Positions 1 to 42,480 of a stretch of 42,480 nt of DNA are shown here, in pieces (within the stretch, counting starts at the first letter, position 1; each line of letters opens with the position of its first letter). A program made the translations under genes and the position numbers. The notes below the pieces were generated by a model. It saw only the letters and a program-made list of their open reading frames with translations. It made no database searches and had not been told where the DNA came from. Origin of the DNA: Desulfomicrobium sp. (GTDB lineage Bacteria > Desulfobacterota > Desulfovibrionia > Desulfovibrionales > Desulfomicrobiaceae). The stretch is from positions 1 to 42,480 of the forward strand of contig JANJWV010000183.1 in the NCBI GenBank assembly GCA_024709365.1, in the 5' to 3' direction.

Positions 1-988
<988 letters not shown>

Positions 989-989
989 A

Positions 990-1110
990 GGACGGGATGG
1001 ACGAAATGGACGTTATGGACGAGATGGACAGGGTCATGCCCAGTGCCTTTCGGGGGCGTCCATTTCGTCCATGAGGTCCATGCCGTCCATTTTGTCCATT
1101 ATTCTTGCCC
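990..1110 (-). repeat. ATGGAC 9-bp-period palindromic repeat, copy 1 (inverted)
   Basis: ATGGAC recurs at 997, 1006, 1015 and 1024, and its complement GTCCAT at 1058, 1067, 1076, 1085 and 1094, all exactly 9 bp apart with variable 3-bp spacers. The two arms can fold into a long imperfect hairpin. Read on the minus strand, this 121-bp unit matches 1970-2089 at about 85%, including an identical stretch of 21 bases around the unit boundary and the flanking GGGCA.GAATA. It fills the space between the HD-GYP stop codon and the Shine-Dalgarno of the next gene. Confidence 0.85.
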
Positions 1111-1126
1111 TCATCAGGAGCTTTTC

Positions 1127-1981
1127 ATGCCACACCCATTTCCCCTTCCCAAAGTCTGGGCCCATCGCGGGGCGCGCAGCGTAGCCCCGGAAAACACGCT
1201 GGCCGCGGCCAGGGCCGCCCTGGCCCAGGGCGCCTTCGGCTGGGAGCTGGACGTTCGCCTGACCCTGGACGGCGCCGTGGTGGTCGCCCACGACCAGGGC
1301 CTGCGGCGCGTCACCGACATCGCCCGGCGGTCGGACATGCCCGGCCGGGCCGAGCACCGCGCCGACCGGCTGACCCTGGCGCAGATCCGCTCCCTGGACG
1401 CAGGGGGCTGGTTCGCCCGGCGCGATCCCTTCGGGACCGTGGCCGCCGGCGAGGTGCCGCAGCAGGAACTGGACGCCTTCGCCGGGGAGCGCATCCCGAC
1501 CCTGGCCGAGGCCCTGGAGTGGACCCGCGGCGCGGGGTTGGCCGTGAACGTGGAGATCAAGGACATGCTGGGCGGCGACGACGCCCTGCTGGTGTACGAG
1601 ACGGTGCGGCTGATCCGGCAGTCGGGGCTTGAGGGGCGGGTGCTGGTCTCGTCCTTCCGCCGGGCCTCGCTGGAGTTGTTCCGTGAGCTGTGCCCGGAGG
1701 TGCCCGTGGGTCTGCTGCTTGACGAAAAGGCCACGGCCGCGCCCGTGGAGGACATCCTGGCCGGCCTGCGGGACCTGGGCGCCGCGGCCCTGCACCCGTG
1801 CGTGCGCACCCTGGCGCCCGGGCGCGCGGCCGCCTTCCGGGAGGCCGGCTTCGACGTCAACGTCTACACCGTGAACCGCCCGGAGGACATGCTCCGCCTG
1901 GCCGCCGAGGGCGCCGCGGGCATCATTACGGATTTTCCGGCCAGGGCACTGGCCGTGCTGGGGGCGAAGGGGCAGGAATAA
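1127..1981 (+). CDS. glpQ: Glycerophosphodiester phosphodiesterase
   Basis: This 284-residue protein is of the GDPD family, which hydrolyses glycerophosphodiesters to sn-glycerol 3-phosphate and an alcohol. Visible family residues are H13 in AHRG, E22 in APENT, metal ligands E40 and D42 in WELDV, and H55 in VVAHD. The C-terminal VYTVNRPEDM and IITDFP motifs are also typical. No signal peptide is seen, so it is likely cytoplasmic (UgpQ-like rather than periplasmic GlpQ). The ATG at 1127 is chosen because AGGAG sits 6 nt upstream; an ATG at 1043 lies inside the repeat and would add nonsense sequence. The gene is bracketed by inverted repeat copies, and its stop codon lies within the second copy. 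GlpD nearby (2565-4124, convergent) could consume its product. Confidence 0.9.
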   Translation: MPHPFPLPKVWAHRGARSVAPENTLAAARAALAQGAFGWELDVRLTLDGAVVVAHDQGLRRVTDIARRSDMPGRAEHRADRLTLAQIRSLDAGGWFARRDPFGTVAAGEVPQQELDAFAGERIPTLAEALEWTRGAGLAVNVEIKDMLGGDDALLVYETVRLIRQSGLEGRVLVSSFRRASLELFRELCPEVPVGLLLDEKATAAPVEDILAGLRDLGAAALHPCVRTLAPGRAAAFREAGFDVNVYTVNRPEDMLRLAAEGAAGIITDFPARALAVLGAKGQE

Positions 1982-2089
1982 TGGACAAAATGGACGGGAT
2001 GGACTTTATGGACGAAATGGACGCCCCCAAAGGCATCGGGCTGGGCCCCGTCCATCTGGTCCATATCGTCCATAAAGTCCATCCCGTCC
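1970..2089 (+). repeat. ATGGAC 9-bp-period palindromic repeat, copy 2
   Basis: Five ATGGAC units (1981, 1990, 1999, 2008, 2017) face five GTCCAT-type units (2050, 2059, 2068, 2077, 2086), all on a 9-bp period. Bases 1991-2015 and 2066-2090 are perfect reverse complements over 25 bp. A further 6 bp (2017-2022 with 2059-2064) pairs after one mismatch. The repeat begins within the last codons of the phosphodiesterase gene and lies between it and the convergent lipoprotein gene, so it may also act as a bidirectional terminator. It is the inverted partner of 990-1110. Confidence 0.88.
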
Positions 2090-2104
2090 AAACAGCCTTC
2101 TTTT

Positions 2105-2461
2105 CTACTCCGCAACCACCCAGCCGTCGGGGCCTTTGACGAAGCGGACGGTTGTCATGTCCTTCTTGCGGCCCGTCAGGGGCACGGTCATGTCGAGTTC
2201 CACGTCGCAGACGTAGCCGGGCGCGTCCTTGGCCGCCACGCAGCCGATCTTCTTCACGGAGTGGATCTCGGCCTTGCCGATCATGTCCGTGAGGATCTTG
2301 CCTGCGCCGCCGAACATCTGCGTCGTTTGGTTCAGGGATTCGTTGTTTCTGGCGATGTTCTTCTCCAGGGCCGCGCGGATGTCGGTTTCCGAAGGCTCGC
2401 CGAAGCAGCCCGCGAGCAGGAGCACGAGGGCGGCCGCCAGGGCCGCGTGCAGCATCTTCAT
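2105..2461 (-). CDS. Small hypothetical lipoprotein
   Basis: This is a small secreted protein of about 118 residues. A hydrophobic signal (MLHAALAAALVLLLAGC) ends in a clear lipobox LAGC, so a diacylated N-terminal cysteine is expected. The mature part is soluble and contains two further cysteines (GCVAAKDAPGYVCDVEL) that could form a disulfide. I do not recognise a family. The start at 2461 is preferred over 2467 because AAGGAG then lies 6 nt upstream. It follows glpD on the same strand after about 100 bp and may be co-transcribed with it. No function is proposed. Confidence 0.75.
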   Translation of the reverse strand: MKMLHAALAAALVLLLAGCFGEPSETDIRAALEKNIARNNESLNQTTQMFGGAGKILTDMIGKAEIHSVKKIGCVAAKDAPGYVCDVELDMTVPLTGRKKDMTTVRFVKGPDGWVVAE

Positions 2462-2564
2462 TGTCATCTCCTTATCCTCTCACGCCCGTGCGGGTCGCGC
2501 AGGCAGTTTCAGCCGATTTCTTGTCGCGTTGCGGCGCGACGTCAAGGCTGCGTATCCGGTCGCC

Positions 2565-4124
2565 TCACTCGGCCAGGCAGCCCCTGGCCAGTTCGCGGTA
2601 GGCGCGCACCTGCTCCTCGATCCACTCGGCGTCGCGCCCCAGTTCCCGGGCCATGATCGCGGCCACGTCCGGGGCGATCTCCATGCTCACGGCCGCGTCC
2701 AGCACGATGGCGCGGGTGCGGTGGCGCAGCACGTCGGACAGGGTCATGGCCCACTCGCGGCGCACGGCCCAGACCACCTCGGCCCGCAGGTAGGGCAGCT
2801 TGTAGTGCAGGGGGCGCCCCAGGTCCGGGTCGTGGCGTATCAGCTCGCGGATCTCCTCGATGTCGCTGCCGTAGACCGAGAGGTGGTCGCGCGGGTCCAG
2901 GCCGTTCACCCAGCCGTGGAGGGGCAGGTTCTCGGTCTTGCAGGTGCGCGACGGCAGCCCGGCCAGGCGCGCGGCCTGGGTCACCGTGTCCTCTCCCATC
3001 TTGCGGTAGGTGGTCCACTTGCCGCCGGCGATGGTCACCAGGCCGCTCTGGGAGATGGTCAGGTGATGGTCGCGGGACAGGGAGGCCGTGCGGTCGGTAC
3101 CCTGGGCCCGGATGAGGGGCCTGATGCCGGTGAACACGCTCAGCACGTCGCTGCGCCTGGGGTCGCGGGTCAGGTAGCGGCCGGCGTGCTCCAGCAGGAA
3201 CTCGATCTCCTCGTCCAGGGGCCTGGGCTCGGTCGCAGGGGCGTCCAGGGCCGTGTCCGTGGTCCCGACCAGGACGCGGCCGTGCCAGGGCACGAGAAAG
3301 ATGACGCGGCCGTCGTCGGTGTGCGGCACCATGATGGCCGTGTCGCCGGGAGAGAAGGACTTGTCGAGGACCAGGTGGATGCCCTGGGACGGGGCGATGA
3401 GCGGCGGGGCCGTGGCGTCGTCCAGGCGCATGACCGAGTCCACGAAGATGCCCGTGGCGTTGACGACGACCTTGGCCCGCAGGTGGCGAATGTCCCCGGT
3501 CAGGGAGTCCGTGGCCTCCACGCCGCAGACTTGGCCCTGGTCGTCCTTGAGCAGGCCCGTGACGCCCATGTGGTTGACGGGCAGCCCGCCCAGGTCCTCC
3601 ATGGTCCGGGCCAGGGTGACGGCCAGGCGCGCGTCGTCGAACTGGCCGTCGTAGTAGATGACCCCGCCGCGCAGGTCCGTGGGTTCGAGGTTGGGGATCA
3701 TGTTCAGGGTCTTGGCCCGTGAGAGGATGCGCGAGCGGCCGAAGCCGAGCTTGCCGGCCAGCATGTCGTAGAGCTTGAGGCCGATGCCGTAGAAGGGCCG
3801 CTCCCACCAGGCGTAGTCCGGCACGACGAAGGCCTGGTTGGAGACGAGGTGGGGGGCGTTGCGGAGCAGCACACCGCGCTCGTGCAGGGCGTCCATGACC
3901 AGGGCCACGTTGCCCTGCTGCAGGTAGCGCACGCCGCCGTGCACGAGCTTGGTGGAGCGGCTGGACGTGCCCTGGGCGAAGTCGCGCTCCTCCAGGAGCA
4001 GGACGCGGTAGCCGCGGCTGGCCGCGTCCACGCCGCAGCCGAGGCCCGTGGCCCCGCCGCCGATGACGATCATGTCCCACGGGGTGGGGGTGTCGAGTTG
4101 TTCAAGCAGGTCGGTTCTGAGCAT
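2565..4124 (-). CDS. glpD: Glycerol-3-phosphate dehydrogenase (FAD)
   Basis: This 519-residue flavoprotein oxidises sn-glycerol 3-phosphate to dihydroxyacetone phosphate and passes electrons to the quinone pool at the membrane. An N-terminal Rossmann FAD motif IVIGGGATG (residues 19-27) is followed by family motifs SSRSTKLVHGGVRYLQ, GTTDT, TGIRPL and AGGKWTTYR. The C-terminal DAO-C region covers roughly the last 120 residues. The ATG at 4124 has GGAGG 5 nt upstream; the open frame continues 35 codons further but with atypical sequence. Convergent with the glycerophosphodiesterase gene, it fits glycerophospholipid or glycerol-phosphate catabolism. No GlpB or GlpC subunit lies beside it, so it is the single-subunit type. 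Confidence 0.93.
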   Translation of the reverse strand: MLRTDLLEQLDTPTPWDMIVIGGGATGLGCGVDAASRGYRVLLLEERDFAQGTSSRSTKLVHGGVRYLQQGNVALVMDALHERGVLLRNAPHLVSNQAFVVPDYAWWERPFYGIGLKLYDMLAGKLGFGRSRILSRAKTLNMIPNLEPTDLRGGVIYYDGQFDDARLAVTLARTMEDLGGLPVNHMGVTGLLKDDQGQVCGVEATDSLTGDIRHLRAKVVVNATGIFVDSVMRLDDATAPPLIAPSQGIHLVLDKSFSPGDTAIMVPHTDDGRVIFLVPWHGRVLVGTTDTALDAPATEPRPLDEEIEFLLEHAGRYLTRDPRRSDVLSVFTGIRPLIRAQGTDRTASLSRDHHLTISQSGLVTIAGGKWTTYRKMGEDTVTQAARLAGLPSRTCKTENLPLHGWVNGLDPRDHLSVYGSDIEEIRELIRHDPDLGRPLHYKLPYLRAEVVWAVRREWAMTLSDVLRHRTRAIVLDAAVSMEIAPDVAAIMARELGRDAEWIEEQVRAYRELARGCLAE

Positions 4125-4275
4125 GGGCGCCTCCGCAGGTTGCATTCCCGCCCCTGTAGCATGTTCGCGAGCCGAGGGCCAGACGGCGTCTCGCCGCCGC
4201 GGACCTTGACCTTGCGGCCCGGTGTTCATACTTCCTCATATTCCGGCCATCATGCCCGGAAGCATGGAGAACCCG

Positions 4276-5409
4276 ATGACCCAACCGACAGTCGGCATTG
4301 TCCGCACCCAGTCCTTCACCTTCGCCCACCCGCCCCACGCCATGGCCCTGGACAGCGGGGTGGGCCTGGGGCCCGTGTCCCTGGCCTACGAAACCTACGG
4401 CGAGCTGAACGCCGACCGTTCCAACGCCGTGCTCATCTGCCACGCCCTGACGGGCGACGCCCACGTGGCCGGCTACCACGCCGGCGACGACAGGCCCGGC
4501 TGGTGGGAGCACTACGTGGGCCCGGGCAAGCCCATCGACACGGACCGGCACTTCGTCATCTGCTCCAACGTCATCGGCAGCTGCATGGGCTCCTGCGGCC
4601 CTTCTTCCATCAACCCGTCCACGGGGCGCTACTGGGGCCTGGATTTTCCCATCGTGACCATCCCCGACATGGTCCGCGCCCAGCGCGAACTCGTGCGCCA
4701 TCTCGGCGTCGAGCGCCTGCGGGCCGTGGTCGGCGGCTCCCTCGGCGGCATGCAGACCCTGCAGTGGGCGGCCAGCTACCCGGAGATTGTGGACGGGATC
4801 ATCGCCCTGGCCACCACGAGCCGCCACTCGGCCCAGGCCATCGCCTTCAACGAGGTGGCCCGACAGTCCATCATGAGCGACCCCAACTGGAAGAATGGCG
4901 ACTATTACGACGGCGTGCGGCCGGACCTGGGCCTGGCCGTGGCGCGCATGATCGGGCACATCACCTACCTGTCCGACGAGTCCATGCACGTGAAGTTCGG
5001 CCGCGAGCTGCGCGGCGGGGCCTTCGCCTTCAACTTCGAGGGCGATTTCCAGGTCGAGAGCTACCTGCACCACCAGGGCAAAAAATTCGTGGAGCGCTTC
5101 GACGCCAACGCCTTCCTCTACGTGACCAAGGCGGCCGACTATTTCGACCTGGATCTGGGCAATCCCGAGAGCGCAGCCAGACGGGCTTTGGCCGGGACCG
5201 CAGCCCGTTTCCTGCTCGTGTCCTTCACCTCGGACTGGCTCTACCCGACCTACCAGTCGCGGCAGGTGGTCGACGTGCTGAAGACCCTGGGACGGGACGT
5301 CAGCTTTTGCGAAATCACCGCGCCGTGGGGGCACGACGCCTTCCTGCTGCCCGACGAGCGGCTGGAGACCGTCATCCGCGGCTTCCTGGGAGGACTCCAT
5401 GGCTGCTGA
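4276..5409 (+). CDS. metX: Homoserine O-acetyltransferase
   Basis: This 377-residue alpha/beta-hydrolase-fold acyltransferase activates homoserine for methionine synthesis, normally with acetyl-CoA. The nucleophile is S155 in VVGGSLGGMQ. The catalytic Asp is in FTSDWLYP and the His in WGHDAFLLP. SYPEIVDGI and NVIGSCMGSCGPSS are typical of MetX. The ATG at 4276 is chosen because GGAG lies 6 nt upstream; two earlier in-frame ATGs (4252, 4264) have no spaced Shine-Dalgarno. It overlaps metW by 11 bp, implying translational coupling. Acetyl versus succinyl donor specificity was not decided from sequence. I saw no SAM riboswitch in the 150 bp between glpD and metX. Confidence 0.94.
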   Translation: MTQPTVGIVRTQSFTFAHPPHAMALDSGVGLGPVSLAYETYGELNADRSNAVLICHALTGDAHVAGYHAGDDRPGWWEHYVGPGKPIDTDRHFVICSNVIGSCMGSCGPSSINPSTGRYWGLDFPIVTIPDMVRAQRELVRHLGVERLRAVVGGSLGGMQTLQWAASYPEIVDGIIALATTSRHSAQAIAFNEVARQSIMSDPNWKNGDYYDGVRPDLGLAVARMIGHITYLSDESMHVKFGRELRGGAFAFNFEGDFQVESYLHHQGKKFVERFDANAFLYVTKAADYFDLDLGNPESAARRALAGTAARFLLVSFTSDWLYPTYQSRQVVDVLKTLGRDVSFCEITAPWGHDAFLLPDERLETVIRGFLGGLHGC

Positions 5410-6034
5410 ACGCTGCGCGGACGCCGCGCCGGACCTGCGTTTCGATCTGCGCATCGTGGCCTCTTGGATCGAGCCGGGCAGCCGCGTGCTGGACCTGGGC
5501 TGCGCCGACGGCCGGCTCCTGCGCCACCTGCGCGACACCAAGGGAGTCAGGGGCCTGGGCATCGAACACGACGAGGACGAGGTGGTGTCCTGCGTCGCCC
5601 AGGGGCTCTCGGTCATTCACGGCGACATCAACACGGAACTGCCCGGTTTCCCGGACAAGGCCTTCGACTACGTGGTCGTGTCCCAGACCCTGCAGCAGGC
5701 CTACAAACCCACGGAGCTCCTGCACCAGTTGCTGCGGGTCGGGCGGCGGGGCATCGTCAGCTTCCCCAATTTCTGCTGCCTGCAGGTCCGCCTGCAGATG
5801 GCCTTCTCCGGCCATGTGCCCGTCACGCCGGAGCTGCCGTACCAGTGGTACAACACGCCCAACATCCGCGTGCTGAGCCTGGAGGATTTCAAGACCTATT
5901 CCCGCGCCGTGCCCTTCGCCATCACCCGTTCCCTGGCCGTGAACCCGGCTCCGGACGGGTCGGCCAGACAGGTGCGTTTCTGGCCCAACCTGCTGGCGTC
6001 ATACGGAATCTTTATGATCCGCGGCCGTTCATAA
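5399..6034 (+). CDS. metW: Methionine biosynthesis protein MetW
   Basis: This 211-residue methyltransferase-fold protein carries a SAM-binding-like motif VLDLGCADGRLL (residues ~30-41) and the MetW signatures LGIEHDED, VVSQTLQQ and FPNFCCLQVRLQM. MetW is almost always paired with MetX and has been linked to its activity and to methionine pathway regulation. The start ATG at 5399 lies within the end of metX (11-bp overlap). The stop codon at 6032-6034 lies inside the left arm of a large palindromic repeat. Confidence 0.93.
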   Translation: MAAERCADAAPDLRFDLRIVASWIEPGSRVLDLGCADGRLLRHLRDTKGVRGLGIEHDEDEVVSCVAQGLSVIHGDINTELPGFPDKAFDYVVVSQTLQQAYKPTELLHQLLRVGRRGIVSFPNFCCLQVRLQMAFSGHVPVTPELPYQWYNTPNIRVLSLEDFKTYSRAVPFAITRSLAVNPAPDGSARQVRFWPNLLASYGIFMIRGRS

Positions 6035-6143
6035 TCCGTTCTGGACTGCGTTGCTCCCCGATTTTGGCGGGCTTATGTAGTCGGCTACACCGCGCCCGCC
6101 AAAATCGGCTCGCGCCTTGCCAGAACAGCTTATGAACGGTCGC
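6021..6143. repeat. Three-tier palindromic repeat (REP/MITE-like)
   Basis: Nested inverted repeats define a long hairpin. Bases 6021-6034 pair with 6130-6143 (14 bp, one G-T). Bases 6038-6044 pair with 6120-6126 (GTTCTGG/CCAGAAC). Bases 6060-6072 pair perfectly with 6094-6106 (13 bp). A small apical stem TGTAG-TCGG-CTACA occupies 6076-6089. The left arm includes the metW stop codon. It resembles dispersed bacterial palindromic elements, but no second copy is present in this window. Confidence 0.75.
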
Positions 6144-6186
6144 GGGGAGATGTTACGGATTTTGGCTGACTGCCCATGAATCAGAG

Positions 6187-6202
6187 TCCGGCCAAGGCCG
6201 GA
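6187..6202 (+). promoter_or_regulatory. metY: Hairpin abutting the metY ribosome binding site
   Basis: TCCGGCC-AA-GGCCGGA is a perfect inverted repeat (practical stem 6 bp, 4-nt loop). It ends one base before AAGGAGG at 6203-6209, which serves the metY ATG at 6214. A stem this close to the Shine-Dalgarno could tune ribosome access. No known riboswitch class was recognised here, so the regulatory role is inference. Confidence 0.4.
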
Positions 6203-6213
6203 AAGGAGGAAAC

Positions 6214-7482
6214 ATGCAACGATTCGAGACCAGGGCCCTGCACGCAGGCTACGCCCCCGACGCCACGGGCTCCCGCGCCGTGCCCGTGCACCGCACTTCG
6301 GCCTTTCTGTTCAAGGACGCGGACCACGCCGCCGACCTCTTCGCCCTGCGCCAGCTCGGTCACATCTACACGCGTCTTGGCAGCCCCACCCAGGAGGCCC
6401 TGGAGACGCGCCTGGCCATGCTCGAGGGCGGCAAGGCTGCCCTGGCCCTGGCCTCGGGCACGGCGGCCATCCACTACACCGTCATCAACATCTGCCGCCA
6501 GGGCGACGAACTCGTCTCGTCCTCCACGCTTTACGGCGGCACGCACACCATGTTCGCGTCCATCCTGCCCGACGCGGGCATCACCACGCGCTTCGTCGAC
6601 ATCCACGACCCCGCGGCGGTGCGGGCGGCCATCAACGAGCGCACGCGGCTCGTCTACACCGAGGTCATCGGCAACCCGGCCCTGGACGTGGCCAACATCG
6701 AGGCCCTGGCTGCCATCGCCCACGAACACAATCTTCCCCTGGTGGTGGACGCGACCTTCGTCACGCCGTACCTCTTCCGGCCCCTGGAATACGGTGCGGA
6801 CATCGTCGTGCATTCGCTGACCAAGTGGATCGGCGGTCACGGCACGGCCATCGGCGGCGCGGTGGTCGACGGCGGCACCTTCGACTGGACCGACCCCAAG
6901 TTCGCCCTCTTCAACGAGCCCGACCCGTCCTATCACGGCCTGCGCTACGCCCACGACCTGGGCGAGCTGAACCCCCTGGCCTTCATCATGCGCATGCGCC
7001 TTGTGCCGCTCAGAAACCTCGGCGCGTGCCTGTCGCCCGACAACTGCTGGATCTTCCTGCAGGGCCTGGAGACATTGGCCCTGCGCATGGAGCGCCACAG
7101 CGAGAACGCCCTGCAGGTGGCCGATTTCCTGTCCGCCCACCCCAAGGTTTCCTGGGTGCGCTATCCCGGCCTGCCTGGCGATCCGTCGTACCCCCTGGCC
7201 AAGACCATGTTCCCGCGCGGCAGCGGCGGCATGGTCGTCTTCGGCGTGCAGGGCGGCCTCGACGCCGGGCGGCGCTTCATCGACCGTCTGGGACTCGTCT
7301 CCCACCTGGCCAACGTCGGCGACGCCAAGAGCCTGGCCATCCACCCGGCCAGCACCACGCACTCGCAGCTGTCCGAGGACGAGCAGGCCGCGGCCGGCAT
7401 CACCCCGGACCTGGTGCGCCTGTCCGTGGGCATCGAGCACATCGACGACATTCTGGCCGATCTGGATCAGGCCCTGGCCTGA
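6214..7482 (+). CDS. metY: O-acetylhomoserine sulfhydrylase
   Basis: This 422-residue PLP enzyme of the Cys/Met metabolism family makes homocysteine directly from O-acetylhomoserine and sulfide. The Schiff-base lysine is K204 in HSLTKWIGGHG, and D179 in VVDATF should contact the pyridine nitrogen. LASGTAA, SSSTLYGGT and the C-terminal HPASTTHSQL and RLSVGIEHIDDI motifs are family hallmarks. It is preceded by AAGGAGG at 6203. Together with metX and metW upstream it gives a short direct-sulfhydrylation route, which suits an organism with abundant internal sulfide. Insertion of a palindromic repeat between metW and metY leaves open whether all three share a transcript. Confidence 0.93.
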   Translation: MQRFETRALHAGYAPDATGSRAVPVHRTSAFLFKDADHAADLFALRQLGHIYTRLGSPTQEALETRLAMLEGGKAALALASGTAAIHYTVINICRQGDELVSSSTLYGGTHTMFASILPDAGITTRFVDIHDPAAVRAAINERTRLVYTEVIGNPALDVANIEALAAIAHEHNLPLVVDATFVTPYLFRPLEYGADIVVHSLTKWIGGHGTAIGGAVVDGGTFDWTDPKFALFNEPDPSYHGLRYAHDLGELNPLAFIMRMRLVPLRNLGACLSPDNCWIFLQGLETLALRMERHSENALQVADFLSAHPKVSWVRYPGLPGDPSYPLAKTMFPRGSGGMVVFGVQGGLDAGRRFIDRLGLVSHLANVGDAKSLAIHPASTTHSQLSEDEQAAAGITPDLVRLSVGIEHIDDILADLDQALA

Positions 7483-7627
7483 TGGCGACGCGCCTCCGCT
7501 GACGGTGCAGACATGGTCTGGTTTGTTCCCGTGTCGCGTTTTTTGTGGATCATTTTGATACGGAATTCGGCTGAAACTGTGTCGATATGGGCCCATCAGG
7601 GCCCTTCGATGTGGTATCTCCGGCACG

Positions 7628-7662
7628 CAACACCATGATTTTCCAGATCATGACTCGTGTTG
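7628..7662. promoter_or_regulatory. Bulged inverted repeat upstream of DUF4242 gene
   Basis: CAACAC-CATGAT (7628-7639) pairs with ATCATG (7647-7652) and GTGTTG (7657-7662), with a 4-nt bulge on the right side. It sits about 95 bp upstream of the DUF4242 start in an otherwise featureless 274-bp gap. It could be an operator or a leader stem. No convincing promoter hexamers were found around it. Confidence 0.3.
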
Positions 7663-7756
7663 GACACATATTTGAATGTACCGCCTCCGCGGATAATTCC
7701 TGTGGCGACGCGTACCGCATTGACCCGCCACGGTCCTCTAACCGGAAGGAGACTGT

Positions 7757-8032
7757 ATGCCGAAGTACATCATCGAGCGCGAGATTCCCGGCGCGGGCAG
7801 CATGTCCGCCGAGACCCTGAAGGGCATCTCCCAGCATTCCTGCGGCGTGCTCAGGGAGATGGGCCCGTCCATCCAGTGGGTGGAGAGCTTCGTCACGCCG
7901 GACAAGATCTACTGCGTGTACATCGCCGAGAACGAGGCGGCCGTGCGCGAGCACGCCAGTCGCGGCGGCTTCCCGGCCAACAGCGTGACCGAGGTCCGGA
8001 CCATCATCGACCCGACGACCTCCGAAGGGTAA
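7757..8032 (+). CDS. DUF4242 domain protein (nickel-binding-like)
   Basis: This 91-residue cytoplasmic protein begins MPKYIIEREIPGAG and contains VESFVTPDKIYCVYIAENEAAVREHA, the pattern of the DUF4242 (SCO4226-like) ferredoxin-fold family. Some members have been described as nickel-binding. The start has GGAAGGAG at 7744-7751, a good Shine-Dalgarno. It stands alone on the plus strand between metY and an intrinsic terminator, so it is probably monocistronic. Function is not known. Confidence 0.8.
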   Translation: MPKYIIEREIPGAGSMSAETLKGISQHSCGVLREMGPSIQWVESFVTPDKIYCVYIAENEAAVREHASRGGFPANSVTEVRTIIDPTTSEG

Positions 8033-8070
8033 GGCGCGGAGCCGGAACCTCGCTCGACAGATCAAAATCC

Positions 8071-8103
8071 GAAGGCCTGCCGGCATCATGTCGGCAGGCC
8101 TTC
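8071..8103 (+). terminator. Intrinsic terminator-like hairpin after DUF4242 gene
   Basis: GAAGGCCTGCCG (8071-8082) and CGGCAGGCCTTC (8092-8103) form a perfect 12-bp stem with a 9-nt loop, about 40 bp after the stop codon. The following CGACGTTT has only a short T stretch, so termination is likely but not canonical. Confidence 0.7.
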
Positions 8104-8207
8104 CGACGTTTCATGAATTGCGTGTCTTCCGAATCCGCACGACGAGGTGCATCGATTGCAGTGCTCGGTTTTTCGATCGGTTCCGTTCTTGAAACGCCGC
8201 TCGCCAC

Positions 8208-8274
8208 ACAAATCGCGACATAATTCTTGCCAATCATGACAAATCGCGACATTCATGATGTCGCGATTTGTCAT
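8208..8274. promoter_or_regulatory. Palindromic operator upstream of the Fic/HTH gene
   Basis: ATGACAAATCGCGACAT (8236-8252) and its exact reverse complement (8258-8274) form a 39-bp perfect palindrome with a 5-bp centre. A third half-site ACAAATCGCGACAT lies at 8208-8221 in the same orientation as the left arm, 31 bp away, so on the same helix face. The palindrome ends 24 bp before the start codon of a winged-helix Fic protein, an arrangement typical of autoregulation. Base composition is more A+T-rich than its surroundings. Confidence 0.75.
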
Positions 8275-8298
8275 CTTTCACCATGGCAAGGTCCAATC

Positions 8299-9690
8299 AT
8301 GCCCATTTCCACACAGCGACAGACGGAAATCCGCGAGCTTCTGCTTGATCACCCCGGGGGGCTGACCAGTACCGGCATTCGGGAGGCTCTGAACGATCCC
8401 CCTCATCCGCGTACAGTCCAGCGCTGGCTGGCAGAGCTCAGGGAGAGCGGGCTTCTGGCGGTTGCCGGTCAAGGCCGGGCAACCGTGTACAGCCTGGGCG
8501 CCGCGGCCTTGTCCGACCGGTCAGAGGAGCCGGGGCTGTCCGGCGCCGAGGCCGTCGCTGAGGCCAGCATCCCCCTGTCCGAGGAAGGCAGGGAGATTCT
8601 GGCCTACATCCGCCGCCCACGAACCGGGCGGACCCCGGTCGGGTATGAGCGGAGCTTTCTCGACGACTATGTCCCGAACGCGACGTGGTATCTGGGCGAA
8701 GTCGCCAGGCGGCATCTGCGGCGCATCGGCGACACGGGCGCGTTCGACAGGCCGGCCGGGACGCATGGGCGGGCGATTCTGAGCCGGCTGCTGATCGACC
8801 TTTCCTGGGCCTCGAGCCGCCTGGAGGGCAACACGTATTCGCGTCTCGAAACGCGCAATCTGATCGAGTTCGGTCGACAGGCCGAAGGCAAGGATGCCCA
8901 GGATACCCAGATGATCCTGAACCACAAGGCGGCCATCGAACTGATGCTGGACGAGGCGGATTCCGTGGGCTTCGACGCGCAGACCTTTCTGAGCCTGCAC
9001 GGGCTGCTGTCCGAAAACCTGATGTCCGACCCGGAAGCCTCTGGACGCCTGCGCACCCGGCCCGTGCATATCGGCGGGTCCGTCTTCGTGCCCCTGGCCT
9101 TGCCCCAGGTCGTCACGGAGTGCTTCCGCACCATTCTCGACAAGGCTGCGGCCATCGTGGACCCTTTCGAACAGGCGTTCTTCGTGCTGGTTCACATCCC
9201 GTATCTCCAGCCGTTCGAAGATGTGAACAAGAGGGTCTCGCGCCTTGGCGCCAACATCCCGCTGATCAAGAGCAACCTGTCGCCCCTGACGTTCATCGAC
9301 GTGCCGGACAGGACGTATGTGGACGCGATTCTGGGCGTGTACGAAATGAACCGCATCGAATTGCTCCGCGACCTTTTCGTCTGGGCCTATGAGCGATCCG
9401 CGCGGGAGTATGTGGCCGTGCGCAAGAGCCTGGCTGATCCTGATCCGATCCGGCTCCGGTATCGGCAGGAATTGCGGGAGTTGATCGCAGGACTCGTGCG
9501 GACCGGACGGCAGGACGTGTTGCCGGCCGTGGAGCGGTTCGCGGCTGACAGGGTCGGGAAACGGGACCGCGAAGCCTTTGTCGAAATGGTACAGGATGAA
9601 TTGAAGCGGCTCCATCCGGGAATTCTGGCGCGGTATCGACTCCGGCTTTCCGAATTCGAGGCCTGGCAGGCTGCGAGAAGGCTGTCATGA
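8299..9690 (+). CDS. Fic family protein with N-terminal HTH, noncanonical core
   Basis: This protein has 463 residues. Residues ~4-70 form a winged-helix/HTH-like domain (TSTGIREAL, RTVQRWLAELRESGLL). A Fic domain follows, with the inhibitory-helix motif S172-x3-E176-G177 (SSRLEGN) and the active-site loop at 304-315. That loop reads QPFEDVNKRVSR, where canonical AMP-transferring Fic enzymes have HPFxxGNGRxxR. The catalytic His is replaced by Gln and the first Gly by Val, while the downstream N, R and R are kept. The ATG at 8299 is preceded by AAGG 7 nt upstream; the frame extends 24 codons further but through the palindromic operator. Inference: a DNA-binding regulator, or a Fic protein with altered chemistry, controlling its own promoter. 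Confidence 0.82.
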   Translation: MPISTQRQTEIRELLLDHPGGLTSTGIREALNDPPHPRTVQRWLAELRESGLLAVAGQGRATVYSLGAAALSDRSEEPGLSGAEAVAEASIPLSEEGREILAYIRRPRTGRTPVGYERSFLDDYVPNATWYLGEVARRHLRRIGDTGAFDRPAGTHGRAILSRLLIDLSWASSRLEGNTYSRLETRNLIEFGRQAEGKDAQDTQMILNHKAAIELMLDEADSVGFDAQTFLSLHGLLSENLMSDPEASGRLRTRPVHIGGSVFVPLALPQVVTECFRTILDKAAAIVDPFEQAFFVLVHIPYLQPFEDVNKRVSRLGANIPLIKSNLSPLTFIDVPDRTYVDAILGVYEMNRIELLRDLFVWAYERSAREYVAVRKSLADPDPIRLRYRQELRELIAGLVRTGRQDVLPAVERFAADRVGKRDREAFVEMVQDELKRLHPGILARYRLRLSEFEAWQAARRLS

Positions 9691-9840
9691 CCGGCGTTTG
9701 GTCAACCCGCATTTCACAGCTTCCGGGGACACTGCACGGGTGAATGCCCTCCGCATGTCCGGGCCCCCAGGGATGGACGCGCACAGCGGCCCGATGTAGT
9801 GGGGAGCGTCATGTAATCATCGCATCTTCCAGGAGGAATC

Positions 9841-10944
9841 ATGGCCTTGAAGCGAGTGGGTATTCTGACCGGCGGGGGCGACTGCTCCGGCCTCAACGCC
9901 GTGATCCGGGCCGTGACCCGTACGGCCGTCATCCAGTACGGCGCCGAGGTGCTGGGGCTCGAGAACGGCTTCGACGGCCTCATCTTCGGCCGCACCATGA
10001 AGCTGACCACCGGCAACACCAAGGACATCCTGACCCTGGGCGGGACGATCCTGGGCACGACCAACAAGGGCAACCCCTTCGCCTACCGCGAGTTCGACGA
10101 GGAAGGGCAGATCACGGTCCGCGACATGTCCGACCAGGCCATGGACACCTTCAGGATGCTCGGCCTCGATTGCCTGTTCGTGGTCGGCGGCGAGGGCACC
10201 CTGGAACTGGCCCACAAGTTTCAGCAGATGGGCATGCCCGTGGTCGGCATCCCCAAGACCATCGACAACGACCTCGAAGGAACGGACTACACCTTCGGCT
10301 TCCAGACGGCCGTGCAGGTGGCCTGCGACGCCATGGACCGGCTGCACACCACCGGCCGCAGCCACGACCGGGTCATGATCCTCGAGGTCATGGGCCGCAA
10401 CGCCGGCTGGATCGCCCTGGAGTCGGGGCTGGCCGGGGGCGCGCACATCATCCTCATTCCCGAGATCCCCTACAATCTCGACAACGTGGTGACCAAGATC
10501 CAGCACCGCATCCGCGGCAAGAGCCCGTTCAGCATCATCATGGTGGCCGAAGGGGCGAGGGAGGAGGGCGGCCAGCGCATCACCCAGGGTTCGGCCGCCA
10601 ACCGTCTGCAGGGGGTGGAGCAGCTGGGCGGCATCGGCTTCCATCTGGCCAATCAGATCCGGGAGCGCATCCCGCTGGAGGTGCGGACCACGGTCCTGGG
10701 CCACATCCAGCGCGGCGGCTCGCCCACGGCCTTCGACCGGGTGCTCGGCACGCGCCTCGGCGCCGCTGCCGTTGATGCGGCGGCGCGCGGGGAGTTCGGG
10801 ACCATGGTCGCCCTGAAGACGCCGGACATCGTGCTCGTCCCTCTCTCGGAACTGGCCGGGCTGTGCCGCACCGTGCCCCTGGACCACCAGCTCATCCGCA
10901 CGGCCGAGGCCACGGGCGTGAACCTGGGCCGCGGGGCCATGTAG
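9841..10944 (+). CDS. pfkA: 6-phosphofructokinase (group III type)
   Basis: This 367-residue protein phosphorylates fructose 6-phosphate in glycolysis. An N-terminal GGGDCSGLNAVIR nucleotide loop is followed by GGEGT (116-120), PKTIDND (138-144, catalytic Asp) and MGRNAGWIA. The last motif, GHIQRGGSPTAFDR, is the C-terminal substrate motif. Gly at the GGxG position is the ATP-type residue, whereas Lys139 in PKTIDND is common in PPi-dependent enzymes. This mixed pair is known in long group III enzymes. The start has AGGAGGAA at 9830-9837. The next gene follows after 22 bp and may be co-transcribed. Donor preference is inferred as ATP. Confidence 0.9.
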   Translation: MALKRVGILTGGGDCSGLNAVIRAVTRTAVIQYGAEVLGLENGFDGLIFGRTMKLTTGNTKDILTLGGTILGTTNKGNPFAYREFDEEGQITVRDMSDQAMDTFRMLGLDCLFVVGGEGTLELAHKFQQMGMPVVGIPKTIDNDLEGTDYTFGFQTAVQVACDAMDRLHTTGRSHDRVMILEVMGRNAGWIALESGLAGGAHIILIPEIPYNLDNVVTKIQHRIRGKSPFSIIMVAEGAREEGGQRITQGSAANRLQGVEQLGGIGFHLANQIRERIPLEVRTTVLGHIQRGGSPTAFDRVLGTRLGAAAVDAAARGEFGTMVALKTPDIVLVPLSELAGLCRTVPLDHQLIRTAEATGVNLGRGAM

Positions 10945-10966
10945 ACCTTTCGCCAAGGAGGACATC

Positions 10967-11338
10967 ATGACCGGACAGACGGACCCCCGCGTGCTCTTCG
11001 CCGCGGAGCGCACGCTCTTCTCCTGGAACAGGACGGGCATCTCCCTCATGGCCTTCGGTTTTGTCGTCGAGCGCTTCGGCCTCTACATGCAGATCCTGGG
11101 CGTGCACGGCGTGCTGGGGGCCCAGCGGTACCTGTCCTTCATCGGCGGCATGGGATTCATCCTGCTCGGCGCCTTCGTCGAGATCTTCTCCGTGCTCCAG
11201 CACAGGCATTTCCTGGCCACCCTGCACGAGATGGACATCCCGGCTGGCTACAATACCCGGGCGGCCATGGCCATCAACATTGCGGTCGGCTTCATGGGCG
11301 TGATGCTGTGCGGATATCTCTTTCTCGGCGTGCTCTGA
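10967..11338 (+). CDS. DUF202 (YidH-like) inner-membrane protein
   Basis: This 123-residue protein begins with the DUF202 signature AAERTLFSWNRTGISLMAFGF and contains three hydrophobic segments (about residues 24-45, 54-77 and 98-121). Related YidH/YidG proteins are small inner-membrane proteins of unknown function. AAGGAGG at 10956-10962 provides a strong ribosome binding site. It probably shares a transcript with the phosphofructokinase gene, though no functional link is evident. Confidence 0.82.
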   Translation: MTGQTDPRVLFAAERTLFSWNRTGISLMAFGFVVERFGLYMQILGVHGVLGAQRYLSFIGGMGFILLGAFVEIFSVLQHRHFLATLHEMDIPAGYNTRAAMAINIAVGFMGVMLCGYLFLGVL

Positions 11339-11464
11339 GGCGCACCTGCGATCGATGCGTCCGCCCGGATACGAAAATACGATGTTTCACAGGGAAGATA
11401 CGTGGGCCACGAGGTGCCGCCTGACTCGTGCATGTCCGGCGCGACGGGGTGGGATGTGAAATTC

Positions 11465-11490
11465 TATGATGATCATGCTCCGGAGCATGA
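11465..11490 (+). promoter_or_regulatory. -10 element and 18-bp perfect palindrome before MltF-like gene
   Basis: TATGAT at 11465-11470 is a good -10 hexamer; no matching -35 was found. It is followed at once by TCATGCTCCGGAGCATGA (11473-11490), a perfect 18-bp palindrome covering the expected transcription start. This is a classic operator position. The gene's Shine-Dalgarno GAGGA (11496-11500) and ATG (11508) come right after it. Confidence 0.5.
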
Positions 11491-11507
11491 ACCGTGAGGA
11501 AGCTGGC

Positions 11508-13043
11508 ATGAGTGCATCTCTTGGGGAATCGGTCGATGGTCATCTGCTGTCCACGTGGCGGGCCGTGATTCGTCTCGCCGCGTGGGCGCTGTTTCTGTGC
11601 CTGGTCCTGCTTTTTGCGGCGGTCGGCCGGGCCGACGCCCAGAACGGCACGGCCGCGGCCGAGCAGGAGCGGCAGGACGCCGCCCTGTTCAAGTACCTGA
11701 ACACCCCCTGGCGCGGCGACCTCGACGGGATGCGCACGCGCCGCTACATCCGCATCCTGGTCACCTACAGCCGCACGAACTACTACCTCGACGGCGCCGT
11801 GACCAAGGGGTTCACGGCCGAGGTGGCACATGCTTTCGAAAAGTGGCTCAACAGCCGCCTCAAGACCCGCAAGTACCCCGTCCATGTCGTCTGCATCCCC
11901 GTGCGGCGGGACGAGCTGATCTCGGCTCTGAATGCCGGCCGGGGGGACATCGCCGTGGCCAGCCTGTCCATCACCCCCGGCCGCGAGGAACTGGTGGCCT
12001 TTTCGGAGCCGTGGGTGTCGGATGTCCGCGAGGTCGTGGTCGCGGGGCCGGAATCGCCCGAGCTTGGGAGTATCGAGGACCTTTCGGGGAAGGAGGTCTA
12101 CGTGCGCCGTTCCAGCAGCTATTTCGAGACGCTGCAGGGGCTGAACGCGCGTCTGGCGTCCCGGGGCCTGCCGCCGGTCGATATCCGGCCGGCCGACGAG
12201 AGCCTGGAGAGCGAGGACATCATGGAGATGGTCGGCGCCGGGCTTCTGCCCCTGACCGTGGTCGACGGGTACCGGGCCCGGCTGTGGGGCGAGGTGCTGC
12301 CGGGCATCCGCGTCCGCGACGATCTCGTGGCGGCCCAGGGCCAGCGCCTGGCCTGGGCGGTGCGCAAGGACAACCCGCAATTGCTGGGGCTGATCAACGA
12401 TTTCGTGAAGCATTACCGTTCTTCCAAGGATATGGCGTTCCTGAACCGTAAGTACTTCATCAAGTCCGGCTACCTGCGCAACGCCAAGGACAGCGAGGAT
12501 CTGCGCCGCTTCGAGGCGGCCGTGAAATACTTCCGCAGTTACGGCCGGCAGTACGACCTGGACTTCCTGCTCCTCGCGGCCCAGGGCTACCAGGAGTCGC
12601 GGCTCGACCAGAATGCGCTGAGCCCCGCGGGAGCCGTGGGCGTCATGCAGCTCCTGCCGAGCACCGCGGCCGGCCCGCCCATCAATCTCCCCGACATCCG
12701 GCGGCTGGAGACCAACATCCACGCCGGGGCCAAATACTACCGCCACCTCATCGACACGTACTACAACGACCCGGCCATCAGCCCCCTGAACCGCATGCTC
12801 TTCGCCTTCGCGGGGTACAATGCCGGTCCGGGCAACATGGCGCGCATGCGCCGCCTGACGGCGGACATGGGCCTGGACCCGAACCAGTGGTTCGCCAACG
12901 TGGAGGTCGCCGCCGGCAAGGTCACGGGCCAGGAGACGGTCCGCTACGTGGGCAACATCTACAAGTATTACCTGGCCTACCGGACGGTCATCGAGAGGGC
13001 CGAGGAGCGGGAGCGGGCCAGGCACAGGCTGCGTTCGCTATAA
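11508..13043 (+). CDS. MltF-like membrane-bound lytic transglycosylase
   Basis: This 511-residue protein has a hydrophobic signal or anchor (residues ~18-44). A periplasmic solute-binding-protein-3 domain follows (~80-310; GFTAEVAHAFEKW, GRGDIAVASLSITPGRE, FSEPWV). The C-terminal domain is an SLT goose-lysozyme-like domain (~350-500). The catalytic Glu is E363 in YQESRLDQNA, followed by SPAGAVGVMQLLPSTA and AFAGYNAGPGN. MltF-type enzymes cleave peptidoglycan to 1,6-anhydro-muropeptides, with the solute-binding module thought to sense muropeptides. The ATG at 11508 has GAGGA 7 nt upstream; earlier ATGs (11466, 11487) overlap the palindrome and lack spaced ribosome sites. Confidence 0.88.
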   Translation: MSASLGESVDGHLLSTWRAVIRLAAWALFLCLVLLFAAVGRADAQNGTAAAEQERQDAALFKYLNTPWRGDLDGMRTRRYIRILVTYSRTNYYLDGAVTKGFTAEVAHAFEKWLNSRLKTRKYPVHVVCIPVRRDELISALNAGRGDIAVASLSITPGREELVAFSEPWVSDVREVVVAGPESPELGSIEDLSGKEVYVRRSSSYFETLQGLNARLASRGLPPVDIRPADESLESEDIMEMVGAGLLPLTVVDGYRARLWGEVLPGIRVRDDLVAAQGQRLAWAVRKDNPQLLGLINDFVKHYRSSKDMAFLNRKYFIKSGYLRNAKDSEDLRRFEAAVKYFRSYGRQYDLDFLLLAAQGYQESRLDQNALSPAGAVGVMQLLPSTAAGPPINLPDIRRLETNIHAGAKYYRHLIDTYYNDPAISPLNRMLFAFAGYNAGPGNMARMRRLTADMGLDPNQWFANVEVAAGKVTGQETVRYVGNIYKYYLAYRTVIERAEERERARHRLRSL

Positions 13044-13075
13044 GGCCGGGCGTGTCTGGCGGGGTGAATTCAACC

Positions 13076-13112
13076 GGAACGCCCCGGGGTCTTCGCGACC
13101 CCGGGGCGTTCC
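13076..13112. terminator. Strong bidirectional terminator hairpin
   Basis: Bases 13076-13091 and 13097-13112 are perfect 16-bp complements around a 5-nt TTCGC loop. The hairpin lies between the convergent MltF-like (ends 13043) and iron-sulfur protein (ends 13137) genes. A short T stretch (CTTT, 13117-13120) follows on the plus strand. Confidence 0.85.
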
Positions 13113-13136
13113 CGCGCTTTCGGGCCGCGAAAGCCC

Positions 13137-14420
13137 TCAGACCGGGAACCTGCGCACCAGGTACTCCATGAACCGCGACTTGACCTGGTTCGTGGCCATG
13201 GCCTGCTTGATGGGCGGGAGCTTCAGGATCACGCCCAGCACGGCGGCCAGGGCGCGGTGGTTCCAGAGCACGCGGTTGTCGAAGAAGAGGTGCTGGAGCT
13301 TGCCGCGCTCCAGGGCCATGACCACGGTGCGGTGCACGGAATTGAGCGGCGTGATGACCCGCTTCTCCCGCGACTTGAGGGACAGGGCCTTGTCCGGACA
13401 GGCGCGCACGCACACGCCGCAGCCCAGGCAGATGCTTTCGTCCACGCGGGCCTTCTTGCGCTTGGGCTGTCTGGGATCGTTGGCCGACACGGTGCCCATG
13501 GCTTCAACTGGGCAGGCCGCCGCGCATTTGCCGCAACCGTTGCAGGTGTTTTCGTCCACCGCGGGCAGGAAGTTGGTGGTGTGCACGGGGTGGAGGCTGC
13601 CGAACTTGCGGGCCGCGATCATGGCCTCGCAGCAGCAGCCGCAGCAGTTGCAGATGAAGTTGACCCGCTCGCGCACGTTCTCCCCGAACTGTACCAGGCC
13701 GTGTTCCTGGGCCTGGTCCAGCAGGTCCAGGCACTCGGCCGTGTCCACCGGGCGGGCGTGGCCGTGGCGTGCCAGGGACGCGGCCGAGGTGTTGAAGGTC
13801 ATGCAGATGTCCTTGGGCGCGTCGCAGTCGCGGCCCACGTGCTGCATCTTGTGGCGGCAGTAGCAGGTGCTGATGGCCCGGTGGGAGGCCGAGCGGATGA
13901 CCTCGGTGGCCCGCTCGTAATCGAGCACGTGCACGGCGTTTTCGGCCGAGAGCATGGGCTCCTGCACGAAGACGCGGCCAAGTTGGGTTTCGCCGTCGGT
14001 AAAGAGGGCCTTGATGAAGTCCTCCTCGACGTTCAGATACTGGTAGAAGAGTTCCGCCAGGGCCTTCTGGTCGATGTCGCCGCGCGTGCGCATCATGGAG
14101 AACTCGAAGAACCCGGCCATGGGAGGGGGCAGGACGTAGGTGGTGCCCCCGTCTTCCGCCACGATGTCCACGAGCATGGCCCGTCCGGCCAGGTCATCGA
14201 GGATGTTCCTGGCTTTCGTCAGCTCCATCTTCCAGACCTCGGCCGCCTTCTCGGCCGTGAAGGGCTTGATGGGCAGCAGGGCGATGAGCTCGGCCTCTCG
14301 TTCGGAGAAGAGAATTTTGAGGATCCTGTGCAGGGATTCTGAGGGCGGGGCGCCCTGGGGGCAGCGGTTCAGGCGGTCCGTGAGTTCTGCGTAACCAAGA
14401 CGGTGCGAGTGGTGCGACAT
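13137..14420 (-). CDS. Multi-cluster 4Fe-4S ferredoxin-type protein
   Basis: This 427-residue cytoplasmic protein has an N-terminal winged-helix-like region (~30-100) and a middle cysteine-rich part. That part contains CYCRHKMQH..C...C (186-206) and the striking ICNCCGCCC (257-264). Two classical 4Fe-4S ferredoxin motifs follow: CNGCGKCAAACP (293-304) and CLGCGVCVRACP (331-342). The C-terminal tail is basic and hydrophobic. The architecture is common in anaerobes, particularly sulfate reducers, and suggests electron transfer, but no catalytic partner is encoded nearby. GGAGAA precedes the ATG at 14420. A TATGAT hexamer on the minus strand at 14447-14452 could be its -10. Confidence 0.83.
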   Translation of the reverse strand: MSHHSHRLGYAELTDRLNRCPQGAPPSESLHRILKILFSEREAELIALLPIKPFTAEKAAEVWKMELTKARNILDDLAGRAMLVDIVAEDGGTTYVLPPPMAGFFEFSMMRTRGDIDQKALAELFYQYLNVEEDFIKALFTDGETQLGRVFVQEPMLSAENAVHVLDYERATEVIRSASHRAISTCYCRHKMQHVGRDCDAPKDICMTFNTSAASLARHGHARPVDTAECLDLLDQAQEHGLVQFGENVRERVNFICNCCGCCCEAMIAARKFGSLHPVHTTNFLPAVDENTCNGCGKCAAACPVEAMGTVSANDPRQPKRKKARVDESICLGCGVCVRACPDKALSLKSREKRVITPLNSVHRTVVMALERGKLQHLFFDNRVLWNHRALAAVLGVILKLPPIKQAMATNQVKSRFMEYLVRRFPV

Positions 14421-14561
14421 GGCGGCTTCTCCGTGGAGTTTCCCGAATCATAAGCCTGTCGGGCCGTCGAATAAAGCTAAAATTCGGCAATTCCGGCCAT
14501 GAGTTGCCGCTTGCGCATCCGGGGCATGAGAAACGCGAATGTCATACGCGGCGCAAGAATG

Positions 14562-14590
14562 TTGAAGTTCGCGCCGGTTTGTCCTACATT
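14562..14590 (+). promoter_or_regulatory. Sigma-70-like promoter, predicted leaderless
   Basis: TTGAAG (14562-14567), 17 bp, then TACATT (14585-14590). The start codon at 14597 lies 6 bp after the -10 hexamer, so the transcript would begin at or next to the ATG. No Shine-Dalgarno precedes that ATG, which agrees with a leaderless message. The hexamers are imperfect matches, so this is a prediction only. Confidence 0.45.
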
Positions 14591-14596
14591 TCGCAT

Positions 14597-15454
14597 ATGT
14601 TGTCGAATTTATGCAAAGTGGCGCTCGTCATCGTCTGTCTCTGCCTGCCGTGCGCGTCTCCTGCCGCAGAGGCCGCAGACGACGCCGTGACCTGGATGCA
14701 CGCGGATTTCCCCCCGCTGCGCATCGTCGAAGGGCCGTACGCCGGCCAGGGGCCTTCGGACATGATCCACGACCTCATGCGGCGCGAGATGCCGGATCTG
14801 GACCACCATGTCCTGACCGCCAACCTGAGCCGGACCATGAACTGGATGCAGAAGGGGGAGAAGGTGTTGGCCGTGGGGATCATCCCCAACCCGGAGCGGG
14901 ACGCAGTCATGCAGTATTCGATGCCGTGCGTGCTGGTTCCGCCGGTCTGTCTCGTGGTCAGGGCCGGCGAGGCGGACGGCGGGCAGGGAGGCCGGATCGC
15001 CCTCAGGGAGTTCGTGGCCAGGAAGATCCTGGGTGTGGCCGTGGACAGGTCCTACGGCCCCGAGGTGGACACCGTGCTGCGGGCTGCGCCGGATCCCTCG
15101 CGCATCGTCGCCCACATGGGCTCCAACCTTCTCGGCAGCCTGCTGGACATGCTCCTGCTCGGCCGGGTGGACGGGGTGCTGGCCTATCCTTTCGAAGCCA
15201 CGTACGTAGCGCGCATGAGAGGCCGGGAGAGCGGCATAGCCCTCGTCCCCCTGAAGGATGCCCTGGTCCCGGTCGTCGGACGCATCGCCGCACCGCGCAC
15301 CGCCTGGGGAACGAACATGATCGGCCGCGTCAACGCCGTGCTGCAGCGGCATCGGGACACGGAGGAGTACCGCCAGGCCTTCGAGCGCTGGCTGCCTTCC
15401 GGGGCAGTCGACGACTACCGGGTCATGTACGACGAATTTCTGCTCACCAGATGA
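14597..15454 (+). CDS. Periplasmic substrate-binding-like protein (TIGR02285-like)
   Basis: This 285-residue protein has an N-terminal signal peptide (VALVIVCLCLPCASPAAEA). The mature sequence resembles the TIGR02285 group of periplasmic solute-binding-fold proteins: VTWMHADFPPLRIVEGPYAGQG, then LLGSLLDMLLLGRVDGVLAYPFEATY. The ligand is unknown and no transporter genes are adjacent. The ATG at 14597 is chosen because the signal peptide starts there; the open frame reaches back to 14504 with unrelated sequence. The upstream promoter position suggests a leaderless transcript. Confidence 0.75.
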   Translation: MLSNLCKVALVIVCLCLPCASPAAEAADDAVTWMHADFPPLRIVEGPYAGQGPSDMIHDLMRREMPDLDHHVLTANLSRTMNWMQKGEKVLAVGIIPNPERDAVMQYSMPCVLVPPVCLVVRAGEADGGQGGRIALREFVARKILGVAVDRSYGPEVDTVLRAAPDPSRIVAHMGSNLLGSLLDMLLLGRVDGVLAYPFEATYVARMRGRESGIALVPLKDALVPVVGRIAAPRTAWGTNMIGRVNAVLQRHRDTEEYRQAFERWLPSGAVDDYRVMYDEFLLTR

Positions 15455-15473
15455 GGCCGCAGTCGTCCGGGCG

Positions 15474-15827
15474 TCACGCCACGGGCCCGAGCCTTTCCTC
15501 CCCGCCAATCCAGACATAGACCCAGGCCCGCGCCACGCCCGCGTCCGTCTCCACGGACACCTCGATCCGCGCATACTCATCGCCTTCGTATCCGTCCAGG
15601 ACCGCCAGCTCCTCCCGGGCAAGGTCCGCGTAGACGCTCCCCAGGACCAGCCCGCCCGGTTTGGCGACGATGGCCGGGTAGGTTTCGTCGCGCACTTCAC
15701 GGCGAACGAACCCGTTCAGCCTTGCCGGGGCGGGACGCGAAGCCCGGCCCAGCAGTCCGGTGCAGACGGCCGGGTCGGCCAGGGTGCCGTACACGAAGAG
15801 GCGTTGCAATGCAGGCCGCGATTTCAT
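15474..15827 (-). CDS. Gamma-glutamylcyclotransferase-like (AIG2/GGCT) protein
   Basis: This 117-residue protein has the family hallmarks: FVYGTLADP (11-19, substrate loop), a central VLGSVYADL, and LDGYEGDEYAR (77-87), in which E81 matches the catalytic glutamate. Characterised members release 5-oxoproline from gamma-glutamyl amines; the exact substrate here is unknown. It starts 20 bp after the ABC ATPase gene, so it may be the last gene of that operon. Its ribosome site is weak. It is convergent with the TIGR02285-like gene. Confidence 0.8.
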   Translation of the reverse strand: MKSRPALQRLFVYGTLADPAVCTGLLGRASRPAPARLNGFVRREVRDETYPAIVAKPGGLVLGSVYADLAREELAVLDGYEGDEYARIEVSVETDAGVARAWVYVWIGGEERLGPVA

Positions 15828-15847
15828 GCCGTTTCGGGCCCGGCGTC

Positions 15848-16513
15848 TCAGTCGACGATCCTGCCGTCTTCAAGGCGCAGGGCCCGGTCGGCCAGGGCCG
15901 TCACTTCCGGGTCGTGGGTCGCGGTCAGGGTGGTCCGCCCCTCCTCCCGCCCGACCCGGAACATGAGATCCATGAGATTGCGGGCCGTGGCGGAGTCCAG
16001 GCTGGCCGTGGGCTCGTCGGCCAGGAGGATTTGCGGCCGGTGGGCGATGGACCGGGCGAAGGCCACGCGCTGCGTCTCCCCGCCCGAGAGCTCCCGGGGC
16101 AGGGCCTTGGCCGCCCCGGCCAGGCCGATGCGTTCCAGCAGTTCCCCGACGCGCCGCGCGCACTCGGCCGGGCCGACGTTGTTGAGGCGCAGCGGGAAGG
16201 CCACGTTCTCGGCCACGGTCAGGCAGGACAAGAGATTGCCGAACTGGAACAGGAAGCCGACATGCGCCCGCAGGAAACGGGACAGGGCCCGTCCCGTCAG
16301 GGTGTGCACCGGCCGGTCGAGACAGATGATCGAACCCGTGTCGGGACGCTCCAGCCCGCCGACGAGGTAGAGCAGGGTGGTCTTGCCGGAACCGGACCGG
16401 CCCATCAGGGCCAGGCTTTTCCCGGTTTCAAGGTCGAAGGACACCCCGGCGATGACCGGGGTCACGCCGCGGGGGGAAGTGAAAGATTTGCTGACGTTTT
16501 CGACGCGGATCAT
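15848..16513 (-). CDS. ABC transporter ATP-binding protein (LolD/MacB type)
   Basis: This 221-residue ATPase has Walker A GRSGSGKT (38-45), Q-loop FQFGNL (89-94) and signature LSGGETQR (142-149). Walker B ILLADEPTASLD (162-173) and an H-loop THDPEV complete the set. The short length and sequence style match the LolD/MacB/FtsE class, which energises lipoprotein, lipid or small-molecule extrusion rather than classical import. Its start is separated by one base from the permease stop, so translation is coupled. It should pair with the single FtsX-like permease encoded just upstream. Confidence 0.92.
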   Translation of the reverse strand: MIRVENVSKSFTSPRGVTPVIAGVSFDLETGKSLALMGRSGSGKTTLLYLVGGLERPDTGSIICLDRPVHTLTGRALSRFLRAHVGFLFQFGNLLSCLTVAENVAFPLRLNNVGPAECARRVGELLERIGLAGAAKALPRELSGGETQRVAFARSIAHRPQILLADEPTASLDSATARNLMDLMFRVGREEGRTTLTATHDPEVTALADRALRLEDGRIVD

Positions 16514-16514
16514 G

Positions 16515-17669
16515 TCAGATGCTCCTCAGCACTTCGGCCGGGCGCTGGCGCGCGATGATGCAGACCGGCCAGATGCCGGCGAGGAGCGCGAAAAGCAGGG
16601 CCATCAGAGGGGGGAGCGCAAGCCCGGAAGCGGTCAGCCGGGGATAGATGACGCCGGAGACCGCGAAATACTGATTGTGGGAGGTCATGGCGCCCAGGTC
16701 CACTCCCGGACCGGCCACGGCCAGGGTCAGGCCGCAGCCGACGAGAACGCCCAGCATCGACGCGGCCAGGGTCAGGCCGCCGATCTCCAGAAGCAGCAGC
16801 AGCGCCGTCTCCGGCGAGGAGACGCCCATGGACTTCATGATCCCGTGTTCGCGGATGTTCTTCAGGATGAAGATGACGAAGGCGCAGGCGATGCCGAGGG
16901 ACACGATGAAGAAGACCAGGACCATGACCAGGAGCATGCACAGCGCGTTGAGGTCGATGAGCTGCTTGAGGTCGGGCATGCGCTCGGCCCAGGTCTGCGC
17001 CCTCGCTTCCTGCGGCAGGCGCAGGGCGTCCCGCACGGTTTCCGGGGATGCGCCGTCGGCCAGGAAGAGGGCCGCCTGCCATGGGGAATCGCCGTCCTCC
17101 CCCTGGTCGGGACGGAAGGACAACCCCTTGTCCAGGGCCGCTATGCCCGTGCGGAAGGTGCCGCAGAGGACGTACTCCGTGCCCGCTTGCGACGGGTCGC
17201 CGGCGACGGTCACCGTGTCGCCGATGCCGAGGCCGAGTTCGGCGGCCACGGGCTCGCCCAGGAAAAGCTGGCGCGTACCTTTTTCAGGGTAGCTGCCTGC
17301 CGTCGTTTTCCGCCACAGGGCCGTGGCGTTGCGCTCCGCATCGGGGTCCACGGACCACAGCGTCGTGCCGGTCAGTTTTTCGCCGCTGCGCAGCCAGACC
17401 TGCGCGGCCCTGCGTCTGAGGACCTGCTCGACCCCGGGGGGCCGCAGAGAGTCCGGGGACAGGCCGGAAGGCAGGTTTTCGATCGAGAGGTGCCCGGAGA
17501 CGAGGCTGACGGAGTTGCGGATCATGGCGTCGCTCACGCCCACGGCCAGGGCGTCCAGAAAGACGAGGGTCGCCACGGCGGAGACGATCATGGCGGCCAG
17601 GACGGCGGTCGATCTGCGCGACCGCCACAGGAAGCGCCAGGCGACGCCCCACCACAGGCGCAGGCTCAT
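16515..17669 (-). CDS. ABC permease, FtsX/MacB (LolCE-like) family
   Basis: This 384-residue membrane protein has one N-terminal transmembrane helix (~20-42) and a large periplasmic MacB-PCD-like region (SLVSGHLSIENL, GLGIGDTVTV, WAERMPDLKQLI). Three C-terminal helices belong to the FtsX domain (IACAFVIFILKNIREHGIMKSMGVSS). The last motif is the usual coupling region of LolC/E and MacB permeases. The ATG at 17669 has GGAGG 7 nt upstream and overlaps the stop of the isoprenoid-enzyme gene by 4 bp (ATGA). One permease and one ATPase would form a homodimeric type VII exporter. The cargo is unknown; context suggests the upstream enzymes' lipid product. Confidence 0.88.
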   Translation of the reverse strand: MSLRLWWGVAWRFLWRSRRSTAVLAAMIVSAVATLVFLDALAVGVSDAMIRNSVSLVSGHLSIENLPSGLSPDSLRPPGVEQVLRRRAAQVWLRSGEKLTGTTLWSVDPDAERNATALWRKTTAGSYPEKGTRQLFLGEPVAAELGLGIGDTVTVAGDPSQAGTEYVLCGTFRTGIAALDKGLSFRPDQGEDGDSPWQAALFLADGASPETVRDALRLPQEARAQTWAERMPDLKQLIDLNALCMLLVMVLVFFIVSLGIACAFVIFILKNIREHGIMKSMGVSSPETALLLLLEIGGLTLAASMLGVLVGCGLTLAVAGPGVDLGAMTSHNQYFAVSGVIYPRLTASGLALPPLMALLFALLAGIWPVCIIARQRPAEVLRSI

Positions 17670-18667
17670 GCCCGCGCCTCCGGATCGAGGAGGTCGCCGG
17701 CGCCGATGCGGCGGACAAGAAAATCGACGGCCGCGGGGATGAGGGGCGCTCCTTGCGGCCCGAGCAGCGCGCGCAGGCCGTCGCCCAGGAAGGCCATGGC
17801 CTGCGCCGACGCCTCCCGCCGCGCTTCGGGGTGGCGCTCCATCAGGGCCCGCACGTCGTCGGCCCCTTCCAGCCCGGCCCGCGCCGCCTCCCTGTCCGCC
17901 GATCTGTGTACGATGAGCGAGGCCAGGTAGTTGTGCCGGTGCATGGCGCGGTCCGCCGCGAGGTCGACCATGTCGTCGAGGACCTGGCAGCCCATGCCGA
18001 TGCGGTACAGGGCGTCGGCCAGGGGCTCCGCCACGGGCGCCAGGGCCGGTTCCAGCGCCAGGGGCACTGCCCAGACGCAGCGGAAGAGCAGCCCGGTCTT
18101 CAGGTGGTGGATTTCGCCGAGGATGCGTTCCGGTTCGAGGGTCTCGAAGACCCCGCCTTCCTCCGACGCCTCCTCGGCGCCGCTGAAGGTCAGGGCCCGC
18201 AGGGACGCGGCGTGGGCCCGGCGGACCGCTTCGAGGGGCACGCCCTGCGCTTCGTGCAGGTCCAGGAGGATGTCGAACAGCACCCGGTCCGAAACCATGA
18301 TGTCGATGATGGAGCGGAAGCGCGTGCCCGGAAGGTCGGTGTCCAGGGTCTTCTTGTACTCGTCGTCGAGGATGTTGTCGCACCCCGTGACCATGCCCCG
18401 CAGGCACTGGTTGACGGCCGCGAAGGCCGTGCGTCGGGCCGGGTCGATGCCCGCGCGGTGGAAGGAGAGCAGAAAGAGGGCCGAGAAGAAGTTGTGGCGC
18501 AGCTGGAAGAATTCCGGTCCCGGGGCGGCCAGGTTCACCCCGCTGTTGTCCAGGATGCGGCGGGCAATGTCCCAATAGAGCTGCAGCCCGGCCCGCAGCT
18601 CCCCTTCCAGGTCCGGCTGCCCGGCCATGCGCGGCGCGGACTGCAGCAGGTCGACGATGTCCATCAT
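17666..18667 (-). CDS. Class-1 isoprenoid (polyprenyl synthase-like) enzyme
   Basis: This 333-residue all-helical protein resembles trans-prenyl diphosphate synthases. A first acidic motif DNILDDE (97-103) departs from DDxxD. HHLKTG (187-192) contains the usual K-T pair, and a good second acidic motif DDMVD (231-235) follows. The Asn in the first motif and the lack of the typical RR after it argue against an ordinary chain-elongating IspA-like enzyme. It may act as a terpene synthase, prenyltransferase or head-to-head enzyme. The start at 18667 overlaps the methyltransferase stop by 4 bp; a second ATG at 18664 is equally possible. The gene lies between a methyltransferase and an ABC exporter. 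Confidence 0.75.
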   Translation of the reverse strand: MMDIVDLLQSAPRMAGQPDLEGELRAGLQLYWDIARRILDNSGVNLAAPGPEFFQLRHNFFSALFLLSFHRAGIDPARRTAFAAVNQCLRGMVTGCDNILDDEYKKTLDTDLPGTRFRSIIDIMVSDRVLFDILLDLHEAQGVPLEAVRRAHAASLRALTFSGAEEASEEGGVFETLEPERILGEIHHLKTGLLFRCVWAVPLALEPALAPVAEPLADALYRIGMGCQVLDDMVDLAADRAMHRHNYLASLIVHRSADREAARAGLEGADDVRALMERHPEARREASAQAMAFLGDGLRALLGPQGAPLIPAAVDFLVRRIGAGDLLDPEARA

Positions 18668-19320
18668 GGCCTCGTGGTTGAAAAGACGGCGATGTAGCCG
18701 AAATAGCAGGCTTCGATCCGCGGCTGGGCGAAGCCTGCCCGAAGCATGAGTTCCGGGAGGATGCCCCGCGTGTTCTCGCCGATCTCCGGTTGCATGAGGA
18801 CCCATCTGGAGACGTGGGAGATGAGGGCGCCCAGCAGGGTGGTCGGGACGTGCATGTCCGCGACGATGAGCTTTCCGCCTGGCTTGAGGACGCGGAAGGC
18901 TTCCTGGAAGGCCCTGAGCTTGAGGTCAGCGTCGACATGGTGGAAGAACAGGCTCGAAACCACGGCGTCGAAGCTGCCGTCCTCGAAGTCCAGGCTTTCG
19001 GCGGCCATGGGCGTGTACCAGGTGGCCGGGGTGGAGCGCTTTTCCCGAGCCACCCTGATCATTTTGGCCGCGGCGTCGATGCCGACGGCCTGGCCCCCGC
19101 CGGAGGGGTCGAGACGTTCGGCGATGGACAGGGTCAGCGTACCCGTCCCGCAGCCCAGGTCCAGAACCCTGTCCGACGGGCGAAGCGCGAGGAGGTTGAC
19201 GATGTCGCGTTCGTACTCGGCCTGCTTGCCGAGCATGATGAGCGGTTCGACGAAATCGTAGACGGCGGCGGCGTGGTCGAGAGTGCGCCCTCTGGTGGGC
19301 ACCGAGGAGGAATCGGGCAC
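18664..19320 (-). CDS. SAM-dependent methyltransferase (UbiE-like)
   Basis: This 218-residue class I methyltransferase has motif I VLDLGCGTGTLTLS (~53-66), an acidic loop VGIDAAAKMI and motif III FRVLKPGGKLIVADM. YDFVEPLIMLG near the N-terminus is reminiscent of quinone or lipid methyltransferases. I chose the GTG at 19320, which has GAGG 6 nt upstream; the open frame runs 30 codons further with low-complexity arginine-rich sequence. As first gene of the operon with the isoprenoid enzyme, permease and ATPase, it may methylate the isoprenoid-derived product. Confidence 0.83.
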   Translation of the reverse strand: MPDSSSVPTRGRTLDHAAAVYDFVEPLIMLGKQAEYERDIVNLLALRPSDRVLDLGCGTGTLTLSIAERLDPSGGGQAVGIDAAAKMIRVAREKRSTPATWYTPMAAESLDFEDGSFDAVVSSLFFHHVDADLKLRAFQEAFRVLKPGGKLIVADMHVPTTLLGALISHVSRWVLMQPEIGENTRGILPELMLRAGFAQPRIEACYFGYIAVFSTTRP

Positions 19321-19429
19321 GGTGTACCTCGCAGTATGGCCCGGGCTCCGGGCCCGGGGCGGTGTTCGTGTTGCGGGCCGGATTTTGAACCTCTCCGGTC
19401 CGAAAGGCAACAGGATTTCCGCGGCGGGG

Positions 19430-20395
19430 TCAGTACCAGTATCCCCACCAGCCTCCGCGTGGCCTCTGCCGCAGACGGACGTGGGGGAAGGAGGGCGGTT
19501 CGAAGGAGTAGCCGCCCCATGCGTCCGGCGTGCGTTCCGGCCGCAGGTCGCGCAGGCGGCGGACTCGCTCCTCCGTGGTCGGGTGGGTGCGCAGCCAGGA
19601 CGGTTCGGGCAGGCCCCGGCCGGGGAAGAAGATGCGGCGCAGGAAGCCGTTCTGGACCCGTTCCAGCTTGAGCAGGGCCGAAGCCAGCCCGTCGGGGTCG
19701 TCGGTCAGGCGGGCGGCCGTCAGGTCCGCGTCGAATTCGCGGGTGCGCGACAGGCCGAGCTGGGCCAGGAGGCTGACCTGCGGGGCGGCGGCCAGGAGGA
19801 TGAGGGGCCACCAGTCCACATCGCCGCCGGCCAGGGCCTGGGGCAGGGACATGAAGATGAGCACGAGGCCCACGAAGCTCATGGCCGAGGTGATGCGCGA
19901 GATGACGTCGGCCAGGCCCATGACGAAGAGGTCGCCGTGGGCGATGTGGGCCGTCTCGTGGGCCAGCACCGCCACGAGCTCGCGCGGGGAGAGGGTGCGC
20001 AGCAGACCGTCGGTCACGGCGATGGCCGAGGCGTCGCGGCTGCCGACGGCGAAGGCGTTGACCATGGGGCTCGGCACCCACCACAGGGACGGCGGACCGG
20101 GAAGGCCGACGCGTCCCGCCAGCACGGACAGGGCCTGGTGGTACTCGGGAGCCTGGTCAGGCGGCACGGGGCGGGCGCCGTACATCCTGAGTACCCAGCG
20201 GGCCGAGAGCTGCGGGGAGAAGAGGAGCAGGAACGCCCCCCAGATCACGAGAAACCACAGTCCGTCGGGCCCCCAGAGCATCCAGCCGACGAAGCCGGCG
20301 TAACCCGTCATGAGGCCGAGCAGGAGCAGGGTCTGCAGGCGGTTCAGGCCGCGGTGGGAGGAGAAGCGGGCGGGATCGATGGAGGCGGCGCGCAT
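19430..20395 (-). CDS. M48-family membrane metallopeptidase (HtpX-like)
   Basis: This 321-residue inner-membrane protein carries HETAH (146-150) within VAVLAHETAHIAHGD, the zinc-binding HExxH motif. E220 in SRTREFDADLTAARL is the probable third ligand. Hydrophobic segments lie at about 20-42, 46-60, 160-190 and 195-212. The C-terminus holds the family THPTTEERVRRL and ends in a Trp/Tyr/Gly-rich tail. HtpX-type proteases act in membrane protein quality control. GGAG lies 7 nt before the ATG at 20395. It is on the same strand as the isoprenoid operon, but a 109-bp gap suggests a separate promoter for the latter. Confidence 0.88.
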   Translation of the reverse strand: MRAASIDPARFSSHRGLNRLQTLLLLGLMTGYAGFVGWMLWGPDGLWFLVIWGAFLLLFSPQLSARWVLRMYGARPVPPDQAPEYHQALSVLAGRVGLPGPPSLWWVPSPMVNAFAVGSRDASAIAVTDGLLRTLSPRELVAVLAHETAHIAHGDLFVMGLADVISRITSAMSFVGLVLIFMSLPQALAGGDVDWWPLILLAAAPQVSLLAQLGLSRTREFDADLTAARLTDDPDGLASALLKLERVQNGFLRRIFFPGRGLPEPSWLRTHPTTEERVRRLRDLRPERTPDAWGGYSFEPPSFPHVRLRQRPRGGWWGYWY

Positions 20396-20478
20396 GGGGG
20401 TTCTCCGTTGTTTGAGGTGCAGGTCAACGGGTTTTCATAAGCACGATTCCGCCTGGAACAAGGGGCGCACCCGCGCCG

Positions 20479-21465
20479 TCAGTCGATCCGCACCGCGACC
20501 TTGCCCATGGTCCGGCCTGCGGCCACGAGCTCGTGCGCCTTGGCGATGTCCCGCCACGAGAGGGTGTGCCCGAGATGGGGGCGCAGCCTGCCGGCGGCGG
20601 CCAGCCTCGCGGCCTGGCGCATGATTTCCCCGTGGGCCTCGCGCCCCTGGCCTGTGAGCAGCGGCAGAAGCATGAAGACCACGGACAGGGTCAGGCCCCC
20701 CGCGTGCATGGGCGAAAGGTCGTGGGTGGAGCGCGTGTTGGTGGAAACCACGGTGCCGCCTGGCGCGGCCGCGGCGAAGGAGGCGTCCAGATTGGCCCCG
20801 CCCACGGTGTCGAAGACGATGTCGAAACCCCTGCCGTTCGTCAGTCTGGTCACGTATGCTTCGGGCTTCTCCTGGCGGTAGTCGATGACCTTGTCCGCGC
20901 CCAGCTCCCTGGCCAGGTTCGCCTTTTGCGTCGAGGAGACGGTGGCCGCCACTCGGGCTCCCGCGGCCTTGGCCAACTGCACGGCCACATGCCCCACGCC
21001 TCCGGCACCGGCATGGACGAGCACGAAATGCCCCGGCTGGATCCGCGCGCGGTCGAAGAGGGCCTGCCAGGCGGTGATGGTCACCAACGGCAGGACGGCG
21101 GCCTCCTCCATGGTCAGGTTCGTCGGCTTGGGGGCCAGCAGCCGCGCGTCGCAAAGCATGAATTCGGCCAGGGCCCCGGGGATGTCGGCGATGCCGCCGG
21201 CGCAGCCGAAAACCTCGTCTCCGGGCCACAAATCGTCCACGCCCTCGCCGACGGCCTCCACCACGCCGGCCACGTCCATGCCCAGGACGGCGGGCAGGGC
21301 CGGTGCGAAGGCCGGCCGCATGACCCGCATCTTGATGTCGATGGGGTTCACGCTGGTGGCGGCCACCCTCACGAGCACATGGCCGGGCTTGAGGGCGGGC
21401 GTGTCGACTTCGGCCTGCCGGAAGTCGGGGGTCTCACCGTATGTTTGCAAGAGTTGCGCTTTCAT
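20479..21465 (-). CDS. Zinc-independent MDR-family quinone oxidoreductase
   Basis: This 328-residue NADPH-dependent oxidoreductase of the medium-chain dehydrogenase/reductase superfamily has VNPIDIKMR, LGMDVAGVVEAVGEGV, the nucleotide-binding HAGAGGVGHVAVQLAK and FDTVGG. Zinc-ligand cysteines are absent, as in the QOR and synaptic-vesicle-type group. Substrates are probably quinones or enones. The ATG at 21465 has GGGAGGAA upstream. A 55-aa membrane peptide gene lies 132 bp upstream on the same strand, and a LysR regulator is divergent beyond it. Confidence 0.88.
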   Translation of the reverse strand: MKAQLLQTYGETPDFRQAEVDTPALKPGHVLVRVAATSVNPIDIKMRVMRPAFAPALPAVLGMDVAGVVEAVGEGVDDLWPGDEVFGCAGGIADIPGALAEFMLCDARLLAPKPTNLTMEEAAVLPLVTITAWQALFDRARIQPGHFVLVHAGAGGVGHVAVQLAKAAGARVAATVSSTQKANLARELGADKVIDYRQEKPEAYVTRLTNGRGFDIVFDTVGGANLDASFAAAAPGGTVVSTNTRSTHDLSPMHAGGLTLSVVFMLLPLLTGQGREAHGEIMRQAARLAAAGRLRPHLGHTLSWRDIAKAHELVAAGRTMGKVAVRID

Positions 21466-21597
21466 GGTTTCCTCCCTCGGGTCTTTGCCGGGAGAGTATG
21501 CGCATGCGGGCGCCAAGGGAAACGAAAAGTTCGCAGGCCGCAATCCCTCGACTCGGGATGCCCCGTCCGACGCGGCCGTCCCCTCCCTCCTGCGGGC

Positions 21598-21765
21598 CTA
21601 GTGCAGCTGCGCCAGGGCCATGCCGCAGCCGAGGGCCACGGCAAACCAGAACGCCGTCTTGGCGAGGGACGCGGCGCCCCGGCCGCAGGCCTCGGGCCTG
21701 GTCACGATGGTGTCCTCGGGGCTGATCAGATAACGGAGAATGTTCACTATGCCTGTGGTGTCCAT
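21598..21765 (-). CDS. Small membrane protein, 55 aa
   Basis: A short open frame encodes MDTTGIVNILRYLISPEDT, a linker with TRPEACGRGAASLAK, then a hydrophobic helix (TAFWFAVALGCGMALAQLH). It has a strong Shine-Dalgarno (GGGAGGAA) immediately before the ATG at 21765, which is the main reason to accept it. The topology suggests a single-pass inner-membrane peptide with its N-terminus inside. It is divergent from the LysR gene across 101 bp and upstream of the MDR oxidoreductase, so it may belong to that regulon. No family recognised. Confidence 0.62.
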   Translation of the reverse strand: MDTTGIVNILRYLISPEDTIVTRPEACGRGAASLAKTAFWFAVALGCGMALAQLH

Positions 21766-21866
21766 GGTTCCTCCCTGGTTGCAGCTTCGGGAGGTACCAT
21801 CCCCGGGCGGACGGAATCCAATGGCATTGCGTTATGACCCTGTTCGGGTTTGATTATGGAGCGATC

Positions 21867-22742
21867 ATGGAATTGCATCAGCTGCGCACGTTCGTGGCCG
21901 TGGCCGAAGAAGGCCATCTGACCCGCGCGGCCGAAAGGCTGTTCGTCAGCCAGCCGGCCGTGAGCAGCCACATCAAGGCCCTGGAGGGCGACCTGGGCGT
22001 GGCGCTCTTCGACCGCACGCCCAAGGGCATGCGCCTGACCAGGGAGGGCGAGCGCCTCCTGGCCCGCGCCCGGCGCATCGTCGAGGACGCGGACCGGCTC
22101 CGGGGCGAGGCCCGCGGGTTGAGCGGGGAAGTGAGCGGCCAGCTCGCCTTCGGCATCAACACCGACTCGACCTTCCTGCGCGTGGGCGAGATATCCGCGA
22201 GAATGCGCAGGGACTACCCGGGCATCTCCCTGTCCCTGGTCAATTCCAACTCCTGGGACATCGTGCGCGACGTGCGGCGCGGCGTCATGGATGCGGGGTT
22301 CGCTTACGGGGAGATCTCCGGCGAAGGCGTGCTGGCCGACGTGCTGGCCGAAGTCCCGTTCCGTGTCGTCGGGCCGGCGGGCTGGGCCGGGCGCATCGAC
22401 GGGGCGGACTGGGCCGGACTGGCGGCCATGCCGTGGGTCTGGATGGCCGACAACTGCCCCTTTCTGGACATCCTCGAACGGCAGTTCGCGGGTCTCGGGC
22501 GCAAGCCCCGCATCTGCGTCGAGGCCGACCACGAGGACATCCTGCGCGCCCTGGTCGTGGCCGGGGAGGGCTTGACGCTCCTGCGCGAGGGCGAGGCCAT
22601 GGACGGCCTGGAGCGCGGGCAGCTCGCCGTCTGGCCCGGCGCTCCCCTCGGCCTGCCGCTGTCCCTGGTCTGGCGCGAGGCGCGCCGGGAAGAGCCGCTG
22701 CTCCGCGTCCTGCGCGACGTGGTCGCCGAGGCGTGGGCCTAG
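21867..22742 (+). CDS. LysR-family transcriptional regulator
   Basis: This 291-residue protein has the N-terminal LysR winged helix (residues 1-60: MELHQLRTFVAVAEEGHLTRAAERL, then SQPAVSSHIKALEGDLG) and an effector-binding domain of LysR-substrate type. GGAG 5 nt before the ATG at 21867 fixes the start. LysR proteins commonly control the divergent gene, here the 55-aa membrane protein and perhaps the MDR oxidoreductase. The stop codon is 7 bp from the convergent isochorismatase stop. Confidence 0.9.
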   Translation: MELHQLRTFVAVAEEGHLTRAAERLFVSQPAVSSHIKALEGDLGVALFDRTPKGMRLTREGERLLARARRIVEDADRLRGEARGLSGEVSGQLAFGINTDSTFLRVGEISARMRRDYPGISLSLVNSNSWDIVRDVRRGVMDAGFAYGEISGEGVLADVLAEVPFRVVGPAGWAGRIDGADWAGLAAMPWVWMADNCPFLDILERQFAGLGRKPRICVEADHEDILRALVVAGEGLTLLREGEAMDGLERGQLAVWPGAPLGLPLSLVWREARREEPLLRVLRDVVAEAWA

Positions 22743-22749
22743 ACCCTTT

Positions 22750-23274
22750 TCACAGCGCTTCCGCGGCCGTCGCCACCCCGACCCTGGGCGCCAGGGCGTT
22801 CAGGGCGATGAGGTGGATCATCTCGTTGACCGTGGTGCAGCAGTCCGCCAGCACCGTGACCCGGTACTTCTCCGCGGCCTTGGAGATGGCCGTGTGCGTC
22901 ACGCAGTTCTGAGTCATCATGCCGCAGACGAGAATCTCCTGCGTCCCGTAACCCGCCAGAATCCCTTCCAGCCCCGTCCCCAGAAAACCGTCCGCGAAGG
23001 ACTTGACCACGACCTGCGCATCCGGAGCCGCCGCTCTGACCTCCGGACGCAGTTCCACGCCCTTCGTGCCGGCGTTGAAGAACGGCGCGATGCCCCTGGC
23101 GGCGTCGGCCACGTGCTGCACGAGGATGACCGGGACCCCGGCCTCGCGCGCCTTGCGCATTGCGCCGGTCACGTTGCCGAGGGTCGCTTCGGCGTTCCAG
23201 AGGGGAAACGCCCCGCCCGGGAAATAGTCGTTCTGCAGGTCGATGACGATGAGGGCCCGTTTCGAATCGTTCAT
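22750..23274 (-). CDS. Isochorismatase-family cysteine hydrolase
   Basis: This 174-residue protein has the family triad: D12 in VIDLQNDYFPGG, K91 in VVVKSFADGF and C124 in MMTQNCVTHTA. This superfamily hydrolyses amides, carbamates or enol ethers (nicotinamidase, N-carbamoylsarcosine amidase and related). The substrate cannot be told from sequence. GGAGG 5 nt upstream supports the ATG at 23274. It is divergent from a GlxA-type AraC regulator, a pairing commonly seen for such hydrolases, with a small palindrome in the shared promoter region. Confidence 0.9.
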   Translation of the reverse strand: MNDSKRALIVIDLQNDYFPGGAFPLWNAEATLGNVTGAMRKAREAGVPVILVQHVADAARGIAPFFNAGTKGVELRPEVRAAAPDAQVVVKSFADGFLGTGLEGILAGYGTQEILVCGMMTQNCVTHTAISKAAEKYRVTVLADCCTTVNEMIHLIALNALAPRVGVATAAEAL

Positions 23275-23365
23275 GGTTGCCTCCTGGCTGATGGTGCCGC
23301 GGCCGGTCGCCGCCGTGTCTGCTGTACGGATAGCCGCGCGGCAGCCTTGACGGAATAGTCGTACC

Positions 23366-23382
23366 CGACAAATGAATTGTCG
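23366..23382. promoter_or_regulatory. Palindrome in isochorismatase/regulator divergent promoter
   Basis: CGACAA-ATGAA-TTGTCG is a 6-bp inverted repeat with a 5-bp centre, midway between two divergent starts (23274 and 23405). It is AT-rich in a GC-rich setting and is a candidate regulator binding site. A TTGACG at 23347 could be a -35, but no good -10 follows. Confidence 0.4.
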
Positions 23383-23404
23383 AAACAGACATTCGGAGGT
23401 CGTC

Positions 23405-24367
23405 ATGCGCGTGGGAATCCTGGCGTACGAAACGTGTCTGGCTTCGGGTGTGTACGGGTTCGCCGACACCCTGGCCGTGGCCAACGCCGTCATGGGGCGG
23501 GACGTGTTCGAGACGATGGTGCTGAGCGCGGGCGGCGGTCCGGTCCATTGCTTCGCCGGGACGACGGTGACGGCGGACGCCCCGTTGGACGGGGGGACGC
23601 AGGCGCGGCCATGGGACATCGTGTACGCGCCCCCGGCCTTCGGCCTGAACGCCCCCGAGGCGGGACCGGCGGCGTGGATCGGCCGCGCCCACGCCGCCGG
23701 CGCCGTGGTCTGCGGGGCATGCGCCGGCGTGTTTCTCCTGGCCGAGGCGGGAATCCTGAGCGGCCGGCAGGCGACCACCCACTGGGGCCTGGCCGGGGCG
23801 TTCGCGGCGCGCTATCCCGACGTGCGGCTCGCGCCCGAACGCATGCTCGTGGACGGCGGAGACTATATCTGCGCCGGCGGGGTGACGGCCTATTTCGACC
23901 TGGCCCTGCACCTCGTCGCTCGCCACGCCTCGCCCGAGGCGGCCCTGTCCTGCGCCCGGACGCTGCTCCTGGACCCGGGCCGGATCCGCCAGACGCCGTA
24001 CATGAGCCTGCTGCCCCTGTCCGCCGCCGATGACGACGCCGTGGAGCAGGCGCGGCGCTGGCTCGAGGACAACCACGCCCGTCCGGTGACGATGGCCGAG
24101 CTGGCCGCCGCCGTGCATCTGACCGGGCGGACCCTGCTGCGCCGCTTCCGCAAGGCCGTGGGCCGCACGCCGGTCCAGTATCTTCAAGCCGTGCGCATGG
24201 AGCGCGCCAAGCGTTTGCTGGCGACGGGCGGCAAGTCGGCGGGGGAGATCGCGTCCATGGTCGGCTATGGCGACGCCACGGCCTTCTTCAAGGCCTTCCG
24301 GGAGCTGACGGGGCTCACGCCAGGCGAGTACAGGCGGCGTTTCGGCCTGGCCTCCCCGCCGGAGTGA
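23405..24367 (+). CDS. GlxA-type AraC regulator with DJ-1/PfpI domain
   Basis: This 320-residue regulator has an N-terminal DJ-1/PfpI-like amidotransferase fold (~1-190; VVCGACAGVFLLAEAGILSGRQATTHW, the Cys elbow). A C-terminal AraC double helix-turn-helix follows (~215-315; VTMAELAAAVHLTGRTLLRRFRKAVGRTPVQYLQAVRMERAKRLL is its first half). GGAGG 5 nt before the ATG at 23405 fixes the start. Such regulators sense small nitrogenous metabolites and often activate adjacent hydrolases, here the divergent isochorismatase-family gene. Confidence 0.9.
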   Translation: MRVGILAYETCLASGVYGFADTLAVANAVMGRDVFETMVLSAGGGPVHCFAGTTVTADAPLDGGTQARPWDIVYAPPAFGLNAPEAGPAAWIGRAHAAGAVVCGACAGVFLLAEAGILSGRQATTHWGLAGAFAARYPDVRLAPERMLVDGGDYICAGGVTAYFDLALHLVARHASPEAALSCARTLLLDPGRIRQTPYMSLLPLSAADDDAVEQARRWLEDNHARPVTMAELAAAVHLTGRTLLRRFRKAVGRTPVQYLQAVRMERAKRLLATGGKSAGEIASMVGYGDATAFFKAFRELTGLTPGEYRRRFGLASPPE

Positions 24368-24391
24368 GCGGCGCCGCAAGGTGCGGGGGAT

Positions 24392-24416
24392 GCTCCCGGC
24401 GTGCGTTCCCGGGAGC
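24392..24416. terminator. Bidirectional hairpin between convergent genes
   Basis: GCTCCCGG (24392-24399) pairs with CCGGGAGC (24409-24416) around a 9-nt loop, in the 64-bp gap between the convergent regulator (ends 24367) and histidine kinase (ends 24432). There is no T tract, so factor-independent termination is uncertain. Confidence 0.55.
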
Positions 24417-24431
24417 GCCGGCCTTGGCCGT

Positions 24432-26183
24432 TCATCCGTGTGTCGTGGAACAGTTGCTTCGGTTTTCCGGCTCTTGCGGACTGTCGGCAGGGGTCGGCAG
24501 GTCGATGACGATCTCCGTCGCGTCCTCTTCGTCCAAGGCCCGCAGGGCGATGGCGCCGCCTTGGGCCTCGATCATGACCCGGGCCGAGTAGGTGCCGATG
24601 CCCGTGCCCTTGATCTTGCCCATGGTCACGTACTTGTCGAAGAACCGGGACCGGATGGCGGGCGGCACGGCGCCTTGGTTGCGGATGGTCAACCTGCACG
24701 CGCCCGGACATTCCAGGGTCACGACCACCCGTCCGCCGGACGGGGAGGCCTCCAGGGCGTTCAGCAGGACGTTTTGCAGGGCCAGGCGGAGCAGGGTCTC
24801 GTCGCCCATGCAGATGCAGGGCGACGGACGGTCCGGCCGTCCGGCGCTCAGAATGTCCACGCCCTTGCCTGCGTGGTCGGGCAGGAACAGAAGCCGGTCG
24901 GCGATGTCGCGCAGGATTGCGGCCGCGTCCAGTCCGTTCCGGGAGGACAGGTATTGCCCTGTCTCGATGCGGTGCAGGGTCAGGTTGAGACTCAGGGTGT
25001 CCAGCAGATGTCGGCCCGAGAGTTCCAGCCTTCGGGCCATGGCCCGCTCCTCCTTGCCCAAGGCCGGGCTCTCGGCGAAGTGCTGGGCCAGGGTCACGGC
25101 CGACGCGGCCGGTGCGCGCAGGTCGTGCTGCATGATGCGCTCGATCTCCAAGCGCAGGTTCTCGGCCCGCTTGCGTTCGGTGATGTCGCGGACCACGCTC
25201 AGCACGTGCGGTTCGCCGTCGAGGTCGATGACCTTGGCCGAAACCATGCCCATGATCCGGGTCCCGTCGGGGCGCACGAAGACGGCCTCCTCGTTGTCGT
25301 AGCGGCCCGCAGTGCGCAGCACCGCGAGGATCCTCTCGCGGACGGCAGGGTCCTCGAACACGCCCAGTTCCTGCGTGCTGCGGCCGAGCACGTCCGCACG
25401 GCCGGCTCCGGTCATGACCGTGAACCCGTCGTTGACGCGGACGAAGACGCTGTCCCTGAGGCGCGTGATGGCGACCGCATCGGGGCTGGTGTTGAAGATC
25501 AGCTCCATGTTCCGGACCGCATCGCGGTTTTCGGCCAGCAGACGCTGGTTGACCATGATGATGAAGCCGTAGGTCCACAGGGTGGTCGACACCAGCGTGA
25601 TCAGGTAGGTCGCGATCTGCATGACCGAAGGGGTGAAGAAGTCGCCGATGCCCGGACCGACGAGGGGCTGGAGGCCGCGTACGGCGAAGAAGGCGGCGTG
25701 GAAGCCGAAGGTCGCGGCCAGGAAGATCGCCGCGGCCCGGTTTTCTGCGGTCCGGAAACGCAGGAAATCTCGGGCCGCTGCCAGGGCAAGGAGGGCCACG
25801 CCCAGGGAGGCGTTCACCCAGCGGCAGGTCAGGCAGTCGTCGACCCAGATGAAGACGGCGGCCATCAGGACCAGAAACGCCCAGACGGCGAGGATGGGCC
25901 CGGGGCCGACGGGGCGGCCGAAGAAGCGGCGCGTGCCGATCAGGATGGCGCAGTGCCCGCCGAAGAAGAACGCGTTGCCGGCCAGGATGTAGACGGGGCC
26001 GAGGACGGCGTGGTCGCGCAGGATGTTGACGGCGAAGCCCAGCGCCCCGAGCCCCGCGGCGCAAAGCCACCAGCCCAGGCCAGGCCGGGAACGGTCCAGG
26101 AAGTACTGGATGGTCAGGGACACGGTTTGCAGGGCCAGGGCCAAGCCCAGCAGCAGAGTCAGGGTCCGGATGTCGATCGGCAT
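24432..26183 (-). CDS. Membrane PAS-domain sensor histidine kinase
   Basis: This 583-residue kinase has about seven hydrophobic segments in the first 215 residues. A PAS domain follows (~225-335; LIFNTSPDAVAITRL, VVRDITERKRAEN). The dimerisation helix has phospho-acceptor H353 in RIMQHDLRAP. The catalytic domain has N-box LQNVLLNALEAS (469-480) and G-box GKIKGTGIGTYSA (522-534). The QHDLR form of the H-box is seen in PAS-linked orphan kinases. No response regulator is adjacent, so its partner is elsewhere. It lies downstream of the acyl-CoA synthetase on the same strand with a perfect hairpin between them. Confidence 0.88.
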   Translation of the reverse strand: MPIDIRTLTLLLGLALALQTVSLTIQYFLDRSRPGLGWWLCAAGLGALGFAVNILRDHAVLGPVYILAGNAFFFGGHCAILIGTRRFFGRPVGPGPILAVWAFLVLMAAVFIWVDDCLTCRWVNASLGVALLALAAARDFLRFRTAENRAAAIFLAATFGFHAAFFAVRGLQPLVGPGIGDFFTPSVMQIATYLITLVSTTLWTYGFIIMVNQRLLAENRDAVRNMELIFNTSPDAVAITRLRDSVFVRVNDGFTVMTGAGRADVLGRSTQELGVFEDPAVRERILAVLRTAGRYDNEEAVFVRPDGTRIMGMVSAKVIDLDGEPHVLSVVRDITERKRAENLRLEIERIMQHDLRAPAASAVTLAQHFAESPALGKEERAMARRLELSGRHLLDTLSLNLTLHRIETGQYLSSRNGLDAAAILRDIADRLLFLPDHAGKGVDILSAGRPDRPSPCICMGDETLLRLALQNVLLNALEASPSGGRVVVTLECPGACRLTIRNQGAVPPAIRSRFFDKYVTMGKIKGTGIGTYSARVMIEAQGGAIALRALDEEDATEIVIDLPTPADSPQEPENRSNCSTTHG

Positions 26184-26252
26184 GTCATCTGCTCCCGGAA
26201 TGGGAAGTGGTCAGTTCGGTCTCTTTCGTGTCTGTCGCGCGAAAGCAGGGGA

Positions 26253-26291
26253 CCATCGCGGAAAAGTCGGACAATGAATTTTCCGCGATGG
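26253..26291. terminator. Perfect 13-bp inverted repeat downstream of acyl-CoA synthetase
   Basis: CCATCGCGGAAAA (26253-26265) and TTTTCCGCGATGG (26279-26291) are exact complements around a 13-nt loop. It begins 9 bp past the acyl-CoA synthetase stop on the minus strand and ends about 70 bp before the kinase start. The A/T end of the stem faces the loop, so it does not form a classical U-tract terminator; it may terminate, attenuate or be an operator for the kinase gene. Confidence 0.5.
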
Positions 26292-26299
26292 CCTCCATG

Positions 26300-27925
26300 C
26301 TATTCCTCGACGTCCTTCAGGTACATTTCGCGCATGGCCACCTTGTTGGTCTTGCCCACGCTCGTCCTGGCGATGGCATCCACCAGGCGCGCCCGCAGGA
26401 GCACCGCTTCCTTGGGCAGCACGCCCCTGTCCACGAAACCCTTGACGTGCTGGACGATCTCCTTCTCCTGCGGGGCGGCGCCGGGCTTGGGCACCACCAG
26501 CGCCAGCGGCGTCTCGCCCCAGCGCAGGTCGGGCCTGCCGATGACCGCGGCCTCGGCCACGTCGGGGTGCTGCAGGATGATGTCCTCCATCTCCAGGGAG
26601 CTGACCCACTCGCCGCCGACCTTGATGACGTCCTTGGTGCGGTCCGTGATGCGCAGGCTGCCCTCGGCGTTGCGGCAGGCCACGTCGCCGGTGTTGAGCC
26701 AGCCGTCGGTCCACAGCCTTTTGGAGTTGCTCTCGTCCTTCAGGTAGGAGGCCGTCAGCCACGGGGCGCGGACCTGCAGGGCGCCGGGCGTCCTGTCGTC
26801 GCGCGGGACCTCCCGCCCCTCGTCGTCGACCAGGCGCAGCTGCACCATGGGCAGGGACTTGCCCGTGCGGCTCCGCAGGGCGATCTGCGCGTCACGGTCG
26901 AGCTGCAGCTCGGCGTCGCTCAGGTGCGAAAGGCTCAGGATGGGGCAGGTCTCGGACATGCCGTAGCCCGTGAAGGCGTCGATGCCCCGGTCCAGGGCGG
27001 CGGCGCAGATGGCTTTGGGCATCGCCGCGCCGCCGATGACCACGCGCCAGCGGCTCAGGTCGTACTGCGCGCACTTGGGGTCCGTCAGGAGCATGTGCAG
27101 GATGGTCGGCACGCAGTGGCTGAAGGTGACTTTTTCGGTACTGATCAGCCGGGCCAGCACCTCGGGTATGTACCTGCCGGGATAGACCTGCTTCACGCCG
27201 AGCATGGTCGCCATGTAGGGGATGCCCCAGGCGTGGACGTGGAACATGGGCGTGATGGGCATGTACACGTCCTCGCGGTGGAAGCGTCCCTGGGTGGCGT
27301 TTGAGCCCAGAGCGGCGAGACCTCCGAGGGTGTGCAGCACGAGCTGGCGGTGGCTGAAGTAGACGCCCTTGGGCAGGCCCGTGGTGCCCGTGGTGTAGAA
27401 GGTCGTGGCCCGCGTGTTCTCGTCGAAGTCCGGGAAGTCGGCCAGGGGGGTGCTTGCCGCCAGGAGCGCCTCGTACTCGCCGGCCAGGGGCAACGAGGTG
27501 GCGGGCGCGTCGCCGCCGTCGGTCAGCAGGATGAACTTCTCCACCGTGTCGAGGCGCCCTCGGATCTGCTCCAGCAGGGGCAGGAAGTCGGAATTGACGA
27601 GGATGACGTCGTCCTCGGCGTGACCGATGGTGTAGACCATCTGCTCGGGCGAGAGGCGGATGTTGATGGTGTGCAGGACCGCGCCGATCATGGGGATGGC
27701 GAAGTAGCACTCCAGGTAGCGGTGGCTGTCGTAGTCCATGACGGCCACGGTGTCGCCGGGGCCCACGCCCTGGGCCATGAGGGCCGCGGCCAGACGGGCC
27801 ACGCGCTCACGGAACTGCGCATAGGTGAAGCGCAGCGTCCCGGCGTAGACGATCTCCTGGTTCGGGTCGTCCTGGATGGGGGCCTGGAGGATGTTCTTGA
27901 TGAGGAGCTGCTGGGTCGTATTCAT
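26300..27925 (-). CDS. Long-chain fatty acid-CoA ligase (AMP-forming)
   Basis: This 541-residue ANL-superfamily enzyme has the adenylate loop TTFYTTGTTGLPKG (~174-187) and FTGYGMSETCPI. DGWLNTGDVA and the hinge RTKDVIKVGGEWVSS follow. The catalytic lysine is in RTSVGKTNKVAMRE near the C-terminus. It resembles medium/long-chain acyl-CoA synthetases of the DMSP- or alkane-type group (GVYFSHRQLVLHTLG, PMFHVHAWGIPYMATMLG). The start ATG has AAAGGA 5 nt upstream. It activates fatty acids for degradation or lipid synthesis; chain length is not decided. The DUF4143 ATPase gene ends 45 bp upstream. Confidence 0.92.
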   Translation of the reverse strand: MNTTQQLLIKNILQAPIQDDPNQEIVYAGTLRFTYAQFRERVARLAAALMAQGVGPGDTVAVMDYDSHRYLECYFAIPMIGAVLHTINIRLSPEQMVYTIGHAEDDVILVNSDFLPLLEQIRGRLDTVEKFILLTDGGDAPATSLPLAGEYEALLAASTPLADFPDFDENTRATTFYTTGTTGLPKGVYFSHRQLVLHTLGGLAALGSNATQGRFHREDVYMPITPMFHVHAWGIPYMATMLGVKQVYPGRYIPEVLARLISTEKVTFSHCVPTILHMLLTDPKCAQYDLSRWRVVIGGAAMPKAICAAALDRGIDAFTGYGMSETCPILSLSHLSDAELQLDRDAQIALRSRTGKSLPMVQLRLVDDEGREVPRDDRTPGALQVRAPWLTASYLKDESNSKRLWTDGWLNTGDVACRNAEGSLRITDRTKDVIKVGGEWVSSLEMEDIILQHPDVAEAAVIGRPDLRWGETPLALVVPKPGAAPQEKEIVQHVKGFVDRGVLPKEAVLLRARLVDAIARTSVGKTNKVAMREMYLKDVEE

Positions 27926-27970
27926 TGTTGTCCTTTGAGGTCTGACGTGTTGATGGTGCGCAGTGTTCTG

Positions 27971-29188
27971 TTACATGCCCGCAATGGGCAGGGCATGGAG
28001 GTTTTCTCCGAATGGGACTGTGTCGTGGCCGAGGTGCAGGACGACGCCCCGCAGAAATTTTCCGGGGCACGACTGGGCCAGGAGCCGCAGGCCCTTGAAG
28101 TCCGACGCCGTTGGCGAGGCCGAGGCCTTGATCTCCACCCCGACGATGTTGCCAGCCGGGTCTTCCAGGATGAGGTCGACCTCCTGGCCGGTGTGGGACC
28201 GGAAATGGCTCAGGGCGACCCTGCTGCGGGACCATGTCGCGTGCTTGGCGATCTCGCAGACCACGAAATTTTCAAGGAGGTGCCCGAAGGCATGTCGGTC
28301 GAGGGTCAGCCGGTCGGGATTCATCCCGGCCAGGTGGGCGGCCAGCCCCGTGTCCGAGAAGAGGAGCTTCGAGGCCTTGGTGACCCTCTTGCCGATGTCC
28401 ACGGCCCAGGCCGGCAGCTCGCGGATGAGGAACGTGGCCTCCAGGATGGCCATGTAGCGCTTGAGCGTCGTCTGGGGGATGGTCAGCCCGCGCGAGATGT
28501 CGGCGTAGGACAGGAGCTGGCCGGTGCGCGAGGCCAGGAGCTGGAGCAGGCGGGGCATGGCGGTCAGGTCCTGGATGCTCGAGATGTCGCGCACGTCGCG
28601 CTCCACGATGGTGGTCACGTACGCGGAAAACCAGGCCTGCCTGCGCCGTTCGCCGCTTCTGGCCAGCGCTTCGGGGTAGCCGCCCGTGAGCACGGCGTTC
28701 ATGACATCGGCCTGAGTCGGCGCGGGCCAGTCCAGGACGGGGCCGAACAGGGCGTCCACGAGGTTGGCGCTTGACCCCCGGATTTCCGCCCGGGACAGGG
28801 GCCACAGGTCGAAGAGTTCCATGCGGCCCGCCAGGGAGTCGGACACGCGCAGGCCGGCCATGATGTCGGCGGAGCCGGTCAGGATGAAGCTGCCGGGAGT
28901 GCGGTCCCGGTCCACATGCTCCTTGACGGCGGGCAGGAGCTCCGGCGCTTTCTGGATCTCGTCGATGACGACCGGTTTGCCGACCCCAGCGATGAACCCG
29001 GCCGGGTCGTTCTGGGCAGCCGAGAGCGCGACGGCGTTGTCCAGGGTGACGTAGTTCGACGAGATGTGCTCCGGCATCAGGTCCCGAACCAGGGTCGTTT
29101 TGCCGGTCTGGCGTGCGCCGCGGATAAGAACGACAGGCGTGTCTGTCAGTGATTCCAGGATGCTGGATGAGATATGGCGTGTGTACAT
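27971..29188 (-). CDS. DUF4143 AAA-family ATPase
   Basis: This 405-residue protein has Walker A RGARQTGKTT (23-32), Walker B VVIDEIQKAP (73-82) and a sensor FILTGSAD. A winged-helix segment follows (LLSYADISRGLTIPQTTLKRYMAILE, ~235-260). The C-terminal DUF4143 domain has a PD-(D/E)xK-like pattern (GQEVDLILED, then GVEIKAS), as in this widespread family of unknown role. The ATG at 29188 has no Shine-Dalgarno, but a promoter ends 7 bp before it, so a leaderless message is likely. Four 22-bp repeats lie just upstream and overlap the -35, which suggests self-repression by the winged helix. Confidence 0.88.
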   Translation of the reverse strand: MYTRHISSSILESLTDTPVVLIRGARQTGKTTLVRDLMPEHISSNYVTLDNAVALSAAQNDPAGFIAGVGKPVVIDEIQKAPELLPAVKEHVDRDRTPGSFILTGSADIMAGLRVSDSLAGRMELFDLWPLSRAEIRGSSANLVDALFGPVLDWPAPTQADVMNAVLTGGYPEALARSGERRRQAWFSAYVTTIVERDVRDISSIQDLTAMPRLLQLLASRTGQLLSYADISRGLTIPQTTLKRYMAILEATFLIRELPAWAVDIGKRVTKASKLLFSDTGLAAHLAGMNPDRLTLDRHAFGHLLENFVVCEIAKHATWSRSRVALSHFRSHTGQEVDLILEDPAGNIVGVEIKASASPTASDFKGLRLLAQSCPGKFLRGVVLHLGHDTVPFGENLHALPIAGM

Positions 29189-29195
29189 GGAAGGT

Positions 29196-29224
29196 AATGT
29201 ACGGGTTGCGTGGATGAAAATCAA
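29196..29224 (-). promoter_or_regulatory. Promoter of the DUF4143 gene, predicted leaderless
   Basis: On the minus strand TTGATT (29224-29219), 17 bp, then TACATT (29201-29196), with the ATG (29188) 7 bp further. The -35 hexamer falls inside the first 22-bp repeat, so a protein bound there would block polymerase. Transcription would start at or within two bases of the ATG. Confidence 0.55.
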
Positions 29225-29298
29225 CCATTCGGTGGATGAAAATCAACCATTTTGTGGACGATTTTCAACCACTTTAGGGACGATTTTCGTCCTTTGCT
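29211..29298. repeat. Four exact 22-bp tandem operator-like repeats
   Basis: Units begin at 29211, 29233, 29255 and 29277, exactly 22 bp apart. Units 1 and 2 share their first 19 bases (TGGATGAAAATCAACCATT). Unit 3 is TGGACGATTTTCAACCACT and unit 4 GGGACGATTTTCGTCCTTT. Each unit is itself a near-palindrome (TGGNTGA...TCANCCA type; unit 4 contains the fully symmetric GGACGATTTTCGTCC apart from its A/T centre). The period is about two helical turns. The array overlaps the DUF4143 promoter and lies 131 bp upstream of the divergent methyltransferase start. Confidence 0.85.
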
Positions 29299-29428
29299 TC
29301 GATGCTTCCGGCTTCGTCGGAACATCCATTCATTTCGGAGACGGGCTTTCAGCTCCTTCGGGCTGGACCTCGGGGCGGGTCGGACATATCAGGATGTTCT
29401 GATTCGCGTTCACGACAAGGAGGCCGCC

Positions 29429-30133
29429 ATGTCCATGTATTCCAAGTTCGCCGAGTGGTACGACCGCATCTTTCCCTTCAGCCCCGGCGTCTACGCCTTC
29501 CTGAACCACCACCTCGGGGACCGGGGCGGACCGGTGCTGGATCTGGGCTGCGGCACGGGCGACTACTGCGCCGCCTTCACCCGCGACGGCATCCAGGCCG
29601 TTGGACTGGACCTGGACCAGGCCATGGTCTCCCAGGCCAGGACGCGGGCCCCGGAGACCGAGTTCCATGTTCTGGACATGGCGGAGTTCAGGACCCTGGG
29701 CGGGCCCTGGAGCATGATCTACTGCATCGGGAACACGGCGGCCCACCTGCCGCAGGGCCGCTTCTGGTCCTGCGTCGAGGACGTGGCCGAACGCCTGCTG
29801 CCGGACGGGGTCTGGGTCGTGCAGGTCATGAACTGGGATTACGTCCTGGGCCTGCCGTCCTTCGTCTTCCCGCCCAAGGTCATGGAGGGCGCGGTCTTCC
29901 ACCGCGCCTACGAGGACATCACCCCCGAAAGCCTGACGTTCCGCACGGGCCTGGACATCGAGGGCAGGCGGGTCTTCGACGATCAGGTGCGCCTGCATCC
30001 CCTTCCGTCGGCCGACATCGTCGCCGGCCACGAGGCGAGGGGCTTCCGCCTGGTCGAACACGTCTCGGACTACGCCGGCAGTGGGTTCGACCCTGACGTG
30101 TTCTCCGCCAACATCTTCGTTTTCACCAGATAA
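29429..30133 (+). CDS. Class I SAM-dependent methyltransferase
   Basis: This 234-residue protein begins MSMYSKFAEWYDRIFPFSPG and has motif I VLDLGCGTGDYCAAF (~36-50), VGLDLDQAMV and a later IYCIGNTAAHLP. The substrate is unknown. AAGGAGG at 29417-29423 fixes the start. A Crp/Fnr regulator gene starts 11 bp after its stop, so the two form an operon. A short dyad ATCAG-6-CTGAT (29388-29403) lies just upstream and could be a regulatory site. Confidence 0.87.
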   Translation: MSMYSKFAEWYDRIFPFSPGVYAFLNHHLGDRGGPVLDLGCGTGDYCAAFTRDGIQAVGLDLDQAMVSQARTRAPETEFHVLDMAEFRTLGGPWSMIYCIGNTAAHLPQGRFWSCVEDVAERLLPDGVWVVQVMNWDYVLGLPSFVFPPKVMEGAVFHRAYEDITPESLTFRTGLDIEGRRVFDDQVRLHPLPSADIVAGHEARGFRLVEHVSDYAGSGFDPDVFSANIFVFTR

Positions 30134-30144
30134 GGATGGTACGG

Positions 30145-30828
30145 ATGGATTTCATGACGATCATGGGGCAGAGCACGCTCTTTCGTGGCCTGCCCGAAGA
30201 TGAGCTGCGGCGGCTGGAAGGCATCGGCGAGCCGCGCGAGTTCGACAAGGGCGACATGCTCTTTCAGGAGGGCAAGGAGGGCGTCGGCTTCTACGTGGTT
30301 GCCAGCGGGCAGGTGAAGGTCTTCAAGATGTCCTTCGACGGCCGCGAGCAGATCCTGCACATCCTCGGCCCCGGCGACCCCGTGGGCGAGGTGCCGGTCT
30401 TCGCCGGGATGACCTATCCGGCCAACGCCCAGGCCATGGGCAAGGCCGGCCTGTTCTTTTTCCCGCGCAAAAAGCTCATCGAACTCTACCGCGAGAGCCC
30501 GTCCCTGGCCATGAACATGCTGGCCGTGCTGTCCAGGCGCCTGCGCGAGTTCACGGTCCTCATCGAGAACCTGTCCTTAAAGGAGATCCCCCAGCGCCTG
30601 GCCACCTACCTCGTGCACCAGCAGTCCCTGAAGCCCGTCTCGGCGAGGGTCAAGCTGAACGTGACCAAGGGCGTCCTGTCCAATATCCTCGGCACGTCCC
30701 AGGAGACCCTCTCGCGCGTGCTCGGGAAGATGAGCCAGGAGGGCCTCATCGAGGTCCAGGGCAAGGAGATCAGCATCCTGGACATGGAACGGCTCAAGAG
30801 CCTGGCCGAGGGCGGGACGCGCCTGTAG
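30145..30828 (+). CDS. Crp/Fnr-family transcriptional regulator
   Basis: This 227-residue regulator has an N-terminal cyclic-nucleotide-binding fold (~10-120; LFQEGKEGVGFYVVASGQVKVFK, GDPVGEVPVFAG), a dimer helix (~125-150) and a C-terminal HTH. The HTH carries TKGVLSNILGTSQETLSRVLGKMSQEGLI. No N-terminal cysteine cluster is present, so it is not an oxygen-sensing Fnr; it looks like the HcpR/DNR-type group that senses nitrogen oxides in anaerobes. The start could be 30136 or 30145; the latter has better spacing from AAGG. It is followed by a cupin and cytochrome P460 on the same strand, which would be plausible targets. Confidence 0.88.
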   Translation: MDFMTIMGQSTLFRGLPEDELRRLEGIGEPREFDKGDMLFQEGKEGVGFYVVASGQVKVFKMSFDGREQILHILGPGDPVGEVPVFAGMTYPANAQAMGKAGLFFFPRKKLIELYRESPSLAMNMLAVLSRRLREFTVLIENLSLKEIPQRLATYLVHQQSLKPVSARVKLNVTKGVLSNILGTSQETLSRVLGKMSQEGLIEVQGKEISILDMERLKSLAEGGTRL

Positions 30829-30882
30829 GCGACTGCCGCTCTCGGCGGGATCGCTGCGAACACGATCAACGACGGAGAAACG

Positions 30883-31317
30883 ATGCGACTGACATTCAAA
30901 GTGACGTTCATGCTGACGGTGCTGCTGACCGTCTGGAGTCCCGCATACTGCCTGGACCCGGCGCCCGGCGTCAGGTCCACCCTCGGGCTGCGGACGGATT
31001 CGAGCTGGGACGGGAAGCAGATCGAATACCCCAAGGGGCAGGCGGAAGTGACGGGTATGCTCATCGAGGTCGACCCGGGGCAGGAAACCGGGTGGCACAG
31101 GCACTCCGTCCCGTCCTTCGCCATGGTCATCGAAGGGGAACTCGAGGTCACGCTGCAGGACGGCAGGAAGAAGCGCCTGAAGGCGGGCGACCTCCTGGCC
31201 GAAGTCGTCGATGTGGCGCACACAGGGAAGAACGTCGGCAGCGGGGTCGTGAAGCTCGTCGTGTTCTACGCAGGGGCGAAGGGCATGACGCTGACGGAGA
31301 AGCTGGAAGTGAAATAG
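30883..31317 (+). CDS. Exported cupin-domain protein
   Basis: This 144-residue protein has a signal peptide (TFMLTVLLTVWSPAYC, with a Cys near the end that is not a strong lipobox). A single cupin barrel follows: GQETGWHRHSVPSFAMVIEGELEV (motif 1 with HRH metal ligands) and a second motif KAGDLLAEVVDVAHTGKNVG containing a His. It is probably a periplasmic metal-binding protein. GGAG lies 5 nt upstream of the ATG. It sits between the Crp/Fnr gene and cytochrome P460, with about 50 bp gaps on each side, so it is likely co-regulated with them. Confidence 0.82.
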   Translation: MRLTFKVTFMLTVLLTVWSPAYCLDPAPGVRSTLGLRTDSSWDGKQIEYPKGQAEVTGMLIEVDPGQETGWHRHSVPSFAMVIEGELEVTLQDGRKKRLKAGDLLAEVVDVAHTGKNVGSGVVKLVVFYAGAKGMTLTEKLEVK

Positions 31318-31369
31318 CATGGGCCCTGCCCGGGGGCGTGTCGGCTGCGGTAGCCGAAGGAGGAGCGTG

Positions 31370-31861
31370 ATGAGAACGGTCATTTTTCTGCTGATGTCGG
31401 CGTTGGCGGCGTGCATCCCGATGGCCTTCGCGGATGGGCCGGCCCCGTCCCACGGCATCGAATACCCGGCCGGATGGCAGGACTGGGCGGCCATCTCGGT
31501 GGCCCAGCGCACGGACAACGACACGGTCCGCCTCATCGTCGGCAACGACGTGGCCGTGAAGGCGGCCCGCGCCGGGCAGACCAACCCCTGGCCCCACGGC
31601 ACGGTCCTGGGCAAGGTGGTCTGGAAGGCGGCCTCCCTGGACGCATGGCCCGAAGCCAAGGTTCCGGGCGACCTGGTCCACGCCGAGTTCATGTTCAAGG
31701 ATTCGAAGAAGTACGCCGAGACCTACGGCTGGGGCTGGGGGCGCTGGCTGGGCATGGAGCAGAAGCCCTTCGACAAGGGGCCCGAAGTCTGCACGTCCTG
31801 CCATACCCCGGTGCAGGACAGGGATTGGGTTTTCACCCATCCGGCGGTGTTTCCGAAGTAA
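31370..31861 (+). CDS. Cytochrome P460-family c-type haemoprotein
   Basis: This 163-residue exported protein has a signal peptide (VIFLLMSALAACIPMAFA). The mature part matches cytochrome P460: IEYPAGWQDWAAISVAQRTDNDTVRLIVGN, FMFKDSKKYAETYGWGWGRW, and a single haem-attachment motif CTSCH (141-145) near the C-terminus. Characterised P460s oxidise hydroxylamine and NO at a haem cross-linked to a lysine; K113/K114 in KDSKKY lie in the region expected for such a residue but this is not proven. AAGGAGGAG precedes the ATG. Upstream Crp/Fnr and cupin genes suggest a reactive-nitrogen defence unit. Confidence 0.87.
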   Translation: MRTVIFLLMSALAACIPMAFADGPAPSHGIEYPAGWQDWAAISVAQRTDNDTVRLIVGNDVAVKAARAGQTNPWPHGTVLGKVVWKAASLDAWPEAKVPGDLVHAEFMFKDSKKYAETYGWGWGRWLGMEQKPFDKGPEVCTSCHTPVQDRDWVFTHPAVFPK

Positions 31862-31912
31862 ACCGCCGGCCGATCGGGTTCGTCACGGAGTTGGGGGCGT
31901 GTCTTGATGCAG

Positions 31913-31930
31913 CGTACGCAAATGCGTACG
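31913..31930. terminator. Hairpin downstream of cytochrome P460
   Basis: CGTACGC-AAAT-GCGTACG is a perfect 7-bp stem with a 4-nt loop, followed by TTTCGG, about 50 bp past the stop. It is a plausible weak intrinsic terminator. G+C content drops here toward the hicAB region. Confidence 0.5.
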
Positions 31931-32006
31931 TTTCGGCATGTCTGGAGAGATCTCGGGCCAACAGGTACAAGCCAACAAATAGTCCCCTTATGACGAAACA
32001 GCCCGG

Positions 32007-32339
32007 TTAGGGCCGGGACGCCTTTTCAAGGACGCGTTCCGCCCACTTGTTCAGGCTTTGTCCTTCATGAGCCGCCTTGCGGATGGCAGCCGCGTGTATT
32101 TGTGGATTTACACGAAGCATCAGCCGTCCGCTTGCCGGTTTTTCCGGCTTCTGCCGCAGTTTCTCACAAGCCGCGATATAGTCGTCAATGGCGGTGTGAA
32201 ATGCCGTTTCGAACTCATGGACGGATTCGGCATGGAAAACGATGATGTCTTTTATGTCCAGGACCTTACCCACCAGAATTTTGTCTTCCGCGTCAAAGTC
32301 CATTTGCGCGGTGTATCCTTTGTATTTCATGGTGTTCAT
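32007..32339 (-). CDS. hicB: HicB-family antitoxin
   Basis: This 110-residue protein has an N-terminal degenerate RNase-H-like HicB domain (YKGYTAQMDFDAEDKILVGKV, ESVHEFETAFHTAIDDYIAAC). A C-terminal ribbon-helix-helix DNA-binding tail follows (SGRLMLRVNPQIHAAAIRKAAHEGQSLNKWAERVL). It neutralises HicA and represses the operon. Its ATG at 32339 overlaps the hicA stop by 4 bp (ATGA); an alternative ATG is at 32330. Codon and base use are noticeably less GC-rich than in neighbours, suggesting acquisition by transfer. Confidence 0.9.
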   Translation of the reverse strand: MNTMKYKGYTAQMDFDAEDKILVGKVLDIKDIIVFHAESVHEFETAFHTAIDDYIAACEKLRQKPEKPASGRLMLRVNPQIHAAAIRKAAHEGQSLNKWAERVLEKASRP

Positions 32340-32590
32340 GGTTTGACCCCCAGGGTTGCAAGATATTCACGAACAGCTCGGACACGGTAGCGCAGGGCTT
32401 CGCGTTCAGGATGCGGCCGGTGAAAGTGGGCGCGTTGGCCGTCCATTTCAAACGTGACGGAAGACCCGCTCCCTTCAATGGAACGGCAGCCCAGGGCAAG
32501 GAGCAGGGCTTCAATCCTGGCCCATTCCAGGGCGCCGTTCACAGGATCGGTGAAGATGGCTTCGAGTGTCTTCCTGTGCTTGCTGTTCAT
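32336..32590 (-). CDS. hicA: HicA-family mRNA interferase toxin
   Basis: This 84-residue protein is of the longer HicA type: TLEAIFTDPVNGALEWARIEALLLALG, then DGQRAHFHRPHPE and VRAVREYLATLGVKP. HicA toxins cleave mRNAs through a dsRBD-like fold with a catalytic His; the short-type GSH motif is GSS here, but FHRPHP is retained as in the long subgroup. Toxin precedes antitoxin, as is usual for hicAB. No good Shine-Dalgarno is seen before the ATG at 32590. Palindromic sequences immediately upstream are candidate HicB operators. Confidence 0.88.
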   Translation of the reverse strand: MNSKHRKTLEAIFTDPVNGALEWARIEALLLALGCRSIEGSGSSVTFEMDGQRAHFHRPHPEREALRYRVRAVREYLATLGVKP

Positions 32591-32597
32591 GATTGTA

Positions 32598-32635
32598 TGA
32601 TATCACTTCACCCGGAAGATGCAAGCATATGGGTG
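32598..32635. promoter_or_regulatory. Candidate hicAB operators
   Basis: TGATATCA (32598-32605) is a perfect palindrome 8 bp before the hicA start. It is followed by a dyad CACCC...ATGC-AA-GCAT..GGGTG (32609-32635). Ribbon-helix-helix HicB proteins bind such inverted repeats at their own promoter. The larger dyad could also end transcription of the upstream importer operon. No convincing -35/-10 pair was identified. Confidence 0.4.
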
Positions 32636-32690
32636 GAGCGTGGGGGAGGTTCAGGCTTGAGTTTTCAGCAAGCATGCGGTCTTGGAGATG

Positions 32691-33674
32691 TCACAGCCCC
32701 TTCTTCGGATCGAAGTCCTGGCCCAACGCAGCGGGCGACGTGATGGGCCAGCTGCCCGAGAAGCGTTTCAGGAAGGGGTAGCGTCGCATCATGTCCTGCA
32801 CGAAGGACACGCGGCCGAGATTCACGGCCAAAAGCGTCAGGATCATCATGGGGAAGGGCGCCACCTGGAAGACCTGGGCCGGGACCGAGGGGAAGAGTTC
32901 CTGCAGGTAGATGCCCGAGACCTGCAGGGCCGCGAAGAAGTAGGCGCCGATGGCCGCCCGCACCGGGTGCCAGCCGCCGAAGATGACGATGGCCAGGGCG
33001 ATCCAGCCCGCGCCTTCGCAGCCCTGGGGCCGCCCCCAGCCCGGCTTCACGGCCAGGGAATAGGCCGCGCCCGCCAAGCCGACCAACGCTCCGCCGATCA
33101 GGCAGGCCGCGAGCCGCGTCAGCCGCACGCGGATGCCGCGGCCGAACGCTGCCCGCGGCGACTCGCCCACGGCCCGCAGACGCATGCCGCCGACCGTCTT
33201 GTACATCCACCACCAGCACAGCACGATGGCCCCCAGGCTCAGTGCCACCATCGGCGACTGCCGTCCGAGCAGGGCGTCCAGCACGGGCGTGTCCGACAGG
33301 CCGGGGATGCCCCAGAGACCGAAGGTAGGGCCGGGCTGGCGGGAGTAGGAATGCCCCAGGAAATAGGCCAGGTCGCGGCACAGCAGGGTCAGGATGAAGC
33401 CCACGGCCAGCTGTGACTGCCCGAGATAGATGTTCGTCAGGCCCAGGATGGCGGCTGCGGCCGCGCCCACGGCCATGCCGCCCAGGGCGCCGGTCCAGGG
33501 GCTTCCCGTGGCCGAGGCCAGGGCGAAGGCGGCCATGGCCGACAGCAGCATGGATCCGTCCAGGGACAGGTTGATGACCCCGGCCTTCTCGGTGATGGTC
33601 TCGCCCAGGGTCGCCAGGACCAGGGGCGCGCCGGCCAGGAGGATGTCGGCCAAAACGAGGGCGAACTCGTGCAT
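32691..33674 (-). CDS. ABC transporter permease (BMP/nucleoside type), second subunit
   Basis: This 327-residue integral membrane protein of the BPD-transp-2 family has about eight hydrophobic segments and GETITEKAGVINLSLDGSMLLSA near the N-terminus, a hallmark of the BmpD/NupQ-type permease. RAVGESPRAAFGRGI forms the cytoplasmic coupling loop. It starts inside the previous permease stop (TGATG). It is the last gene of the importer operon (binding protein, ATPase, permease, permease). Nucleosides or bases are the usual cargo, but this is inference from family. Confidence 0.9.
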   Translation of the reverse strand: MHEFALVLADILLAGAPLVLATLGETITEKAGVINLSLDGSMLLSAMAAFALASATGSPWTGALGGMAVGAAAAAILGLTNIYLGQSQLAVGFILTLLCRDLAYFLGHSYSRQPGPTFGLWGIPGLSDTPVLDALLGRQSPMVALSLGAIVLCWWWMYKTVGGMRLRAVGESPRAAFGRGIRVRLTRLAACLIGGALVGLAGAAYSLAVKPGWGRPQGCEGAGWIALAIVIFGGWHPVRAAIGAYFFAALQVSGIYLQELFPSVPAQVFQVAPFPMMILTLLAVNLGRVSFVQDMMRRYPFLKRFSGSWPITSPAALGQDFDPKKGL

Positions 33675-34714
33675 CAGCAACCCTCCCTGCGGCGGGTGAC
33701 CCAGGCGCGCAGGCCCTGTGTCACGAAGACGGAAAGGACCATGAGGCCCTGGATGACGCCGCTCAAGGACGAGTCCAGGTTCAGCTGCAGGGGCAACTGG
33801 ATGGAGCCGACGTTGAGCACGGCGAAGAAGAGGCAGATGAAGGGCACGGGCAGGATGCGGAAGGACGCCATCATGCCCACCAGCAGGGCCGTGTAGCCGT
33901 AGCCCGAGGAAATGCTCGGCAGCAGGCGGTGGTACACGCCCAGGACCTGCACGGCCCCGGCCAGGCCGCCCAGGGCCCCGCACAGGGCGAAGGCCTGCAG
34001 CATGCGCCGCCTGGGGCTCAGGTCGAAGAGGCGCGCGGCCTTGGGGTTCTGCCCCACGGCCTTCAGGCCCAGGCCCCACTGGGTGCGCGTCAGCAGGACG
34101 GCGACCAGCAGCAGCGCGGCCGCGGCCAGCGCCAGGGCGGTCCAGCTGGAGGCCAGGCGGCCCATGCGGTCCAGCCACAGGGAGACGTCCAGGGTCTCGG
34201 TGCCGCTCATGGAGGCCACGCCGGGGCGTTTCCAGGGTCCGAAGATGAGCCAGATGGTCAGGCCCATGGCCACGAAGTTGAGGCCCAGACCCGAAAAGAT
34301 TTCGTGCACCCGCCCCCATGTCTTCAGCAGTCCGGCCAGCAGCGCCCACAGCGCCCCGCCGAGCATCCCGGCCCCCAGGGCCAGGACGACGTGCGCCGGG
34401 CCGCCCTGGTCGAAGGGCATGAGCGCGCCGGTGCAGAAGATGGCGCCGAGCACCACCTGCCCCTCGATGCCGATGTTCCACAGCCGCGCCGTGAAGGGCA
34501 CGAGTAGTCCGGCCGAGCAGAGCATGAGGGGCACGAAGACGGTCAGCACCTGGCCGAACTTGGACATGGACCCGAGCCCGCCCAGGAGCAGGACCTGCAG
34601 CGTCTGCAGGGGCGGCGCGCCCGAGGGCAGGGCCACGAGGACCGTCAGGGCCAGGGCCAGGGCAGGCGCGGCCAGCATCCACAGGGTCTGTTCCAGCCAG
34701 GAGCTACGCGGCAT
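33674..34714 (-). CDS. ABC transporter permease (BMP/nucleoside type), first subunit
   Basis: This 346-residue membrane protein has LLVPFTARLWNIGIEGQVVLGAIFCTGAL, a BmpC/NupP-like signature. EIFSGLGLNFVAMGLT and the coupling loop GLKAVGQNPKAARLFDL follow. Hydrophobic segments are spread over the whole length. The ATG at 34714 has GGAGG 6 nt upstream and overlaps the ATPase gene by 11 bp. It pairs with the second permease to form the heterodimeric channel. Confidence 0.9.
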   Translation of the reverse strand: MPRSSWLEQTLWMLAAPALALALTVLVALPSGAPPLQTLQVLLLGGLGSMSKFGQVLTVFVPLMLCSAGLLVPFTARLWNIGIEGQVVLGAIFCTGALMPFDQGGPAHVVLALGAGMLGGALWALLAGLLKTWGRVHEIFSGLGLNFVAMGLTIWLIFGPWKRPGVASMSGTETLDVSLWLDRMGRLASSWTALALAAAALLLVAVLLTRTQWGLGLKAVGQNPKAARLFDLSPRRRMLQAFALCGALGGLAGAVQVLGVYHRLLPSISSGYGYTALLVGMMASFRILPVPFICLFFAVLNVGSIQLPLQLNLDSSLSGVIQGLMVLSVFVTQGLRAWVTRRREGC

Positions 34715-36170
34715 GCCAGGCCTCCAGGTTCTTGCCGGCCATGAGGGCGCCCAGGGTCTCGACCGTGGCCTGCGCCCGCGGCACGTCGGCCACGAGCATG
34801 CGGTCGTAGAAGACCAGGACCCGGTGGCTGTGTTCGATGACCTCGTCGAGGTCCGGGGAAAAGAAGAAGATCGTCGCGCCGTCACGGCAGCGCTCGCGCA
34901 GGTGCTCCCAGACCTGCAGGGAGGAGCCGGCGTCCAGGCCGCGCGTGGGGTGCTCCATGAGCAGGAGCGGGGCGCCGTCGGGGATCAGGGACAGGAGCAG
35001 GCGCTGCTGGTTGCCGCCCGAGAGGGACTTGGCCGGGGTGTCAGGGTGGGCGCGCAGGTTGAAGCGCCCCTCGCACTGTTCACGCCGGAAGTCCTCCAGG
35101 CGACCTGCCTGGTCCGGGAAGGCCAGGAGGATGTGCTCGCGGATGGACAGGTCGGGAAAGAGGGCCTGGCTCATGCGGTCGGCCGGGACGAAGTGCACCC
35201 CGGCCTTGTGCAGCGTCTTGAAGTCGTTGCGTTCGAACCGTCGGCCGTCGAGCTCAAGCCCGCCTTCGGCCAGGCGGTCCAGGCCGCACAGGCCGCGCAG
35301 AAAGAGCTCCTGCCCGCTGCCGTCGAGGCCGGCCAGGCCGATCATCTCGCCCGGTGCGGCCGCGATGTTCAGGGGGCCCAGATGATACTTGGGTCCGGCG
35401 AAGACGGCCCTGTCCAGGACCATCCGGCGCGTCTGCGGGGCGGACACGGGCGGGACGTCCCCGGCCCGGTCCACGGCCTCGCCGAACATGAGGCGGACCA
35501 GTTCGTCCTCGCCGCAGGGCGTTTCCAGCGTGGACACGAGGCGGCCCTGGCGCATGACGAAGATGGCGTCGGCCATCTCCAGGGCCTCGGAAAGCTTGTG
35601 GGTCACGAGCACCACCGTGTGGTTCTCCTCGCGGGCCAGGCGGGTCAGCAGGCCGAAGAGGCTGCGCTTCTGCTCGGGGGTGATGCCGGTGGTGGGTTCG
35701 TCGAGGATGAGCGTCGTGGCGCCGAGGTCCAGCAGGCGCAGGAGCTCCAGCAGCTGGCGCTCGCCCACGGTCAGGGAGGCGATGGCTTCGCCCGGCAGGA
35801 AGCAGACGCCCAGGTGGTTGGACAGCTCGCCCAGCTTGTCGATGACCTCGGTCCGGGTACGGGCCGTGCCGCCCAGGCGGAAGTTCTCCCAGACGGGCAG
35901 GGCGGGGAAGTCGAGAGGGTCCTGGTAGAGCATGCCCACGCCCAGGCTCGCGGCCAGGGCAGGGGTCAGCCTGGCGTGGGACGCGCCGCGCACGGCGATG
36001 GTCCCGGAGTCGGGAACGGTGTGGCCGGCAAGGATGCGCATGAGCGTGCTCTTGCCGGCCCCGTTCTCGCCCACCAGGGCGTAGATGCGGCCGGGTTCCA
36101 GGGTCAGGCTGATGGAGTCGTTGGCCCGGACCCGGCCGTACTGCTTGGCGATGTCGGTGAGGACGATCAT
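34704..36170 (-). CDS. ABC transporter ATPase with two nucleotide-binding domains
   Basis: This 488-residue protein is a fused double ATPase. Domain 1 has an intact Walker A GENGAGKST (34-42) and Walker B LILDEPTTG, but a weakened signature (SLTVGERQ). Domain 2 has a degenerate Walker A without the lysine (GLAGLDGSGQEL) and a canonical signature LSGGNQQR. Such asymmetry, with one competent composite site, is normal for sugar and nucleoside importers of this class. It begins one base after the binding-protein stop. Confidence 0.93.
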   Translation of the reverse strand: MIVLTDIAKQYGRVRANDSISLTLEPGRIYALVGENGAGKSTLMRILAGHTVPDSGTIAVRGASHARLTPALAASLGVGMLYQDPLDFPALPVWENFRLGGTARTRTEVIDKLGELSNHLGVCFLPGEAIASLTVGERQLLELLRLLDLGATTLILDEPTTGITPEQKRSLFGLLTRLAREENHTVVLVTHKLSEALEMADAIFVMRQGRLVSTLETPCGEDELVRLMFGEAVDRAGDVPPVSAPQTRRMVLDRAVFAGPKYHLGPLNIAAAPGEMIGLAGLDGSGQELFLRGLCGLDRLAEGGLELDGRRFERNDFKTLHKAGVHFVPADRMSQALFPDLSIREHILLAFPDQAGRLEDFRREQCEGRFNLRAHPDTPAKSLSGGNQQRLLLSLIPDGAPLLLMEHPTRGLDAGSSLQVWEHLRERCRDGATIFFFSPDLDEVIEHSHRVLVFYDRMLVADVPRAQATVETLGALMAGKNLEAWHAA

Positions 36171-36171
36171 C

Positions 36172-37341
36172 TTACTTGGCGCTGGACTGGCCTTCCATGC
36201 CCTGCAGCAGCTGCGGCAGGGACCAGACCTGCTCGTCCGTGGCCTCCTGCCCTTCCTTCAGGAAGACGGAGCCGTCCTGGAAGTTGAGCGGGCCCTTGAA
36301 CAGGCTGACCTTCTTGGCGCCGAGGTCGGCGACGAAGGCGTCAAGCCTGGCCTTGTTCTCGGCGCTCAGGCCTTCGCCGGCCTTGAAGCCGACAATGGAG
36401 GCGTCGTGGTCGTTGATGTCGGCCCAGTGCGGGGCGACCCATTCGAAATCCTGCTTCCACGTGCCGCCCTGCACGGCCTTGGCCTGGCGCAGGAAGTCCG
36501 GGCCCCAGTTGAAGTAGGGCACGCCGATGCAGGTCGGGCCCTGGCCCTCACAGGCCTTGGCGTAGTCGTAGGGGATGGCCCAGGCGTCGCGGCCCTGGTC
36601 GCGCTTCTGACGGGCCACGGTCACGGCCTCGGGGGTGTCGATGCCGGAAATGACCACGTCGTAGCCGCCGTCGAAGAAGGACGTGGCGACCTGGGTCGGG
36701 TCCGTGGTCACGCCGGGGATGTTGAACCAGAATCCGATCCAGCTGACCTTGAACTGCAGGTCCTCGGCCTTCTTGCCGAGCACCTCGGTCCAGGCGTAGC
36801 GCGCGCCCAGGAAGGCGGAGGCGGCCAGGCGGCGGGTTTCCTCGTTGATCAGCGGACCCAGGTAGGCGATCTTGCCCGTCTTGGAGGTCAGGGCGGCGGC
36901 GAAGCCGGCCATCATCTTGCCGTACTCCATGCGCCCGAAGAGGTTGCCGAGGTTGGCCGGGGCCTTGCCGGTCAGGACGTCGTCGCCCGAGGCATGGATG
37001 AAGGTCGTGTCCGGGTGGAGGCTGGCGGCCTCGCGGATGCCGTCCTTCATGTCGTCGGAGCCGGCGATGATCAGGTCGGCGCCCTTCTCCACCAGGTCGT
37101 CGACGACCTGCGGGATGGTCAGGCCGGGACGGTCGGCCGGGTTGACCTTGTCCAGATAGATGAGCTTGGCGCCGGGGAGTTTCTCCTCGACGTACTTGCC
37201 GCCTTCGTACTGGGCCTGGCTGTAGCCCTTGTCGTTGTAGGGGCCGACCAGGATGAGGCCGATGGTCAGGTCTTTCGCCATGACCATGGACGGACACAGG
37301 AGCAGGGCCGAAAGCCCCAGGGAAACCAGCAGACGCTTCAT
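36172..37341 (-). CDS. BMP-family ABC substrate-binding protein
   Basis: This 389-residue periplasmic protein has a signal peptide (LLVSLGLSALLLCPSMVMA). The mature domain resembles BMP/PnrA-like binding proteins: ILVGPYNDKGYSQAQYEGGKYVEE, VDDLVEKGADLIIAGSDD, GNLFGRMEYGKMMAGFAAAL and GGYDVVISGIDTPE. Family members bind purine nucleosides or related compounds. It is somewhat longer than typical BMP proteins. As first gene of the importer operon it has a 275-bp upstream region shared with the divergent corrinoid operon. A weak promoter TTTACT-17-TATTTG (37453-37425, minus) lies about 85 bp upstream. Confidence 0.9.
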   Translation of the reverse strand: MKRLLVSLGLSALLLCPSMVMAKDLTIGLILVGPYNDKGYSQAQYEGGKYVEEKLPGAKLIYLDKVNPADRPGLTIPQVVDDLVEKGADLIIAGSDDMKDGIREAASLHPDTTFIHASGDDVLTGKAPANLGNLFGRMEYGKMMAGFAAALTSKTGKIAYLGPLINEETRRLAASAFLGARYAWTEVLGKKAEDLQFKVSWIGFWFNIPGVTTDPTQVATSFFDGGYDVVISGIDTPEAVTVARQKRDQGRDAWAIPYDYAKACEGQGPTCIGVPYFNWGPDFLRQAKAVQGGTWKQDFEWVAPHWADINDHDASIVGFKAGEGLSAENKARLDAFVADLGAKKVSLFKGPLNFQDGSVFLKEGQEATDEQVWSLPQLLQGMEGQSSAK

Positions 37342-37616
37342 GCTTTCCTCCGAAGGGTGCGGGCGCGGCGGGGCCGTGCCGGGATGTGGTCTTCCGCGCG
37401 GCCGGACGCCTGCGGAAGCCGGGTCAAATAGGTGTGCGGGCCGGAAAAGTAAACCCCGACTTTGCCACCATGGGCCGCGAAGTCAACAGTCGGAGCAGCC
37501 TGCTCAGGCATGGACAATTACCGGGGCAGGGGGCGGAAAAAGATGCGTTCGTCGTTGCCAACTCGCCGGAAATATGATCAATCCATACGACATGCCATCG
37601 ACCTCGGGAGGGGGAC
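37342..37616. other. Divergent intergenic region between BMP importer and corrinoid operon
   Basis: This 275-bp gap carries both promoters. On the minus side a weak TTTACT-17-TATTTG (37453-37425) precedes a leader stem CTTCCGC/GCGGAAG (37391-37397 with 37412-37418). On the plus side TATGAT (37573-37578) is a good -10 without a matching -35. GCCTGCTCAGGC (37498-37509) is a short palindrome. I looked for cobalamin- and purine-riboswitch signatures and saw none that were convincing. Confidence 0.4.
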
Positions 37617-38303
37617 ATGAAGGGCGGAAACACGACGGTTATCGAGAAGCTGAAGGAGGACCTGTTCTCCCTCATGCTCGACGCCGAGCGCGAGAGGGCC
37701 GTGGCGATGCTGCTCGGGTTCGCCCGGGGGCGGGGGTTCCAGGCCGCGGTCAACGACCTGCTGGAGCCGGTCCTGCAGCGAGTGGGCGAGGACTGGTCCC
37801 GGGAGCGCATTTCCCTGGCCCAGGGCTACGTGGCCGGGAAGATCGCCGAGGACGTCCTGCTGGCCGCCGCCTCGTCCCATGGCGATCTTCGGCTCGACGT
37901 CAAGGGGCCCGTCATTCTCGGCAATGTCGAGGACGACTACCATTCCCTCGGGCGAAAGATGGTGGGCGTCTTTCTGCGCGCCGCCGGGTGGAAAATCGTC
38001 GACCTGGGCAACGACGTGTCGCCCGCGGCCTTTGTCGACGCGGCCGTCGAACACGGCGCGCGGGTTATCGGCGTTTCGGCCATGATGCTGACCACGGCGG
38101 AGAACATCCGGGCCGTGCGGGCGGAACTCGACGCCCGGGGCCTTTCCGGACGCATCCGTCTGGCTGTGGGCGGGGCGGTCTTCAAGCTGCGGCCCGAACT
38201 CGTGCGGGAGGTCGGCGGCGACGGCACCGCTGCCAGCGCCATTCAGGCCCCGGCGCTCTTTGAGCGGCTGTGGGCCGGCGAACCCGAATCGGAGGTGGCA
38301 TGA
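37617..38303 (+). CDS. Corrinoid (B12-binding) methyl-transfer protein
   Basis: This 228-residue protein has an N-terminal helical cap domain (~10-90) and a C-terminal Rossmann-like B12-binding domain. The cobalt-ligand motif is D107-x-H109-x2-G112 in EDDYHSLGRKM. IVDLGNDVSPAAFVDAAVEHGARVIGVSAMMLTTAE and LAVGGAVF complete the fold. Such proteins shuttle a methyl group between a substrate-specific methyltransferase and an acceptor. A GGGAGGGGGAC stretch precedes the ATG at 37617. Its stop overlaps the start of the UroD-like gene (ATGA). Confidence 0.92.
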   Translation: MKGGNTTVIEKLKEDLFSLMLDAERERAVAMLLGFARGRGFQAAVNDLLEPVLQRVGEDWSRERISLAQGYVAGKIAEDVLLAAASSHGDLRLDVKGPVILGNVEDDYHSLGRKMVGVFLRAAGWKIVDLGNDVSPAAFVDAAVEHGARVIGVSAMMLTTAENIRAVRAELDARGLSGRIRLAVGGAVFKLRPELVREVGGDGTAASAIQAPALFERLWAGEPESEVA

Positions 38304-39319
38304 CCAGCCTGGAACGCGTCCTCTGCGCCCTGGGCGGAGAACCGGCGGACCGCAGGGCCTCCACCCTGGCGCTGAGCCTCTACGGAGCGCGCCTCACGGG
38401 CTGCCCGGTGCGGGAATACTTCACCGTGCCGCGGCGATACCTCGAAGGCCAGCGGGAAGTGGTGCGCCTGCTGGACCCGGACATTCTTTTCACACCGTTC
38501 GTCCTGCCTTTCGAGGCCCTGGCCTACGGCGGCGAGGAGGTCTGGCTGGACCGCTTCGCGCCCAACGTGCGCAAGCCGCCGTTCCGCGACCCGGATCTGG
38601 CCGAGCCTTTGGGCGAAGGCCTGCTGCTCGATCCCGGGGTGGGCTACCTCGTGGAGGCCGCGCGCCTGCTGGCCGGGGAATTCGGGGCGGACAAGCCCGT
38701 CTGCGCCGTGGTCACGGCCCCCGTGGACCTGCCGGCCATGCTGCTGGGCATCGAGACCTGGCTCGAAATCCTGCTGTTCGACCCCGAACGCGCCGCCGCC
38801 CTCATGGACCTGTCCGAAGACCATTTCCTGCGCCTGACCGCAGCCATGTTCGACGCCGGCGCGACCTTCGTGGCCTGCCCCGTCATGTTCGCCAATCTGC
38901 GGCTGGTCACCCCGGGGCTGCTCGAAAAATCCATCCTGCCCGCCCTGTCCCGCTGCTTCGGCCTGTCCCGCGGACCGGTCGTCTTCCACCACGGCGGCAA
39001 CCGCATCGAGGACCATCTCCGTCATTACGAGGGCCTGCCCAATGTGCCGGGCTTCGTCATGGACCCCCGGGACAGCCTGTCCCGCGCCCGCGAGATTCTG
39101 GGCCCTCGGCGGCTCATCCTGGGCAACCTGAGCGGTCCGGCCTTGGCGGGCACGGCCCCGGAGGCGGCACGGGCCCTGGCTTCGGAAATTCTGGCCGACC
39201 GCGCCGCCGACCGGGCCTTCATCCTGGCCTCGGGCCACGCGGACGTGCCCTTCGACACGAATCCGGACACCCTGCGGGCCGTGCGCCAGGCCGTCCTGGA
39301 CGCGGGAGCCGTGAAGTGA
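38300..39319 (+). CDS. Uroporphyrinogen decarboxylase-family protein (corrinoid partner)
   Basis: This 339-residue TIM-barrel protein of the UroD/MtaA superfamily has PADRRASTLALSLYGA, GVGYLVEAARLL, ILGNLSGPALAGTAPEAARALASEIL and a final SGHADVPFDTNPDTLRAV. MtaA/MtbA-type methyltransferases use Zn bound by HxC and a later Cys. Here these positions read H230-H-G (FHHGGN) and S-G-H (311-313), so the thiol ligands are missing. It therefore probably acts on a methylcorrinoid in a different way. The ATG at 38300 has GGAGG upstream and overlaps the corrinoid gene by 4 bp. Confidence 0.85.
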   Translation: MTSLERVLCALGGEPADRRASTLALSLYGARLTGCPVREYFTVPRRYLEGQREVVRLLDPDILFTPFVLPFEALAYGGEEVWLDRFAPNVRKPPFRDPDLAEPLGEGLLLDPGVGYLVEAARLLAGEFGADKPVCAVVTAPVDLPAMLLGIETWLEILLFDPERAAALMDLSEDHFLRLTAAMFDAGATFVACPVMFANLRLVTPGLLEKSILPALSRCFGLSRGPVVFHHGGNRIEDHLRHYEGLPNVPGFVMDPRDSLSRAREILGPRRLILGNLSGPALAGTAPEAARALASEILADRAADRAFILASGHADVPFDTNPDTLRAVRQAVLDAGAVK

Positions 39320-39894
39320 CGGACGTCCTGGCCGTGACCTGCGGTATCTTCCGGGAGGAACTGCGGGCCCTGGGCCCGAAGTTTCCCGGCCTGCGCCCGG
39401 TATTTCTCGACTCCATGCTGCACATGCGGCCCGGCGAACTGCAGGACAGGATCGACGAACTGCTGGAGGTCCGTCGGCCGGAACGGACGCTCTTCATCTA
39501 CGGCGACTGCACGCCGCGCATTATCGAGCTCTGCCGCCGGCCGGGCTTCGCCAAGACCCGCTGCATCAACTGCTGCGAGATCATCCTCGGCCGCGAGGAT
39601 TACAGGCGGCTGCGCAAGGCCGGCGCGTTCTTCTTCCTGCCGGAGTGGACCCGGCGCTGGCGGGACGTCTTCGAACGCGAGCTGGGATTTGCGGGAGGGC
39701 GCGGCGTGGAGGAGATGCTGCGCGAGGTTCACGACCGCTTCATCTATCTGGACACGGGCGTCGTCCCCGTGCCTCGCGACACCCTGGACGAGATCACCCG
39801 CGAGCTCGGGCTGCCCATGTCCGTGCTGGAGACGGGGCTCTCATGCCTGGAAGAGAGCATCGCCGATGCCCTGGAGGAGATCCGTGCAGGCTGA
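39316..39894 (+). CDS. DUF1638 protein
   Basis: This 192-residue protein reads VTDVLAVTCG at the N-terminus, LFIYGDCTPRIIELC (59-73), CINCCEIILGREDYRRL (83-99) and FFFLPEWTRRWRDVF. This pattern of conserved cysteines fits DUF1638, a family seen beside corrinoid methyltransferases in anaerobes. Cysteines 9, 65, 73, 83, 86 and 87 could bind a metal or a cofactor. It starts at a GTG (39316) overlapping the UroD-like stop, and overlaps the kinase gene by 11 bp. Function is unknown. Confidence 0.82.
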   Translation: MTDVLAVTCGIFREELRALGPKFPGLRPVFLDSMLHMRPGELQDRIDELLEVRRPERTLFIYGDCTPRIIELCRRPGFAKTRCINCCEIILGREDYRRLRKAGAFFFLPEWTRRWRDVFERELGFAGGRGVEEMLREVHDRFIYLDTGVVPVPRDTLDEITRELGLPMSVLETGLSCLEESIADALEEIRAG

Positions 39895-41941
39895 TTCACC
39901 CGCGTATTACCAGCTTTTCACCGATCTGGCCGTGGGCACCCTGGACCATGCCAACGACCCGGTGCGCTGCGCCGAGCACGTGGCCGACCAGATCAGGGAA
40001 CTTCTCGGGGTCCGTGCCGTGGCCGTGGCCGCCTGCCATGGGCACCACGCACCGCACGGCATCCTGGCCGTCCGCCCGGGCCGGCACGCGGAGCTGGTGC
40101 TCAGGCCCGAGGTCGACCGACTCATCCATCTGAGCCACGCGTGCCCACAGACCATGATCGCAAGCCCAAAGGACCCGAATCCGGCCGGCGAGCTCCTGCG
40201 GACGCTGGGCCTTGGAGAGTCCGTCGTGGTCCCGCTCCGCGTGGGCGAGGACATGGTGGGGGCCCTGGTGCTGCTCGGGCTCATGGACACGACGGGCATC
40301 GAGATCATCGTGCGCAGCCTGGACCGACTGTCCTCCCTCCTGGCCCTGATTCTGCGCCAGGCCGACCAGTATCGCGACCTGGAGCTGGCTGTGGCGCAGC
40401 GTACCGAGGATCTGCGCGCCGCCCGTGACCGCCTGGAGGAACAGCATGCCTTCCTCTCGGCACTCCTCGCGGGCCTGCCCAACCCCGTTTCGGTGCAGGA
40501 CGTGCACGGCCGCATTCTGCGCTGCAACGCAGCCTACGGCGCCCTGGCAGGCAAGACCGAGCAGGAGCTGATCGGCGGGCCGGAAGTTCTTTTCGGAGCG
40601 GGCTTCGGGGTCGAATCGCATCCGGGGGACGGCTCCGGGCAGACGGAGCTGGAATACCGTCCGGGCGACGGCACCGTGCGCCGCATGCTGGCCACCAGGG
40701 CGCCTCTCCAGACCAAAGAGGGAGAGCCCGCCGGGTACGTCTGCGTGCTCACGGACGTCTCGGACCTGGCCAGGGCCAGACAGGAGGCCGAGGCCTCCAA
40801 CAGGGCGAAGTCCGAGTTCCTGGCCAACATGAGCCACGAAATACGCACCCCCCTGAACGGCATCCTCGGCATGCTGCAGCTGCTGAGCCGCACCCACCTG
40901 GACGAGGACCAGAAGAACTCGGTCTTCACGGCCATCCGCTCCTCCCGCCGCCTGACCCAGCTCCTGAACGACATCCTCGACCTGTCGCGCATCGAGGCGG
41001 GCAAGCTTCAATTGGAAAAGTCGGAGTTTCATTTCGCCGACCTGCGGGACTCCGTGCGGGACCTCTTCGCCATTTCGGCCAAGGCCAAGGGGCTGGAGCT
41101 GTCCTTCGAGATCGACGACGCCATTCCCTCCCATGTCGTCGGGGACGAGGGGCGGCTGCGGCAGATCCTGTTCAATCTGGTGGGCAACGCCGTGAAATTC
41201 ACGTCCCGGGGGAGCATCCGGATCTCGGCTCGACGGGAGGACGGGGCCTCCGGCATGATGGTCGTTTTTTCCGTGGCGGACACGGGCGTGGGCATCCCCC
41301 GCGAGCGCCAGAGCGATATTTTCCAGCCCTTCACCCAGGTCGACGGGTCTTCGGTGCGCTCCCATGGCGGCGTTGGCCTGGGCCTGGCCATCGTCAGACG
41401 TCTGGTGGACATGCTTGGCGGGCGGATTGCCATGCAGAGCGCGCCCGGTCGGGGCACGACCATCGAGGTGGCCGTTCCGCTCGAGGCCGGAGGGCGAGTC
41501 TGCCCGGTGCGCGAGGAGGCGCCCGTGCCCCCGGTCCACGGGCGGCGCATTCTTGTTGCGGAGGACGACCGCGTCAACCAGCTGGCTCTGACCAGGATGC
41601 TCGCCAAGCTCGGGCATGTCCCGACGGTGGCCGACAACGGCCGCGCGGCCCTCGACATCCTGCAGCGCGAAAGTTTCGACTGCGTGCTCATGGACATCCA
41701 GATGCCGGTCATGGACGGCCTGGAGGCGACCCGCCGCATCCGCGCCCGCGTCCACCCGGACATCCCGGCCGACATCCCCGTCGTCGCCCTGACCGGTCAC
41801 GCCATGGCCGGGGACCGGGAACGTTTCCTGGCCGAAGGCATGACCGCCTACCTCTCCAAGCCCGTGGACATGGACGCCCTGGCCCGCGTCATCGCCGAGG
41901 TGTCCCCCGGAGAAACCGCCGACCCGGAGAAGACCGCATGA
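39884..41941 (+). CDS. Hybrid sensor histidine kinase (GAF-like, PAS, HK, receiver)
   Basis: This 685-residue cytoplasmic protein has no transmembrane helix. The order is a GAF-like domain (~1-165), a coiled coil, a PAS domain (~185-295; LSALLAGLPNPVSVQDVHG), the histidine-kinase core and a receiver. Phospho-acceptor H318 lies in FLANMSHEIRTPLNG. The ATPase boxes are LFNLVGNAVKFTSRG, ADTGVGIP and GGVGLGLAIV. The receiver has D604 in VLMDIQMPVMDG. The GTG at 39884 has GGAGGA 5 nt upstream. Its 11-bp overlap with the DUF1638 gene ties it to the corrinoid operon, suggesting it senses that pathway's substrate or cofactor. The GAF-like region has a His-rich CHGHHAPHG (51-59). Confidence 0.9.
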   Translation: MQADSPAYYQLFTDLAVGTLDHANDPVRCAEHVADQIRELLGVRAVAVAACHGHHAPHGILAVRPGRHAELVLRPEVDRLIHLSHACPQTMIASPKDPNPAGELLRTLGLGESVVVPLRVGEDMVGALVLLGLMDTTGIEIIVRSLDRLSSLLALILRQADQYRDLELAVAQRTEDLRAARDRLEEQHAFLSALLAGLPNPVSVQDVHGRILRCNAAYGALAGKTEQELIGGPEVLFGAGFGVESHPGDGSGQTELEYRPGDGTVRRMLATRAPLQTKEGEPAGYVCVLTDVSDLARARQEAEASNRAKSEFLANMSHEIRTPLNGILGMLQLLSRTHLDEDQKNSVFTAIRSSRRLTQLLNDILDLSRIEAGKLQLEKSEFHFADLRDSVRDLFAISAKAKGLELSFEIDDAIPSHVVGDEGRLRQILFNLVGNAVKFTSRGSIRISARREDGASGMMVVFSVADTGVGIPRERQSDIFQPFTQVDGSSVRSHGGVGLGLAIVRRLVDMLGGRIAMQSAPGRGTTIEVAVPLEAGGRVCPVREEAPVPPVHGRRILVAEDDRVNQLALTRMLAKLGHVPTVADNGRAALDILQRESFDCVLMDIQMPVMDGLEATRRIRARVHPDIPADIPVVALTGHAMAGDRERFLAEGMTAYLSKPVDMDALARVIAEVSPGETADPEKTA

Positions 41942-42480
41942 AATGGATCAGAACCATCCCGCACCAGTCCTATTTCCTCTTCCTGACGGCCCTGTTCTGC
42001 ATCGAGTTCGCCGTCCTGGCCGTCAGCCCGCATCACCGCACGGACTGGATCCTGGAGAACGTCCTGGTCCTCGTGTTCTTCGTCTTCCTGTTCTGGTCCG
42101 CCGGGAAATTCCCGTTTTCCCGGATTTCCTACACCCTCATCTTCATCTTCCTGGGCATCCACGAGATCGGCGCGCACTACACCTATTCCGAAGTGCCCTA
42201 CGACGCCTGGTTCCAGGCCGCCTTCGGCACGACCTTCAACGAGCTTGTCGGCTGGGAGCGCAACAATTTCGACCGCATCGTGCATTTCTCCTACGGCCTG
42301 CTCCTGGCCTACCCCATCCGCGAGATTTACTTCCGCATCGCCAACGCCGACGGGTTCTGGGGGTATTTCCTGCCGCTGGATTTCGCCATGTCCACGTCCA
42401 TGCTCTACGAACTCATCGAGTGGGCCGCGGCCGAGGTCTTCGGCGGCGAACTCGGCGCGGCCTACCTTGGCACCCAGGGC
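41938..42480 (+). CDS. DUF2238 (YjdF-like) membrane protein, 3'-truncated
   Basis: The frame starts at ATG 41938, overlapping the kinase stop by 4 bp, and is open to the window end (181 residues visible). Hydrophobic helices include YFLFLTALFCIEFAVLAV, ILENVLVLVFFVFLFW and ISYTLIFIFLGIHEIGAHYTY. The HEIGAHYTYSEVPYDAWF and NNFDRIVHFSYGLLLAYP motifs are typical of DUF2238 integral membrane proteins, whose role is unknown. Conserved His, Glu and Asp residues suggest metal or haem binding, but this is inference. Confidence 0.85.
   Translation, partial: MKWIRTIPHQSYFLFLTALFCIEFAVLAVSPHHRTDWILENVLVLVFFVFLFWSAGKFPFSRISYTLIFIFLGIHEIGAHYTYSEVPYDAWFQAAFGTTFNELVGWERNNFDRIVHFSYGLLLAYPIREIYFRIANADGFWGYFLPLDFAMSTSMLYELIEWAAAEVFGGELGAAYLGTQG

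Follow-up and report, generated by a model that had tools for sequence, protein, structure and literature searches.

A conserved gene set in Desulfomicrobium and its relatives links a trans-IDS-fold isoprenoid enzyme and a methyltransferase to a Hook-less Lol-type pump

Introduction

An operon that sets a methyltransferase and an isoprenoid-synthase-like enzyme beside an FtsX-type permease and its ATPase raises the question of what such a gene set makes and what it moves. The operon discussed here lies in a stretch of Desulfomicrobium DNA of 42,480 nucleotides, referred to below as the window, and an initial annotation made from its letters proposed that the gene products build a lipid derived from a prenyl unit, methylate it and extrude it, a putative role read from the gene order. 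Annotating these genes as "polyprenyl synthetase plus MacB-like exporter" conceals a distinct family, and, should the pathway favored below hold, the locus would offer one testable operon for discovering a hitherto undescribed envelope lipid in sulfate reducers.

Results and Discussion

Four closely packed genes on the minus strand

The span from methyltransferase through isoprenoid enzyme and permease to ATPase covers positions 15848-19320 of the minus strand. The SAM-dependent methyltransferase (MT; 18664..19320, GTG start, 218 aa) is followed by the class I isoprenoid enzyme (17666..18664, 332 aa), whose start we place at ATG 18664, the alternative at 18667 giving an ATGA overlap with the MT frame. 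The ATG of the Lol-family permease (16515..17669, 384 aa) at 17669 overlaps the end of the isoprenoid enzyme at 17666 by 4 bp, and a single base pair separates the permease from the ATG (16513) of the LolD-like ABC ATPase, which is a separate gene (15848..16513, 221 aa). A GGCT/AIG2-like gene on the same strand (15474..15827; PF06094) lies 20 bp further on. Starts, stops and overlaps examined on the frames confirmed the tight spacing reported initially, with junctions of at most a 4-bp overlap or a 1-bp gap and the GGCT-like gene 20 bp beyond, and there is no space for promoters between the four operon frames.

The families first named for these genes also agreed with Pfam (Methyltransf_25, 4.7e-24; FtsX, 2.5e-9; ABC_tran, 2e-31; GGACT, 1.1e-19), with the isoprenoid enzyme matching polyprenyl_synt only under the cut-off (1.3e-4, 58 residues only). 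A promoter and terminator scan of the locus yielded nothing exceeding shuffled sequences, searches of the window for RNA families and tRNAs found none, and the GC and GC3 of the operon equal those of the window, giving no compositional sign of recent foreign origin. A defence system was considered and rejected, as PADLOC returned generic ATPase and methyltransferase matches only, and none for the permease or the isoprenoid enzyme.

Conservation of the gene set

To place the operon among its relatives, an enzyme-family scan of named genomes gave 80 loci, to which a phylum survey added further loci; the linkage counts below refer to 68 loci, free of duplicates, whose contigs extend far enough to either side. 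This neighbourhood survey had been set beforehand as the refutation test for a linked pathway, and the homologues of the isoprenoid enzyme proved not to be scattered: permease and ATPase are adjacent in 53 of the 68 loci, with the permease alone in four more, the MT is adjacent to the isoprenoid enzyme likewise in 53, and all four genes occur together in 47. Profile searches in all frames identified MT-enzyme-permease-ATPase (M-P-F-D) as the commonest order and enzyme-MT-permease-ATPase (P-M-F-D) as the second. In a maximum-likelihood enzyme tree (quick method), a 37-row, mainly M-P-F-D clade (SH-aLRT 99) includes the window, and a second part of the tree is mainly P-M-F-D; because the two orders fall mainly in separate parts, the gene set has stayed linked through rearrangement.

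The linkage persists even where the enzymes share only about 30% identity and is maintained across several phyla, the carriers being dozens of mostly anaerobic bacteria and the lineages mostly relatives of sulfate reducers. The nearest full relative, in an uncultured Desulfomicrobium genome, shares 75% identity across the isoprenoid enzyme. The family is distributed patchily in the phylum sampled: at E 0.001 it was detected in 18 of 297 genomes, and several of the matches are weak. The four genes are a real conserved module, beyond chance. The literature searched for such a gene set contained nothing relevant and no description, in line with the earlier remark that no named system has this content, and the combination is apparently undescribed, assembled from known superfamilies.

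Eleven of the 68 loci are without an adjacent same-strand permease. Two of them (L054, L089) have assembly gaps, in L033 both exporter genes lie on the opposite strand, and L035, L036 and L038 form, with L037, a lone-enzyme clade; besides this clade, a few loci without the exporter or without the methyltransferase occur. The lone-enzyme clade (L035-L038) and these incomplete loci count against prenyl-lipid export.

Altered motifs in the isoprenoid enzyme

The AlphaFold2 model of the enzyme (pLDDT 93.9) has a trans-isoprenyl-diphosphate-synthase (trans-IDS) fold, with Z 20.6 and rmsd 3.9 over 288 residues to the polyprenyl synthase 4jyx_A; the closest solved folds are all polyprenyl synthases, and a profile of 56 relatives matches solved GGPP/FPP synthases at 4.5e-8. 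With canonical polyprenyl and FPP synthases (IspA, IspB) the enzyme has in common this fold, KTG (K189 in 55 of 56 relatives, T190 in 45 of 56) and the second motif QxxDDxxD (QVLDDMVD, residues 227-234), in which Q227, D230, D231 and D234 are kept in 56 of 56. Those synthases carry DDxxD, RRG and GGKRxRP, whereas the enzyme here has DNxxD, lacks RRG and has mostly lost GGKRxRP. The altered first Asp motif singled out at the outset, DNILDDE, is present at residues 96-102, within DNILD-DE-x-K (96-104); DNxxD occurs in all 56 relatives, as does the longer pattern D96-N97-x-x-D100-x-E102-x-K104. An ExYK-like sequence stands after the first motif instead of RRG, and the His preceding the first Asp motif is found in none of the 56.

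Against the IspA- and IspB-like proteins of the same genome, the IPP-binding GGKRxRP reads [RK]N-F, with R to N in 52 of 56 relatives and R to F in 56 of 56, an alignment that depends on the IspA-like sequence, the hhalign profile-profile comparison covering only the first motif onward. Only the first of the motif's basic positions still holds K or R, and does so in 73% of the sequences, so that some IPP binding may persist. The Mg-ligand-type residues D96, D100, E165, E168, Q227, D230, D231 and D234 are invariant and, together with the nearly invariant K189, argue for catalysis; R89, K104, E165 and E168 are new invariants, and R127 and N245 are nearly invariant. The pattern is best read as that of an enzyme that would still ionise a prenyl diphosphate and would have abandoned the usual IPP addition.

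An ordinary prenyl diphosphate synthase lying beside a pump by chance would account for the prenyl-synthase fold, the second motif and the basic residue retained at one IPP-motif position in most sequences. It would not account for a first motif altered in every relative, an IPP motif mostly gone, a Pfam match under the cut-off and a linkage kept across several phyla, and the genome has two ordinary polyprenyl synthases (IspA-like and IspB-like) on other contigs. We consider this explanation highly improbable; judged by its motifs, the enzyme falls outside the ordinary FPP/GGPP synthases, membership of which had been named beforehand as a second refuting outcome.

In characterised trans-IDS-like prenyltransferases the second motif serves an acceptor other than IPP, and ComQ, PalQ and Ord1, which act on tryptophan, are a known precedent for a non-elongating trans-IDS (PMC13290415, PMC10853753). 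The window enzyme shares with this group (ComQ, PalQ, the ChrPC P domain, Ord1) the trans-IDS fold, a predicted absence of IPP elongation and a Gln before the second motif. ComQ is without the DDxxD second motif (PMC10853753), whereas the window enzyme retains it fully, and compared with ComQ, PalQ and Ord1 it has a DNxxD first motif and a linked MT and Lol-type pump. The Gln used in Trp prenyltransferases (PMC13290415) is also present in the genome's IspA- and IspB-like proteins. Ord1 structures appear among the fold matches at Z about 17.5, no closer than the ordinary synthase at 20.6, so structural similarity gives no preference to the ComQ/Ord1 type and we do not claim membership. Neighbourhood clustering for a conserved precursor-like ORF revealed none.

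A terpene-type pathway would draw on much the same features. Here a class I cyclase or ionising enzyme would act on a prenyl diphosphate methylated beforehand by the MT, as in methylated-terpene pathways, and the pump would export a terpenoid; an MT paired with a class I enzyme, invariant acidic motifs and a largely lost IPP motif are all consistent with it. Cyclases, however, carry NSE/DTE as the second motif, and the second motif here is DDxxD, as in prenyl synthases. The nearest folds being polyprenyl synthases, and Lol-type pumps suiting membrane lipids better than volatile terpenes, we regard this pathway as decidedly unlikely.

A methyltransferase of the UbiE/CpaM class

Members of the MT family are 40-65% identical to the window's protein, with HH and the SAM-binding motif invariant. 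The MT has the class I SAM fold in common with UbiE/MenG and CpaM and falls under every curated cut-off, its best curated relative being CpaM (107.8 bits vs a cut-off of 180), with UbiE at 82 vs 216. The original label of a UbiE-like methyltransferase agrees with this UbiE/CpaM-like placement, and the genome's true UbiE lies on another contig (C136). Ordinary quinone biosynthesis was rejected as the role of the operon because the genome's UbiE and its polyprenyl synthases are both located elsewhere.

A Lol-type exporter without the Hook

The exporter had been described as MacB-type, a label that profile and structure comparisons replace with Lol-type (LolF/LolE). The permease matched LolF at 5.6e-38, LolE at 9.2e-32 and LolC at 2.2e-28, compared with 1.2e-13 for MacB, and in structure comparison its model (pLDDT 91.5) scored Z 28.7 with lipoprotein-bound LolE, as against about 20 with MacB. 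MacB-type efflux was therefore rejected, the Lol-family matches being far stronger by sequence and fold and the ATPase and permease being unfused. With MacAB-TolC the exporter has in common the broad FtsX/MacB/Lol ABC permease superfamily, but MacB holds ATPase and permease in one chain, whereas the window and 53 related loci encode them separately; no MacA-like gene was seen. The assignment of the ATPase as LolD-type was upheld, in that the protein is LolD-like, though at 192.5 bits against a cut-off of 307.75.

The pump resembles LolDF/LolCDE in permease fold and sequence, in its separate LolD-like ATPase and in its single permease, as in LolF systems. It differs in being Hook-less, in lying far under the equivalog cut-offs (61.5 vs 362.45 bits for the permease with LolC/E) and in being tied to biosynthetic genes. 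The Hook hairpin is required for LolA recruitment in E. coli (PMC10865981). The Hook loop measures 7-13 aa in the aligned permease-family members with residues there, compared with 17 in the genome's own LolC/F, and one member (L107) has no residues at the loop in the alignment. Judged from its sequence, the permease is a paralogue of the resident LolC/F release pump with a probably altered hand-over side. As a separate observation, pumps of the Lol family normally carry lipoproteins rather than free lipids, which counts against prenyl-lipid export.

Companion genes at related loci

In 28 loci, a fifth gene follows the ATPase, usually with a 4-bp overlap, and encodes a diheme c-type lipoprotein of 75-98 aa with a lipobox Cys and two CxxCH motifs (consensus gC.Y..YlG.HGps...p..H.....D..CL.CH...t.Hp.F.GClkCHnd). 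Asp at +2 occurs in 0 of 28. The gene is missing from the window, its congener, about ten more clade relatives and all P-M-F-D and P-F-D loci, and a search of the rest of the window's genome for such a lipoprotein gave nothing significant (E 0.19).

The coupling of this gene to the ATPase, the lipobox Cys in every case with Asp at +2 in none, and a permease nearest LolF/LolE would all suit dedicated lipoprotein sorting, in which the haem lipoprotein is the cargo of the pump, and the enzyme and MT make its lipid group or ligand. The window, its congener and the other loci listed above nevertheless lack this gene, and the permease has no Hook to pass lipoproteins on to LolA; we judge this sorting role unlikely. 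The same lipoprotein might instead reduce or oxidise a quinone-like or redox-active prenyl lipid in the outer leaflet or outer membrane, as a UbiE-class MT, a coupled diheme lipoprotein and lineages that are mostly sulfate-reducer relatives could suggest. The MT, however, fails every quinone-methyltransferase cut-off, an ordinary UbiE is encoded elsewhere and the cluster holds no aromatic-ring enzyme, leaving such a redox lipid very unlikely.

Other relatives have different companions. Just upstream in the mainly P-M-F-D part of the tree lies a gene for an ICMT/PEMT-like integral methyltransferase, whose best curated relatives are LmtA (lipid A phosphate methyltransferase) and isoprenylcysteine methyltransferase, and several P-F-D loci encode, downstream, a PAP2 lipid phosphatase together with a conserved protein that is secreted and possibly located in the outer membrane. 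None of these three genes is present in the window. The accessory genes of the relatives are compatible with membrane chemistry on a lipid or prenyl phosphate.

A proposed pathway

We favor a pathway of prenyl transfer to a non-IPP acceptor, methylation and LolA-free extraction by a Lol-like pump, with cooperation of the haem lipoprotein where present, and put its probability a little short of even. The isoprenoid enzyme would bind an allylic prenyl diphosphate via Mg2+ between its two acidic motifs and would transfer or rearrange the prenyl group on a non-IPP acceptor, as ComQ, PalQ and Ord1 do. The UbiE-class MT would methylate the acceptor or the product, in an order of reactions that we infer, and the hydrophobic product would enter the inner membrane. 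From there, the presumably homodimeric Lol-type permease and LolD-like ATPase may lift it toward the periplasm or outer membrane, both cargo and direction being what we infer. Because the LolA-recruiting Hook is missing, hand-over from the pump would be LolA-independent or proceed via another carrier. In many relatives, the translationally coupled diheme lipoprotein could act with the exported product or use the same pump.

A more specific version is an undescribed envelope pathway of mostly anaerobic bacteria in which the non-elongating prenyl enzyme and MT make a new prenylated, possibly redox-active lipid, and the repurposed Hook-less pump delivers it outward to the diheme lipoprotein; this we offer tentatively, as possible but doubtful. 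If the favored pathway is true, a machine for releasing lipoproteins has taken on another amphiphile, and, in a widespread and mostly anaerobic lineage many of whose members add a haem lipoprotein, a prenyl synthase has given up chain elongation. The operon could also teach how a Lol-type pump operates without LolA recruitment.

Presence and absence of the operon within the genus

Of the 16 genomes examined in the genus, only 2 have the operon. On its upstream side, the presence/absence site is bounded by the gene for an HtpX-like M48 protease (19430..20395, minus strand), a conserved resident outside the operon, which in congeners directly adjoins a solute-binding-protein gene. One congener (G008, L142) has the arrangement M48-GGCT-SBP3 with the operon absent and six bases between the aligned blocks. 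In another (G013, L134), window positions 15547-19428 have no counterpart, and part of the 3' end of GGCT persists, a state that looks like a deletion.

The GGCT-like gene had been counted with the operon, but because these congener sites keep it or a remnant of it where the operon is absent, it is a resident neighbour and not a pathway step. As a fifth step of the pathway it was rejected, with no GGCT homologue in 98 related loci at E 1e-10 and with M48-GGCT present without the operon in L142. In the enzyme tree the Desulfomicrobium pair is placed among Desulfobacterales and Desulfobulbales rows, and for this reason the distribution would be explained most simply if the genus had acquired the operon horizontally and some members had later lost it.

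Genes adjoining the operon

Immediately 3' of the ATPase gene, 28 related loci in other genomes carry a gene for a conserved c-type diheme lipoprotein of 75–98 aa (for example, L043 near 3697, L060:3085-3312 and L047:8878-9129), which overlaps the ATPase stop codon by 4 bp in most of these loci, whereas the window has no such gene. Two loci, L082 and L091, have an otherwise complete operon followed by a degenerate or truncated copy retaining one CxxCH.

A PEMT/ICMT-like integral membrane methyltransferase is encoded directly upstream of the isoprenoid enzyme in L111 (7112-7645) and approximately 17 further loci, a position associated with the gene order enzyme, SAM methyltransferase, permease, ATPase. 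In L066 it lies downstream instead, and the operon begins with the SAM methyltransferase, followed by the enzyme, permease and ATPase. The methyltransferase-free variant adjoins, at L096:10905-12427, L033:4026-5460, L094 and L092, a gene for a conserved secreted protein without a Pfam match, possibly an outer-membrane protein, together with a PAP2 lipid phosphatase in three of these loci.

Distribution of the operon and its enzyme

Within the genus, the operon is either present or absent between the M48 protease and GGCT/solute-binding genes (window 15474-19430 versus L134 and L142). Because a GGCT remnant is left at the operon-less site of G013 (L134), the sequence suggests that its absence there reflects deletion.

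Apparent frameshifts split the enzyme gene in L028 (2321-3333; on the same contig as L072) and L104 (8001-8919), which could represent assembly error or gene decay. Some operon-bearing MAGs (L073, L042, L046, L047) are labelled Oxalobacter, Myxococcota or Pseudomonadota; since their enzymes cluster with those of Desulfobacterota, taxonomy labels or binning may be incorrect.

A divergent enzyme clade (L035, L036, L037, L038) lacks both pump and methyltransferase; by eye, PtsP-like and HtpG-like genes are conserved around it.
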